Assembly: GCA_017558115.1 (NCBI GenBank)
Contig: JAFYWG010000058.1
Span: 1-51,278 of the forward strand
From: Alistipes sp.
GTDB lineage: Bacteria > Bacteroidota > Bacteroidia > Bacteroidales > Rikenellaceae
DNA: 51,278 nt
Reading direction: 5' to 3'
The position numbers were made by a program, and so were the translations under genes. Below the pieces are notes generated by a model. It did not search any database and had not been told where the DNA came from. It saw only the letters and a program-made list of their open reading frames with translations. This document shows, piece by piece, positions 1 through 51,278 of this stretch; positions within the stretch are counted from its first letter, which is position 1; each line of letters starts with the position of its first letter.

Positions 1-87
1 AATTTAGAGAAATTAGTGAAATTAGTGAAATTAGTGAATATCCTTATCCTCCCTAAATTCCCTAAACTCCTTAAACTCCCTATTAAA
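1..87. repeat. Inverted array of 9-base tandem repeats
   Basis: Three tandem copies of a 9-base unit (AATTAGTGA) fill about 11-38. After a short spacer, four degenerate units of the type CCCTAAACT fill about 51-87. The second set resembles the reverse complement of the first, so the region could fold into a long imperfect hairpin. No ORF is present. It lies downstream of the terminator of the membrane protein gene at 163-666. Confidence 0.6.
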
Positions 88-110
88 TAAAATTCCGCTG
101 AAGTGGGTAT

Positions 111-138
111 AAAAAAAAGACACCCGGAAGGGTGTCTT
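111..138 (-). terminator. Intrinsic terminator of the 163-666 gene
   Basis: A perfect 9-bp stem (117-125 with 130-138) closes a GGAA loop on the plus strand. Eight A residues at 111-118 become the U-tract when read on the minus strand. It lies 25 bases after the stop codon of the minus-strand gene. Confidence 0.85.
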
Positions 139-162
139 AAACATAAGGCATTGACGCGAGTG

Positions 163-666
163 TTACTCAGCCTTCTTAGGCAATACTGCGTAGAGGCATG
201 CAACAACTGAACTGCCCAAAGATGCCAAGAAGAAGAGAACAGCACCGATATGTGTAGTCTCAATTCTGCCTCTAAAGCCCTCAACCATAACCTCAACCTC
301 AGCTGCGCTCAAAGTAATACCATTATCTGTGAGTGCTGTATAGCCAAACATGCCGATGAAACCCAAGAGCATAGCAGTTACAGATGCCCAGAATACGATT
401 GCGGGCTGCTTGTAGAGCCAACCAACCAATGCTGCACCTGCAAAGAGGAAGCCGAGGATACCATTCCAAAGAGTGATGCCGAGGCGGAATGCGCCATCAT
501 CAGTAAACTCGTTGTAAGCACCAAACCAAGGGAAGAATACAAACAAAAGCATGAGAGAGATCATACCAAGGCTAATCCAAGTAAACACGTTCTTAGTCTC
601 CAATGCTGGCTTTGCCCAGTTTACATTCTTCAATGCAGCAAAATCAAAAAGCTTCATGAAATTCAT
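163..666 (-). CDS. Four-helix membrane protein of unknown function
   Basis: The 167-residue product has four hydrophobic stretches at about 28-48, 64-84, 88-112 and 138-161, with a short cytoplasmic-looking N-terminus and a basic C-terminus (PKKAE). There is no lipobox, catalytic motif or cysteine cluster, and I do not recognise the family. It is transcribed alone, with a TATCTTTG promoter box at 756-763 and a strong terminator just after the stop. The ATG at 664-666 is taken as the start because it directly precedes the amphipathic N-terminus and leaves a leader of about 80 bases. The antisense reading frame over the same bases has no protein-like features. Confidence 0.8.
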   Translation of the reverse strand: MNFMKLFDFAALKNVNWAKPALETKNVFTWISLGMISLMLLFVFFPWFGAYNEFTDDGAFRLGITLWNGILGFLFAGAALVGWLYKQPAIVFWASVTAMLLGFIGMFGYTALTDNGITLSAAEVEVMVEGFRGRIETTHIGAVLFFLASLGSSVVACLYAVLPKKAE

Positions 667-755
667 AGTCGTAAAATTTTTAAGTTGTGATTAATTATTG
701 TCTCTGAATCGTAATTTACGAAGGGGGTTGTAGTAAATATTTAGACAAAGATATA

Positions 756-763
756 AAAAATAA
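756..763 (-). promoter_or_regulatory. Bacteroidetes -7 box for the 163-666 gene
   Basis: Read on the minus strand the bases are TATCTTTG, an exact match to TAnnTTTG, about 90 bases before the start codon. No clear TTTG -33 element is seen at the expected distance. Confidence 0.55.
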
Positions 764-840
764 TTCTGCCGTGCAACTTTTTAGCTCAGAAATGATGTTG
801 TGAGCTAAGGGAGATAGAGAGTTTCAAGGCATTACAAAGC

Positions 841-868
841 AAAAAAGTGCCGACCCATAGGCCGGCAC
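841..868 (-). terminator. Terminator of the three-lipoprotein operon
   Basis: The stem pairs 847-855 with 860-868 around a CATA loop. The one non-Watson-Crick pair is a G·U only when read on the minus strand. Six A residues at 841-846 supply the U-tract on that strand. It begins 24 bases after the stop of the 893-2797 gene. Confidence 0.8.
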
Positions 869-892
869 CCAACTAAAATATACCTTATAATA

Positions 893-2797
893 TTACTCTA
901 CGCTAAGGCGACCATGCGCAGCCTTTGCGGCCTTGCGTGTGCCCATAGCGGTGGGCGCTGCAAGGAACTCCTCGATAGGAGAGCAGTTCTCGCGCTTGAA
1001 AGTAGTATCTTTAGATGACCACACCTCGGTGAAATTGCCGTCCTTATCTTCGGCTACACCAAAGAAGGTGTAAGCAGTGTCGAACTCAAATGCGTAGTAC
1101 GAAGTTGTCTCTTCAACTGCGCCATCTGCCTGAAGACCCTCGATAATTGCCTCATACTCGTAGTAGGGGAAGTCGAGAGCGTTCATAGCGTTGAAGTAGA
1201 AGGCTACAGCCTCAGGGTCTACGTTCGCTGTGATAGGCACGATAACAGTATCCTCGAAGCCAGCATAGTCGGGATCCAATGCCACGAGGTCGCTACCATT
1301 GTAGTAGTTACCGATAGTGAGCGAGAAGTCGAGGTCTGCGTAGACAACCGCTTTGGTTGTGAACTTCAAGCGGCTGAGACCTGTAGTAGCAGCGCCTGCC
1401 TGAGCACCAAATACCAACAACTCATACTCTGTAGATGGCACAAGGCCAGATGCTGTGTCGCTCATAGTGCCGTTGAGGTACTGCACGCTGAAGTTTGTGA
1501 GGATATACTCCATAATCTCGGCGTCGCTGTTGCCCTCGAAGCGGTCGCCAGCAACAAGAGCTGCAACGTATGAGTCGTTGTTCGATGTCTCGACCTTAAC
1601 TGTCGCCTTACGTGGATAGAGCTCGGGAACAGAGAGCACAAAGGTATTCTCAGAAGCCTTCACGTTACCAGTCTTGAAGGTGTAGAACTCGGGAGTGGTG
1701 TTCATCAACGCCTCGTCATCCATGCCGAATGCCCAGAGGATAAACTCGGTGTTGGCGTCGAGCTCCACTTCGAGGTGCTGTGCACCGCGGAAGGCAAGTT
1801 CGTTGAAGATGAAGTGCAAGCCCTGCTCTGGGGTGTCGAAGAATGATGAGTAGTATGCCTTGTCGTTCTCCCATGTCTGCTCGCAGTAGCTGCGCAACTC
1901 CTCATCCGAAGCACCCGCTACATCCTTAGCCCAGAATACACCATAGTAGTAGTAACCGTCGTAGCCCTGAGGTGCAAGGTCGATAGTGACATTGGGGCCA
2001 TCTACCTCGACATTGAAGTCGAAGTGGAGAGTGTAGTCGCTAACAGCCGTAGTAGTGATTTTGAGACGAGAGATCTCGGTCAAGGGTGTGAGCGTCTCGT
2101 TGTCGAAGCCGTAGGCGTATGCAACGTACGTAGTGTTGGGCGTAACACCTGTGAACTGGTGACCCATCATATCGCCGCTATACATGAAGGCTGCTGCACC
2201 AGTAGAGGCATCGCCACCAAAGGCACCACCAAAGCTCTCGAAGATCTCCAAATCGCTTGCCCACAAAGCCTCATCGCTGTACATGAGCTCGCCACCATTC
2301 TCCTCGAAGTACTTACCAGTACCAAGGATAAAGATGTATGGCATGTTCTTGTCCTCGGGCACTACGTTCATAGTGATGGTAGTAGCCGCAGCATTTACAA
2401 GTTCGAGCTTTATAGAGTGCTCCTTTCCCACTGTCTGCTTCACGGTGAGGGTAGGGTTTGGGTAGACACCTGGATAGATCAGTTCCAAGCGGCAGTTGCG
2501 GGCCTCCTGGTCATAGCTTGTAGCAACGTCGAAGGAGATAACACCATCAACGCTTGTGTCGATGTTGTAGACCCAATCCTTCTCTGAGCTAACCTTGAGC
2601 TCAGCACCTGCAACGGGGTTCTCAAGGGTGTAGTTAACCTCGAAGTGGCCACCCTCGGCTGTCACGTCAATGCTCTTAGCATCGAGAGTCAATGTAGTGT
2701 CGCCCTTGGGCTGCTCTACAACTGGCTCGTCGCTCTTACACCCCGCAAAGAGTGTAAGAGTTAGAGCCGCACACATTATTAACCAAATATTTTTCAT
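893..2797 (-). CDS. BACON-type surface lipoprotein (third gene of operon)
   Basis: The 634-residue product starts with a lipoprotein signal peptide ending FAGC (Cys20). SDEP follows, an acidic stretch of the kind that sends Bacteroidetes lipoproteins to the cell surface. Residues about 36-122 look like a BACON domain: strands ending in a WVYNID core and closing with LTVKQT. The rest is several beta-sandwich modules of about 90-120 residues with recurring TAYTFFGV/EFILWAFG-type strands that resemble fibronectin III folds. No enzyme motif is visible. BACON domains are usually carbohydrate- or mucin-binding spacers in surface proteins; a binding role is inferred. It is the last gene of the minus-strand operon 6482-893, 39 bases after its neighbour, and is followed by a terminator. 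Confidence 0.85.
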   Translation of the reverse strand: MKNIWLIMCAALTLTLFAGCKSDEPVVEQPKGDTTLTLDAKSIDVTAEGGHFEVNYTLENPVAGAELKVSSEKDWVYNIDTSVDGVISFDVATSYDQEARNCRLELIYPGVYPNPTLTVKQTVGKEHSIKLELVNAAATTITMNVVPEDKNMPYIFILGTGKYFEENGGELMYSDEALWASDLEIFESFGGAFGGDASTGAAAFMYSGDMMGHQFTGVTPNTTYVAYAYGFDNETLTPLTEISRLKITTTAVSDYTLHFDFNVEVDGPNVTIDLAPQGYDGYYYYGVFWAKDVAGASDEELRSYCEQTWENDKAYYSSFFDTPEQGLHFIFNELAFRGAQHLEVELDANTEFILWAFGMDDEALMNTTPEFYTFKTGNVKASENTFVLSVPELYPRKATVKVETSNNDSYVAALVAGDRFEGNSDAEIMEYILTNFSVQYLNGTMSDTASGLVPSTEYELLVFGAQAGAATTGLSRLKFTTKAVVYADLDFSLTIGNYYNGSDLVALDPDYAGFEDTVIVPITANVDPEAVAFYFNAMNALDFPYYEYEAIIEGLQADGAVEETTSYYAFEFDTAYTFFGVAEDKDGNFTEVWSSKDTTFKRENCSPIEEFLAAPTAMGTRKAAKAAHGRLSVE

Positions 2798-2836
2798 GAG
2801 AATTTGTCGTGTGTAGGGTTTTGGATACTCTGCCGG

Positions 2837-5071
2837 CTATTGGTGTGAGCCAAGCACGCCCTGGTAGTTACCTGTGAAGTTGCTACCATCGTTGATAGTA
2901 GCGTCGAACATGATAGTGTGCTGGCCACTACCCTCATCGTACATAACGCTCAAGATAGCCTCCTTGAATACGTTCTTGTTCTTGTTGTACATAGAGTAGC
3001 TGCCATCGATATACTGTGCCTCGTCAGCATTAAGCTCATATACACCAGGAAGGAGGTATGTAGCACTTGAATCGCCTACGCGGAGGTCGAATACCAATGA
3101 GTGTGCCTCGTCCTCGCTTGTAACCACAAGCTCCCAGTTGTCGCTATACCAGCGCTTTGTAGAGTATGTCGCCCACACGATAGCGTCAGCATCAATCTCA
3201 GAGTCTACGATCTCCATGCCGTCAACCTTACCGATGTAAGAGAATGCGAAGGTACGACCATCCTCAATCTGGAATGACATGTTGAATGTGTAGGTCTTGT
3301 TAGCCATGTCTGTGAATACCTCTGCGCGTGCCTCCTTTGCGTAGTACTGACCCTCGCCTGTAATGTAGAGTGTAGAGGTCTCGCCATCGAGACGGCAACC
3401 GTTTGTAGCCTCCTTAGTAGAGTAAGTACCTGCGGGGAGGTATGCCATAGATGGGCAGTATGCGTCGAGTACGAGACGATACTTCTCAACGCCATCCTCA
3501 CTCTTTGTGAATGTCAAGTAGTAGTTTGTAGGATCGTAAGACTTTGCTGTAGCAACATCCATCTCAACAGAGATAATCTGCTCCGACTGCTCCAATGATA
3601 CGCCCTGGATTGCGTCATTGTACTGAAGCTCGATAACGTAGCCATTCTCCAACTCGCCGTAGAAGGTCATCAAGTACTTCTGGTTTGTCCAGTCGATATC
3701 AACGTTCAAAGTACCCTTAGCGAACTTGTGCTGGCCCTCAACGCCTGCAACCTCGAAGTATGATGATGCACTGTCGAACTGACCCATCTCAGCAGCCTTG
3801 CGCTTTGCGCGGAACTCCTCAGCAGATGTGCTGATAGTGTAAGTGTTCTTAGCGATGTAGGGAGCGTCGAATGCGTTAGTGAGGTTGAAGAAAGCCTTGT
3901 TGCCCTCTGTGTCAGCCATGGTCAAGGCCCATGTCTTGCCGCTATCAGAGGTAGTAGCAGATGCTGTAGTGCAAGTAGTAGCGATAGTCACGATGTCGAT
4001 AACGGGCATGTTGTCCACGTCACCAGTGTAGGTAGCAACCAAGCTGCGGCCATCCTTAAGCTGGAGGCTCATCTCGAATGTGTAGGCCTTAGTATCGGGG
4101 TCGATAGAGACGTTGGCAACACCGCTCTTAAGCTGTACGCCATTGTCGTAGCCATAAGTAGAGTAGCGCATATTGCTCAAGCAGGGCCACTCTGTAGACT
4201 CCTTAACCTCGTAAGTACCTGCGGGAAGGTAGTCCTTATCGGGGTCGCCGTAGAAGTCGAGACACAAAGTCTTGTCGTTGTATGCGAAGTTATCAGCCTC
4301 GTTAGCATCCTCGTAAGAGAACATGAGGTAGTAGTTTGAGCCATACTTTGAGCCACGAACGCGTGTGTAGTTGTGCTCAATGACGTTTGCGGGGTCGTCC
4401 TTAGTGGTGAATGCCAACTCAACCATTGTAGTCTGGCCAGCACCCTCAGCTGCAACCAACAAAACGTAATCCTTAACAGGGTCGAGGTCAGTAACCTCCA
4501 CAGCCTCCTTTGCCTCTGGGTCGAGCTCGTCACCCTTGCGGATAACCTCCGATGCCTCGGGAACCTCCTTAGAAGCGTTCTGCACGAGGTAGGCAACCTT
4601 CTCGGCGTTCTCGGCAGTGAAGCGGAAGTTGATAGAGGTGTGAGCCACCTGTACGATCTCTGCAGTTAGCTCTACCTGCGCCTGTGCAGTAGTTGTAACG
4701 TAGAGAGTGTTCGAGCCAGCAACCTTTGTTACGTTCTTAGCTGCTGCAACAACCATATAGTCGGTCTCGGCCTCAAGATCCTCGGCCTTAACCTCTGCTT
4801 TACCATCTGTAAGCTCTACAACAACACCCTCAGTCATGATAGCATCCAATGTGGGGGCATCTGCGCCATCCTCAAGCACCATGTAGCGTGCCTCAGTAGC
4901 GTTGGTTGTTGTAACGGTGAATTTTACGTAGTCAACATTCTCTGCGCTCTTCTCAAGTGCAATGGTAGGCTGAGCCTCTTCCGCGGGCTTGTTCTCAGTC
5001 TTGGGGTCTGACTCGCAGCTCATAAGGCTTAGGCCAAGGGCTGCCATGCAAAGTAAAGCAAGTTTTTTCAT
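2837..5071 (-). CDS. Modular surface lipoprotein with four tandem modules
   Basis: The 744-residue product has a lipobox ending LMSC (Cys19) followed by ESDPKTE. Two fibronectin-III-like domains cover about 33-130 and 132-224. They are followed by four related modules of about 110-130 residues (roughly 236-352, 353-495, 505-620, 625-744). Three modules carry a YLPAGTYxxKE or YLLPGVYEL signature, and most carry a later strand pattern such as TYTFNMSFQIEDGR ending in Y.G.VDGM. No catalytic residues stand out. The repeats suggest a multivalent adhesin or binding protein on the outer surface, by inference. It is the second gene of the operon, with short gaps to both neighbours (58 and 39 bases). 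Confidence 0.85.
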   Translation of the reverse strand: MKKLALLCMAALGLSLMSCESDPKTENKPAEEAQPTIALEKSAENVDYVKFTVTTTNATEARYMVLEDGADAPTLDAIMTEGVVVELTDGKAEVKAEDLEAETDYMVVAAAKNVTKVAGSNTLYVTTTAQAQVELTAEIVQVAHTSINFRFTAENAEKVAYLVQNASKEVPEASEVIRKGDELDPEAKEAVEVTDLDPVKDYVLLVAAEGAGQTTMVELAFTTKDDPANVIEHNYTRVRGSKYGSNYYLMFSYEDANEADNFAYNDKTLCLDFYGDPDKDYLPAGTYEVKESTEWPCLSNMRYSTYGYDNGVQLKSGVANVSIDPDTKAYTFEMSLQLKDGRSLVATYTGDVDNMPVIDIVTIATTCTTASATTSDSGKTWALTMADTEGNKAFFNLTNAFDAPYIAKNTYTISTSAEEFRAKRKAAEMGQFDSASSYFEVAGVEGQHKFAKGTLNVDIDWTNQKYLMTFYGELENGYVIELQYNDAIQGVSLEQSEQIISVEMDVATAKSYDPTNYYLTFTKSEDGVEKYRLVLDAYCPSMAYLPAGTYSTKEATNGCRLDGETSTLYITGEGQYYAKEARAEVFTDMANKTYTFNMSFQIEDGRTFAFSYIGKVDGMEIVDSEIDADAIVWATYSTKRWYSDNWELVVTSEDEAHSLVFDLRVGDSSATYLLPGVYELNADEAQYIDGSYSMYNKNKNVFKEAILSVMYDEGSGQHTIMFDATINDGSNFTGNYQGVLGSHQ

Positions 5072-5129
5072 AGTTTTAAGGTATTTTAGTTTTAGTCAAT
5101 TTGCTAATTAATGTATCGTCGTGGATTTA

Positions 5130-6482
5130 CTACTTGCGAGTAAGGACAATCTCTGATGCTCCGTAGTAGTAGGCCATCCAGCCGAAGCCCTCGAAGTTGT
5201 AGACCATAGAGGGGTAGCAGTTAGCAACGGGTGATGCGATAGTCAAGGTATTGCCATCTTCGGATACGGTCACACTCATTGTGGTGTCTACGGTTACGCT
5301 CTGCGATGCGTAGTCGGCGCTAAGCATGAAGCAGTCGCCAAAGAACATCCAGCCTACAACAGAGTAGCGTGCATAGCCGTCGATAGTCACTACGTCGCCC
5401 TCAGCGATGTCGAGTGTCCACTTGGGACCCCACTTCAACTCTGGATCCTCAATCTCGTACTCCACAAGGTCTGTAACGCTGTAGTAGCCCACGTTGCACC
5501 AGCCATCCACCAATGCCACGAGCTGGTTGTTTGCTCGGTAGTCGTAGTCGTAATCCTCAACGCTCGCTACGATATTTACGCTGAACTCATGCACCATAGG
5601 CTCAGCGTAGCCGTCAGAAACAGTCTGAACGCCTGTCCACTCGCCAAGCAATGTCTCGAACAACTCAGACTCTACGCGTGCGTTCTGCTGTACAGCCTCA
5701 GTGGTCTGTGCGGCTGAAGTCTGTGCGCGGTTGCCACTCTTGTCGATAAGCATAATGAGCGCTGTATATGATGTCTCGGGCTTGAGACCCTTCTGCGACA
5801 ATGTCTGCTCGCCAGTATACTTGATGCCCATGTTCATAGCCTGGTAAGACATATATGCGTTCTTATCCTCGAGCTCGGCAAGCATAGCCTCTACCTTCGA
5901 TGTCTCAGCGAAATAGTAGTAGTACTCCTCAACGCCAGTAGTAGGGGTGCATGTCACGGTCATCTCGTATGGATCAACACCCGAGAACTCGATTGCTACA
6001 TTCTCTGTAGAATCTACATGCGCGGGAGTGCGGAACTCTGTCGAGAAGAACTCCTCTACGCCTGTGTTCTCATCCCAGTAGAATGCGTAGATAACGAAGT
6101 CGGTGTTCTCGCGGTAGCCAGCGTTGCTGAGGAACTCCACCTGGTCACCCTTGAAGAGCATCTGCTCGCACACCTCCTCGTATGTTGACTCGGTCATCTG
6201 AGCGTAGTTGCGAAGTGCGGTGTCGAACTCAGCCTTTACCTCGTCGAGGTTAGCGGTCTCGAAGCGTGTCTTTGACATAACATCGCAGTAGAAGTATGCA
6301 TCCTTATCCTCAGGATATATACTATATATAACTTGGTATGCAGTCAAACGCTCCTGGTCTACCATGATATTAATGCCATTCTTCTCGGGCTTAGGCTCGG
6401 GCTTGGGTTCGGGGTTTACCTCTTTCTTATCACATGCAACCAATGTTGCGAGTGCCATTAAACAAAGTAGTGCTCTTTTCAT
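5130..6482 (-). CDS. Surface lipoprotein, first gene of operon
   Basis: The 450-residue product has a short signal peptide ending LVAC (Cys17). The following linker is rich in Glu, Pro and Lys (PEPKPEPKPEK), typical of surface-tethered Bacteroidetes lipoproteins. Two FN3-like segments follow (about 36-150 and 155-265, the second ending in TSYTALIMLIDKSGN). The C-terminal half, about 275-450, is a separate beta-rich domain (ETLLGEWTGVQTVSDG) that resembles lipocalin-like domains of other Bacteroidetes lipoproteins. The function is unknown. It heads the three-gene operon, and its promoter region is shared with the divergent TPR/LuxR regulator at 6639, which makes that regulator the obvious candidate controller. 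Confidence 0.85.
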   Translation of the reverse strand: MKRALLCLMALATLVACDKKEVNPEPKPEPKPEKNGINIMVDQERLTAYQVIYSIYPEDKDAYFYCDVMSKTRFETANLDEVKAEFDTALRNYAQMTESTYEEVCEQMLFKGDQVEFLSNAGYRENTDFVIYAFYWDENTGVEEFFSTEFRTPAHVDSTENVAIEFSGVDPYEMTVTCTPTTGVEEYYYYFAETSKVEAMLAELEDKNAYMSYQAMNMGIKYTGEQTLSQKGLKPETSYTALIMLIDKSGNRAQTSAAQTTEAVQQNARVESELFETLLGEWTGVQTVSDGYAEPMVHEFSVNIVASVEDYDYDYRANNQLVALVDGWCNVGYYSVTDLVEYEIEDPELKWGPKWTLDIAEGDVVTIDGYARYSVVGWMFFGDCFMLSADYASQSVTVDTTMSVTVSEDGNTLTIASPVANCYPSMVYNFEGFGWMAYYYGASEIVLTRK

Positions 6483-6525
6483 AGATGTCTATAGGTTAAA
6501 GTTGTCGTTTTAGGTTTTCTGTACA

Positions 6526-6533
6526 CAAAATTA
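6526..6533 (-). promoter_or_regulatory. -7 box for the three-lipoprotein operon
   Basis: On the minus strand the bases read TAATTTTG, matching TAnnTTTG, 44 bases before the start at 6482. A TTTTA run about 22 bases upstream is the only -33 candidate. The box faces away from the divergent box at 6601-6608. Confidence 0.5.
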
Positions 6534-6600
6534 CTCCAAAACATTAAAAAGTGTGTAAAAATATCTGTTAGTTTATTATAACATTTCAAAAAAAATGTAT

Positions 6601-6608
6601 TACATTTG
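6601..6608 (+). promoter_or_regulatory. -7 box for the TPR/LuxR regulator
   Basis: The bases TACATTTG match TAnnTTTG, 31 bases before the ATG at 6639. The surrounding DNA is strongly AT-rich and is shared with the divergent lipoprotein operon. Confidence 0.55.
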
Positions 6609-6638
6609 TATTACAAAAATATTTAATTAGCTAATAAT

Positions 6639-8372
6639 ATGAACTTTAGCCAACATAACAAAAAATTGGGTCGTTGCATATCGGTAGTTTTTGTGGCGGT
6701 GGCGCTTTTTATTGTCTCTATAGATGGGGTTCAGGCACAGCCATTTGCGTCGCGTCAGCAGCGTAGCGACTTTGAGCGCTTCGAGTTGTTGCGCTCGACA
6801 AATCGCGACTCTGCGCACCAGTATGCCGAGCGTGTGGTAAATGATATTGACTCGCTTGCCGTAAGCCTCGAGGTGGCAATGGTCTACGACTTTATGGCTG
6901 AGTATGCAGAGACTACGCTACATCGCTATAGTGACGCACTCGAATACCGCTTACAGTCGGCACGTGTCTACGAGGAGTTGGGAAACGAGCCATGTCTGAC
7001 GCGCACAAAGGCCTTGTTAGGTCGCATCTACCTGCGCAATGGCGACTACCACAACGCCTTTAGTTATAGTACGCAGGCGCTAAAAGAGGCTAAGGAGTTG
7101 GGTGATGTCACCTCGGAGCGTGAAGCGTACCTCGTGTTGGAGCAAGTGACATACTTTTATAATAATGATATGGATTTGGCGATGGAGTACAACTACCTTG
7201 TTGCCGATAGTTACGATGGTAAGGAACAGGTGCACCAAACGGTACGTGCGTTAAACAATCGCTTCAACTATATGCTATCCTTCGACGAGACCATAGACCT
7301 CACGTTATTAGCCGAGACGCTATGCAAGGAGTATGACTTTAGCGACCTACTTATTAATATATATCTTAACGCCTCGATGCAGGCCCTCGCATATGAGCAT
7401 GTAGATGTTGCGGCGGACTACCTCGAGCGTGCGCAGCCACTACTCTCAAACTTCAAGGAGGAGGGATACTACTACTCGGCCTTGGGTTTCTACAATCTTA
7501 TGGTAGGCAATTCGGCCGAAGCCATTGATAACCTTAAGCACTCCATCGATCTGCTTGGTCAGGAGGACTTCGACGCTAAGAATGTCCACTCGTACTTCTT
7601 GTTGCAGGATATATATTGTAATGAGGGGCGCTATCGCGAAGCATACGAGGCGCTGATGGCATTTGCTGAGACATACACGCGTCAGCACAACACCTCGAAT
7701 GTGGTGAACCTCTCGAAGCTTATCAACGAGATGGAGCTTGCTCAAGCCGACGAGCGCCTAAAGCAGCATCAGCGCGAGATGCAGCAGAACGAGGAGTACA
7801 ACGATCTGTTGACCAATATCCACACGGCGGTGATATGCTTCGTGGCGGCGATAGCGGTGCTTGCCATCCTCCTTTGGCGTATGCAGCGTAAGAATAGCCG
7901 ACTAAATAGCATCAAGGCCGAGCAGGAGTTGCGTCACAAGAATGAGATTATCAAGATTCAGCAGTTGCAGCAGTACGAGGAGCAGAACAACATGGTGCAA
8001 CTATCGGAGGAGCTAACCCATGCGGCGAACATCACCGACAACCGTGAGATGCGCAACGAGCTGCGCCATATCATACGCCGCTTGCAGAAGAGTACGGGTG
8101 CCGATAGCCACTGGGCAGAGGTGGAGAAGACCCTTGCAAGCTCTAACGACGCCTTCTTCGAGAACCTGCTTAAGGAGTATCCCAACCTCACAAAGAACGA
8201 ACGCAAACTATGTACGCTTATACATATGAACCTATCGACAAAGGAGATATCGAACATCACGCACCAGAGCGTGGGTAGCATCAACGTGGCACGCTCACGC
8301 CTGCGCCAGAAGTTTGGACTCACCGATAGCGATACCTCGCTCATCGCCTTTCTCGATAAGTTTAAGGGTTAG
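6639..8372 (+). CDS. Membrane-tethered TPR regulator with LuxR-type HTH
   Basis: The 577-residue protein has an N-terminal signal or anchor (about 12-34, ending VQAQ). Helical TPR-like repeats of about 40 residues fill roughly 45-380. One transmembrane helix lies at about 393-413 (TAVICFVAAIAVLAILLW), followed by a coiled coil rich in Gln and Glu (about 415-465). The C-terminal helix-turn-helix (about 515-560) contains LTKNERKLCTLIHMNLS and STKEISNITHQS, a LuxR-like pattern. The topology therefore puts the TPR sensor in the periplasm and the DNA-binding domain in the cytoplasm, the same general plan as SusR-like regulators. It is divergent from the lipoprotein operon 6482-893, which is its likely target (inference). 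It could also be called an unclassified TPR protein. Confidence 0.85.
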   Translation: MNFSQHNKKLGRCISVVFVAVALFIVSIDGVQAQPFASRQQRSDFERFELLRSTNRDSAHQYAERVVNDIDSLAVSLEVAMVYDFMAEYAETTLHRYSDALEYRLQSARVYEELGNEPCLTRTKALLGRIYLRNGDYHNAFSYSTQALKEAKELGDVTSEREAYLVLEQVTYFYNNDMDLAMEYNYLVADSYDGKEQVHQTVRALNNRFNYMLSFDETIDLTLLAETLCKEYDFSDLLINIYLNASMQALAYEHVDVAADYLERAQPLLSNFKEEGYYYSALGFYNLMVGNSAEAIDNLKHSIDLLGQEDFDAKNVHSYFLLQDIYCNEGRYREAYEALMAFAETYTRQHNTSNVVNLSKLINEMELAQADERLKQHQREMQQNEEYNDLLTNIHTAVICFVAAIAVLAILLWRMQRKNSRLNSIKAEQELRHKNEIIKIQQLQQYEEQNNMVQLSEELTHAANITDNREMRNELRHIIRRLQKSTGADSHWAEVEKTLASSNDAFFENLLKEYPNLTKNERKLCTLIHMNLSTKEISNITHQSVGSINVARSRLRQKFGLTDSDTSLIAFLDKFKG

Positions 8373-8470
8373 GTCATGGCTTCATGTCGCTGGCGATGCG
8401 TATCAATCTTAATTGAGGCGTAAAATATTGCAATATGTTGTAGAAGTGTAGTATATATCCGAAATTTTGC

Positions 8471-8478
8471 TACCTTTG
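8471..8478 (+). promoter_or_regulatory. -7 box for fabD; decides the start codon
   Basis: The bases TACCTTTG are an exact TAnnTTTG match. They lie downstream of an in-frame ATG at 8467, so that ATG would not be on the transcript. This supports the ATG at 8512 as the true fabD start. Confidence 0.7.
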
Positions 8479-8511
8479 CGCCGAAATTTTGAATTACTAA
8501 TGCTTGAAGAT

Positions 8512-9393
8512 ATGAAGCACGCTTATGTTTTTCCCGGCCAGGGTTCACAGGCCGTGGGTATGGGCAAGGATATCTATGATAACGTGCCCGAGGCAAAGGA
8601 ACTTTTTGAGAAGGCTAATGAGATTCTCGGTTTCCGCATTACAGATATTATGTTCGCTGGCACTCCCGAGGAGTTGAAGCAGACTAAGGTTACACAGCCC
8701 GCAGTATTCCTCCACTCGGTGATTCTCGCTAAGGCACTCGGAGTTAAGCCCGATGCTGTTGCTGGTCACTCGTTGGGTGAGTTCTCGGCATTGGTTGTGG
8801 CTGGTGCACTCTCATTCGAGGATGGTTTGAAGCTCGTTTCGAAGCGCGCAATGGCTATGCAGAAGTGCTGTGAGCAGCAGCCTGGTGGCATGGCAGCGGT
8901 GCTTGGTTTGGACGATAAAACTATTGAGGACGTATGTGCAGCGGTTGAGGGTACTGTTGTTGCTGCAAACTACAACTGCCCCGGTCAGCTCGTAATTTCT
9001 GGCGCTGATGCAGCAGTAGATGAGGCATGCGTAAAGCTCAAGGAGGCTGGCGCACGTCGCGCATTGCGCCTCCCCGTAGGTGGTGCCTTCCACTCACCTC
9101 TTATGGAGCCTGCACGTCAGGAGCTCGAGGCGGCTATTGCCGAGGCGGAGTTCATGACTCCTACTTGTCCTGTGTATCAGAATGTTGACGCTATGCCATA
9201 CACAGATGCAGAGACTATCAAGAAGAACCTTATCGCACAGCTCACAGCGCCCGTACGTTGGACTCAGATTGCCGAGAAGATGATTGCTGATGGCGTTACG
9301 GAGTTCACAGAGCTCGGTCCTGGCAATGTACTCCAGGGTCTTGTGTCAAAGGTTAGCCGTGAGGTTGCCGTAGAGTCCAAGTCTACGCTCTAA
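8512..9393 (+). CDS. fabD: Malonyl-CoA:ACP transacylase (FabD)
   Basis: FabD moves the malonyl group from malonyl-CoA to acyl carrier protein, the entry step for type II fatty acid synthesis in the cytoplasm. The 293-residue protein shows the N-terminal FPGQGSQ motif, the nucleophile Ser87 in GHSLGEF, the catalytic His194 in GAFHSPLM, and the C-terminal ELGPGNVLQGL segment. Length and motifs are those of a complete enzyme. The start at 8512 (MKHAYVFPGQG) is chosen because homologues begin just before FPGQG and because a promoter box lies inside the longer frame. It is a single-gene unit with its own promoter and terminator. Confidence 0.95.
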   Translation: MKHAYVFPGQGSQAVGMGKDIYDNVPEAKELFEKANEILGFRITDIMFAGTPEELKQTKVTQPAVFLHSVILAKALGVKPDAVAGHSLGEFSALVVAGALSFEDGLKLVSKRAMAMQKCCEQQPGGMAAVLGLDDKTIEDVCAAVEGTVVAANYNCPGQLVISGADAAVDEACVKLKEAGARRALRLPVGGAFHSPLMEPARQELEAAIAEAEFMTPTCPVYQNVDAMPYTDAETIKKNLIAQLTAPVRWTQIAEKMIADGVTEFTELGPGNVLQGLVSKVSREVAVESKSTL

Positions 9394-9417
9394 GCGCACT
9401 GCAAATAGCAAATTATT

Positions 9418-9448
9418 GGGTGTCTAACATGAGTTAGGCACCCTTTTT
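9418..9448 (+). terminator. Terminator of fabD
   Basis: An 11-bp stem (9418-9428 with 9433-9443, one G·U pair) closes an ATGA loop and is followed by five T residues. It starts 24 bases after the fabD stop. Confidence 0.9.
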
Positions 9449-9736
9449 GCATGCTTCCAGAAGACTACATTATTAATGTTGATGATTGTAGAGCTATCAC
9501 GAGATGTGGTTTTTTGTAAACGATAACGAATTTTAGTTTGAAATTATTGATGAAAAACTTTGCGAATTGTTATAATTTTTCTATCTTTGTATCGTCTATC
9601 AAGATATTTCCCCTGCATCTTGAGGTCTAAACGATTTTTAGAACTCCGGTATGTAGCGTAATTCTATTTGTAAGGTTTTGATAGCCAGTAATTAAAGAGA
9701 GTATATCGACTTTAGCGACTAACTTGTCACACGAGA
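9449..9736. other. Intergenic region with promoter and long 5' leader
   Basis: I see no gene here. It holds a promoter box at 9592-9599 and then a leader of about 130 bases before the ATG at 9737. The leader contains a 7-bp hairpin (TCAAGAT at 9599-9605 with ATCTTGA at 9617-9623). The rest is AT-rich with no other structure that I can support. Confidence 0.5.
9592..9599 (+). promoter_or_regulatory. -7 box for the OmpA/DUF3575 operon
   Basis: The bases TATCTTTG match TAnnTTTG, and a TTG trimer lies about 22 bases upstream. The implied transcript has a leader of about 130 bases before 9737. Confidence 0.55.
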
Positions 9737-11050
9737 ATGAGTAGAACGAAGAATATATCACTTTTCATTGCAACACTGCTTGTTGCCATGTTGTTGCCTC
9801 TCGGCGTCTCTGCACAGGACGACCGTTTGGCTGAGTCATGGCAGAATAGCGATCGCCATGGTGTGAGCGTGGACTTCCGTGTAAACTCAACCGTAATCGA
9901 TGAGAACTATCGCAATAATGCACTCTTCTTCGATAAGGTCGACTCGCTTGTAAACGTAATCAACAACGACCCAATCCTCGAGATCGTTTCTGTTGAGATT
10001 TGCGGTACCGCATCTCCTGAGGGTCCCGCAGCGATTAACCACCGACTCAGTAACGCCCGTATGATGGCGCTCGATAAGTACTTGCGTTCTCACCTTGAGT
10101 TGCCCGATAGCATCGTGGTGCACAACGATAAGTATATTGCATGGGGTCACCTTGCAGAGCTCATTGAGGCGGATCCTTCGCCTATTGCACGTAAGAGTGA
10201 GGTGCTCGAGATTCTTCATCAGTCAGACCTCAAGGGACGTGACATGAAGGGTCGTGATCAGGATGGTCGTATCAACGCAATCCAGAGAATCGATAATGGC
10301 GTGACATGGAGCATCTTGAACCAGCGCTACTTTGCGCAGATGCGTAACGCTTGGTTTATTATGGTAACCGTGCGCAATGTCGAGCCCGAGCCCGAGCCAC
10401 TACCAGAGATTGTGGAGCCCGAGCCCGTGGCAGAGCCAGAGGTTGTAGAGCCTGAGCCCGAGCCAATGCCTGAGCCCGAGCCTATGGCAGAGCCCAAGGA
10501 TGTGCGTGTGCCCTTGATGAACTTCAAGATTAATGCTGTGGAGGCTGCGGCGCTCATCGCTAACTTCGGTATGGAGTTTAGAATCACTCCTTACCTCTCA
10601 TTTGACGTGATGGGTCACTACTCACCATACGACTATTTCAACGATGCGCGTAAGATTCGCGTGTTCGCTATACAGCCTGAGTTGCGTTACTGGTTTGGTG
10701 AGTCACTCGTGAAGGGTCACTTTGTTGGTGTTCATGTGCCTGTAGCAGGATTCAACATTCAGCTCAACGATAAGTATCGCTATCAGGATCCCAACCGTGC
10801 GTTGTGGGGTGTCGGCGTGAGCTACGGCTACGCTATGCCTCTTGGCAAGAAGGGTAATTGGGGGGTGGAGTTCACAATCGGTGTGGGCTACATGAATCTT
10901 GTGTACGATGTATACGAGGGTGTGCACAATGGTAAGTTGCTCCGTACGGAGAGTAAGCACTACTTCGGTCCTACACGCTTGGGTATCGACTTCTCGTACC
11001 GCATCGACATGAAGAAGAATAACAAGAAGACAAAAACCATTGGAGAGTAA
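9737..11050 (+). CDS. OmpA-like protein with C-terminal DUF3575 barrel
   Basis: The 437-residue product has a signal peptide (1-26, ending VSAQ). An OmpA-like segment (about 42-145) carries the strand VSVDFRVNSTVIDENY and the GTASPEG...LSNARMMALDKYL pattern. A linker of Glu-Pro repeats follows at about 214-254 (PEPEPLPEIVEPEP type). The C-terminal domain (about 262-437) resembles DUF3575, with alternating short strands typical of an outer-membrane barrel. DUF3575 proteins are often found in Mfa/Fim-type fimbrial loci of Bacteroidales. Here no fimbrillin lies beside it, only the lipoprotein at 11050. Its stop overlaps the next start by one base (TAATG), so the two are translationally coupled. 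Confidence 0.85.
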   Translation: MSRTKNISLFIATLLVAMLLPLGVSAQDDRLAESWQNSDRHGVSVDFRVNSTVIDENYRNNALFFDKVDSLVNVINNDPILEIVSVEICGTASPEGPAAINHRLSNARMMALDKYLRSHLELPDSIVVHNDKYIAWGHLAELIEADPSPIARKSEVLEILHQSDLKGRDMKGRDQDGRINAIQRIDNGVTWSILNQRYFAQMRNAWFIMVTVRNVEPEPEPLPEIVEPEPVAEPEVVEPEPEPMPEPEPMAEPKDVRVPLMNFKINAVEAAALIANFGMEFRITPYLSFDVMGHYSPYDYFNDARKIRVFAIQPELRYWFGESLVKGHFVGVHVPVAGFNIQLNDKYRYQDPNRALWGVGVSYGYAMPLGKKGNWGVEFTIGVGYMNLVYDVYEGVHNGKLLRTESKHYFGPTRLGIDFSYRIDMKKNNKKTKTIGE

Positions 11051-12117
11051 TGTTTCGTGCAGTTAGACATATAACATTGATGATGTTGTCGCTACTTGCG
11101 TTTGTGAGTTGCGATAAGACCATCCATGAGTATCCCGGTGAGGCGAATATTGAGCTTACCGTGCGCTGCTCTGTGGACCTTACTCCTCCTGAGTACTTCG
11201 CAACTGTGGAGTGCGATGCCGAGAATGGTACATCGTATGTGGTGCGTGCGCAGAACGTTGAGCCTCAGGGTACACGATTTACCGAGCCTGTATGCTTGCG
11301 CTACATTATCGACCTATATCGTGAGACATCATCGAGCTCTAAGTTTGTAGAGCGTAAGGTGCTCTTTGCAGATGTCAACGATCCTAATCCTCAGGCTATC
11401 ACATCGTTTAAGGTAGAGGCTGCAAAGTACAAGGTGCTCGTATGGTGTGACTATGTTCAGGACGATGTTCGCGAGTCGTGGTACTATATCACCGATGATC
11501 TTACAAAGATTTTGTACTCTGATATAGAGGTAGTTGATAACAACGATAAGGACGTATTCACCAACATGATGAATGTTGACCTTACTGATTACTACTACGC
11601 CGATGGTGACCACCATATTGTCTACGATATTGACCTACAGCGTCCTAAGGGTCGTTTGAAGTGTATCACAACCGATATGGATGACTACCTCAAGAACGAT
11701 AACGCTACGGTAGATGAGATTACGGCTGTTGTTACCTACGTGCAGTACGTATCTGCGGGTTACAACGTCGAGGAGCAGCGTCCTAACTACTTCGAGCCAA
11801 CACGTACCTTTGTTAGCAAGGCGCGAGTAGATGAGGATGGTAAGCTTGAGTTGTGCTACGACTATGTCTTTGTGAATGGTAAGCAGACAAACGTAAAGAT
11901 TAACTTTGGCTTCTATCGCGGTGATGTTACTATTACTGATAGAGGTGAGATTATCGCTGATAACCCCATCAGTACATGGTCGGGTATCGTTGTTCCCCTC
12001 CAGCGTAACCGCGAGACCGTCATCGAGGGCCGTATGCTTACAGCGTCGTTCGGTACAGGTGGTATCGGTATCGACCCCGGTTTCGAGAACGAGATTGTCA
12101 TTCCTTGGGGTGACTAA
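11050..12117 (+). CDS. Fimbrial-accessory-like lipoprotein (DUF6562-like)
   Basis: The 355-residue product has a lipobox ending FVSC (Cys21) followed by DKTIHEYPGE. The body is all beta. A first domain (about 30-145) carries a KVLVWCDYV strand and a second (about 170-345) carries RPKGRLKCITTD. These recall DUF6562 and FimB/Mfa2-type proteins, which serve as fimbrial anchors or accessory subunits. Assignment to DUF6562 is from memory and moderate. It overlaps the OmpA/DUF3575 gene by one base and ends in a conserved-looking EIVIPWGD tail. A terminator follows at 12197-12234. No pilin gene is visible within several kb, so it may work with a remote locus or as a non-fimbrial pair. Confidence 0.75.
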   Translation: MFRAVRHITLMMLSLLAFVSCDKTIHEYPGEANIELTVRCSVDLTPPEYFATVECDAENGTSYVVRAQNVEPQGTRFTEPVCLRYIIDLYRETSSSSKFVERKVLFADVNDPNPQAITSFKVEAAKYKVLVWCDYVQDDVRESWYYITDDLTKILYSDIEVVDNNDKDVFTNMMNVDLTDYYYADGDHHIVYDIDLQRPKGRLKCITTDMDDYLKNDNATVDEITAVVTYVQYVSAGYNVEEQRPNYFEPTRTFVSKARVDEDGKLELCYDYVFVNGKQTNVKINFGFYRGDVTITDRGEIIADNPISTWSGIVVPLQRNRETVIEGRMLTASFGTGGIGIDPGFENEIVIPWGD

Positions 12118-12196
12118 TGCTTGTCTGGGGTGCCACGTTCGTAGTCTATAATATCGGATACGTGTTTACGGCATAAAGAAGAGATGAATGTGATAT

Positions 12197-12234
12197 AAGA
12201 TGTCTTTGGGTAGGACCTTGAGACATCTTTTTTT
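12197..12234 (+). terminator. Terminator of the OmpA/DUF3575 operon
   Basis: A 9-bp stem (AAGATGTCT at 12197-12205 with AGACATCTT at 12221-12229) encloses a loop that can add GGT/ACC pairs. A run of eight or more T residues follows. Confidence 0.85.
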
Positions 12235-12362
12235 TGTTTTGTGGGGTGGCTCTTATGGACTCTGATTTGTCGTAACGCCTGCAATGGCGAGTCTTGTTTG
12301 GTGGTCAGAGTATAGTGTCATTGCCAATTACCAATTACTAATTACGCACAATAATTAAAGAA

Positions 12363-12386
12363 GGGCTACCCTGCGAAGGATAGCCC
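12363..12386 (-). terminator. Terminator of the 12410-13207 gene
   Basis: GGGCTA pairs with TAGCCC, and after one position that is a G·U pair only on the minus strand the stem continues to a GCGA loop. Its U-tract is weak. It lies about 24 bases after the stop of the minus-strand lipoprotein gene. Confidence 0.6.
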
Positions 12387-12409
12387 CATGTGTGTGATGT
12401 GTAGTATCT

Positions 12410-13207
12410 TTACTCCTTATCTACGTTGAAGACCAAGTATGCGCCGTCTGTAATTATGTGCTTCAGCTCGCCATTAGACTTAAATTCATAGTCGAAGATG
12501 GGCATCTGCTCGTCGCCCATGGAGATAGCCTTCAGGAAGCCGTGGTTTTTCTTGCCAAAGAGGCCTGTGTTTACCGTGATAAGCTCGCACAAGTAGGGGC
12601 AGAGGAAGGTGCAGCCGTGGAAGATGTCGATATTGTAGATATTACCCTCTGTGGTGTATTCGTAGGTGAATGCATATGTCTCGTCCACCATATCCGACGT
12701 TACCCTATATATACTACCATTCTTCCACTCGTAGTTTAGAGTCATTGTCTCCATGTCACCAATGCGTGCGGTATACTTCTGCAACTCGTTGGCCTTGTTA
12801 TAGGTGTACTCCTCCACCATACCATCAGCCTCGCTGCCATAGACGGCGCGGGTAATGGCGCCGTAGCTGTTTAGTGTACACTCTATGCTGCCAGTTTCGC
12901 CGTCGTAGAGATAGTTGATGGTGGCAGTGCCATTGCCATACTTAATGCTGATTTTTGGGTCTAAAATCTCCTCTCCGTCATCGTAGTAGAGGTGGGCGAT
13001 GTCCGTGAGGCGAAGGTCGCTATCATAGTTGAATAGTACCGCGGAGTCGAATTCTCCTGAGCCAGGTGTGCCAACGTAGGCCTCGATGTCATGTACAACC
13101 TGTAGGCAAATGCCACCTAATACGTTTGGTGTCTCATCGTTCTTCTTGTTGCAGGCGATGCTCATAACAGCGATGAGCAATACACAGAAAATTGTTCTTA
13201 CTCTCAT
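12410..13207 (-). CDS. YD-repeat-like lipoprotein (DUF4595-like)
   Basis: The 265-residue product has a signal peptide ending SIAC (Cys19) followed by NKKNDE. The body contains repeated strands of the form FNYDSDLRLTDI, EYTYNKANELQKYT and TYEYTTEGNIYNI. This is the YD/RHS-like pattern found in DUF4595 and related Bacteroidetes lipoproteins. No enzyme motif is seen. It is a single gene with a clear promoter (13251-13282) and a terminator. A surface location and a binding or structural role are inferences from the family. Assignment to DUF4595 specifically is moderate. Confidence 0.75.
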   Translation of the reverse strand: MRVRTIFCVLLIAVMSIACNKKNDETPNVLGGICLQVVHDIEAYVGTPGSGEFDSAVLFNYDSDLRLTDIAHLYYDDGEEILDPKISIKYGNGTATINYLYDGETGSIECTLNSYGAITRAVYGSEADGMVEEYTYNKANELQKYTARIGDMETMTLNYEWKNGSIYRVTSDMVDETYAFTYEYTTEGNIYNIDIFHGCTFLCPYLCELITVNTGLFGKKNHGFLKAISMGDEQMPIFDYEFKSNGELKHIITDGAYLVFNVDKE

Positions 13208-13250
13208 AATCCCTATTTTTTAATGTTGATTCTCTGCTATTTAACTAATG

Positions 13251-13282
13251 CAAATATAGGAAGTATGTTTAGATTATCCAAA
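13251..13282 (-). promoter_or_regulatory. Promoter of the YD-repeat-like lipoprotein
   Basis: On the minus strand TTTG (13282-13279), 20 bases and TATATTTG (13258-13251) form a full Bacteroidetes promoter, 44 bases before the start at 13207. Confidence 0.75.
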
Positions 13283-13348
13283 TTTTAGGCTGTCAAATAT
13301 TTCCGCATGACTGTGCCTAATGCTCTAAAACCCAGCACGTTGCGAGAC

Positions 13349-13394
13349 GGATTTTTATAGGTTTTTCATAGTGTTGAATATCAGTAAGTTAGGC
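13349..13394. repeat. Dispersed intergenic repeat, copy A
   Basis: This stretch aligns with 20247-20293 over about 46 bases. The two share an identical 13-base core, GTTTTTCATAGTG (13361-13373 and 20259-20271), followed by a TGA..TCAG..AGTTA pattern. It lies in the gap after the GNAT gene's terminator-like hairpin and shows no coding sense. Confidence 0.6.
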
Positions 13395-13430
13395 GTATGG
13401 CATATCTAATAGTCTGATAAATAAAGAGTT

Positions 13431-13455
13431 AGGTTGCAAGCAATGCTTGCAACCT
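13431..13455 (-). terminator. Hairpin after the ROK/GNAT operon
   Basis: A perfect 11-bp stem (AGGTTGCAAGC, 13431-13441, with 13445-13455) has an AAT loop. It lies 35 bases after the GNAT stop. The following minus-strand sequence is only moderately U-rich, so termination is likely but not certain. Confidence 0.6.
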
Positions 13456-13489
13456 ATGCTAAATATGGAAAATGTCGTCAGTGGGTAGT

Positions 13490-14011
13490 TTACAGCATAC
13501 ACTGGTATTCGAGTTGGTCGGTGTAGCCATTGTGGCGGCGGAGCCATGCCTTGCGTGTGCCACAGAGTTCGAAACCGCAACCCTCGAATAGAGCTATGCT
13601 CGCCTCGTTGTCTGCCGCTACGCTTGCCCAAATCTGCTTTAGTGCAAGGGTGTCGCGGGCGTATGTCTTGATAGCCTCGATAGCGGCATGTGCATATCCC
13701 TTACCACGTGCCTCGGGGGCGTAGATAAGGATGCCGATGCCGAAGCGTAGGTGTTGTGGGTCGAAGTCGAGAATGTCGAGCGTGCCCACGGCGATGCCCT
13801 CCACCTCGATGATTAGGCGCATCTGCTTCGTGGCGTAGAGGTCGTAGCTCTGCTCCTCGACAAACTGAGCTATGCGCTGGAGGGATAGGGGTGCTGTGGT
13901 GCCACCAACACGCCACACCTCGGGGTCGTTCTCCCAGAGGTACATGGGCTCGATGTCGCTGGGCTCAAGGGCACGCAGACGGCAGGAGGGTAGTGCTGTG
14001 GCGATAGTCAT
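13490..14011 (-). CDS. GNAT-family N-acetyltransferase
   Basis: The 173-residue protein has the GNAT fold order of the RimJ/RimL/SpeG branch. It has an N-terminal CRLRALEPSDIEPMYLWEND segment, the central beta strands (MRLIIEVEGIAVGTLDI), the acetyl-CoA pyrophosphate loop RGKGYA (about 120-125), and the C-terminal NEASIALFEGCGFE motif. It would transfer an acetyl group from acetyl-CoA to an amine, possibly a polyamine or a ribosomal or cell-wall substrate; the acceptor cannot be read from sequence. The gene starts one base after the stop of the ROK regulator, so the two are co-transcribed. A strong hairpin follows at 13431-13455. Confidence 0.9.
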   Translation of the reverse strand: MTIATALPSCRLRALEPSDIEPMYLWENDPEVWRVGGTTAPLSLQRIAQFVEEQSYDLYATKQMRLIIEVEGIAVGTLDILDFDPQHLRFGIGILIYAPEARGKGYAHAAIEAIKTYARDTLALKQIWASVAADNEASIALFEGCGFELCGTRKAWLRRHNGYTDQLEYQCML

Positions 14012-14012
14012 A

Positions 14013-15242
14013 TTACAAGCCGATAACCTTGTTGCGGATAAGCATAGCCACGCCCCAAGCGTTAGAGCTATCGCTCATCTTCGATACGCGGAACTTGGTG
14101 TCCTTATATACAAGGTTGAGTGAGTACTTATTTGTCGACGACTTCAATGGTAGCATCAAGTATTCGCCTGCCATGGCGAGGTTGCCGCCCACAATAACCG
14201 TCTCAGGGTTGAAGGTGTTGATGAGGAAGGCCACGGCCTTACCTACCTTCTCGCCCGCCTCCTCAATAAGCTCGATGGCGAGGTTGTCGTCGTTGCGTGC
14301 AGCGGCGATGATGTCGTTGATATGGATGCTCTCACCGCGGTCGTACATCTCACGAAGGTGGGTGTTTACACCACGCTCGATGAGGTCTACGATCTTATTC
14401 TCCAATGCTATACCCGACACCTCGGTCTCGAGGCAGCCCTTCTTGCCACATGCGCAGATGATCTCGTTGTCGAAGAAGGGGATATGTCCAAACTCGCCAG
14501 CAAAGCCATTCTTGCCGTAGTAGAGCTTGCCGTCGATGACGATGCCGATGGCCACGCCGCGACCCATGTGTAGGTAGATGACGTTGCTCTCGTTCTTGGC
14601 CTTGCCTGTGGTGTACTCGGCGTAGCAGCGTGCGCGGGTGTCGTTCTCGAGCATCACGCGTATGCCTATGCGCGCAGAGATAATGTCGGTAAGTGACTCC
14701 TCGCTTGATGTGAAGTACTTGTACGAGCGACCAGTCTCGGGGTTCACGCGGCCTACGATAGAGACGCCCACGCCCAATATCTTCTCGCGGTCAACGCCCG
14801 ATGTGGCGATGAAGTTCTCGATATTCTGGCATATGCGCTCAAGACACTGGGGGCGGTCGACGAGCTCGAAGCTATTGTCGGTATGCTCCAAGATGATGTT
14901 GTTTTGAAGGTCCGTGATGACATATGCCATGTGGTCTCGCGCCACGTTTATGCCGGCGAAGTAGATGGCCGAGTTTGCCAAGCCGAAGACATTGGGACGG
15001 CGGCCACCAGGAGTTTCGACCTTGCCGAGGTCGATGACGATGCTGTCGTCAACGAGCTCCTGCACGAGCTTAGTCATTGTAGGCACGCTGATGTGCAACT
15101 CGCGTGTAAGCTCCGAGAGTGTAGACTCGCCATTGAGGGCCATGTAGGCGATGATATTTCGCTTTATGATGTTGTTCTTGTGGTTGATACCCTTGAGGTT
15201 TGCCTCGGCATCTAAATTGAAATACTTCGCAAGTGATGTCAT
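14013..15242 (-). CDS. ROK-family transcriptional regulator (NagC/XylR type)
   Basis: The 409-residue protein has an N-terminal winged HTH (about 24-72: STLSELTRELHISVPTMTKL) followed by a ROK sugar-binding domain. ROK zinc-site residues are visible: His253 in GEFGH and Cys263, Cys265, Cys270 in CACGKKGC. The sugar-contact motif ENDTRA (199-204) is present. The first phosphate-binding loop is degenerate (INVARDHM), which fits a regulator and not a kinase. Relatives repress or activate amino-sugar or xylose genes in response to a sugar ligand. No sugar-use genes are adjacent, so its target is unknown and may be itself plus the GNAT gene downstream. A TATCTTTG box lies at 15274-15281. Confidence 0.92.
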   Translation of the reverse strand: MTSLAKYFNLDAEANLKGINHKNNIIKRNIIAYMALNGESTLSELTRELHISVPTMTKLVQELVDDSIVIDLGKVETPGGRRPNVFGLANSAIYFAGINVARDHMAYVITDLQNNIILEHTDNSFELVDRPQCLERICQNIENFIATSGVDREKILGVGVSIVGRVNPETGRSYKYFTSSEESLTDIISARIGIRVMLENDTRARCYAEYTTGKAKNESNVIYLHMGRGVAIGIVIDGKLYYGKNGFAGEFGHIPFFDNEIICACGKKGCLETEVSGIALENKIVDLIERGVNTHLREMYDRGESIHINDIIAAARNDDNLAIELIEEAGEKVGKAVAFLINTFNPETVIVGGNLAMAGEYLMLPLKSSTNKYSLNLVYKDTKFRVSKMSDSSNAWGVAMLIRNKVIGL

Positions 15243-15273
15243 GTCAGTATCGTAGATTATTAGTTTCGTAAGA

Positions 15274-15281
15274 CAAAGATA
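15274..15281 (-). promoter_or_regulatory. -7 box for the ROK regulator operon
   Basis: On the minus strand the bases read TATCTTTG, 32 bases before the start at 15242. No clean TTTG is seen at -33. Confidence 0.55.
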
Positions 15282-15448
15282 ATAAAATTTTTTTGAAATT
15301 ATCTATAAAAAATTAAATAATTCTACGGGGTGAGGCGATTTTGTGGATTTTTTTGGAGGGGGAGGGTAGGGTGGTGTGTAGTGACAGGAGGGGCGAAACA
15401 ATGAGAACTCTTGGGGATATGTCGAAGATGCCCACCCCCCCTTGCCAT

Positions 15449-15483
15449 AAAAAAAATAAGAGCCGCATCAACGATGCGACTCT
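15449..15483 (-). terminator. Terminator of rpmE2
   Basis: An 11-bp stem (15459-15469 with 15473-15483) has an AAC loop. Its only mismatch becomes G·U on the minus strand. Six or more A residues at 15449-15456 give the U-tract. It starts 23 bases after the rpmE2 stop. Confidence 0.85.
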
Positions 15484-15505
15484 AACCTTTCCTGGTAGCA
15501 CTGAA

Positions 15506-15766
15506 CTACTTCTTCTTATCGTAGCGCTTTGCGTAACGGCTCATAAACTTATCCACACGACCAGCGGTGTCTACCAACTTCATCTTACCTGTGTAGAAAG
15601 GGTGAGATGTGTTAGAGATTTCCATCTTATACACGGGATAGGTTTCGCCGTTCACCTCGATGGTCTCTTTTGTCGAAACGGCGGACCTGCACAAAAACAC
15701 GTGGTCATTCGACATATCCTTGAATGCCACTAAACGATAATTCTCTGGATGAATACCCTTTTTCAT
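15506..15766 (-). CDS. rpmE2: 50S ribosomal protein bL31, type B
   Basis: The 86-residue protein matches bL31 type B in length and in its landmarks: the N-terminal MKKGIHPENYRLVAFKDMS, the TYPVYKMEISNTSHPFYTG centre and the DKFMSRYAKRY end. It lacks the CxxC zinc site of type A L31, as expected for this form. It is a structural protein of the large subunit near the central protuberance. The gene stands alone with a clear promoter (15813-15843), divergent from mqnA, and a terminator. Confidence 0.95.
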   Translation of the reverse strand: MKKGIHPENYRLVAFKDMSNDHVFLCRSAVSTKETIEVNGETYPVYKMEISNTSHPFYTGKMKLVDTAGRVDKFMSRYAKRYDKKK

Positions 15767-15812
15767 TTTCGTCTTTTTGTTATAATTAATATTGCAATAA
15801 TTAATTCGCCGG

Positions 15813-15843
15813 CAAAGGTAACACTTTTTTTCTTTTCTGCAAC
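15813..15843 (-). promoter_or_regulatory. Promoter of rpmE2
   Basis: On the minus strand GTTG (15843-15840), 19 bases and TACCTTTG (15820-15813) form a nearly consensus Bacteroidetes promoter, 47 bases before the start. Confidence 0.7.
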
Positions 15844-15870
15844 ACCCGCGAGCATTTTTTCTCTATTTTC

Positions 15871-15901
15871 TTTGCCGACAACAATTTTTTTTCTACCTTT
15901 G
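15871..15901 (+). promoter_or_regulatory. Promoter of mqnA
   Basis: TTTG (15871-15874), exactly 19 bases and TACCTTTG (15894-15901) make a consensus Bacteroidetes promoter. It is divergent from, and about 28 bases away from, the rpmE2 promoter. Confidence 0.8.
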
Positions 15902-15966
15902 CACTGATATTGTGGTTGAGAAATGACCACAAAGAGTGTCTAACCAAGGGTAAGTAGCTATGGACG

Positions 15967-16737
15967 ATGGATTTCATTCCAAAAATAACCGCAGTGTCGT
16001 ATCTCAATACGATTCCCTTCGTCTATGGACTAAAGCACGCAGATAACCTACGTGCCGAACTTACGTTAGCACCTCCCGCCGACTGCGCGCGCAACTTCAT
16101 AGAGGGTAAGGCCGACATAGCGCTCCTCCCCGCCGCCGTAGTTCCAACACTCCCCGATGCACATATCATCACCGACTATTGCATAGGTGCCGTGGGTGCC
16201 GTGCGCACTGTTACGGTGATGTCGAACCACCCAATCAACGATGTTAAGCGCATATGGCTCGATGCTCATTCGCGCACATCTGTGCAGTTGTGTGGCTACC
16301 TTGCTAAGCATAAGTGGCGCATAGAGCCAGAGTGGTTGGCCATGAGTGACTATAGCCGTGTGGAAAAGCCTGAGGAGGGTGATGCCTTCCTGCTTATCGG
16401 CGACAAGGTCTTTGGCTATGAGGGCCGCTTTCCTTATATATATGACCTCGCGGTAGAGTGGCGCGAGGCTACGAAGTTACCCTTCGCCTTTGCTGTATGG
16501 GTGGCACGCAAGGGTGTGCCCAACGAGGTGACCGACGCGTTGCAGCATGCTCTAACGTTTGGTGTGGAGCACACATGGGAGGCTATTACGGAGTCTGCCT
16601 ATATGGGTAAGGACAATGGTCTTACGGCATATGAATATCTCACGCGCAATATAGACTTCATCCTCGACGAGGAGAAGCATCGTGCACTTAAGAAGTTCTG
16701 GGATTCGGGCATACGCATAGAGCCGCGATCCTACTAA
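15967..16737 (+). CDS. mqnA: Chorismate dehydratase, futalosine menaquinone pathway (MqnA)
   Basis: MqnA converts chorismate to 3-enolpyruvyl-benzoate, the first step of the futalosine route to menaquinone. The 256-residue protein shows the family's AVSYLNTIPFVYGL start, the GKADIALLPAAVVP segment and the later VKRIWLDAHSRTSVQL motif. These fit a periplasmic-binding-protein-like fold without a signal peptide. MqnD is a paralogue of similar fold, but the N-terminal motif and length favour MqnA. The ATG at 15967 is in frame and directly precedes the conserved start; an ATG at 15960 is out of frame. No other mqn genes lie nearby. Confidence 0.88.
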   Translation: MDFIPKITAVSYLNTIPFVYGLKHADNLRAELTLAPPADCARNFIEGKADIALLPAAVVPTLPDAHIITDYCIGAVGAVRTVTVMSNHPINDVKRIWLDAHSRTSVQLCGYLAKHKWRIEPEWLAMSDYSRVEKPEEGDAFLLIGDKVFGYEGRFPYIYDLAVEWREATKLPFAFAVWVARKGVPNEVTDALQHALTFGVEHTWEAITESAYMGKDNGLTAYEYLTRNIDFILDEEKHRALKKFWDSGIRIEPRSY

Positions 16738-16772
16738 AGAAGCCGTACGACGCAACGTCGTCGCGCGACTTC
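16734..16772 (+). terminator. Hairpin at the end of mqnA
   Basis: AAGAAGCCG at the end of mqnA can pair with CGACTTCTT (one mismatch), and an inner ACGACG/CGTCGT stem has a CAA loop. The following bases are pyrimidine-rich, not a clean T-run, so its strength as a terminator is uncertain. Confidence 0.5.
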
Positions 16773-16782
16773 TTCCCTCCGA

Positions 16783-16836
16783 CTCAAGCGGGGCATTTAT
16801 GTATTGAGCCCCACACGAAAGGCCCACCCGTGGGGC
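16783..16836 (+). promoter_or_regulatory. Possible switching hairpins in the corA leader
   Basis: The bases GCCCC at 16808-16812 can pair with GGGGC at 16790-16794, or as GCCCCAC (16808-16814) with GTGGGGC (16830-16836). A CTCAA/TTGAG pairing (16783-16787 with 16804-16808) is a third option. These pairings exclude one another. This is reminiscent of metal-responsive leaders upstream of magnesium transporter genes, but no known riboswitch class is recognised. Confidence 0.35.
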
Positions 16837-16867
16837 AGAGTTGAATAATAAAGAATAAAACTTGCAC

Positions 16868-16873
16868 AGGAGG
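16868..16873 (+). promoter_or_regulatory. Strong Shine-Dalgarno of corA
   Basis: AGGAGG ends four bases before the ATG at 16878. Most genes in this window, as in Bacteroidetes generally, lack a strong Shine-Dalgarno, so its presence here is notable and confirms the start. Confidence 0.7.
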
Positions 16874-16877
16874 AGAT

Positions 16878-17831
16878 ATGATTACCATCTATCTTAAGCA
16901 ATACAACAAGATTATCCGCAACGCCGACACCGACCTCTTCGACGAGCTCGGCTTCGACGACATCCTCTGGATTGACCTATTAGACCCCTCGATAAAGGAG
17001 CAGAAGGCTGTTGAGAACTTCATGGAGTTGAGCCTACAGACACGCCAGCAGGTCGAGGAGATTGAGTCTACATCAAAATATTCGGAGACCGAGAATGCCA
17101 TCATCTCGAACTCTAACTTCTTTGTGCCTCAGGGCGATAGCTTCACCGTGGAGCCCGTGTCGTTTATCATATCGAACGAGGGTGTGCTCGTGTCGATGCG
17201 TCAGGCCGAGTTCCGCACCTTCCGCGAGGCGGAGAAGCGTCTGCAGATGAACTATCGTAGTTACTCTACTGGCTACCATATCCTTATCTCGCTCTTAGAG
17301 GTACGCATCGACTACGATGCTGACCTTGTGGAGATGGTGGGTAAGCAGGTTGCTAAGATGAGTAAGGATATAAGCAGCGGTTCGAAGATTGATAAGGAGG
17401 TATTGTATCGCATCAACGAGTTGCAGGAGAACACCATGTTGTTGCGCGAGAATATCTTTGACCGTCAGCGAGTTATCTCCTCTATCTTGCGTTCGGAGCG
17501 CTTCCCCAACGATATCTATCCTCGCCTGCAGCTCATGATCAAGGACGTCAACTCGCTCATCAGCCATGCCGACTTTAGCTTCCAGCGTTTGGACTACATC
17601 CAGGATGCGGCATTGGGTCTTATCAACATCGAGCAGAACGAGATAGTAAAGATCTTCTCCGTGGCGGCTGTAGTCTTCATGCCCGCGACGCTTGTGGCGA
17701 GTATGTATGGTATGAACTTCAAGTTTATGCCCGAGCTTAATTGGGAGTATGGCTACTTATGGGCCCTCGCGCTGATGTTGCTTGTCTCGGCACTCACGTT
17801 CTGGTATTTCAAATTCAAAAAATGGCTATAA
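16878..17831 (+). CDS. corA: CorA magnesium/cobalt transporter
   Basis: CorA is a homopentameric inner-membrane channel for Mg2+ uptake. The 317-residue protein has the large cytoplasmic N-terminal domain (about 1-250) with its long stalk helix. Two C-terminal transmembrane helices follow (about 257-277 and 290-311) with the signature YGMNF (GMN motif) after the first, and a basic KFKKWL tail. Length and order are normal. It follows mqnA by 140 bases that can form alternative hairpins, and it has an unusually strong AGGAGG ribosome site. A terminator lies just after the stop. Confidence 0.95.
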   Translation: MITIYLKQYNKIIRNADTDLFDELGFDDILWIDLLDPSIKEQKAVENFMELSLQTRQQVEEIESTSKYSETENAIISNSNFFVPQGDSFTVEPVSFIISNEGVLVSMRQAEFRTFREAEKRLQMNYRSYSTGYHILISLLEVRIDYDADLVEMVGKQVAKMSKDISSGSKIDKEVLYRINELQENTMLLRENIFDRQRVISSILRSERFPNDIYPRLQLMIKDVNSLISHADFSFQRLDYIQDAALGLINIEQNEIVKIFSVAAVVFMPATLVASMYGMNFKFMPELNWEYGYLWALALMLLVSALTFWYFKFKKWL

Positions 17832-17839
17832 ACAAGAAA

Positions 17840-17863
17840 AGCAGTCCTTGGACTGCTTTTTTT
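17840..17863 (+). terminator. Terminator of corA
   Basis: A 7-bp stem (AGCAGTC, 17840-17846, with GACTGCT, 17851-17857) closes a CTTG loop and runs into seven T residues. Confidence 0.9.
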
Positions 17864-17912
17864 GCTTGGTGATAAACGCGCGTAGGATGATGCTCTGATT
17901 GTTAGTCTATGA

Positions 17913-18362
17913 CTAATTATGAATTATAAGGAAGCTCTCCATCTCGCCGTGGGTCTCCACCAATACCTCGAACTCTCCAGCGGGTAGGTTCTCTATCTCT
18001 ATGTGCTTATTCTCAGTCACGTAGACCTGTGCTGTGTTGTTGTCGTGGTCTACGATGGTGATGGTTGCTATGCCTGCGTCCGATGCCAATGTAATGTCCA
18101 GTGTTGAGTCGTCGCTAAGGTATATCTCCACAATGCGGGGGCGGGGTAGCTTCTGCGAGGGCACGATAGGACGCCTCTTTATGGGCATGGTCGGTTTAAT
18201 GCCAGGATTGCTGGGAGTACCTCCAGGTTCTTGATTTTCTCCTTCGTCACCAGTGCCTGGTTCGATAGGACATGGTGCGCCGGGACTACAACAATCGTTC
18301 ACACTACAGCCTGTTATCATCATGGCCACAATACCATAGCATACATATCTCAATGCTTTCAT
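17913..18362 (-). CDS. Small secreted lipoprotein (DUF3244-like)
   Basis: The 149-residue product has a lipobox ending ITGC (Cys19). A Gly/Pro/Glu-rich linker (about 25-62) leads to one beta-sandwich domain of about 75 residues. Its strands (RIVEIYLSDDSTLDITL, IATITIVDHDNN, IEIENLPAGEFEVLVET) resemble the DUF3244 family of small Bacteroidetes secreted proteins. It lies 11 bases after the TPR/LuxR regulator and is co-transcribed with it. By analogy with ligand-sensor pairs it may be a partner or target of that regulator, but nothing in the sequence proves this. Confidence 0.75.
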   Translation of the reverse strand: MKALRYVCYGIVAMMITGCSVNDCCSPGAPCPIEPGTGDEGENQEPGGTPSNPGIKPTMPIKRRPIVPSQKLPRPRIVEIYLSDDSTLDITLASDAGIATITIVDHDNNTAQVYVTENKHIEIENLPAGEFEVLVETHGEMESFLIIHN

Positions 18363-18373
18363 ACTTTACTTGT

Positions 18374-20053
18374 TTATTTGTCTGATAGTAGCGCTATAAG
18401 CTGTTCGCAATCAGCCATGTTTGCACTCTTAAGTTTACTCTTTATATTATACTTTATCTTTGACACTGCTACGGGGTCGCTATCTATAAATAGCGATATT
18501 GCACGGTTGGAGAATCCCGCAAAGGAGTATAGTGCCACGCGGTAGTCGCGCTCGCTGATGCGTGGTAGCACGCCCTTTAGTCTCTGCATGGCGTTGTTAC
18601 GATATTTATTCACCATTGCACAGAGCTCATCTATGCGCGAAGAGTCACCCTTAATGGCCTCGATAGTCTCCAATACCTTGTTGAACACCAGGCTTTTATG
18701 TCGCGATGACCCGCTGTGGTCGTAGTATATGTCGCAGAGCTCGTTTAGCTCGCTGAAGCGGTCGCGGTACAATGCCGTAATCGATGATGCCATGTCGCGT
18801 GGTATGCGTTCGATGTCGTTGTGCAAACTCTCTATCGTCTCTACGTAGTTTGCTATCTCGCGATTCTTACGGCGTATGCGGTGACGAGCATAGAGGCTTA
18901 GGCCTACAATCACAATTATGACGGCTACGCCCACGGCGATATATATCGTCACGTTGCGTTGGTGCATAAGCTCCCTCTCACGCATCTCCGCCTCGAGGTC
19001 GGCACGTAGCATATCGACCTGCAGGTTGAGCACGGGCTGCTCCAATACTGCTACGATCAGCTCATCTTGCGCTTGCTTGCTCTGCTCCTGCCAGTATAGC
19101 GCCCTCTCGGCATCGCCCACATTGCGGTGGATGATGTAGTGCGCATACTCCACATCTGCCCACTCCACGTCCTCCTCCATTCTCTCGGCGGCATCGACAA
19201 GAGCCAATGCCTCGGCAAGCTCTCCCTCATGCGCCAAGAGCATAGCCTTAACGCACATATAGTGGGGTTCACCATAGAGTAATACTCCCTCGCGCTCAAT
19301 TAGTTCCACGTACGTGCGACACATGTCGTAGTCGTCAAGGTATATCGAAAGATCGAGTAGTTCGTGGGTCACGGCGCAGGTAAATCGATCGTTCTCAGTC
19401 GTCTCGGTATAGCTGAGTACACCCTCCAGGAGTGCCTTAGCCTCGTCGAAGCGACGTAGCTGAATTAGTGTGCCGCCGATGTCGTAGTCCAAGAACTTGA
19501 CATGCTCTTCAAGTCCAAGCTCTGCAAAGCAGTCGCGCGCAGCAACATAGGCATCGTAGGCATTGGTGTAGAGGCATCCCTCGCTGTAGATATCTCCCTT
19601 AAGGCGCTCCACAGAGCCGCGTAGCTTGGTGTTTGCCACTTTGTCCAACGACTTATCTGCCTCCATAAGTGCCACCATAGCCTCGGCATGGTTGCCACCA
19701 TTGTATGCTACCACGGCGTGTTGGAACATTGCTCTTGCTCGCTTGGCATGGCTGTCGCTCTCTAAGTAGTAGAGCATCATGGGGCGCGTGAGAGAGTCCA
19801 CATCGACGTCGATATAGTTGTAGTAGCACGCCTCGCTGTAGACAAGGCCGTAGTGTGCCCTGTCCTCCTCGGTGCGTAGCTCGTCGCTCGCCACACCCTC
19901 CATTATGCGCAACGCCTCCTCGGGTTGCTCCTCCACAAGGCGCTCTGCACGCTCGATGCTCTCGATAGCCTCACGACTCGAGCACCCTGCAATAAGCAAT
20001 GCCACCGCTACCAAGGCGATGTATGTCGAGATATGTCTTACCCTCAAACGCAT
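18374..20053 (-). CDS. Second membrane-tethered TPR regulator with LuxR-like HTH
   Basis: The 559-residue product begins with a lipobox-like signal ending IAGC (Cys24), then TPR-like helices over about 28-345. A transmembrane helix (about 366-388, TIYIAVGVAVIIVIVGLSLY) leads to a basic stretch (RHRIRRKNREI) and a coiled coil. The C-terminus (about 499-542) has ISERDYRVALYSFAGFSNRA and SDPVAVSKIKYNIKSKLK, which follow the LuxR helix-turn-helix spacing. Sensor outside and DNA-binding inside is the likely layout, as in the regulator at 6639. It is the first gene of a two-gene operon with the small lipoprotein at 17913, behind a full Bacteroidetes promoter at 20068-20098. Confidence 0.82.
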   Translation of the reverse strand: MRLRVRHISTYIALVAVALLIAGCSSREAIESIERAERLVEEQPEEALRIMEGVASDELRTEEDRAHYGLVYSEACYYNYIDVDVDSLTRPMMLYYLESDSHAKRARAMFQHAVVAYNGGNHAEAMVALMEADKSLDKVANTKLRGSVERLKGDIYSEGCLYTNAYDAYVAARDCFAELGLEEHVKFLDYDIGGTLIQLRRFDEAKALLEGVLSYTETTENDRFTCAVTHELLDLSIYLDDYDMCRTYVELIEREGVLLYGEPHYMCVKAMLLAHEGELAEALALVDAAERMEEDVEWADVEYAHYIIHRNVGDAERALYWQEQSKQAQDELIVAVLEQPVLNLQVDMLRADLEAEMRERELMHQRNVTIYIAVGVAVIIVIVGLSLYARHRIRRKNREIANYVETIESLHNDIERIPRDMASSITALYRDRFSELNELCDIYYDHSGSSRHKSLVFNKVLETIEAIKGDSSRIDELCAMVNKYRNNAMQRLKGVLPRISERDYRVALYSFAGFSNRAISLFIDSDPVAVSKIKYNIKSKLKSANMADCEQLIALLSDK

Positions 20054-20067
20054 AGTTGTAACCTTGA

Positions 20068-20098
20068 CAAAGATATGAAAAAAATGCTTTGTTGCAAA
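20068..20098 (-). promoter_or_regulatory. Promoter of the second TPR regulator
   Basis: On the minus strand TTTG (20098-20095), exactly 19 bases and TATCTTTG (20075-20068) form a consensus Bacteroidetes promoter. It lies only 15 bases before the start codon, giving a very short leader. Confidence 0.75.
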
Positions 20099-20220
20099 AT
20101 TGTGCGGCGCCTCAGTACCTCAATTTTTAGCACCTCAATTTTGATATGCAAATTTACTACTATGCGCGCGAAGTGCAAAATTTTTAGGTCTCAAATTTTT
20201 CCGCGATAGGCTTCGATTGG

Positions 20221-20320
20221 CATTGATAATCAGTGAGTTATAAGTTGGAATTTTGCGAGTTTTTCATAGTGCTGATAATCAGATAGTTATGGCGCAGTAG
20301 TTGATAGTCAGTGTGTTAGG
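20221..20320. repeat. Dispersed intergenic repeat, copy B and satellites
   Basis: Bases 20247-20293 match copy A at 13349-13394. TGATAATCAG-like motifs recur at about 20224, 20273 and 20299, each followed by GTTA or GTTAGG. This is a degenerate tandem arrangement of one repeat unit. Confidence 0.55.
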
Positions 20321-20477
20321 TGGTTGTAGTGGTGGTTTTCTTGAGCAATCTGGGTTCTTGTGGGTTTTGGTGGGTTATGGTGAGGTGGGGGCTTGTTGGT
20401 TGGTGCGCGTCAAAGCCATGCTCGGGATAATCCATAAAAAAATCCTCTCCACTCCCCAAATATTTGGCTTTTTTTTG

Positions 20478-20485
20478 TATATTTG
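20478..20485 (+). promoter_or_regulatory. -7 box of the potABCD operon
   Basis: The bases TATATTTG match TAnnTTTG. A TTTG at 20463-20466 is too close to act as the -33 element, so the promoter is only partly matched. The leader that follows is about 115 bases long. Confidence 0.5.
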
Positions 20486-20606
20486 CGCACAATATACACT
20501 TGTGTAGATGGGGTGTTAGCTATGACGGAGAACTAAGGCGCGGTGCCGCAACTCCTAAATAGACGTAACACAATGGTTATTAACTGTTAACACACTTTAA
20601 TTTGAA

Positions 20607-22004
20607 ATGACGAAATCGAACCACATCATCGAAATTTGCAACATCACAAAGTCGTTCCCCGACAAGGTGGTGCTCAACGATGTTAGTTTGACGGTAAAGC
20701 AGGGCGAGTTCCTAACCATACTCGGACCCTCAGGTTGCGGTAAGACAACACTTCTGCGACTTATTGCCGGTTTCAATAGCGCATCGAGCGGTAAGATACT
20801 CCTCGACGGCAAGGATATGACAACTATCCCGCCACACGAGCGTCCTGTGAATACCGTGTTCCAGCGTTATGCGCTATTCCCCAATTACAATGTCTACGAC
20901 AATATTGCCTTCGGCCTCAAGCTTAAGAAGGTGGATAAGAAGGAGATAGAGCAGCGTGTGAAGCGTGCCCTCAAGATGGTGGGCATGACCGACTACGAGC
21001 ACCGCGATGTGCAGTCGCTCTCGGGTGGTCAGCAGCAGCGCGTGGCCATTGCACGTGCTATTGTCAACCGCCCCAAGGTGTTGCTCCTGGATGAGCCACT
21101 TGCGGCTCTCGACCTCAAGATGCGTAAGGATATGCAGATGGAGCTCAAGGAGATGCACCGCACGCTCGGTATCACCTTCGTGTACGTTACGCACGACCAG
21201 GAGGAGGCCCTCACACTCTCGGACACAATCGTCGTTATGAACGAGGGTGTAATTCAGCAGGTGGGTACACCTACCGACATATACAATGAGCCATGCAACG
21301 CCTTTGTTGCCGACTTTATCGGTGAGAGTAACATCCTCAATGCCACAATGATACGAGATGGCGTAGTGGAGTTCATGGGTAAGAAGTTTGAGTGTATCGA
21401 CGCAGGCTTTGGCGAGAATACTCCCGTTGATGTCGTTGTTCGCCCCGAGGATGTATATATCATCCGCAATGCCGAGGCGGCGATGTTCCACGGCACTGTG
21501 CGCTCGTGCATCTTCAAGGGTGTGCACTACGAGATGTTTGTAGATACGCCCGACGGCTACGAGATTCAGATTCAGGACTATAACTGCTTCGAGCCTGGTA
21601 CAGAGGTGGGCATGATGATTAAGCCTAACGACATTCACGTTATGCGCAAGGAGCGCACCGAGAACCATGTTGTGGGTAAACTCATCGACGCTACACACGT
21701 GGAGATTCTTGGTGAGAGCTTCGAGTGTGAGGCTGTTGAGGGCATCGAAAATGGCGCGGAGGTAGATGTAGCCTTCGGCTTCTCGGATGTGGAGCTTACG
21801 GACGATCCCGATGATGGTACTTCATGGGGTACAATCCGCTTTATCCTCTACAAGGGTGACCGCTATCATATCACTCTACGCACGGAGGATGACGATGTGT
21901 TATATGTCGACACACGTGACGTGTGGGAGGACCTCGATGAGGTGGGTATCAAGATTCGCCCACAGGCACTCAAGGTTACAGCGCTCAATACTAAGAACGC
22001 CTAA
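20607..22004 (+). CDS. potA: Spermidine/putrescine ABC transporter, ATPase PotA
   Basis: PotA powers polyamine import at the inner membrane. Visible motifs are Walker [10 protein letters not shown] (40-48), the Q-loop [11 protein letters not shown], the signature [14 protein letters not shown], Walker [13 protein letters not shown] and the switch His in VTHDQEEAL. After residue about 240 lies a TOBE-type regulatory region. At 465 residues it is about 85 longer than E. coli PotA. The extra part (about 350-465) looks like a further TOBE-like unit with paired [19 protein letters not shown] and [15 protein letters not shown] strands. It is the first gene of potABCD, 12 bases ahead of potB. Confidence 0.93.
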
Positions 22005-22016
22005 CGACTGCGCGCT

Positions 22017-22811
22017 ATGGGTAAGTTGTTGAAATTCTTCTCGCGACGACGCAGCTGGAGCCTTCCTTATGTGCTCTTTTTGGCTGTGTTTGTTGTTGCG
22101 CCCCTATTGCTCATCATGCTATACGCATTCCAGGGCGAGGATGGTGGCTTCACGTTTTCCAACTTCGATAAGTTCGTGCACCAGCGCGAGGCTATCAATA
22201 CGTTTATCTATTCGATAGGTATTGCGCTGATCACTACGCTTATATGTATCTTCTTGGGCTATCCTGCAGCCTATATCCTCTCGAAGATGAAGGCATCTAC
22301 GGCACGTGTCGTAGTGATGTTGTTCATCTTGCCGATGTGGATAAACGTGCTTGTGCGTACGCTGGCTACGGTAGCTCTCTTCGACTTTTTGACGTTGCCC
22401 TTGGGTGAGGGTGCGCTCATCTTCGGCATGGTGTACAACTTCTTGCCGTTTATGATTTACCCCATCTACAACGTCTTGCAGAAGATGGATCACTCGCTGA
22501 TTGAGGCGGCTGAGGACCTCGGTGCTACGCCACGTCAGGTCTTCACGAAGGTTATCTTCCCGCTCTCGATGCCCGGCATCGTAAGCGGCGTTATGATGGT
22601 CTTCATGCCCACAATCTCGACATTCGCAATCGCGGAGTTGCTCACTATGAACAACATCAAGCTCTTCGGTACCACCATCCAGGAGAATATCAATAATGGT
22701 ATGTGGCACTATGGTGCGGCGTTGTCGTTCATTATGCTTGTGATTATTGGTATAACCACGCTCTTCTCAGGCTCTTCGGATGAGGATGGCGCTAACGATG
22801 GTCTCTTGTAG
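22017..22811 (+). CDS. potB: Spermidine/putrescine ABC transporter permease PotB
   Basis: This 264-residue inner-membrane permease has six hydrophobic helices. It carries the cytoplasmic EAA loop EAAEDLGATPRQVFTKVIFP that docks on the ATPase. The N-terminus is basic (FFSRRRSWSLPYV), as usual for PotB. It lies between potA and potC; its stop is one base ahead of the potC start. Together with PotC it forms the membrane channel of the importer. Confidence 0.93.
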   Translation: MGKLLKFFSRRRSWSLPYVLFLAVFVVAPLLLIMLYAFQGEDGGFTFSNFDKFVHQREAINTFIYSIGIALITTLICIFLGYPAAYILSKMKASTARVVVMLFILPMWINVLVRTLATVALFDFLTLPLGEGALIFGMVYNFLPFMIYPIYNVLQKMDHSLIEAAEDLGATPRQVFTKVIFPLSMPGIVSGVMMVFMPTISTFAIAELLTMNNIKLFGTTIQENINNGMWHYGAALSFIMLVIIGITTLFSGSSDEDGANDGLL

Positions 22812-22812
22812 C

Positions 22813-23643
22813 ATGAAGAAGTTTTTATCTAACTCATACATCGCGCTGTTGTTGATGATGCTCTATGCACCTATCATCATCATCGCAATCTTCTCGTTCA
22901 CAGAGTCTAAGGTCTTGGGTAACTGGACAGGCTTCTCGGCAGAGTTGTACACTTCGCTCTTCTCGGGTGGCGTGACCGACCGCCTTGTGGATGCTATTCA
23001 GAACACATTCCTTATCGCCCTTGTTGCTGCTACGGTATCTACGCTGTTGGGTACTGTTGCCGCCATCGGTATCAATGACCTGCGCTACCGCAAGCGTCGT
23101 GCTATCAACTTCGTGAACAACATTCCGATTTTGAACCCCGATATCATCACCGGTATCTCGCTCTTCTTGCTCTTCGTATCGATAGGTATCACGCAGGGCT
23201 ATACCACTGTGATATTGGCACATATCGCCTTCTGTACACCCTATGTTGTGTTGAGCGTCATGCCACGACTCATGCAGATGAACCCCAATATCTACGAGGC
23301 TGCTCTCGACCTCGGTGCTACGCCCATGCAGGCTATGCGCCGTGTCATCATCCCCGAGATTCGTCCAGGCATGATTTCGGGCTTCATTCTCGCCTTCACG
23401 CTCTCTATCGACGACTTTGCCGTTACGATCTTCACCAACGGCACCGACGGCTTGGAGACCCTCTCGACGTTCATCTATGCCGATGCCCGCAAGGGTGGCC
23501 TAACGCCCGAGTTGCGTGCATTGTCTACCATCATCTTGGTTGTGGTGTTGCTGCTCTTGCTCGTTGTAAACTATCGTGCTCACCGCCAGGCAAAGCGCGC
23601 TGAGGAGCAGGCAAAACAGCTTAAAAACTATTCGCGCCGATGA
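22813..23643 (+). CDS. potC: Spermidine/putrescine ABC transporter permease PotC
   Basis: This 276-residue permease has six predicted helices and the EAA loop EAALDLGATPMQAMRRVIIP. The ATG at 22813 (MKKFLSNSYIALLL) is chosen. A longer frame from 22780 overlaps the potB end and would add a non-conserved tail before the first helix. It overlaps potD by four bases (ATGA), so the two are translationally coupled. The central loop FTLSIDDFAVTIFT is typical of PotC. Confidence 0.93.
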   Translation: MKKFLSNSYIALLLMMLYAPIIIIAIFSFTESKVLGNWTGFSAELYTSLFSGGVTDRLVDAIQNTFLIALVAATVSTLLGTVAAIGINDLRYRKRRAINFVNNIPILNPDIITGISLFLLFVSIGITQGYTTVILAHIAFCTPYVVLSVMPRLMQMNPNIYEAALDLGATPMQAMRRVIIPEIRPGMISGFILAFTLSIDDFAVTIFTNGTDGLETLSTFIYADARKGGLTPELRALSTIILVVVLLLLLVVNYRAHRQAKRAEEQAKQLKNYSRR

Positions 23644-25253
23644 AAACACTTAACTATATAATGCGCCTATGTGCCGTTGTGCTATGCTTCGGCATCGTTG
23701 CTACATCGTGTGGCGAGCCCGAGCGTAAGGAGGTCCTTAAGGTCTACAACTGGGGTGACTACATCGATGAGGAGCTTTTGGACGAGTTCGAGGTGTGGTA
23801 CTACGAGCAGACGGGCTGCGAGGTGGAGATTATATACCAGACCTTTGACATCAACGAGGTGATGCTCGCAAAGATTGAGAAGGGCGAGGCCGACTTTGAT
23901 GTTGTATGTCCTTCGGAGTATATCATCGAGCGTATGATGCGCAACAACCTCTTGCAACCCATTGTGGATGATGAGTTCTTGGCAGACCTCGAGGAGACAG
24001 GCACAGAGAACTATCTCGGTTGTGTGTCGCCCTATATCCGCGATCAGTTCGACCACATTATCACCCCCGATAGCACACTCAACGCCAACGACTATGCCGT
24101 CGGCTATATGTGGGGTACTACGGGTATCCTCTTCAACACCGAGAATGTCACCCGAGAGGAGGCTATGTCGTGGGACTTGATGTTCGACGAGCGCCTTGAG
24201 GGTAAGATATTGGTTAAGGATGCCTTCCGCGATGTCTACTCTCCTATGTTGGTGTATGCCAAGACGTTGGAGGCTCGCGATAATGGTATCTTGAAGCCTA
24301 ATGAGACCCTTCCTTTGAATGAGGCCGCAGCCATAGAGCGTGGCCTTGAGGGTAAGGTTCCCACCATTGAGGAGCTTATGTTCGACTCGTCGGATGAGTC
24401 TATCGCCCATGTTGAGGAGTACCTCAAGCGCATGAAGCGCCTCGTGGCGGGCTGGGAGGCCGACTTCGGCAAGGAGATGATGACGCAGAATAAGGCGTGG
24501 ATAAACCTCATGTGGAGTGGCGATGCCGTATGGGCTATCGAGGAGGCCGCAGAGGTGGGCGTGAGCCTCGACTACGTTGTTCCCGAGGAGGGTAGCGTGG
24601 TGTGGTTTGACGGTTGGGTAATACCCAAGTATGCTAAGAATGCACGCGCTGCGCGCTACTTCATCAACTATATGTGTAAGCCCGAGAATGCTGTGCGCAA
24701 TATGGATGCTACGGGCTATGTGAGTGTCGTGGCTACCGAGGAGGTGTTGCGCGCTATGGACCCCATGCTTGCTGCTATGGACGAGGTTGCGGAGGCCATG
24801 GGCGATGCCGATATGGCTTGGTCATGTCCTCTGTGTGGCTTGGATAACTCCGAGATAGAGCTTCTTCAGTCGAAGCGTGATGCACTCCTACAGGAGGAGG
24901 CTGTAGACCTCAGCTACTTCTTTAGGGATGATGAGGGTAACCCCTTGGAGTTCGACATGGGTAACGGCTACATGGTAAATGCCTCAAGCGTATATGTAGA
25001 CCCCATCATGTACCCCGACCAGACGGTAATTGACCGTTGTGCCATGATGCACGACAGTGGCGAGCAGACAGAGAAGATGCTCGAGATGTGGTCGCGCGTC
25101 AAGGGTGACAACCTCTCTCCATGGATGCTCGGTTTTATCATCTTGTCGTTCATGGTCATCGTGGTGTGGGTAGTATGGCGCAAGGTTGATGCCTACCGCA
25201 AGCAGCAGAAGATGCTAAAACGCCGCCATCACGCCCGCAAGCAGCAGAAATAG
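23640..25253 (+). CDS. potD: Polyamine-binding protein PotD with C-terminal membrane anchor
   Basis: The protein captures spermidine or putrescine for the PotABC channel. It begins with a lipobox ending ATSC (Cys24), and the mature part starts with the PotD-like strand KVYNWGDYIDEELLDEF. Family strands such as YAVGYMWGTTGILFNT, NLMWSGDAVWAIEEA and VVWFDGWVIPKYAKN follow in the usual order. It is 537 residues long, about 190 more than E. coli PotD. The excess is in an acidic insert near 215-270, an extra segment near 390-465 with a CPLCG motif, and a C-terminal transmembrane helix (about 497-515, MLGFIILSFMVIVVWVVW) ending in a very basic cytoplasmic tail (KRRHHARKQQK). Binding to the inner membrane at both ends is inferred. 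Confidence 0.9.
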   Translation: MKTLNYIMRLCAVVLCFGIVATSCGEPERKEVLKVYNWGDYIDEELLDEFEVWYYEQTGCEVEIIYQTFDINEVMLAKIEKGEADFDVVCPSEYIIERMMRNNLLQPIVDDEFLADLEETGTENYLGCVSPYIRDQFDHIITPDSTLNANDYAVGYMWGTTGILFNTENVTREEAMSWDLMFDERLEGKILVKDAFRDVYSPMLVYAKTLEARDNGILKPNETLPLNEAAAIERGLEGKVPTIEELMFDSSDESIAHVEEYLKRMKRLVAGWEADFGKEMMTQNKAWINLMWSGDAVWAIEEAAEVGVSLDYVVPEEGSVVWFDGWVIPKYAKNARAARYFINYMCKPENAVRNMDATGYVSVVATEEVLRAMDPMLAAMDEVAEAMGDADMAWSCPLCGLDNSEIELLQSKRDALLQEEAVDLSYFFRDDEGNPLEFDMGNGYMVNASSVYVDPIMYPDQTVIDRCAMMHDSGEQTEKMLEMWSRVKGDNLSPWMLGFIILSFMVIVVWVVWRKVDAYRKQQKMLKRRHHARKQQK

Positions 25254-25302
25254 GACCTTTGATAGCAATCTTTTTTTACTACTAAACATAACTTATAAGA
25301 CA

Positions 25303-26169
25303 ATGACAAGAAAGCTTTTACTCTTGCTTGCCCCTACAATGATTGCCTTTCAGGCTATGGCCGTTGAGCCTGCAGCAGATGTTGCTAACCCTCAGTCCAG
25401 TGTACTCCCTGCCGAGGAGTGCGACACCGAGGATGACGAGTGGTCATTCTGGTGGGAGGCGGGTGCAAACATCGCCTCAAACTACCTATGGCGCGGCTAC
25501 GACCAGCCATATACTGGTCATATGTTCGACCCCGCTATCCAGCCCAGCGTAACCTTGGGCTATGGTATGTTCTATATCGACCTATGGTATAACTTCTCTA
25601 CTATCAGTAAGTACCAGGAGTTCGATATGACCTTGGGCTTCGACTATGAGAATCTCTCTATCACCGTATACGACGTGTGGTGTGCTAATGGCGCAGACTT
25701 CTGGAAGAACGACTTCTTGGACGACAAGAATCATAGCCTCACCGCAACTATCGAGTACACCTTCTTCGACCGCTTGCGCCTCCACTGGGGTACAACATTC
25801 CTCCACTCTGGCGACTGGCTCTACAACGAGGATGGCACACGTAAGCGCCGTGCCTTCTCTTCATACTTTGAGGTGGCATACAAGCAGCCCGTCAAGGATC
25901 TCTTCGATATAGAGGTAGTGGCAGGTGCTTCGCCCTGGACTGGTCCCTTCTGGACTGCTGGCAAGCAGGTATGTGTAGATGGCGAGTACTGGCTCGACTA
26001 CGATCCCGTTAACCCTCCCGTTAAGGGCTTCAACGTCACCAACCTATCTCTCACGTTCAGCCGTGATTTCGAGGTGGGCTGCTGCACTATTCCCGTTAGT
26101 GCGGGCTACACCTATAACCCCACAACAAATCGTCACTATGCCCTAATTAAAACGGGCTTCTCATTTTAA
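25303..26169 (+). CDS. Outer-membrane beta-barrel protein (TorF-like putative porin)
   Basis: The 288-residue product has a cleavable signal peptide (about 1-20, ending AMA). A barrel of alternating amphipathic strands follows, beginning GANIASNYLWRGYDQ and ending with the aromatic C-terminal strand HYALIKTGFSF, as outer-membrane barrels do. The SNYLWRG motif and size recall the TIGR02001/TorF family of putative porins. It lies 49 bases after potD on the same strand with no terminator between, and a strong terminator follows it. A role as the outer-membrane pore for polyamines is inferred from this position only. Confidence 0.8.
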   Translation: MTRKLLLLLAPTMIAFQAMAVEPAADVANPQSSVLPAEECDTEDDEWSFWWEAGANIASNYLWRGYDQPYTGHMFDPAIQPSVTLGYGMFYIDLWYNFSTISKYQEFDMTLGFDYENLSITVYDVWCANGADFWKNDFLDDKNHSLTATIEYTFFDRLRLHWGTTFLHSGDWLYNEDGTRKRRAFSSYFEVAYKQPVKDLFDIEVVAGASPWTGPFWTAGKQVCVDGEYWLDYDPVNPPVKGFNVTNLSLTFSRDFEVGCCTIPVSAGYTYNPTTNRHYALIKTGFSF

Positions 26170-26200
26170 TTTGTTGTGAATGCCGTACGACCGGCGGAGA

Positions 26201-26239
26201 AATGGGGCTGTCCAATAATAAAGTGGACAGCCCCATTTT
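26201..26239 (+). terminator. Terminator of the pot operon
   Basis: A 14-bp perfect stem (AATGGGGCTGTCCA, 26201-26214, with 26224-26237) has a nine-base loop and ends in a TTTT run. It begins 32 bases after the barrel gene's stop. Confidence 0.9.
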
Positions 26240-26342
26240 CTGTGAGAAGTTGTATAACATGCGCTCCCTCGGAATGATGGATAAAGAGACAAATTATACA
26301 ACAGAGTCTGTCTAACGATTTCATACATTGTATCGCATATTT

Positions 26343-26375
26343 CGTACAACCGAGTCATAAGTGCTTGGTTGTACG
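26343..26375. repeat. Inverted repeat upstream of the TPR-like periplasmic protein
   Basis: CGTACAACC (26343-26351) pairs with GGTTGTACG (26367-26375), and an inner GAG/CTT extends the stem to 12 bp around TCATAAGTG. It sits just ahead of a weak promoter-like AACCTTTG (26387-26394) for the 26426 gene, where an operator or a terminator hairpin would both be plausible. Confidence 0.5.
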
Positions 26376-26425
26376 ATTTGTTTTTATAACCTTTGTGGTA
26401 GCAAAAACAATAATCAAATACCACT

Positions 26426-27295
26426 ATGAGACACTTTACACTACTATTTGCCATATTTGCTGTAGCATGTGGCGCACAGGCACAAGAGCACCAACCAGAG
26501 ACCGAGAAGACACCATGGCCCATAGAACCCAAGAGTGAGAGGGTGGAGCATATGTTGTACCTCGACAACATGAACTACGAACTAATGGGTGAGCCCAACG
26601 AGGTAGACCCAGCCTTCGCAGAGATATACTCAGAGATTGCCAACGAGTCCCAAGATAAGATTGTTAATGGCATCCTTGAGGTGAATGCCGAGGCTATTGA
26701 GGCGTGGCATAAGTTTGTGTGGCTATGCAACGAGGGCCGCGAGAAGGAGGCTATGGAGTTCTACTACGAGGAGCATATGGTTATCGATATGGCGCTACGC
26801 CACTCCCTCGTGCGCTATAGTCTTCATAACGATGTCATCGGATATATGGCCTATGAGCATCTCGATCCAATCAAGGCGGATGAGTTGATGATGGATGTGT
26901 TGGGCTTCGACTTCGCAATTATATGTTTGACCTACACTATGGGTGGGGATGAGTATTATCTTGAGGTCATAGACGCTATATGCAATATCTTGTTCACCAT
27001 GTACCGCGACAATGAGCGCTGGGACGATATGCTGAATCTCTACGATATGTGGCTTGAGACAACAGGCTATGGAGAGGTTTATAAGGATACCTTGGCAGGC
27101 GTAAACTTTAGCCGTGCCAACATTTACTTCCACCTTAAGCACGACACAGAGACAGCACTTAAGTACCTCTACGAGGCAAAGGCCAATGCCGAGGAGTATT
27201 TCAATGATGGCGGCAAGGATAAGGAGATGAAGGTGTTGCTAAAGAGTGTTAAGAAGATGATTAAAGAGGTAGAGAAGCAGTGCAAGGATCTTTAG
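26426..27295 (+). CDS. Secreted TPR-like helical protein, function unknown
   Basis: The 289-residue product has a signal peptide ending CGAQA (about 1-19), so the Cys15 is probably not lipidated. The rest is helical and acidic. Segments such as WDDMLNLYDMWLETTGYGE, NFSRANIYFHLKHDTETALK and LYEAKANAEEYFNDGGKD look like two or three degenerate TPR units. It ends in a basic helix (KSVKKMIKEVEKQCKDL). I do not recognise a family. It has its own weak promoter region and is followed by a separate promoter at 27336 for the next gene. A periplasmic scaffold role is the most that can be inferred. Confidence 0.75.
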   Translation: MRHFTLLFAIFAVACGAQAQEHQPETEKTPWPIEPKSERVEHMLYLDNMNYELMGEPNEVDPAFAEIYSEIANESQDKIVNGILEVNAEAIEAWHKFVWLCNEGREKEAMEFYYEEHMVIDMALRHSLVRYSLHNDVIGYMAYEHLDPIKADELMMDVLGFDFAIICLTYTMGGDEYYLEVIDAICNILFTMYRDNERWDDMLNLYDMWLETTGYGEVYKDTLAGVNFSRANIYFHLKHDTETALKYLYEAKANAEEYFNDGGKDKEMKVLLKSVKKMIKEVEKQCKDL

Positions 27296-27335
27296 CCTAT
27301 TTACAGTTAGTATAGCATTTTTTAGAAAAAATTAT

Positions 27336-27343
27336 TAACTTTG
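27336..27343 (+). promoter_or_regulatory. -7 box for the Cys-motif membrane protein
   Basis: The bases TAACTTTG match TAnnTTTG, 50 bases before the ATG at 27393. No clear -33 TTTG is seen. Confidence 0.5.
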
Positions 27344-27392
27344 TGTAGGATATAGCCCTGTGTATGAAAATCTAACCTAAAACATCTATAAT

Positions 27393-28064
27393 ATGGAGCT
27401 AAGAGATAAGATACGCATCTGCATGATGTGTGAGAACTGCAAGCGTGACTACCGTGGTGTGGTATGTGGATTAACCGACGACAAACCCACCTTCGAGACC
27501 GAGTGTGAGAATTTCGCCGAGAACCCCGTCGAGGCGGCTAAGAATGTGACGTACTTTCAGAAGGATTCTAATATACCTCCTGCAATAAAGGGCACAGCCC
27601 TCTTCCTTGTAATAGCAATTATTAATTGTGCCGCTTTTGCATCATGGATATTTTTTGGACTAATAGCGCTTACTGTTGACAAGACACTATTGAAAGAGGT
27701 TATAATAGTGCTATCTGGATGCGCTCTAAGTGCTATTACCTACTTCTATATCTGGCATCAGGTAAGGCGTCAAAGAAGCTTTATCGCATATATATCTGGA
27801 ACTTTGAGTTATACTATCGTTTCGCTATTTACGATTCCTGCTCTATTTGTGATGGACGCCTCAGTAGATATGCTCTCTTTTAATTTTGGCCTAATTATGA
27901 GTTTCATAGCCTCGATAGTTTTCTCTGTAATAATGATAATCACACTCTTTAGAGAGAGAATGTTTAAAGATGTAGGGCGTCCCACTAAACCTGAAATAGT
28001 AACAATTGTCTTAGGTGGTGTTGTAATCCTATTCCAGATAATAGCATTGTTAGTGCAATTGTAA
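27393..28064 (+). CDS. Membrane protein with N-terminal cysteine motif
   Basis: The 223-residue protein starts with a cytoplasmic cysteine-rich segment (CMMCENCKRDYRGVVCGLT ... CENF; cysteines at about 11, 14, 17, 26 and 39). This segment recurs in small Bacteroidetes membrane proteins and could bind zinc. Four or five hydrophobic helices follow (about 66-92, 103-121, 132-150, 160-183, 203-222). The gene is clearly more AT-rich than its neighbours, which may mean recent acquisition or relaxed selection. No enzyme motif is visible and the function is unknown. Confidence 0.75.
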   Translation: MELRDKIRICMMCENCKRDYRGVVCGLTDDKPTFETECENFAENPVEAAKNVTYFQKDSNIPPAIKGTALFLVIAIINCAAFASWIFFGLIALTVDKTLLKEVIIVLSGCALSAITYFYIWHQVRRQRSFIAYISGTLSYTIVSLFTIPALFVMDASVDMLSFNFGLIMSFIASIVFSVIMIITLFRERMFKDVGRPTKPEIVTIVLGGVVILFQIIALLVQL

Positions 28065-28080
28065 ATGCGGATTACAAAAA

Positions 28081-28152
28081 TGTAACCCCGACCGAAGGTC
28101 AATCTCATTCCATTTAGAGATTCCCACGCTTCGCTCGGAATGAACGATTACA
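28081..28152. repeat. REP-like palindromic element, degenerate copy
   Basis: TGTAA and TTACA bound the element. The right half (28117-28144) has the form GAGATTCC..GCTTCGCTCGGAATGA, a widely scattered intergenic repeat type. A related element lies at 30755-30846. It follows the stop of the membrane protein gene. Confidence 0.55.
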
Positions 28153-28191
28153 GAGTCAAAAGAGAGGTCCCTTAAGTCTCTTATACAACAA

Positions 28192-28222
28192 AGAGCCTGT
28201 CTAACATCGTTAGACAGGCTCT
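28192..28222 (-). terminator. Terminator between convergent genes
   Basis: A perfect 14-bp stem (28192-28205 with 28209-28222) has an ATC loop. On the minus strand the following bases are CTTTGTTG, moderately U-rich. It lies 23 bases after the stop of the 28246-30705 gene and may serve both convergent transcripts. Confidence 0.8.
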
Positions 28223-28245
28223 ATGCTGTTTAAGAAGGTTGCTCG

Positions 28246-30705
28246 CTACAACTTCACCACCTCGCGGCCAGCGGCATAGTAGCTGTGAATCTTAACCTTG
28301 CCGTCGGTGTCGAGGATAACCATCACAACGATATCGCCGCCCCACTGGTCGTCGTACGACTGCAATGCCTCGTACTTAGGATCCCAAGAGCTGCCACCGT
28401 CGATATACTTAACTGCCCAGTCCTCCTTGGCAATCTTATATGAGCCGATGATCTTGCCATCCTCCTCAACATACTCCTTAAGTGATGACTTCACCTGTGC
28501 CTCTGCCTCCTCGGTTTTACCGTTGTAGCGGATGAACCATACGGTGTCAACGTTTGCGCTAAATGCTGTCGCTGTGAGCTGTGCGCTGATGCGATCATCA
28601 ACAACCTCGATAACCTCTACAAGGAGCGTAGCGTCGCCCGTACCCTTATAGCTGAGCGAGCCCTCCTCGATAACCTCTTCGATGGTGGTCACGTACTCTG
28701 TATCGAGGCCCGCGAGGGTAGATACGCATACCATCTCGCCAGCACGGCCGTTAGTGTCTACTGCCGAAGCGTACAAGTAGTAGTTAGCAGCGGGGTGGTA
28801 GATGTCAACCACGCATGTCGCTATGTCATTCACCACGTCGTACTCCTCGCGGTAGTTCTGGTAGTCGTCAGCATCCATGATATACTCGAGGTTGTCTGCA
28901 TATGCCGAGTGGTCCGAAGCGGGAGCAGCGTATAGGCGCACCTTTGTTGCCTTGCTATCGGCTGTGAGCTTCACGGTAAGTGTCTCGTGCGATGTCTGGG
29001 CCTCAATCTCGGCTGCTGTAATCTTAGCCTCGCCAGTGAGCGATGGGCGTAGTGTGCGGAATGTGGTGTATGCCACCTCACCCACCTTGCCATCCTTGAT
29101 AGCTACGGCGTATGCCACATAGTCGGTGTCGATAGCAAAGATGTCGCTAAGCTGGTAGGTGAAGGCCTCGGTATAGATTGTAGGCACACCCTTCACTGCG
29201 CTTGCGATGTATGCCTTAATCTCTTCGTCGCTCTTACCTGCGAAGTCGAATGGGTTCTCGGTGTCGGCCTTAGCCAATGCTGGGTCGATATAGCCAGTAA
29301 GCACCTTTGCACCCACCTCAGTAGTTACGGTTGCCTTAGCCGATGTGAGGCCAATCTCCGATACCTCCACGCTGATGGCTGTTGTGCCGTTAAGCTCTAC
29401 CTCGGGAACTATGACCTCCTTAGTAGTAACAGTATAATTACCATTGCCGTCTTCGCCATATACAGCGATTGTGTACGATGTCTTTGGAAGAAGTATGATA
29501 CCAGCATTCTCGTTGCTATCGGTGCGTGAGTTGCGTACCAAGTCCTGCTCCGAGAATGTGCGGCTCTCGGTTGCTGAGTTGAAGATTGCAAATGGGTAGC
29601 TTGGGTCGGGGTTGAGCGATGCTTGAGCCTGCTCGATGAAGATATTGCGGTCGTAAGCCGATGTGTGTACCGCACCCGCAACATAGCGCACGCAGTGTGC
29701 CTTCTTGGTAACCACAGCGTCGAGAGTGTATGCAGTGAGGTTCTCGATAGTGATATCGGCAACTGGAGAGATTACGCAGAAGTCTACTGCCTTCTTCTCG
29801 CCCTCGTTGATGGCGTTCTCGGCACAGAATGTAAACTCATACTCTGTGTCATACTCTACCTCATAGCTTACGGTGCGAGGCGCGTTGTCCTCATAGAATG
29901 TTCTTGCACCTGGTACATCGGGATATGTATCACCGCCGTAGGGACCCCACCACCAGTGATGTGTATCCTCAGATGGTGTCACATCGAAGCTAACGGTCAT
30001 AGTAGCCTCGTCGAAGTGGGGCTTCGATACGATGATTGTGGGCACTGAGGGTGTAAAGTATGCCTCTGCAACAACAACATCGCTCACAATGTTGCCACAC
30101 ATTGCGTATGCGTGCAAAATAGCCGTTTTTGCCCACTCGTAGGGGAATGATATAGCCTGCGCGGTATTACCCTCTACGGCTGTCCACTCCATTGTTGCTG
30201 CCTCCTCTTCAGAGTATGCAACGCCCCAAAACCATGTTGTAGTGGCCTTTGAGGGGTAGATAGTTGCCTCAAGCTCCATTGTCTCCTGGTTGAGTGTCAC
30301 CTCACCAATGGTGATAGCCACCTCGCCCTCGGGCATGGCGCAGAACTTCTTCTTAGCGATGTCGCTCTTACCAGCCGTGTTCTCGGCATAGGCCGTGATG
30401 GTGTACTCGATGCCATACTCAACGGCAAACGTAATCTTCTTGGCTGCTGCGCCCTCCTCCTTGGTCATCATAGCATCCTCGGTGTCGATGCCACCCTTTA
30501 CCATCCAGTACCATGCTATAGCATCGGTTGAGGGTGCAATCATCACGCTAACCTCCATGTTTTCGGCGTTGAACTCTGGCTCCAAGATGCCGATTGTAGG
30601 CTTCTGGACGGGGTCTGCGGTCTTTGCAGGCTCCTTGTCGCAACTCCATCCTGCGAGTGCGACCACAGCTGCCACAAGGGCAACTGCAAGGTGCTTAATT
30701 TTCAT
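28246..30705 (-). CDS. Large modular surface lipoprotein
   Basis: The 819-residue product has a lipobox ending GWSC (Cys22) followed by DKEPAKTADP. About six FN3-like modules of 100-130 residues follow. The first three share a pattern in which a strand such as ENMEVSVMIAPSTDAIAWYW or ATMTVSFDVTPSEDTHHWWW ends in consecutive aromatics. Later modules carry TDYVAYAVAIKDG and NYYLYASAVDTNGRAGE strands. The C-terminal domain (about 700-819) ends SYYAAGREVVKL. No catalytic motif is seen. The aromatic W/Y clusters could form glycan- or peptide-binding surfaces (inference). It is a separate unit downstream of the SusCD operon; no clean promoter was found in the 240 bases before it, so read-through is possible. 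Confidence 0.85.
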   Translation of the reverse strand: MKIKHLAVALVAAVVALAGWSCDKEPAKTADPVQKPTIGILEPEFNAENMEVSVMIAPSTDAIAWYWMVKGGIDTEDAMMTKEEGAAAKKITFAVEYGIEYTITAYAENTAGKSDIAKKKFCAMPEGEVAITIGEVTLNQETMELEATIYPSKATTTWFWGVAYSEEEAATMEWTAVEGNTAQAISFPYEWAKTAILHAYAMCGNIVSDVVVAEAYFTPSVPTIIVSKPHFDEATMTVSFDVTPSEDTHHWWWGPYGGDTYPDVPGARTFYEDNAPRTVSYEVEYDTEYEFTFCAENAINEGEKKAVDFCVISPVADITIENLTAYTLDAVVTKKAHCVRYVAGAVHTSAYDRNIFIEQAQASLNPDPSYPFAIFNSATESRTFSEQDLVRNSRTDSNENAGIILLPKTSYTIAVYGEDGNGNYTVTTKEVIVPEVELNGTTAISVEVSEIGLTSAKATVTTEVGAKVLTGYIDPALAKADTENPFDFAGKSDEEIKAYIASAVKGVPTIYTEAFTYQLSDIFAIDTDYVAYAVAIKDGKVGEVAYTTFRTLRPSLTGEAKITAAEIEAQTSHETLTVKLTADSKATKVRLYAAPASDHSAYADNLEYIMDADDYQNYREEYDVVNDIATCVVDIYHPAANYYLYASAVDTNGRAGEMVCVSTLAGLDTEYVTTIEEVIEEGSLSYKGTGDATLLVEVIEVVDDRISAQLTATAFSANVDTVWFIRYNGKTEEAEAQVKSSLKEYVEEDGKIIGSYKIAKEDWAVKYIDGGSSWDPKYEALQSYDDQWGGDIVVMVILDTDGKVKIHSYYAAGREVVKL

Positions 30706-30754
30706 AATTGTTTTGTTATTATGTTGTTAGTATTCTATTGTATGCTACGGACAC

Positions 30755-30894
30755 TGTCATTCTTAACGAAGTGAATAATCTCTCGGGCAGCACAGCAGTC
30801 GACTCTCTTTCAGACCTTGAGATCCTTCGCTATGCTCAGGATGACAACGTGGGGATACTATACTCTGTCATTCTGAAGGAAGTGAAGAATTTCC
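30755..30894. repeat. REP-like palindromic element, one full and one half copy
   Basis: TGTCATTCTTAACGAAGTGA at 30755 and the inverted partner ending CTCAGGATGACA at 30846 form the arms of one imperfect palindrome. A second left arm, TGTCATTCTGAAGGAAGTGA, starts at 30866. This is the intergenic repeat type seen in many unrelated bacterial genomes. It separates the SusCD operon from the 28246-30705 lipoprotein. Confidence 0.7.
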
Positions 30895-30945
30895 TCGCTG
30901 TGTGTACACTATGAACGTTGTCGTCTCGTCGTCTCGTCAAAACAC

Positions 30946-31398
30946 CTAGAACTCTGGCACACTCTCCACGCGTACAAAGTCCATTGTCTGGTTTGCACTC
31001 AGCGCTCTCCACTGCATGTGGTCGCCCTCATGCGTTAGCACCACGCGGTAGTCGTTGCTCCAGTCGCCCACGCCATAGTCGTAGGTGCCCGATAGGGTGT
31101 ATGTGCCATCCTCCTCCTCGGTGATGGTGAATGTGCCCGTTGTGTCGGTGGCATACATCGAGTCGATGTTGTCCCACATGATGTAGTGGCGCGATGAGCG
31201 GTCGAACTCTATATATAAATAGGTATCCTCGGCAAGCTCCGTACCCTGCCACATGGTCAACTGCCATGCGCCATCGAGTGCCGAGTATGTCACCGCCATA
31301 GGCTTCTCGGTGGGTTGTGGTGCCGGTTTCTCGCAGCCCACTACGGCGAGCGTAGCCGCCATGAGCATCACGGCCCAAAGTCTGTTAATAAGTCTCAT
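30946..31398 (-). CDS. Small lipocalin-like lipoprotein (last gene of SusCD operon)
   Basis: The 150-residue product has a lipobox ending VVGC (Cys22) and an acidic/Pro linker (EKPAPQPTEKP). A small beta-barrel-like domain (about 40-145) follows, beginning ALDGAWQLTMWQGTEL and ending MQWRALSANQTMDFVRV. That order of strands recalls the lipocalin-like domains common in Bacteroidetes lipoproteins. Ligand and role are unknown. It starts three bases after the DUF1573 gene and is the ninth and last gene of the minus-strand operon from susC. Confidence 0.75.
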   Translation of the reverse strand: MRLINRLWAVMLMAATLAVVGCEKPAPQPTEKPMAVTYSALDGAWQLTMWQGTELAEDTYLYIEFDRSSRHYIMWDNIDSMYATDTTGTFTITEEEDGTYTLSGTYDYGVGDWSNDYRVVLTHEGDHMQWRALSANQTMDFVRVESVPEF

Positions 31399-31401
31399 AT
31401 C

Positions 31402-32178
31402 TTAATGCTTTATTGTTATCTTTATCATTCGCTCCGAGGGGCGTGCTTGGCCGCATCCCTCAACTATTATCGCAGTCTCAAGGTCGAGCGTAGGCTCTGC
31501 AGTGGGGGAGTAGGATATCACTATCTCGCCCTCCTTGTTTGGCATAAGTTGCTCAGGATAGGTGCGTAGTGCTATTCCCTCGGTTGTGGGCTTCGCACTT
31601 AGGGTGATGGGGTTGTCGCCCACGTTCACCACCACTATGCGCTCCGTGCGTGTGTTGCTATCGAAGCTTACGCTCTTGCGGCTTAGGCGTAGTGTGCCCA
31701 TGCTGTGGGGTAGGTGCGACCACTCATCTGTTGCTACCACGCTGCCCTCTACCGTTAGGCGAAGTGTGGGATGTGCCGTGTCGAGAGGTGTGTAGAGGAG
31801 TATCGGAATCGAAAATCCTCCACTGCGCCCCGCGGGGTTGAACTCCGCACGTAGCGTCACGCCCTCTCCCGCCTCAATGCGTGTTATGGGCGTTGTGATC
31901 TTCAGGCAGCTGCATGATGAGCGTAAATCGCTAATCGCTATCGCCTCGGTTGTGGTGTTGTGTAGCACGAAGTAGGTGTTGACCCTCTCGCTATCGGTCA
32001 CCTCGCCCATGTTGCGTGTTGCGGGCTCAGCGATGATAGCCCCTTTGGCCACCTCCGAGAGTGTGGGGTTTACCAGTGCATCGAGCTCGGCACGCGAGAG
32101 TATCTTACGCTCCTGCGCTTCAGCCTCAACGACCAGTAGCACCAACGCCACGACTATATATCGCCACATGCCCCTCAT
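31402..32178 (-). CDS. DUF1573 periplasmic or secreted protein
   Basis: The 258-residue product has a signal peptide (about 1-22, ending AEAQ) and no lipobox. Residues about 45-140 hold a DUF1573 domain with its hallmark SSCSCLKITTP and the ...AGEGVTLRAEFNPAGRSGGF strands. A second similar Ig-like unit follows at about 150-258. DUF1573 domains are ASPM/SPD-2/Hydin-like folds of unknown function that are common in Bacteroidetes envelopes. It lies three bases after the S8 peptidase gene, so it is probably translated with it. It may hold or deliver the peptidase or LRR proteins; that is speculation. Confidence 0.85.
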   Translation of the reverse strand: MRGMWRYIVVALVLLVVEAEAQERKILSRAELDALVNPTLSEVAKGAIIAEPATRNMGEVTDSERVNTYFVLHNTTTEAIAISDLRSSCSCLKITTPITRIEAGEGVTLRAEFNPAGRSGGFSIPILLYTPLDTAHPTLRLTVEGSVVATDEWSHLPHSMGTLRLSRKSVSFDSNTRTERIVVVNVGDNPITLSAKPTTEGIALRTYPEQLMPNKEGEIVISYSPTAEPTLDLETAIIVEGCGQARPSERMIKITIKH

Positions 32179-32181
32179 AGC

Positions 32182-34221
32182 CTATAGCCAGCCATTATCT
32201 GCGCCCTCGCGCACGGTGATTGTGGCGTAGTGCTTAGTGCCACTATCGGTTGTGAGCATCAGCGATGTCTGTCCCTCATGCTTTGCGCTGATAGTAAGTG
32301 TGTTGCCCTCGAGTATCGCTGTTGCAATGTCGCTATTTACTACCTCCGCGCTCTTAGCACCCTCGGTGATGTAGTCGGCAATGTTGAGCGTGATAGTAGC
32401 ACCAGGTGCCAAGCATATGTTGGGTAGGCGCATATCGCGACCGCTGCCATCTATTGCCTTTAGTAGCGCTCCAGCATCTGCCAAGCGTCCCATCTTACCG
32501 CGATAGTCTGCGAGGTTCATCTTTATGGGTGTAGCACCTGCTGACTCGTGGCGCATGTAGTATAGCTTTTCGCCCACGAAGTAGTCGTCAATGTCGCGTG
32601 CCGACGAGTACATCAACTCGCGGAATTCCTCGCTTGTGAAGTGGCGGTGCTGCTGCTTGGCGTAGGCAAGACCGAGTGCTGCAATGCCCGAGACGTGGGG
32701 GCATGCCATAGATGTGCCCTCGTAGTAGCCGTAGCCAGCTACGCCATCTATTACAAGCGTAGAGTAGATAGCACCCTGCTCCATGAGCGTGCCGTTGCTG
32801 TCGTAGACGTTATCCTCCATGCCTGGTGTGCCGTAGTACTCAAGGTCGCCACCAGGTGCGCACAACAATACCTCGCTGCCGTAGTTGGAATACGACGCGG
32901 GTGTGTAGTCTGCAGCTACTGCCGCCACCGAGATGCACTTGCTGTATGCCGCGGGGAATGATGACTGTGCCGCATACTCGTTACCCGAAGCGAAGATAGC
33001 AAGGCCACCATCGATAACACCATTGGGTGAGCCCGCATAGTTTATGAAGTAGTCTAAGGCCTCCTTCTCCAGGGGGTATGTCGCTGCCCACTCCTCTTCG
33101 GTTGCAGGACCTGGGGTGTAGCCCATTATCATGTTCGACTTTGCGGAGTTGTAGCCCCATGAGCACTGCAAGATTACTGCGCCATTATCTGCCGCATACT
33201 TCATGGCACGTGCCTCCATGGCCAACGAGCAAGAGTTGTAGCCGTCGAAGAGCTGTATGGTCATAATCTTCACGCCACGCTTGCCCTTTCCACCACCAGC
33301 GATGCCCGCAACGCCTATGCCGTTGTCGTTTACTGCAGCGATTGTGCCCGCCACATGTGTGCCGTGACCCGTGCTGCCGTTCGATGTCCACGATGTGATA
33401 CCGGTGTTACGCACGAAGTTGTAGCCATAGCGGTCGTCGATGTAGCCGTTGCCGTCGGCATCCTTGCCCGCGTATAGCTCCTCACCCTCGTTCACCCAGA
33501 TGTTCTCCATAAGGTCGGGGTGGTTCCACATAACGGCCTCATCCATAACTGCCACGATGATATCCTCATCGCCCGTGCAGAGTTCCCACGCCTCGGCACA
33601 TCCGGCATCCGAGCCCGCCAATACTCCCGCACGCTCCGTGGCGAAGGGTGCTGTGCCATCGTTGATGTAGCACCACTGGCGGTAGATTTCGGGGTCGTTG
33701 AAGGGCCACTCTGCAGCGCGTGTCGTAGCGCGACTATTAGCCTCGGCGCAACTTACGAACATGGGGGTGCTATTGGGATTGTAGGCGCGCTCAATGGGTC
33801 TATTGCACTGCAATTTGTCTACCTCACCGAGCTGCGAAAGGCGCTCGAAGGCCTGCTGAAGGTCCTCTCCCTCGTCGAAACGCACTATATACCATAGGTG
33901 TAGTCCTGCCTCGCGTGTGCGAGTCTCGTTTGCCGAGTCCACGGGGAATACGCGCTCGAAGGAGTATGCTCCGAGGATGTCCAACACCTCATCGGTTGAT
34001 GGTATGCCCGAGCGTGTAGCCTCTCCTGCTGAGCGTGTCATCGTCTGGTCGAGGATAGCCTCCATCTCGGGAGCAAATTTTATGATTACTTCGCCCGCCG
34101 TAGCGCCCTCGGGCACAACAACTGCGGGTGTCTCATGCTCGATAGCGGGTGTCGAAAGCTCCTCGTTTACGCAGCCCACAATGAGTGTGGCTGCTGCAAG
34201 TATCGAAATATATCCTCTCAT
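32182..34221 (-). CDS. S8 subtilisin-like surface serine peptidase, lipoprotein
   Basis: The 679-residue product has a lipobox ending IVGC (Cys17) with VNEELS after it, so it is probably displayed on the cell surface. A propeptide-like segment covers about 40-150. The S8 catalytic domain (about 205-530) shows Asp227 in AVMDEAV, His289 in GHGTHVAGT, the oxyanion Asn414 in ASGNEY and Ser504 in GTSMACPHVSG. The Asp motif is DEA where most subtilases have DTG or DSG. A C-terminal Ig-like domain (about 590-679) ends SGTKHYATITVREG. It is the seventh gene of the SusCD operon, with gaps of one and three bases to its neighbours. It would cut extracellular protein for import through the SusCD pair (inference). 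Confidence 0.92.
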   Translation of the reverse strand: MRGYISILAAATLIVGCVNEELSTPAIEHETPAVVVPEGATAGEVIIKFAPEMEAILDQTMTRSAGEATRSGIPSTDEVLDILGAYSFERVFPVDSANETRTREAGLHLWYIVRFDEGEDLQQAFERLSQLGEVDKLQCNRPIERAYNPNSTPMFVSCAEANSRATTRAAEWPFNDPEIYRQWCYINDGTAPFATERAGVLAGSDAGCAEAWELCTGDEDIIVAVMDEAVMWNHPDLMENIWVNEGEELYAGKDADGNGYIDDRYGYNFVRNTGITSWTSNGSTGHGTHVAGTIAAVNDNGIGVAGIAGGGKGKRGVKIMTIQLFDGYNSCSLAMEARAMKYAADNGAVILQCSWGYNSAKSNMIMGYTPGPATEEEWAATYPLEKEALDYFINYAGSPNGVIDGGLAIFASGNEYAAQSSFPAAYSKCISVAAVAADYTPASYSNYGSEVLLCAPGGDLEYYGTPGMEDNVYDSNGTLMEQGAIYSTLVIDGVAGYGYYEGTSMACPHVSGIAALGLAYAKQQHRHFTSEEFRELMYSSARDIDDYFVGEKLYYMRHESAGATPIKMNLADYRGKMGRLADAGALLKAIDGSGRDMRLPNICLAPGATITLNIADYITEGAKSAEVVNSDIATAILEGNTLTISAKHEGQTSLMLTTDSGTKHYATITVREGADNGWL

Positions 34222-34222
34222 G

Positions 34223-35908
34223 TTACTCCTCTATTTCGTCGTTAAATTCATATCTGCCACGCATAAGTGGGTATGCCTGGAAGTAGTACTCGCGCGATGT
34301 GGGCTCGTTGGAGAAGCCTACGCGGTTGCCATTGCTATCTACGCCCCCCTCCTGCTGTATGTAGATTAGGTTCTCGGGGCTCCACTCCATAAGGCGTGGG
34401 TGGTAGAGTAGCCACTCGGGTAGCTCTCCCGATAAGAAGTTGAGGTTGAGGCGCAGGCTGCGCATGTTGGGTAGTACGCGGGGTAGTCCTCGCTGCACAG
34501 CCCATGCAAGCGTGTCGCCACGCTCCACAAAGTCCTCGTCGGTGTATGCTCTAACCCCCTTTTCACCAACCTTAAAGTCGGGAATAGCACCCTCGAAGTA
34601 GTCGTACGAGAGAGATAACTCCTCGAGGTTCTCCCACAGGAGCAGTCGCTCCAAGGCATCATCCTTTGCCGTGTTGTGGTGCATGCCTATCTTGTCGCCC
34701 TCTGCGGCTTTGCGTAGGTCGCTAAGTATGTTGCGGCGGTTTGCTGTGAGATCGAGCGTTTTGAGGTGTGGAAAGTTCTCCTCAGTAAGTACTGCGGGTA
34801 TGCCGTCGAAGTTGTTGGAGTTGAGGTCAAGCTCCTCCAGCGTGTCGCCGAGGTTCTTGAAACTCTCAGGGATAGAGGATAGGCCAAATGCTGCCACGCG
34901 CAACGCCTTAAGGTACTCCAATGTGCATATCTCCTCGCCCAAATCGATAGACTTAAGCATGGTATTCACGTTGCCAAATAGCGAGATTGTCTCAAGGTAT
35001 TTGAGGTACTTTATCTCGTAGGGTATTCCCTCGTAAGTGTCGAAGTAGCTAAGCTCTATGTCGCGCACACGACCAACTGCCTCCTTCGCGGGTAGGGTGG
35101 CATCTGTTGCCTCCCAAAGGCGTACACACTCCCAGCGGTGCATACCCTCGGTAGTAGATATAGCGCCTTCGCTCCAGCATTCGAGCTTGTTGAATATGGC
35201 CACCACAGCCAACGAGTCACCCTGGCGGTTGTCCTCGATGAGGGGTGCTGCCGTCTGGCGCACGACGATGGTTGCGGGGCTATCAAGTGCCTCGCCATTA
35301 CGCGCCTTAAGGTGCAAAATGGCCACGCGTTCCTCAGGGGCATGGTTCATCTTCCATGCTATGCCGAGTGTTGTGGTGCGTGGGCGTGCTCCGCGGTCGA
35401 GGGTAAGAGTGTAGTCATCCACCGTGAGCCAACCCTCCTCGCCCTCGTACTCAGCCTCAACGTCAAACTCCACGTTGGTGCTAATGTCGATGTCGAAGTG
35501 GCGGGCATCGCGTGTGGCAGATGCTGCAATCTCTACCTCGCCCTTGTCGGGAGTGATGGCGCGGGCATAGCCCTCCTGGTTTACATCTACCTCCTGCATG
35601 ATGAAACCCTCCGACATAAAGCGTATCTTGGTGTTGCGGGCATCGTTAACAAGGGTAGAGTCGATGCGTACCTTGCAGCGCACCTCGCCACGACCATTTG
35701 CGGGCGATACCATGAGCCAGGGTACATCGGCCTGTGCTGTCCACTCTCTATCCGAGCGTATTACGATGCTATACTCGCCACCCGAGGCCAGGGCCTCAAT
35801 CGATGTGGTGTCTGCCTCGAAGCCATCTATCTTAGTGGTGTCGTTGGTGCAACTTGCCACCATAAGCAGCGCTATGCTCGCAGATATGTATGTAAATAAC
35901 TTTCTCAT
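34223..35908 (-). CDS. BACON and leucine-rich-repeat surface lipoprotein
   Basis: The 561-residue product has a lipobox ending VASC (Cys20) followed by TNDTTK. Two BACON-type domains follow: about 30-115, with WTAQADVPWLMVSPANGRGE and a closing VDVNQEG, and about 118-215, closing IVVRQT. The remainder is a leucine-rich-repeat solenoid (about 290-520) with repeats such as ETISLFGNVNTMLKSIDLG, ALRVAAFGLSSIPESFKNLG and EELDLNSNNFDGIP. LRR surfaces commonly bind protein. It lies two bases after the larger LRR gene and one base before the peptidase gene, which suggests that the three act together on a protein ligand. Confidence 0.88.
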   Translation of the reverse strand: MRKLFTYISASIALLMVASCTNDTTKIDGFEADTTSIEALASGGEYSIVIRSDREWTAQADVPWLMVSPANGRGEVRCKVRIDSTLVNDARNTKIRFMSEGFIMQEVDVNQEGYARAITPDKGEVEIAASATRDARHFDIDISTNVEFDVEAEYEGEEGWLTVDDYTLTLDRGARPRTTTLGIAWKMNHAPEERVAILHLKARNGEALDSPATIVVRQTAAPLIEDNRQGDSLAVVAIFNKLECWSEGAISTTEGMHRWECVRLWEATDATLPAKEAVGRVRDIELSYFDTYEGIPYEIKYLKYLETISLFGNVNTMLKSIDLGEEICTLEYLKALRVAAFGLSSIPESFKNLGDTLEELDLNSNNFDGIPAVLTEENFPHLKTLDLTANRRNILSDLRKAAEGDKIGMHHNTAKDDALERLLLWENLEELSLSYDYFEGAIPDFKVGEKGVRAYTDEDFVERGDTLAWAVQRGLPRVLPNMRSLRLNLNFLSGELPEWLLYHPRLMEWSPENLIYIQQEGGVDSNGNRVGFSNEPTSREYYFQAYPLMRGRYEFNDEIEE

Positions 35909-35910
35909 AG

Positions 35911-38535
35911 TTAGTCAAGGTTTAGGGCATCGCAACCGCGAATATCCTGTGTTGAGTCGTAGATAAGCATGTAGTAGCCCATCTCGATGTAGGCACATAC
36001 GCTCGAGAGGTCTATCGAGATGTTGGGGTTGTCCTTAATCTCGAATAGCAAGATGTAGGGTGATATGGTATCCTCAATCTTGCGTAGGTCGTTCGAGCCG
36101 ATGTAGAATGCCGACATCTTGGGACATGTATATAGTCCTGTAGGCCACTCGCGAAGTGTGCGATTGCCAGCGTCGTCGCGCTGCTGGCGTATGCTCATCA
36201 CCGTGAGGGTGTTGATGCCAAGGGGTGCATAGGGGAATGCCTCAAAGGCGTTGCTCGAGAGGTCGATGCCGTAGAGGTAGGGCATGTTCAAGGCGCTAAA
36301 GTCGTTGTAGGGTATCTCCTTTAGGCGGTTGAAGCTAAGGTCGACAGTCGAGAGGTAGTAGCTGTAGGGGCCTGTGAGTGCTCCCTCGGCAATGGTGCGC
36401 ATGCCATTGCTGGAGAACATAAGGGTCTCAATCTTCGATCCCGACTTCATTAGGCGTGCGGGGAACTCCTCGAAGCGGTTATCTGCAAGGTTGAGGCTCG
36501 AAGAGTTTATGCCGCGCCACTTCTCGCCATTCTCCAATGCTGAAATCTCGTTAGAGGAGAAATCTACTGACTGCACGGTATATACAGACTGCGCTGTGAA
36601 GATGTCGGGAAGCTCCGTTAGGCAGTTGTTGGCGCACGATAGCGTCTCAAGCTGGCTGAGGCCGCAGAAGTAGCCATCCTCGGCAGCGTAGAGGCGTGTG
36701 ATGCGGTTGTTGTCGAGGTAGATAGTGGCGAACGATATCTCCTTACCAAAGGGGTGCACGGTCTCCAAGCGGTTGTTTGTGCAGTCGAGGTATCCGAGCT
36801 TCGTCATGCGCTTGAGGTAGTCGTGCGAGGGTGTCTCGCGTAGGTTGTTGTAGCCCATGTAGAGAATCTGGACCACGCCACCCGACGCACCGTCGATGAA
36901 TGACTCCCAATCCGCCTTAAGCTGCTCACCCGTGATGCCCCTATTCATCGATATGTTGAGCGACTGGATGTTGGGTAGTCCTGCAAGCATCTCCATGGGT
37001 AGGCGCGTAAGCTTTGCGCAGTTGTATATCTCGACGTCGGTAAGCATCTCGAAGTTTGCCCACGACCACTCCTCGCGCTCGGCGTAGAAGGGTGATGAGG
37101 GGTCCACATTTGCGAAGAAGTCGTCGGTGATGGGTGAGTTAGCGATAAATAGCTGCTCGAGCTTCGTTAGGCGCATCACGGCGCGCGAAATAGCTGTGAT
37201 GCCGTTTGTTAGGTTGCCAAAGGCAACATCCTTGCGCTGGGGTTTACGCTCTGCGATGGGCGCAAAGGCAGGGTCGCTATTTATGGCTAACTTAAGCTCG
37301 GGGCTGAGGTCCTCGCGTGCGTCGTGGCTAACGACGTTGTGCATGTAGTCGAGGGCCTGGATGCGTGCCGTACTTCCCGCGTCGTAGCCACCGATAAGCT
37401 CGTTGTGGTTGCCCAAGTAGAGGGTTTGCAACTCGGTAAGCTGACCTATGGCATCGGGCACAACGCCCTTAGCGCCGAAGCCCGAGATGTTGAGGCCCAC
37501 GACACGACCATTGTTGTCGAGCGTTACACCTGGCTGGTCGCCCCACATGTCGATATCCTTGTTGAAGTCCCAGTTCGTGCCTGCCATATACTCCTCGCCG
37601 TAGAAGGTCCAGTTTGGGCCGTCGAGGGCAAGCCATATCTCCTTTAGGGCTTTGTAGTCCTTGATGTGTGCTGCCTCCTCGGTAAAGATGATGGGCACAA
37701 TGGCGAGGGTGTGGAGGTTATCCTCGATGGTAAATGTCTGCTCCGCGTCGGCAATAGAGCCGCGACCTATCTCGTACTGCGCCTTGCGGTCGGAGTAGAC
37801 AACATAGTCGGTGATGGTGTAGTTGCCCGCCTCGAGCCATGCCGTAGCGCCGCAGATGATATATGCCGACTGGCCATTGCGGTCGTATAGCTCCTCATCC
37901 AACGTTCCCTCCACGAAGGTCTCGAAGTAGTTCGCTGGGAGCGCCTTAAAGGTGGTTTGGCGGTTGTTAAACTTATTCTTCACGGTGATGTCTGCCGAGG
38001 CGATAGTGCTAAACAGAAAATCACCCTCGTAGCTGTAGCGTGTGGTCTCGAAGGCCTTGAGTAGGGCAAACGACACCATGCCGCGCTTCACGGTCTCCAC
38101 GCCTATGGTCTTTGTGGCCATGCCGTTGCGAACTACGGTGAAGGTGCCCTGATTGTCGCCACTAAGAATCTCATTATCGAGGTTGTCGTAGATATAGAAG
38201 CCGATGACCTCGTAGCTACCCGCCAAGAGGCGTAGCTTCTCGCTCCAGAGACCCCACTCGGCACTCTCCTTGTCGTAGCTATCGACACAGAGAGTCTGGG
38301 TGATGGTAGAGCCGTCGAGCTGCATCACGACCTTGATCTTGCAAGCGTCGGATAGCCACTCGAGCTTGTCGGCACGCGTATCCTCTTCAGTAAGCTGCGA
38401 AGCCTTTACAAGGTGAAACTGCACGTAGCCATAGTCGGCAGCGAGGCTATCCCCCTGATAGTCGCAACCACCTACAAGCAGTAGCGCACATGCCGCACAA
38501 AGGCTACATAGTGTGGTTAATAAATATCGTGTCAT
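35911..38535 (-). CDS. Large leucine-rich-repeat lipoprotein with DUF4458-like N-terminus
   Basis: The 874-residue product has a lipobox ending VGGC (Cys24) followed by DYQGDS. The N-terminal part (about 35-290) is beta-rich with YGYVQFHLVKASQL and LLAGSYEVIGFYIYDNLDNE. It resembles the DUF4458 domain often joined to LRRs in this group. The LRR solenoid (about 300-850) has many clear units, e.g. LEQLFIANSPITDDFF, IQSLNISMNRGITGE, LGYLDCTNNRLETVHPFG and LSTVDLSFNRLKEIPYND. It is the fifth gene of the SusCD operon and probably extends from the cell surface to bind protein. Confidence 0.88.
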   Translation of the reverse strand: MTRYLLTTLCSLCAACALLLVGGCDYQGDSLAADYGYVQFHLVKASQLTEEDTRADKLEWLSDACKIKVVMQLDGSTITQTLCVDSYDKESAEWGLWSEKLRLLAGSYEVIGFYIYDNLDNEILSGDNQGTFTVVRNGMATKTIGVETVKRGMVSFALLKAFETTRYSYEGDFLFSTIASADITVKNKFNNRQTTFKALPANYFETFVEGTLDEELYDRNGQSAYIICGATAWLEAGNYTITDYVVYSDRKAQYEIGRGSIADAEQTFTIEDNLHTLAIVPIIFTEEAAHIKDYKALKEIWLALDGPNWTFYGEEYMAGTNWDFNKDIDMWGDQPGVTLDNNGRVVGLNISGFGAKGVVPDAIGQLTELQTLYLGNHNELIGGYDAGSTARIQALDYMHNVVSHDAREDLSPELKLAINSDPAFAPIAERKPQRKDVAFGNLTNGITAISRAVMRLTKLEQLFIANSPITDDFFANVDPSSPFYAEREEWSWANFEMLTDVEIYNCAKLTRLPMEMLAGLPNIQSLNISMNRGITGEQLKADWESFIDGASGGVVQILYMGYNNLRETPSHDYLKRMTKLGYLDCTNNRLETVHPFGKEISFATIYLDNNRITRLYAAEDGYFCGLSQLETLSCANNCLTELPDIFTAQSVYTVQSVDFSSNEISALENGEKWRGINSSSLNLADNRFEEFPARLMKSGSKIETLMFSSNGMRTIAEGALTGPYSYYLSTVDLSFNRLKEIPYNDFSALNMPYLYGIDLSSNAFEAFPYAPLGINTLTVMSIRQQRDDAGNRTLREWPTGLYTCPKMSAFYIGSNDLRKIEDTISPYILLFEIKDNPNISIDLSSVCAYIEMGYYMLIYDSTQDIRGCDALNLD

Positions 38536-38547
38536 AGTGTGTGCGTA

Positions 38548-40179
38548 TTACTTTGCGGGTGGTGTCACCACGAGGAGCTTCTTAGTCTGGCCGTCAACAT
38601 TGAAGAGAATATATACATTCTCACCTTTCCAGCCAGCCTTGGGGCCCCAGAGGTAGAGTGCCATATTCTCATCCTTATTCTCGCCGAGGTAGTACTCGTC
38701 CTCGCTAATCTTAAGTTTCTCGCCCATGTGGTAGACCTCGGCAGTAGCCATGCCCTCCTCGCTCATGCTGGTTGTCCAGTTCTCGGTGCGTGGGTCGATG
38801 ACGATGCCTGGCTTCTTGCCTGCGACAGAGTTGACAAAGGGGCACGTATAGGCCTCCTCAACGCCATACTCCGCCATGACTGCAGCATCGGTGTAGGTCG
38901 AGGCTGGAATCTCGAGTGTGGTCAACGAGTGGTAGATATACATACCCTCGTAGGTGCCCTTCTCGGCGAAGTCGTGCTGGGTAAGCTCTATAATTACATA
39001 TTTCTGGTAGTCGTCGCTGATGATGGGCAGGTCGATGCCCGAAGCACCGTCAACATCAAAGATGTTCTCCTCGATCTTTGCACGTATGCGGTTGTATGCG
39101 CCACGTGGAAGTGCCATAACCAAGCCGTAGCGGGTGCTTGTGCCCTCGTCAATGGTGAGTGTCATAGTCTCCTTGTCGAAGTGCATCCAGCTCTTAGATT
39201 CGTCAGTCTTGTCGTAGGCTGTGGTGCCGATGATGTTGTATGACGAGATGCCTCTATCTACCTTCTGCTCGATGTAGAGGATGTCGAACTCGTCATTGAG
39301 AGATGTGATGTCGAATTGGAGCGAGCCGCCAAACTTAGTGAATGATTTGCTATCCTCGTTGTACTGGCGGAACTCCTTGCCGCTGAGCGATACCTCCCAG
39401 CCATAGTTTATCTCGCTGGGACCAATAAATGTGAGGTCGTCGCTACCCATGCCCGCAAAGACGATGGGGAACTCATACTCTACTGTGCCCTGCTCATCCG
39501 AGAACTTAATGACGTGGCCACTATCCGCTGTGATGGGGTAGCGCTCGCGGTAGCCGTCGTTAACGATGCGCATCATCACCCAGCTACGCTCGCCAGGAAT
39601 GCCAGTAATCGAACCCATAACCTCGTCGGTGATGTTGCCATCATCGTCCGTAAATCGCTGCTTAACCTCTATCCACTCTGGAATTTCGGTTGCCGCATAG
39701 CGGAAGTTGGCCTCGATGTATGTGGGTGCATAGTCTACATATCCGATCGAGAATACCTGAGGATTGAGAGGATTCTCGGCGATGTCGCTGAGCTTCATGT
39801 ATAGCTCCTTGGGGTGGCGCTTAACGGTGGCAATGACAGCGCTTTGGCCATTCATCTTCATGGTGATGGTGGCTGTGCTCCAACTGTTGCCATTACCCTC
39901 ATCGCTAATGTTGAGCGTCACGGTGTGCAAGCCGGCATTTCCTGCCATCTCCTGCATATTACCCGCTGAGGTGACAAACGTACACCACTTAGCATTTGAG
40001 GATAGCTGCCAACTGTCGCCCGCATTGAACGAGAGGGTGGGGTTGTCGCCGCCCTTACACTCAATGGTTGTCGCTCCTGGAATCTCCGCTACAGAATCCT
40101 TGCTGCAAGCAACTGCGCCCAAAGCTATTGCTATGATAAGCGCAAAGGTCTTGAAAACTCTAAAATTTACTCTTTTCAT
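38548..40179 (-). CDS. SusCD-associated surface lipoprotein (DUF5003-like)
   Basis: The 543-residue product has a lipobox ending AVAC (Cys25) and SKDSVAE after it. A BACON-like first domain (about 35-125) contains GDSWQLSSNAKWCTFVTSAG. The centre and C-terminus (about 130-540) are beta-rich with FGGSLQFDITSLNDEFDILY and a final KGENVYILFNVDGQTKKLLV. I connect it with DUF5003 from memory, with moderate confidence. In SusCD loci the gene after susD often encodes a surface ligand-binding (SusE/F-like) protein; this one probably does the same for the locus's substrate. It lies 48 bases after the DUF4843 gene, the largest gap inside the operon. Confidence 0.75.
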   Translation of the reverse strand: MKRVNFRVFKTFALIIAIALGAVACSKDSVAEIPGATTIECKGGDNPTLSFNAGDSWQLSSNAKWCTFVTSAGNMQEMAGNAGLHTVTLNISDEGNGNSWSTATITMKMNGQSAVIATVKRHPKELYMKLSDIAENPLNPQVFSIGYVDYAPTYIEANFRYAATEIPEWIEVKQRFTDDDGNITDEVMGSITGIPGERSWVMMRIVNDGYRERYPITADSGHVIKFSDEQGTVEYEFPIVFAGMGSDDLTFIGPSEINYGWEVSLSGKEFRQYNEDSKSFTKFGGSLQFDITSLNDEFDILYIEQKVDRGISSYNIIGTTAYDKTDESKSWMHFDKETMTLTIDEGTSTRYGLVMALPRGAYNRIRAKIEENIFDVDGASGIDLPIISDDYQKYVIIELTQHDFAEKGTYEGMYIYHSLTTLEIPASTYTDAAVMAEYGVEEAYTCPFVNSVAGKKPGIVIDPRTENWTTSMSEEGMATAEVYHMGEKLKISEDEYYLGENKDENMALYLWGPKAGWKGENVYILFNVDGQTKKLLVVTPPAK

Positions 40180-40227
40180 ATATGCTTATTTTTTATTTAT
40201 TTTACATCGAATCAGTATGTTATGGCA

Positions 40228-41124
40228 TTATACGCCCTCGCGAAGGATGCGCTCGGCTTCATCGTCCGATATCCACTCTATGACGTGGGCATAGCTACCC
40301 ACGGTGCCTACCTCCTCGACGTATACCGTTACGTACTGCAGCAAGAAACCCTCGCAGGGGCTGTAGTACGAGCCAGAGTCGGCGGGCTGCATCATCATGA
40401 GCTTGCCGTTGCCGTATATCGTGCCAAAGGCCTCGCCCGTAGAGCCCATAACCTGAGGCTCAGACATCGCGATAAGTGGTTCGAGGCGGTTTTCATTCTG
40501 GAGGGTGATGCGTATGTCGTAGCCGGCGTAGTACATATCCTCAACGACTATGGTGTTGGGCATAGTCTCGTCGAGGTGTGTCTTGACGAGTATCGACTCG
40601 ATGTTCATATACTGCATTGCCCATGTCGATGTCACCACGGCATAGCCCGTAAAGGCGTTCATGTCAAGTGGACAGCACTTGTGGAGGTATACCTCGGTCT
40701 CTGTGCCATACTCCTCCCATACGTCCTCATCCTCGATTGCGAGGCTAAGAGTGATGCCGAGGTTGTCTGAAACGCCGATAGCATCGGGATAGCCCTTGAT
40801 GCGTAGCTTGGCCGTTAACTCTCCCGCGGGGATGGTGACGGTTGTAGACTCTATGGTGTAGTGCAGACCATATATCGCATTGCTACGTGCTGCGATTATC
40901 TCTACACCAACGTTGCGGTCTTTATCTGCGGTGCGTGTTGCTGTGATAGGTATCTCGAACCACTCCTCGCTATCCATGACGCCGAGGTCGTGGCGCTCCG
41001 AGCTGAACATTATGTAGTTCGGACCATCGTATGTAGTGCGCTCGGGCTCACAACCCGCAAGGGTGGCAACAAGCAGCGCGCCTACGGCTAAAAGCGCAGT
41101 TTTAAGTGTTGTATATCTCTTCAT
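40228..41124 (-). CDS. DUF4843-type lipoprotein next to SusD
   Basis: The 298-residue product has a lipobox ending LAGC (Cys25) and EPERTTYDGPNYIMFS, the typical start of DUF4843 proteins, which sit beside susD in many Bacteroidetes loci. Residues about 40-150 form a Calx-beta-like unit (EIPITATRTADKDRNVGVEI, TVTIPAGELTAKLRIKG). The C-terminal half (about 155-298) is a second beta domain ending SDDEAERILREGV. The start at 41124 (MKRYTTLKTALL) is chosen. The longer frame from 41235 runs into the end of susD and would place the signal peptide inside the protein. It follows susD by 16 bases. Confidence 0.82.
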   Translation of the reverse strand: MKRYTTLKTALLAVGALLVATLAGCEPERTTYDGPNYIMFSSERHDLGVMDSEEWFEIPITATRTADKDRNVGVEIIAARSNAIYGLHYTIESTTVTIPAGELTAKLRIKGYPDAIGVSDNLGITLSLAIEDEDVWEEYGTETEVYLHKCCPLDMNAFTGYAVVTSTWAMQYMNIESILVKTHLDETMPNTIVVEDMYYAGYDIRITLQNENRLEPLIAMSEPQVMGSTGEAFGTIYGNGKLMMMQPADSGSYYSPCEGFLLQYVTVYVEEVGTVGSYAHVIEWISDDEAERILREGV

Positions 41125-41140
41125 AATCAATGTTTTGCGA

Positions 41141-42658
41141 TTATTTGTTGCTTTCGTTAGGTAGGATGTTAGCACCGGGTGCCTCCAACTCGTGCTGTGG
41201 TATGGGCCATACAAAGAGAGCGTCGTTGGCCTCAACCTTCAGCGAGCTGCCATTATCCAACGACTCGGTCTGTGGCGTGCGCTCGAAGCCCTTATGCCAG
41301 CGCTTGAGGTCCATAAGGCGGAAGCCCTCCATGTAGAGCTCCTTGATGCGCTCCTCTTCGATTATTGTCATGGCGTTATCCTCGGTCATAGCCACGCTGT
41401 TACCATACGATGTGTAGCGTGCGGCACGTAGTGTGGCGATGTCGTCGCCAGCAAGTGCGTAGTTGCCACGACCCTCGGCATATGCCTCAGCGCGAATGAG
41501 ATACTGCTCGGCAAGGCGTAGAGGCTTGGGCATAGAGGTGTGGAGAATATATTGGTTGTAGAAGTTCATGTTGCCAAAGTACTTCACAAGAAGTGGCCAT
41601 GTAAGACCATGGCTGTAGCCTGTGGTGTAGGTGTAAAAGTAGTTGCCGTAGCGCAGGTCGCTATCGTCGTAGAGGCCCAATACCCATGCTGAGGGCACAT
41701 AGTCTGGCTTCATAGTAGAGTAGTCGTAGTTAAAGAATACGCGACCGAGGGCACCACCATAGGATGTTGGTGTGAAACCTACCTTCCAGATAATCTCAGT
41801 AGCGTCGTCATACTGCCACATATAACTAAAGTGGCTCATGCCAGAGGTAATCTCCGTTGTGGCCGACGAAAGGATGTAGAAGCCGCTGTCGATAACGCGC
41901 GACGAGTAGTCGATGGCCGCCTCGTAGTCCTTCATGTAGAGTGCCACGCGCGCACGCAATGCGTAAGCTGTATACTCGTTGAAGTATGTGGCGTTGTAGA
42001 TATTGCCGCCAACGTTGTTCTCGTCTATGTCCATCAACTTTGCCGCCATCTCCAAGTCCTTGATTACGCGGTCGTAAGACTTGGCAAGCGATGCGCGCAC
42101 CATAGGCTCGTCGGTGTTGTACTTTGTAACGATGACTACGCCAAGCTCGCTTTCAGCCTCGTCTGCGCTCTCGTAGCTCTTGCAGTAGAGTTTTATAAGC
42201 TCCGAGTATGCCATGGCGCGGGCGAAGTATGCCTCACCACATATCTGCTCATACTGGCTCCACTGCTCGTCTGTCGTTAGGGTCTTCTCCACGCGGGGAG
42301 CATACTCCAAGAGGAAGTTTGCCGAGGCTATGACGTTGTAGAGCGATGCGTAGACCGCCGTAATCTCCGAGTTTGTAGAGAGGATATCCCAGCGCCATAT
42401 GTTGCCGTAGGTATTGGTGTAGCCATTGACCGCATGCACCATGTCGCACTGAATGTCGGGCAATAGGGTGAGGTAGCCACTATAGAGTGCGCTCGACTTA
42501 AACTGCGCATACATGCCTATGGCTGCCTGGTCGAGCTCCTCGAGGTTGTTGATAGCCTTGTCTGCGGGGATGGCATCCTCGGGGAACTTCTCAAGGCACG
42601 AAGTGCTAATAACCGTTAGTGCTATGCAAGCCGTAAGTATAGATAAAATTTTTCTCAT
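41141..42658 (-). CDS. SusD/RagB-family nutrient-binding lipoprotein
   Basis: SusD proteins form the lid of the SusC channel and bind the substrate outside the cell. The 505-residue product has a lipobox ending STSC (Cys21) followed by LEKFPEDA, the usual SusD start. TPR-like helices (about 85-260) include YEQICGEAYFARAMAYSELIK, the conserved family segment. The C-terminus has AEQYLIRAEAYAEGRGNYALAGDDIATLRAARY and EERIKELYMEGFRLMDLKRW, both strong SusD signatures. It lies 11 bases after susC. The substrate cannot be read from sequence; the neighbours point to protein or peptide. Confidence 0.95.
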   Translation of the reverse strand: MRKILSILTACIALTVISTSCLEKFPEDAIPADKAINNLEELDQAAIGMYAQFKSSALYSGYLTLLPDIQCDMVHAVNGYTNTYGNIWRWDILSTNSEITAVYASLYNVIASANFLLEYAPRVEKTLTTDEQWSQYEQICGEAYFARAMAYSELIKLYCKSYESADEAESELGVVIVTKYNTDEPMVRASLAKSYDRVIKDLEMAAKLMDIDENNVGGNIYNATYFNEYTAYALRARVALYMKDYEAAIDYSSRVIDSGFYILSSATTEITSGMSHFSYMWQYDDATEIIWKVGFTPTSYGGALGRVFFNYDYSTMKPDYVPSAWVLGLYDDSDLRYGNYFYTYTTGYSHGLTWPLLVKYFGNMNFYNQYILHTSMPKPLRLAEQYLIRAEAYAEGRGNYALAGDDIATLRAARYTSYGNSVAMTEDNAMTIIEEERIKELYMEGFRLMDLKRWHKGFERTPQTESLDNGSSLKVEANDALFVWPIPQHELEAPGANILPNESNK

Positions 42659-42669
42659 GGTGTTCGGTG

Positions 42670-45603
42670 TTAGAATGTTAGGTCAATGCCGAGTGAATAC
42701 TGGCGCGACATGGGGTACTGCGCCTTGTAGGCGTTGCTCGACGACTCGGGGTCTATGCCCGTGAAGGGTGTGAACGTGAGTAGGTTCTGCGCCTGGATGT
42801 AGAAGCGTACCGAGGTGAAGAACTTTGTCTTGCTGAGTAGCCAGCTGGGTAGGCTGTAGCTTATCATCACATTCTTAAGGCGTAGGAACGAAGCATCCTC
42901 CAAGAAGCGTGAGTCAATTTGAGGTGTCACGCCGTAGCGGGGTATGTCGGTAATGTCACCTGGCTGCTTCCAGCGGTCGTAGAGCAGGCGGCGCGACTGG
43001 TTGTATGCCGAGTATAGGCCGTTGCTCTCCTCGAAGAAGCGGTCGTTGTTTATCATCCAGCGGTCTCCGACCCATGCAAACTGCGCCGAGAATGAGAGAC
43101 CATTCCATGAGAGCGTTGTGCCGAAGCCACCCTGCCATGGTGCGATGTAGTTCTTGCCAATCATCACCTTGTCGCTCTCGTTAAACTCGGTTGTCACCTC
43201 GCCATCCTTGGTGTACCACAGAGCATCGCCATTTGCGGGGTTGACGCCAGCATAGCGGTTGATGTAGAACTCACCCACGGAGTGTCCAACAACAAGCTTT
43301 GTGCCCGTTGTAGAGAGTTCATACTCATCGAGGCCGTTGTATAGCTCCGTAATCTTGTTCTTGTTGTACGATATGTTTGCCGATATATCCCAGCGCACGG
43401 CGTGGTTGATAAGGTTTACGCCAAGCTGTAGTTCCACACCGCGGTTTACCATCTCGCCGATATTGTCCCAGCGGAAGCCCTCACCCTTGTCGGCATACGA
43501 CACGGGTACGGACATAAGCATATCCGATGTGCGCTTATTGTAGAACTCGATGTCGAGGTTTATGCGGTCGATAAAACCGAGGTGGAGGGCAACGTTTGTT
43601 GTCCAAAGTTTCTCCCAGCCGAGATCCTCGTTGCCACTCTGCATGGGGTAGATACCCATGTTGTCGTTGTAGTTAGCACCGCCACCAACGAGGGCCAAGT
43701 GGTCGTAGTTGGGGATTGAGGAGTTACCCGAGGTGCCAGTGCTGAATGCTACCTGTGCGGTGTTGAGCCAGTAGACATCGTGCAAGAACGGCTCGCGCTT
43801 AGCATTCCACATAAGGCCAACAGACCAGAATGCTGCCCAGCGGCCACTACGTCCGAAGCGTGATGAGGCATCGGTACGCACCGAGAAGTCGGCATAGTAG
43901 CGGTTGTCGTAGTTGTATTCGCCACGTGCGAAGAACGAGAGGTAGCCGTAGGAGTCGGTGACATCACCCCACGACACCACCTTCGAGCCCGACGACATCG
44001 TCGTTAGGTAGTCGTTGTTCTGACCCTGCGTGATAGCCTGGAAGCCCTCGTAGCGGTAGTCGACACCCTCGTGGCCGAGTAGGAAGTTGAGGTTGTGGTC
44101 GCTATTTATAGTGGTCTGGTAGCTTGCCGTGTTGGTGATAGTGAGGGTTAGGGTGTTGTAGGCAGCACGTCCCGCCACGCCGATGCCGTTGTTGGGCGCG
44201 TAGCTGGGCATAGACTGCATGAAGGATGTAGAGTTGGTGAAGTCGGCACCAAACTGCGAACGTATTGCAAGACCCTCGATGGGTGTAATTTCGGCAAAAA
44301 CGGTAGTCAGCGCCTTAAACTTCTTGTTGGTTTGTGGGTTGTTCTCCATCCATTCCAAGGGGTTTTGGCCCGTTCCCTTCCACGAGCCGTCGCTCTCGGA
44401 TGCTATTGTGCCATCCTCGCGGTAGGGGTTCCAGTAGGGGAGCATGAAGCGGCTCGCTGAGATAGGTGAGTAGAGGGCATATTCGCCATCCTCGGCCTGC
44501 TCTACCTGCTCGAATACCACCATGGTGTTAGTGCCAAGGCGCAACCATCGCGAAGCCTTGACGTCGGCATTTGCGCGAATATTGTAGCGGCGGAAGGTAG
44601 AACCCTGTGCGATACCATCCTGATCGTAGAACGAGCCCGATACGTAGTAGCTCATCTTGTCCGTAGCGCGGCTAACCGAGATATCGTAGTTCTGCAGTAG
44701 CGCGCTATCGTTGAATACTACGTCGAGCCAGTTGATGTCGGTCTGCGAGAGTATGTCGTAGTTCTGACCCGCATCGAGGCCTATCTCCTTCTCGAACTGA
44801 ATGCGCTCTGCGGTATTCATCAGGTTCCAGTTGCTGTGGGCAAGCTCCGAGATGCCTAACTGCGTGCGGAAGGTGACCTTTGCGCTGTCGGATGTTGTGC
44901 CGCGCTTGGTGGTGATAATAACAACGCCATTGGCTGCTCGTGCGCCATATATTGATGTTGACGAGGCATCCTTCAATACCGATACCGACTCGATATCCGA
45001 GGGCGATATGGCGTTAAAGTCGCTGCTCGAGATGGGCATGCCATCGAGGATAAAGAGGGGTGCGGTGCCCGAATTAATGGAGTTAGTACCGCGAATCTGG
45101 AATGTGGCAGCCTTTGAGGGCTCACCAGAGTTTGAGAGCACCATAAGTCCGGGGCTCTGACCTTGCAGCGCCTGGTCGAAGCCTGCGGCGGGCACGCTCT
45201 CAAGCTTCTCGCTCTTGATGGTAGACACCGAGCCAGCGATAGTACCCTTCTTGCGTGTGCCGTATGCCACCACGACTACCTCGTCAGCCATGGTCGACTC
45301 TACCTCAAGTTCAACATTATATGTCACCTCTTGGGCACCACTCGGTACGCGCCACTCGCGAGGGAAGTAGCCGAGGTACATAAATAGGATGGTGTCGCCA
45401 GCATCGACCACTATGGTGTAGTTGCCATCTATGTCGGTGGTTGTACCCTTGCCGTTGCCCCAGGTTATGGTTGCACCGATAATGGGGTCGCCCTCGTATT
45501 TGTCGGTTACCGTGCCGCTAACCTTGACCCTCTCTTGTGCCGTGGCATCGAGTGCCGTGAGGAGCATTGTGATAAGTGTAATGAGTTTTATAAATCGTCT
45601 CAT
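42670..45603 (-). CDS. SusC/RagA-family TonB-dependent outer-membrane transporter
   Basis: The 977-residue transporter has a signal peptide (1-22, ending ATAQ). A carboxypeptidase-regulatory-like domain follows (about 25-110, KVSGTVTDKYEGDPIIGAT). Next is the plug with DEVVVVAYGTRKKGTIAGSV, and then the SusC signature LDGMPISSSDFNAISPSDIE. A 22-strand barrel ends with the aromatic YSLGIDLTF. There is no STN domain before the first domain, so it probably does not signal to an anti-sigma factor. The start at 45603 (MRRFIKLI) is chosen; the longer frame from 45717 crosses the promoter and has no signal peptide at its N-terminus. It heads the nine-gene operon 45603-30946. Confidence 0.96.
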   Translation of the reverse strand: MRRFIKLITLITMLLTALDATAQERVKVSGTVTDKYEGDPIIGATITWGNGKGTTTDIDGNYTIVVDAGDTILFMYLGYFPREWRVPSGAQEVTYNVELEVESTMADEVVVVAYGTRKKGTIAGSVSTIKSEKLESVPAAGFDQALQGQSPGLMVLSNSGEPSKAATFQIRGTNSINSGTAPLFILDGMPISSSDFNAISPSDIESVSVLKDASSTSIYGARAANGVVIITTKRGTTSDSAKVTFRTQLGISELAHSNWNLMNTAERIQFEKEIGLDAGQNYDILSQTDINWLDVVFNDSALLQNYDISVSRATDKMSYYVSGSFYDQDGIAQGSTFRRYNIRANADVKASRWLRLGTNTMVVFEQVEQAEDGEYALYSPISASRFMLPYWNPYREDGTIASESDGSWKGTGQNPLEWMENNPQTNKKFKALTTVFAEITPIEGLAIRSQFGADFTNSTSFMQSMPSYAPNNGIGVAGRAAYNTLTLTITNTASYQTTINSDHNLNFLLGHEGVDYRYEGFQAITQGQNNDYLTTMSSGSKVVSWGDVTDSYGYLSFFARGEYNYDNRYYADFSVRTDASSRFGRSGRWAAFWSVGLMWNAKREPFLHDVYWLNTAQVAFSTGTSGNSSIPNYDHLALVGGGANYNDNMGIYPMQSGNEDLGWEKLWTTNVALHLGFIDRINLDIEFYNKRTSDMLMSVPVSYADKGEGFRWDNIGEMVNRGVELQLGVNLINHAVRWDISANISYNKNKITELYNGLDEYELSTTGTKLVVGHSVGEFYINRYAGVNPANGDALWYTKDGEVTTEFNESDKVMIGKNYIAPWQGGFGTTLSWNGLSFSAQFAWVGDRWMINNDRFFEESNGLYSAYNQSRRLLYDRWKQPGDITDIPRYGVTPQIDSRFLEDASFLRLKNVMISYSLPSWLLSKTKFFTSVRFYIQAQNLLTFTPFTGIDPESSSNAYKAQYPMSRQYSLGIDLTF

Positions 45604-45642
45604 TGTGGAGTAAATTAGTTCAATTTTGTGACCTTTGTTTCG

Positions 45643-45650
45643 CAAATATA
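45643..45650 (-). promoter_or_regulatory. -7 box of the SusCD operon
   Basis: On the minus strand the bases read TATATTTG, matching TAnnTTTG, 40 bases before the susC start. A TTG lies about 20 bases upstream (45673-45671). Confidence 0.6.
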
Positions 45651-45869
45651 TGAAAAAAAACGCCAAGCAGCAATAATATATAATATTATTTTCGGCACTC
45701 GTTGAATATTCTCTCAATTTTGGTTAATGAATATGGTCTTTCTATGATATTTGCTATTTGCAGCAATAGAGTGAAATAGATGAAAAATAGGTCAAAAGTA
45801 CCAATGGCTTTAGTGTGAGATTTTTCGAATTTAGGTATTTATACTAACTTCTGCCGAGGTCAAAATATA

Positions 45870-45877
45870 TACCTTTG
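45870..45877 (+). promoter_or_regulatory. -7 box of the Hdr-like operon; decides the start
   Basis: TACCTTTG is an exact match and overlaps a possible TTG start at 45875. The transcript would begin after it, so the ATG at 45902 is taken as the start of the first gene. Confidence 0.7.
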
Positions 45878-45901
45878 CCCGTGTCTAAAGTCCAAGAAAA
45901 T

Positions 45902-46597
45902 ATGGGAAAATATTACGATATGCTCGCCCAGGATATACGCCTCGTAGAGGGGCTTAAGGCGTGCATGAATTGTGGCGTATGCACTGCAGTGTGTCCCGCA
46001 GCGGAGTTCTACAACTATGACCCTCGCCAGATTGTAGTCATGGTGCAGAGACGTGACGATGAGGAGATAGAACAGCTGCTCAAAAGCGACACTATATGGT
46101 ATTGCGGCGAGTGCATGTCGTGTCGTCCACGCTGCCCACGAGGCAATACGCCGGGTTATGTCATTCAAGCTCTGCGCACGTTGTCGCAGAAGTTAGGCTT
46201 CTTCACTGAGAGCGAGAAGGGACGCCAGCAGTTGGCACTTAAGCGCCTTATTGGCGACAACATCCTCGCCACGGGCTACTGTCTCACGCCGCGCAACATT
46301 CTCCCCGAGTTACACCCCGAGCAGGGTCCCGTGTGGGAGTGGATACACTCAAACGATGAGGCTATCTATGGTCGCTTCTCCGATTGCTATGGCAAGGAGG
46401 GTGCTGGAGCATTGCGCGCGATAGACAAGGAGTCGATGGAGGAGATACGTCGCATCTTCGAGGTGTCGGGAGGTAGGGCCTTCTACGACACCATCGAGGC
46501 TCACTCCGACCGTAAGGCACGCGAGATGGGTTACGACGGCGCAACACAAGAATATATGATGGAGACCTACACGTTAAACTCTGAAAATCACTACTAA
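45902..46597 (+). CDS. HdrC-like 4Fe-4S protein (first gene of Hdr-like operon)
   Basis: The 231-residue cytoplasmic protein carries two [4Fe-4S] motifs: Cys21-x2-Cys24-x2-Cys27-x3-Cys31-Pro and Cys68-x2-Cys71-x2-Cys74-x3-Cys78-Pro. This is the pattern and spacing of HdrC, the small electron-transfer subunit of heterodisulfide reductases. The C-terminal half (about 110-231) has no clusters; it is longer than in methanogen HdrC and may contact the HdrB-like partner. It is four bases ahead of the HdrB-like gene and behind its own promoter. It passes electrons between the flavoprotein and the HdrB-like subunit (by homology). Confidence 0.88.
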   Translation: MGKYYDMLAQDIRLVEGLKACMNCGVCTAVCPAAEFYNYDPRQIVVMVQRRDDEEIEQLLKSDTIWYCGECMSCRPRCPRGNTPGYVIQALRTLSQKLGFFTESEKGRQQLALKRLIGDNILATGYCLTPRNILPELHPEQGPVWEWIHSNDEAIYGRFSDCYGKEGAGALRAIDKESMEEIRRIFEVSGGRAFYDTIEAHSDRKAREMGYDGATQEYMMETYTLNSENHY

Positions 46598-46601
46598 AGG
46601 T

Positions 46602-47690
46602 ATGAGTCGCAGAGCATCATGGCAGGAGTATCAGAAGGATATTGCTGCCGATAGATACTACTATGCGCGTAGCTGCATACGCCAGAACTTCTTCCCCGGA
46701 AGCGAGTGGGCATTCCTTGATATACTATCCAACCGCCTCGGCATCGACATTTATGATGACCCGCTACACACCTCGTGTACGGGCATTGGCTACCACTCCG
46801 ATGTAGTACCCTTGGAGACCATCATGACCGTGGTGGCGCGTCAGTTTTCGCTGATGGCGGAGGCAGGATACGAGAACTTCGTGTCGTCGTGCATAACCTC
46901 GTTTGGCATCTATAACGAGGTGCTGGCAACATGGGAGGAGTTCCCCGAGACCGAGGAGCGCACACGTCGCTATCTGAGGGAGGCCACGGGGCGCGAATTG
47001 GTCAAGCCTCGCTCCATAGCCCACACCTCGGACATCATCTTCTACCAGCGTGAGGCTATTGCGCGCAAGGCGAAGCACCGCCTTATAAATAGACATACGG
47101 GTGAGCCACTTAGGGTGGTGGAGCATATCGGCTGCCACTATGCAAAGATCTTCCCAAAGTCGGGCATCGGAGGCTCGGAGTTTCCATATGTCTTGGCGGG
47201 TATGATAGAGGCGTGGGGTGGTGATGTGGTGGACTACCCCGAGCGTCGTCACTGCTGTGGCTTCGGCTTCCGCAACTACCTTGTGCAGGCAAATCGTGGC
47301 TCGTCTATCGCAAATTCACACAAGAAGTTAGAGAGCATGGCGCCCTATAAGCCCGATTTCATCGTGGCAAACTGCCCTGGCTGCGCAATGTTCTTAGATA
47401 AATGGCAGTACACCATCGCTGAGATGGATGGCATGGCCTATGGCGCCGATGGTAAGGGTATTCCCGTCTTGACATACGAGGAGATGGCGGGCTTGGTGCT
47501 CGGCTACGATCCCTGGCAGCTTGGTATGCAGTTTCACCAGGTGGATGTCGAACCGCTGTTGGATAAGCTCGGCGTGGAGTACGACCCAGGGGCAAAGTAC
47601 CTCGGTGCAGATGGTAAGTATATTGGTAAACCTGCGGATGCTGCAATCAACTGTCCCTCGCAGCGTCCCATATACGAGAGGAGAAAGTAG
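46602..47690 (+). CDS. HdrB-like protein with one intact and one degraded CCG site
   Basis: HdrB binds two non-cubane [4Fe-4S] clusters at two CCG domains (C-x31-38-CCG-x33-34-CxxC) and reduces disulfides. In this 362-residue protein the second site is complete: Cys178, Cys218-Cys219-Gly and Cys258/Cys261. The first site keeps Cys25, Cys59 and Cys97 but has Ser at 58 and Ser at 100, where Cys is expected. It therefore probably holds one normal cluster and an altered or missing second one. The C-terminal 75 residues (DPWQLGMQFHQVDVEPLLDKLGVEY) have the HdrB family look. It is two bases ahead of the flavoprotein gene. Confidence 0.88.
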   Translation: MSRRASWQEYQKDIAADRYYYARSCIRQNFFPGSEWAFLDILSNRLGIDIYDDPLHTSCTGIGYHSDVVPLETIMTVVARQFSLMAEAGYENFVSSCITSFGIYNEVLATWEEFPETEERTRRYLREATGRELVKPRSIAHTSDIIFYQREAIARKAKHRLINRHTGEPLRVVEHIGCHYAKIFPKSGIGGSEFPYVLAGMIEAWGGDVVDYPERRHCCGFGFRNYLVQANRGSSIANSHKKLESMAPYKPDFIVANCPGCAMFLDKWQYTIAEMDGMAYGADGKGIPVLTYEEMAGLVLGYDPWQLGMQFHQVDVEPLLDKLGVEYDPGAKYLGADGKYIGKPADAAINCPSQRPIYERRK

Positions 47691-47692
47691 AT

Positions 47693-48715
47693 ATGGCATA
47701 TAGGGTAGTTGTCGTTGGTGGCGGTGCTGCGGGCATGCAGACGGCCATAGAACTAAAGTCGCGAGGCATAGAGCCCATAATCGTGGAGCGCGACATAGAG
47801 CTTGGAGGTAAGGCGCGTGGATGGTACAAACTATTCCCAACCTTCACCCATGCAAGGGAGGTTATAGGACCTTTGGCTCAGCAAGTTAAGGATATGCACA
47901 TACGATGCTTCTATGGTCAGGAGGTGACGCAGATTGCCCCCGATGGCGTCACGCTACGCTCCGAGGAGCGCATACCTGCCGATGCTGTTGTTGTGGCCAC
48001 GGGCTTCACGCTCTTCGATGCCCATCGCAAGCAGGAGTATGGCTATGGCCTCTATGACAATGTCATCACGTCGGTAGACTTAGAGCGCATGATGATAGGT
48101 GGTAGAGTCACGCTTGCAGATGGCTCTGAGCCTAAGCGTATTGCGATACTACACTGCGTAGGCTCGCGCGATGAAAAGGTGGGGCAGAAGCACTGCTCGA
48201 AGGTATGCTGCATTACGGGTGTGAAGCAGGCGATAGAGCTTAAGGAGATGTACCCCACTGCCGATGTCTTCAATTTTTACATGGATATACGTATGTTCGG
48301 CCCTGGCTACGAGGAGCTATACCGCGAGGCGCAGGAGAGGTACAACGTACACTTTGTGCGTGGCCGCATCTCGGAGGCTGCCGAGACCATAAATAAGCGT
48401 ATACAGATTAAGGCCGAGGATACGCTCACGGGGCGCCCTCTGCGCATGACCGTGGATATGCTCGTGCTGCTTGTGGGCATGAGTGCCAACTACGACAATG
48501 TAAAGCTCGCCGCCTCCGCAGGGTTAGCCTTAGCCCCCAATGGTTACTTCAAGGCGCGCGATGCCTTTCTCGGCGTGGTGCGCAGCGAGAGGGAGGGCAT
48601 CTTCTTTGCGGGCACGGCAACCGCCCCTAAGAGCCTTGCCGATACGCTTGCTGAGGCGTCGCTAACCGCCTCAGCGGTAGATGCGTATCTTAAGGAAAAG
48701 TTTAACATAGAGTAG
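47693..48715 (+). CDS. Short HdrA/QmoA-like FAD oxidoreductase
   Basis: The 340-residue flavoprotein begins VVVVGGGAAGMQTAIEL, an FAD-binding Rossmann motif, followed by GGKARGW and ADAVVVATGF. The centre carries the HdrA/QmoA hallmark HCVGSRDE...HCSKVCC (Cys155, Cys168, Cys172, Cys173), normally an iron-sulfur site beside the flavin. The C-terminal FAGTATAPKSLADTLAEAS closes the FAD fold. It lacks the extra N- and C-terminal ferredoxin domains of full HdrA, which makes it closer to QmoA in size. It would take electrons from a soluble donor or split them between the two HdrC-like arms; the partner is not known. Confidence 0.88.
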   Translation: MAYRVVVVGGGAAGMQTAIELKSRGIEPIIVERDIELGGKARGWYKLFPTFTHAREVIGPLAQQVKDMHIRCFYGQEVTQIAPDGVTLRSEERIPADAVVVATGFTLFDAHRKQEYGYGLYDNVITSVDLERMMIGGRVTLADGSEPKRIAILHCVGSRDEKVGQKHCSKVCCITGVKQAIELKEMYPTADVFNFYMDIRMFGPGYEELYREAQERYNVHFVRGRISEAAETINKRIQIKAEDTLTGRPLRMTVDMLVLLVGMSANYDNVKLAASAGLALAPNGYFKARDAFLGVVRSEREGIFFAGTATAPKSLADTLAEASLTASAVDAYLKEKFNIE

Positions 48716-48719
48716 TGTT

Positions 48720-49055
48720 ATGCGTAACGTAGTATTTGGATATGGCATCAGCCGCCCGCGTGCCATCGACATGGATAATAACGACCTGCGCAAGAGTAGG
48801 GATATCATCGCTGAGATGCCCGAGTTGCAAGCCTGCATAGGTTGTGGCTCGTGCACAGCGTCGTGCACGGCAGGTAACCTCACTGACTTTAACTTCCGTA
48901 AGCTCCACACGGCGGTGCGCCGTGGCGAGTATAAGGGTGTATATGCCGAACTGAGCAAGTGCATGCTTTGCGGTAAGTGCCGTTTGGTATGTCCGCGAGG
49001 CATCAACACGCGTGGCCTTGTAATGCTTATAAAGCGTAAGCTTGGCGACTTCTAA
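48720..49055 (+). CDS. Second HdrC-like 4Fe-4S protein
   Basis: The 111-residue protein has two [4Fe-4S] motifs, CIGCGSCTASC (Cys39, 42, 45, 49) and CMLCGKCRLVCP (Cys81, 84, 87, 91). In size and spacing it is a typical minimal HdrC. It lies four bases after the flavoprotein gene and 12 bases before the membrane fusion gene. It is probably the electron bridge between the flavoprotein and the membrane-bound HdrD module. Confidence 0.9.
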   Translation: MRNVVFGYGISRPRAIDMDNNDLRKSRDIIAEMPELQACIGCGSCTASCTAGNLTDFNFRKLHTAVRRGEYKGVYAELSKCMLCGKCRLVCPRGINTRGLVMLIKRKLGDF

Positions 49056-49067
49056 ACTATTGATGCT

Positions 49068-50876
49068 ATGGAGGATATGCTTATATATTTCGAGCCATTC
49101 ACGCTCCCCTTTGTCGTGGGCTCGCTCTTTATGTTTGTTGTGGTTGCGCTTAAGTGGTCGCTATGGATATTACGCCTACCGCGAGTAGACCGCGCGAAGA
49201 TTCGCCGTGGCCTCTTTACGCGCCAGACGCTCCTCGCAGCATGGGAGGTGGTGCGCGAGTCGCTGCTCCATGTCCGCATATTCCGCACCAACCCCGTGCT
49301 CGGATATATGCACGCCTCGCTCGCCTTTGGCTGGTTTCTGCTTATCGTGGTGGGGTGGATAGAGACTACCGTGTACCTCGGCTTTGAGCCCATACCCCTA
49401 CAGGGTCATGTCTTTTTCAAGTACTTTGCCCCATATCTTGAATTGGAGGGCCACTATCCTGTGTTTGAGCATCTTATGGATGCGCTTCTCATGGTGGTAT
49501 TGATAGGCGTCGGCATCGCCCTCTTTAAGCGTGTGTGCTCATCGGTGATGGGTATGCGTCGCACAACAAAGCATGTGCTCTTCGATAGGGTGGCACTCTC
49601 GGCTCTATGGTTTATCTTCCCCGCACGCCTCGTGGCTGAGAGTCTAACCGTAGCGGTGCATGGTGGCGGTGGCTTCTTAACGGGGTCGCTCGGAGGCCTT
49701 ATGGCAAAGTATATGCCCTATGAGGTCGTCGAGATGCTATACCCGCAGTCGTGGTGGTTCTACTCGGCGGTGCTCGGCCTCTTCTTCGTGGCGTTGCCCT
49801 TCTCGCGTTATATGCACATCTTCACCGAGATACCACTTATCTTCCTGCGCCGCTGGTCGCTACGTCCCACCAAGGAGCGTAAGTCGTACGACAACTTCGA
49901 GGTTGAGGCATGCTCGCGCTGTGGTATATGCATCGACCCATGCCAGCTACAGACCGACCTCGGCATAAACGACACACAGTCAGTATATTATCTGCGCGAT
50001 AGGCGCTACAACATGCTCTCGCTGAAGGTGGCAAACAACTGCCTTATGTGTGGCCGTTGCGAGGCGGCATGTCCCGTGGGTATCAACCTGAACACGCTGC
50101 GCCTAAACTCGAGAGCTAAGCGCCGTAACATCCCTAATGAGGGTCGCTACCGCTACATAAAGGGTATAGACACATCGTCGGGCGAGGGCCGCGTGGGCTA
50201 CTTCGTCGGGTGCATGACATCGCTAACACCCGCTGTGCAGCGCTCCATGGAGCGTATATTCGCCGCTGCAGGGGTGGATGTGTGGTATGCAGATAGGGCG
50301 GGTGGCGTGTGCTGTGGTCGCCCCCTGATGCTCTCGGGCGAGACAGACGCCGCACGTAAGATGGTGGAGTACAACCGTGCACTATTCCGTAAGCACGCCA
50401 TAGAGACACTCGTGACGTCGTGCCCAATATGCCTAAAGGTATTTCGTGAGGAGTACAACCTCGAGGGCATAGAGGTGCTGCACCACACCGAGTATATCGC
50501 GCGCCTTATATCTGTGGGCGACCTGGCACTCGCGGCGGATGATACCTTATATACATACCATGACCCCTGCGAACTTGGCCGCGGCTGTGGTATATACGAC
50601 GCCCCTCGCGTTGTGATAGGTGCGGTGGGAAGGCTCGCCGAGCCCGTGCATAACCGCCGAAATGCACTGTGCTGTGGCGGCTCGTTAGCAAATACGGTCA
50701 TCAACGATGGACAGCAGTGCCGCATAGCCGAGTACATGACAGCGGAGCTTGAGGCAACGGGATGCAACACCATCATCACCGCATGCCCACTGTGCAATAA
50801 GAGCATCGCCCGCGCTGCGCATCGCCCAACAAGGGATATTTCCGAAATTGTAGCAAAAAATATTTTATGCCGTTAG
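49068..50876 (+). CDS. HdrE-HdrD-like membrane-bound iron-sulfur fusion protein
   Basis: The 602-residue protein has about five transmembrane helices in its first 255 residues (about 13-36, 79-104, 133-155, 173-195, 228-250). Histidines at or near the membrane (His82, His134, His250) could bind haem b as in HdrE/NarI. After it come two ferredoxin clusters (Cys282/285/288/292 and Cys325/328/331/335). Two canonical CCG domains follow: Cys382, Cys415-Cys416, Cys452/Cys455; and Cys501, Cys535-Cys536, Cys573/Cys576. Module order matches a fusion of HdrE and HdrD, similar in principle to DsrM-DsrK or QmoC. It would exchange electrons with menaquinone in the inner membrane (inference from the fold). 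It is the last gene of the operon. Confidence 0.9.
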   Translation: MEDMLIYFEPFTLPFVVGSLFMFVVVALKWSLWILRLPRVDRAKIRRGLFTRQTLLAAWEVVRESLLHVRIFRTNPVLGYMHASLAFGWFLLIVVGWIETTVYLGFEPIPLQGHVFFKYFAPYLELEGHYPVFEHLMDALLMVVLIGVGIALFKRVCSSVMGMRRTTKHVLFDRVALSALWFIFPARLVAESLTVAVHGGGGFLTGSLGGLMAKYMPYEVVEMLYPQSWWFYSAVLGLFFVALPFSRYMHIFTEIPLIFLRRWSLRPTKERKSYDNFEVEACSRCGICIDPCQLQTDLGINDTQSVYYLRDRRYNMLSLKVANNCLMCGRCEAACPVGINLNTLRLNSRAKRRNIPNEGRYRYIKGIDTSSGEGRVGYFVGCMTSLTPAVQRSMERIFAAAGVDVWYADRAGGVCCGRPLMLSGETDAARKMVEYNRALFRKHAIETLVTSCPICLKVFREEYNLEGIEVLHHTEYIARLISVGDLALAADDTLYTYHDPCELGRGCGIYDAPRVVIGAVGRLAEPVHNRRNALCCGGSLANTVINDGQQCRIAEYMTAELEATGCNTIITACPLCNKSIARAAHRPTRDISEIVAKNILCR

Positions 50877-50940
50877 TGGCTGAGTGCCAGTAGTTTGTCA
50901 CGTTTGTTATTAAAAATATTTAAAATAATTTGCAAAAATA

Positions 50941-50972
50941 TTTGGAAGTACGGGAAAAATGCACTATCTTTG
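50941..50972 (+). promoter_or_regulatory. Promoter of the initiator tRNA gene
   Basis: TTTG (50941-50944), 20 bases and TATCTTTG (50965-50972) form a consensus Bacteroidetes promoter, 47 bases before the tRNA. Confidence 0.8.
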
Positions 50973-51019
50973 CACTCGCAATTAAGGAAAATCGGTCAGT
51001 TGACCATTTGACGATACAT

Positions 51020-51092
51020 CGCGGGGTAGAGCAGTTGGCAGCTCGTCGGGCTCATAACCCGGAGGTCGGAGGTTCGAGTCCTCCCCCCGCTA
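51020..51092 (+). tRNA. Initiator tRNA-fMet (CAT)
   Basis: The acceptor stem pairs GCGGGG (51021-51026) with CCCCGC (51085-51090). C1 at 51020 is opposite U at position 72, so the first pair is mismatched as in initiators. The anticodon loop CTCATAA gives anticodon CAT, flanked by three G-C pairs (GGG/CCC), the other initiator hallmark. The T-arm is GGAGG-TTCGAGT-CCTCC. The CCA end is not encoded. An own promoter lies 47 bases upstream and a terminator follows. Confidence 0.95.
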
Positions 51093-51098
51093 CTAAAG

Positions 51099-51131
51099 AG
51101 GACAAGTCGCAAGATTTGTCCTTTTATTTTT
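51099..51131 (+). terminator. Terminator of the tRNA gene
   Basis: A 10-bp stem (AGGACAAGTC, 51099-51108, with 51113-51122, one G·U pair) closes a GCAA tetraloop and runs into a T-rich stretch. Nothing else is recognisable from here to the end of the window. Confidence 0.9.
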
Positions 51132-51278
51132 CCCGTCTATTCTTGTAACTATCTGATACACAGTGTAGTATTTCAAAGAACGAATTGTAGTTTGGGATCA
51201 GTCCGGAATTCCAGTGGGGCAGTAGAAAAGTTACGCAAAAATTGTAGCTAATCTAAAAATAAAGAATGGTATATCGCT

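What the first reader, a model, noticed from the sequence alone, without database searches (positions are those of the whole stretch)
45902..50876. Five-gene Hdr-like electron-transfer operon in a Bacteroidales genome
The order HdrC - HdrB - short HdrA/QmoA - HdrC - (HdrE+HdrD fusion) in one tight operon (gaps of 2-12 bases) gives a complex with two HdrC arms around one flavoprotein. Methanogen Hdr uses either HdrABC or HdrDE, and sulfate reducers use QmoABC or DsrMK. This operon combines a soluble HdrBC arm with a membrane HdrDE arm through one HdrA-like subunit. It could couple a cytoplasmic disulfide or thiol pool, or a soluble donor, to menaquinone. I do not know of a described function for it in gut Bacteroidales.
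Basis: partly seen in the sequence, partly recalled or inferred. Interest (0 to 1): 0.7.

Follow-up and report, generated by a model that had tools for sequence, protein, structure and literature searches.

The report
Hdr-like complex tied to sulfonolipid synthesis
Many gut and sediment Bacteroidales carry a five-gene electron-transfer complex whose genes often travel with the genes for sulfur-containing membrane lipids, so it may be how these anaerobic bacteria make the sulfite those lipids need.

Summary
The five-gene operon (45902-50876) is real: C1-B1-A-C2-ED, + strand, gaps 4, 2, 4 and 12 bases, conserved iron-sulfur ligands. B1 occurs in 127 of 393 order genomes and ED in 122, all of which have B1; 2 of 391 other phylum genomes match B1, weakly. 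C1, B1 and A resemble sulfur-oxidising Hdr (sHdr): HdrA is short and B1 shares sHdrB1's degenerate N-terminal site. But the second arm is a membrane HdrD-like protein, sHdr's lipoate carrier is nearly absent nearby, and A forms its own clade.

CFAT is in 116 of 122 ED+ genomes against 33 of 80 sampled genomes lacking B1 and TIGR03844 cysteate synthase. The window's genome (85% complete) has cysteate synthase and a CFAT fragment; no sulfate-activating CysD was detected.

Best reading: a menaquinone-linked, sHdr-like complex that oxidises reduced sulfur to sulfite for cysteate synthesis. The genetic link is well supported; the reaction is inferred. CysD as a rival sulfite source tested inconclusive, and many CFAT+ genomes lack the operon.

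The parts
45902..46597 (+). C1: HdrC-like, two [4Fe-4S] clusters (231 aa)
   Evidence: 8 cluster Cys conserved in 47 of 47 rows (one of them 46 of 47); 33% to C1 of an sHdr-like cluster L105
46602..47690 (+). B1: HdrB-like, C-terminal CCG site complete (C178, C218, C219, C258, C261), N-terminal CCG degenerate (C25, S58-C59, C97); presumed catalytic subunit
   Evidence: these 8 Cys in 50 of 50 rows; C25, C59, C97 also in both sHdrB1 sequences (L105, L106)
47693..48715 (+). A: short HdrA flavoprotein (FAD plus one [4Fe-4S], C155, C168, C172, C173), without the extra ferredoxin domains of methanogen HdrA
   Evidence: residues 5-327 match 6tjr, a 349-aa chain; 4 Cys in 49 of 49 rows; tree
48720..49055 (+). 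C2: second HdrC-like protein, two [4Fe-4S] clusters (111 aa)
   Evidence: 8 Cys in 37 of 37 rows
49068..50876 (+). ED: N-terminal membrane part (His68, 82, 250 invariant, possible haem b/quinone site), two cubane [4Fe-4S] sites, two complete CCG sites (HdrD-like)
   Evidence: 18 Cys and the 3 His in 47 of 47 rows

Best explanation
The operon encodes one membrane-attached complex: C1-B1 and C2-ED are two arms on the flavoprotein A. B1 oxidises a reduced, probably carrier-bound sulfur (persulfide or sulfane sulfur from sulfide or cysteine) to sulfite with sHdr-like chemistry; electrons pass B1 -> C1 -> A -> C2 -> ED -> menaquinone. The sulfite is used by cysteate synthase (TIGR03844 type, or a threonine-synthase-like PLP enzyme in the clustered genomes), then CFAT and a ketoreductase, to make capnine-type sulfonolipids. 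Shown: the operon, its conserved ligands, gene clustering with sulfonolipid genes in several gene orders, and genome-level co-occurrence with CFAT. Inferred: complex assembly, electron order, menaquinone as partner, the sulfur substrate, sulfite as product, and direction.
For: (1) The order C1 B1 A C2 ED CFAT PLP-enzyme SDR VOC in 9 of 80 named loci (L212, L213, L217, L218, L220, L222, L225, L226, L227; extra ORFs inside in L220 and L227); other orders in L155-L158 and L160, L199, L187/L189/L197/L205; CFAT (250 bits or more) in the fetched flank of 27 of 80 (25 by called ORFs). (2) Among 60 loci fetched before the link was seen, 6 have such genes in the flank, with TIGR03844-type cysteate synthase after ED in L050, L051, L100; in the four family-f9 genomes listed (G032, G636, G716, G778) that match lies 29-122 bases from the ED match (read). 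(3) The neighbour is a true CFAT: 596 bits to solved 'Cysteate-C-fatty acyltransferase' 28eh, 636 to 7u7h (which I recall as SulA), 237 to serine palmitoyltransferase. (4) CFAT in 116 of 122 ED+ genomes vs 33 of 80 sampled genomes without B1 and TIGR03844 (OR 27.5, p 6.8e-18); with TIGR03844-negative genomes on both sides 77 of 80 vs 33 of 80 (OR 36.6, p 5.5e-15); by family 50 of 52 vs 28 of 50. None is phylogeny-corrected. (5) Own genome: cysteate synthase 474.6 bits, cut-off 324.9, CFAT fragment 473 bits, CysD not found. (6) C1, B1, A are 33, 29, 36% identical to an sHdr-like cluster; sHdr is proposed to make sulfite (PMC6067878, passages). B1 keeps the three N-terminal Cys of sHdrB1. (7) Cysteate synthase eliminates phosphate from phosphoserine and adds sulfite (PMC12713407, passage). 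(8) Recalled midpoint potentials (sulfite/sulfide about -116 mV, menaquinone about -74 mV) make sulfide oxidation by menaquinone feasible.
Against: No sulfur carrier was found: GcvH-like (LbpA) in the flank of 1 of 80 named loci and 1 of 58 others, DsrE-like in none. sHdrA and the Bacteroidales A form separate groups. CFAT often occurs without the operon: 33 of 80 sampled genomes, 13 of 14 tested cysteate-synthase genomes without ED, and all 7 genus mates without a detectable A. If the operon replaced sulfate assimilation as sulfite source, CysD should be rarer with it: 24 of 42 vs 31 of 38 among cysteate-synthase genomes (p 0.029) but 22 of 33 vs 23 of 33 among other CFAT+ genomes (p 1.0); pooled p 0.074. 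Co-occurrence with TIGR03844 itself is weak: 42 both, 80 ED only, 62 CS only, 209 neither, OR 1.77, p 0.012. The within-family stratified CFAT test (14 mixed families) is not significant. In 111 of 122 ED+ genomes neither CFAT nor TIGR03844 was seen within about 6 kb of ED (my reading; many assemblies are fragmented). The 80 named loci were ranked by likeness to an ED that itself sits in such a cluster (L115), so 27 of 80 is not an unbiased rate. The PLP enzyme of the clusters scores higher with threonine synthases than with cysteate synthases.
Confidence: 0.5

Rival explanations
1. Generic thiol/disulfide module: the complex moves electrons between menaquinone and a low-molecular thiol or protein disulfide, and its link to sulfonolipid genes is indirect, for example redox balance in anaerobes that also make these lipids.
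For: HdrB and HdrD family sites act on disulfides (established for methanogen Hdr, recalled); ED keeps two complete CCG sites; no sulfur carrier was found beside the operon.
Against: Clusters with CFAT, PLP enzyme, SDR and VOC protein in several gene orders and the CFAT association point to a pathway role.
Confidence: 0.2
2. Reverse direction: a menaquinol-dependent reductase that turns sulfite (or sulfite released from cysteate) back to sulfide, to detoxify or balance it.
For: The sulfite/sulfide and menaquinone couples are close (recalled potentials), so the reaction could be reversible; sulfite is toxic (recalled); the clustering is equally compatible.
Against: The sHdr relatives are proposed to run oxidatively (PMC6067878, passages); none of the neighbours annotated here is a sirohaem sulfite reductase, and six-electron sulfite reduction by an Hdr-type site is not known to me (recalled).
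Confidence: 0.12
3. Electrons for another step of sulfonolipid or envelope lipid metabolism, or a soluble donor (NADH, ferredoxin) to menaquinone shunt, with no sulfur substrate.
For: A is a pyridine-nucleotide-oxidoreductase-fold flavoprotein; the two-VOC protein found in the fetched stretch of 47 of 80 named loci may be another lipid enzyme.
Against: The capnine pathway as described (cysteate synthase, CFAT, ketoreductase, N-acylation; PMC10191378 and PMC11211663, passages) names no quinone-linked step; B1 shares its degenerate site with sHdrB1.
Confidence: 0.15

Closest known systems
sHdr (sulfur-oxidising Hdr-like) system, type I shdrC1B1AHC2B2 and type II shdrC1B1AHB3-etfAB (definitions from PMC11582611, passages)
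   Same: C1-B1-A order, short HdrA, N-terminal CCG of B1 reduced to the same three Cys, two HdrC-type proteins in type I
   Different: Second arm is a membrane HdrD-like fusion; LbpA near only 1 of 80 and 1 of 58 loci and no EtfAB in the operon; A is a separate group; B1 keeps C258 where the two sHdrB1 seen have Asp
Methanogen soluble HdrABC
   Same: Homologous A, B, C subunits and HdrA [4Fe-4S]/FAD core
   Different: A lacks the ferredoxin domains; N-terminal CCG of B1 has 3 of 5 Cys; no coenzyme M/B chemistry is expected in these hosts (recalled)
Methanogen HdrDE
   Same: ED carries HdrD-like cubane and two CCG sites next to a membrane part
   Different: Fused in one chain and encoded with an HdrA/HdrBC half; 3, not 4, invariant membrane His in 47 rows
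QmoABC / DsrMK of sulfate reducers
   Same: Membrane part plus HdrD/HdrC-like redox chain to menaquinone (recalled)
   Different: One flavoprotein, not two; QmoC match of C1 51 bits vs 300 cut-off and DsrK match of ED 43 bits vs 400
Capnine/sulfonolipid pathway (CapA/Cys, CapB/SulA/CFAT, CapC/KCR)
   Same: Neighbouring genes encode CFAT, an SDR, and cysteate synthase or a PLP relative
   Different: No Hdr-like complex appears in the passages read; 0 papers in the held library contain both 'sulfonolipid' and 'heterodisulfide reductase'

Membership tests
sHdr system | Core order C1-B1-A | tested here: met
sHdr system | Short HdrA without ferredoxin domains | tested here: met
   340 aa, residues 5-327 aligned with 6tjr residues 4-334; that 6tjr is sHdrA of Hyphomicrobium is recalled
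sHdr system | sHdrB1-like degenerate N-terminal site (three Cys; C-x-T-[ST]-[FY]-G around the third) | tested here: met
   C25, C59, C97 in 50 of 50 rows and in L105 and L106; C-x-T-[ST]-[FY]-G in 46 of 50. That this marks sHdrB1 is my own inference from two sequences
sHdr system | A falls inside the sHdrA clade | tested here: not met
   36-sequence tree over residues 90-334: sHdrA clade support 100; a split of support 98 puts it with long HdrAs, apart from the Bacteroidales A; deeper order unresolved
sHdr system | C2B2 (type I) or B3 plus EtfAB (type II) in the cluster | tested here: not met
   C2 plus membrane ED instead; Etf matches in 1 of 138 Bacteroidales loci, L112
sHdr system | Gene for lipoate-binding protein LbpA in the cluster (all 56 organisms of PMC6067878; section 5 read) | tested here: not met
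   GcvH-like in the flank of 1 of 80 and 1 of 58 loci; elsewhere in the genomes not tested
sHdr system | sHdrH gene | tested here: inconclusive
   no match to the presumed H of L105, but that query misses L106 too
sHdr system | Oxidises sulfane sulfur to sulfite | not testable with these tools
   needs biochemistry
HdrABC (methanogen) | Long HdrA with ferredoxin domains, HdrB with two complete CCG sites | tested here: not met
   scores far below curated cut-offs
HdrDE | HdrD with two CCG sites and two cubanes | tested here: met
   18 Cys in 47 of 47 rows
HdrDE | HdrE cytochrome b with two haems | tested here: inconclusive
   three invariant His only; no Pfam match for residues 1-271
QmoABC | Two flavoproteins QmoA and QmoB plus QmoC | tested here: not met
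   one HdrA match in the 85%-complete genome; QmoC below cut-off
Sulfonolipid pathway accessory | Genomic linkage to CFAT/cysteate synthase | tested here: met
   co-occurrence; the window's own copy is not physically linked (no such gene in the window)

The most novel reading that the evidence does not exclude
A third, membrane-bound, LbpA-free kind of sulfur-oxidising Hdr that works in biosynthesis: strict anaerobes oxidise sulfide-level sulfur to sulfite with menaquinone as acceptor, to make the sulfonate head group of their outer-membrane sulfonolipids.
Probability: 0.45. Interest if true: 0.85.

Novelty: new variant of a known kind. Interest (0 to 1): 0.72.

Why it matters
Sulfonolipids of gut Alistipes and Odoribacter are discussed as bioactive, immune-modulating lipids (PMC10191378 and PMC11211663, passages), and cysteate synthase needs sulfite (PMC12713407, passage). 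The word sulfite does not occur in the held main text of three sulfonolipid papers (PMC9304779, PMC11211663, PMC10191378; term counts), so the source of the sulfonate sulfur in anaerobes looks open, though most subscription papers could not be checked. A conserved, probably quinone-linked complex that travels with the pathway makes that question directly testable and would give Hdr-type chemistry an anabolic role outside methanogens and sulfur lithotrophs.

Tried and rejected
HdrB-HdrA gene fusion, suggested by 699-714 aa open frames, was rejected: A has its own start and the frame is only open upstream. The window neighbourhood (divergent SusC-like gene upstream, named by eye; tRNA-Met downstream) gave no functional clue. 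Thymidylate synthase/DHFR genes upstream in genus mates and two-component genes upstream in some families, and MsbA-like/purB neighbours, were taken as lineage synteny. Strict co-occurrence with TIGR03844 cysteate synthase was tested and is weak. CysD complementarity was tested twice and is inconclusive. A within-genus loss test does not support strict dependence: 7 genus mates without A keep CFAT. Promoter and terminator scans were at shuffle level.

Control for the CFAT test: CysD, tested on 146 genomes drawn from the cysteate-synthase or CFAT carriers, is not positively associated with ED (46 of 75 ED+ vs 54 of 71 ED-). The main CFAT odds ratio (27.5) leaves the cysteate-synthase genomes without ED out of the ED- side; 13 of 14 of those tested have CFAT, so the true contrast is smaller, and the comparison within TIGR03844-negative genomes is the fairer one.
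Full report
Observation. The window holds five + strand genes in one tight run: C1 (45902-46597), B1 (46602-47690), A (47693-48715), C2 (48720-49055) and ED (49068-50876), with gaps of 4, 2, 4 and 12 bases. A divergent gene that I read by eye as SusC-like lies upstream and a tRNA-Met at 51020-51093 downstream. The Hdr-family scores are far below their curated cut-offs, so the set is Hdr-like, not Hdr. The membrane part has no Pfam match; it is membrane by hydropathy, with three invariant histidines.

Anatomy. In 47 aligned ED sequences 18 cysteines (two cubane sites, two complete CCG sites) and His68, His82, His250 are invariant. A keeps C155, C168, C172, C173 in 49 of 49 rows, C2 its eight cluster cysteines in 37 of 37, and C1 its eight in 47 of 47 except one position in one row. 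B1 is instructive: its C-terminal CCG site is complete in 50 of 50 rows, while the N-terminal one keeps only C25, C59 and C97. The same three cysteines occur in the B1 proteins of two sHdr-like clusters, L105 and L106, in similar local motifs; C-x-T-[ST]-[FY]-G around the third is in 46 of 50 Bacteroidales rows. The methanogen HdrB chains aligned have CC and CxxC there. I take this as a likely shared signature of B1 and sHdrB1; it rests on two sHdrB1 sequences.

Distribution. B1 is found in 127 of 393 genomes of the order (own genome included) and ED in 122 of the same 393; every ED genome has B1. Of 391 other genomes drawn from the phylum only two have a B1 match at E 1e-30, G045 and G127, both weak. 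Fetched, those two loci look like type II sHdr: C1, B1, A, a B3-like protein, EtfBA, a membrane HdrD-like protein, a GcvH-like LbpA and a DsrE-like protein. Of the first 20 loci fetched, 18 hold the five genes in order and 2 are cut by contig ends. In a wider set of 60, 50 hold all five. Of these 80, 56 hold all five genes within the fetched stretch; nine show only C2-ED (two of them near a contig end), and many, mostly rumen, genomes have the order C1-C2-ED-B1-A. So C2-ED and B1-A behave as sub-modules.

The lead to sulfonolipids. Annotating conserved neighbours produced cysteate synthase (TIGR03844, 460.9 bits, cut-off 324.9) downstream of ED and a BioF/SPT-like acyltransferase with an SDR upstream. 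The acyltransferase is a cysteate fatty acyltransferase: 596 bits to the solved Cysteate-C-fatty acyltransferase 28eh and 636 bits to 7u7h, against 237 bits for serine palmitoyltransferase. Cysteate synthase, CFAT and a ketocapnine reductase are the described steps of sulfonolipid synthesis (PMC10191378 passages; PMC11211663 passages and introduction). In the 80 named loci CFAT lies in the flank of 27, and the order C1 B1 A C2 ED CFAT PLP-enzyme SDR VOC-protein occurs in nine (L212, L213, L217, L218, L220, L222, L225, L226, L227; extra ORFs inside in L220 and L227), with at least three further gene orders elsewhere. These 80 were ranked by likeness to the ED of L115, which lies in such a cluster, so the rate is biased upward. 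Across the 122 ED+ genomes of the order, I read 11 (7 by CFAT, 4 by TIGR03844) with the gene within about 6 kb of ED, from six families. In the window's genus one genome (G022, locus L050) carries a divergent island VOC-CFAT-SDR-C1-B1-A-C2-ED-cysteate synthase while having a second CFAT elsewhere; I infer that the set moved as one unit. The window's own copy is not physically linked: none of these genes lies in the 51 kb window, but cysteate synthase (C21, 474.6 bits) and a CFAT fragment (C52, 473 bits) are elsewhere in its genome.

Genome-level test. CFAT is present in 77 of 80 ED+ genomes lacking TIGR03844 and in 39 of 42 ED+ genomes with it, 116 of 122 in all; three of the six misses are 76-82% complete. 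In a random 80 of 191 genomes with neither B1 nor TIGR03844, CFAT is in 33: odds ratio 27.5, p 6.8e-18. That contrast omits cysteate-synthase genomes without ED, 13 of 14 of which have CFAT; within TIGR03844-negative genomes alone it is 77 of 80 against 33 of 80, odds ratio 36.6, p 5.5e-15. At family level 50 of 52 ED+ families against 28 of 50 sampled ED- families have it; the within-family stratified test over 14 mixed families is not significant. No test is corrected for relatedness. The operon is thus nearly confined to genomes that can make sulfonolipids, but not the reverse: CFAT is in 24 of 25 genus genomes, 7 of which lack A.

Mechanism. sHdr is proposed to oxidise protein-bound sulfur to sulfite (PMC6067878, passages) and cysteate synthase consumes sulfite (PMC12713407, passage). 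Putting the two beside each other gives the reading that this complex supplies sulfite. A menaquinone-linked arm makes energetic sense in an anaerobe: with recalled midpoint potentials of about -116 mV (sulfite/sulfide), -74 mV (menaquinone) and -320 mV (NAD), oxidation of sulfide to sulfite is feasible with menaquinone but not with NAD. I propose B1 as the reaction site, C1 and A as the wire, C2 and ED as the exit to menaquinone. None of the redox steps is shown here, and no sulfur carrier was found near the operon. Many clustered loci carry a threonine-synthase-like PLP enzyme rather than the TIGR03844 enzyme; it scores 108 bits with TIGR03844 (cut-off 324.9) and 149 bits with a threonine synthase model (cut-off 303), and 47 bits with a solved cysteate synthase against 80 with a solved threonine synthase, so calling it a cysteate synthase is an inference from its place.

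Tests that did not help the model. If the operon replaced sulfate assimilation as sulfite source, CysD should be rarer with it. Among cysteate-synthase genomes it is (24 of 42 vs 31 of 38; p 0.029), but among the other CFAT+ genomes it is not (22 of 33 vs 23 of 33). The window's genome and 3 of 4 family mates tested from other genera have no CysD match. Co-occurrence with TIGR03844 is weak (OR 1.77, p 0.012).

Relation to known families. The operon meets three sHdr features (C1-B1-A order, short HdrA, reduced N-terminal B1 site) and fails three (A outside the sHdrA clade, no C2B2 or B3-EtfAB, no LbpA in the cluster). It should not be filed as sHdr; it may work like one. It is not HdrABC, HdrDE or Qmo for the reasons in the membership table.

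Literature. Ten searches of the held library were made. 'Sulfonolipid' with 'heterodisulfide reductase' gave 0 papers and 'sulfonolipid', 'cysteate synthase', 'sulfite' gave 0; 'heterodisulfide reductase', 'Bacteroidales', 'HdrD' gave 5 papers, seen only as a listing with the starts of abstracts. One sediment survey assigns 334 of its 406 sHdr sets to Proteobacteria MAGs (PMC12345210, passages). Most subscription papers are not held, so absence in print is not established.

Verdict. The added result is a strong genetic link to sulfonolipid biosynthesis and a testable sulfite-supply model at about even odds.

Noticed in passing
L094:8991-10694, L097:9708-11479, L099:9505-11258, L113:8292-10079, L088:8618-10432: C1-B1 pairs occur without A, C2 or ED beside them; in L094, L097 and L113 they lie among Nitro_FeMo-Co, MinD-type NTPase, DUF134, CGGC and radical SAM relatives (clusters, samples annotated), which suggests a second use of the C1-B1 module.
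   Followed up: partly
L105:1231-12171 and L106:1891-11127: Type II sHdr-like clusters (C1 B1 A B3-like EtfBA, membrane HdrD-like, GcvH-like, DsrE-like) in two genomes of the same phylum outside the order.
   Followed up: partly
L155:6991-8061 and 46 other named loci: A two-VOC-domain protein of about 356 aa (PF00903) is the commonest accompanying gene of the operon (47 of 80 named loci); function unknown.
   Followed up: partly
L050 (genome G022): A genus mate carries a divergent island VOC-CFAT-SDR-C1-B1-A-C2-ED-cysteate synthase and a second CFAT elsewhere, as if the whole set had been transferred.
   Followed up: partly
L042:14444-14827: A GcvH-like gene about 2 kb downstream of the operon in one genus mate, on the other strand.
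   Followed up: no
window 23640-25253: Protein with below-cut-off similarity to spermidine/putrescine-binding PotD/PotF; perhaps part of a polyamine transporter operon.
   Followed up: no
window 51020-51093: tRNA-Met (cat) directly downstream of the operon.
   Followed up: no
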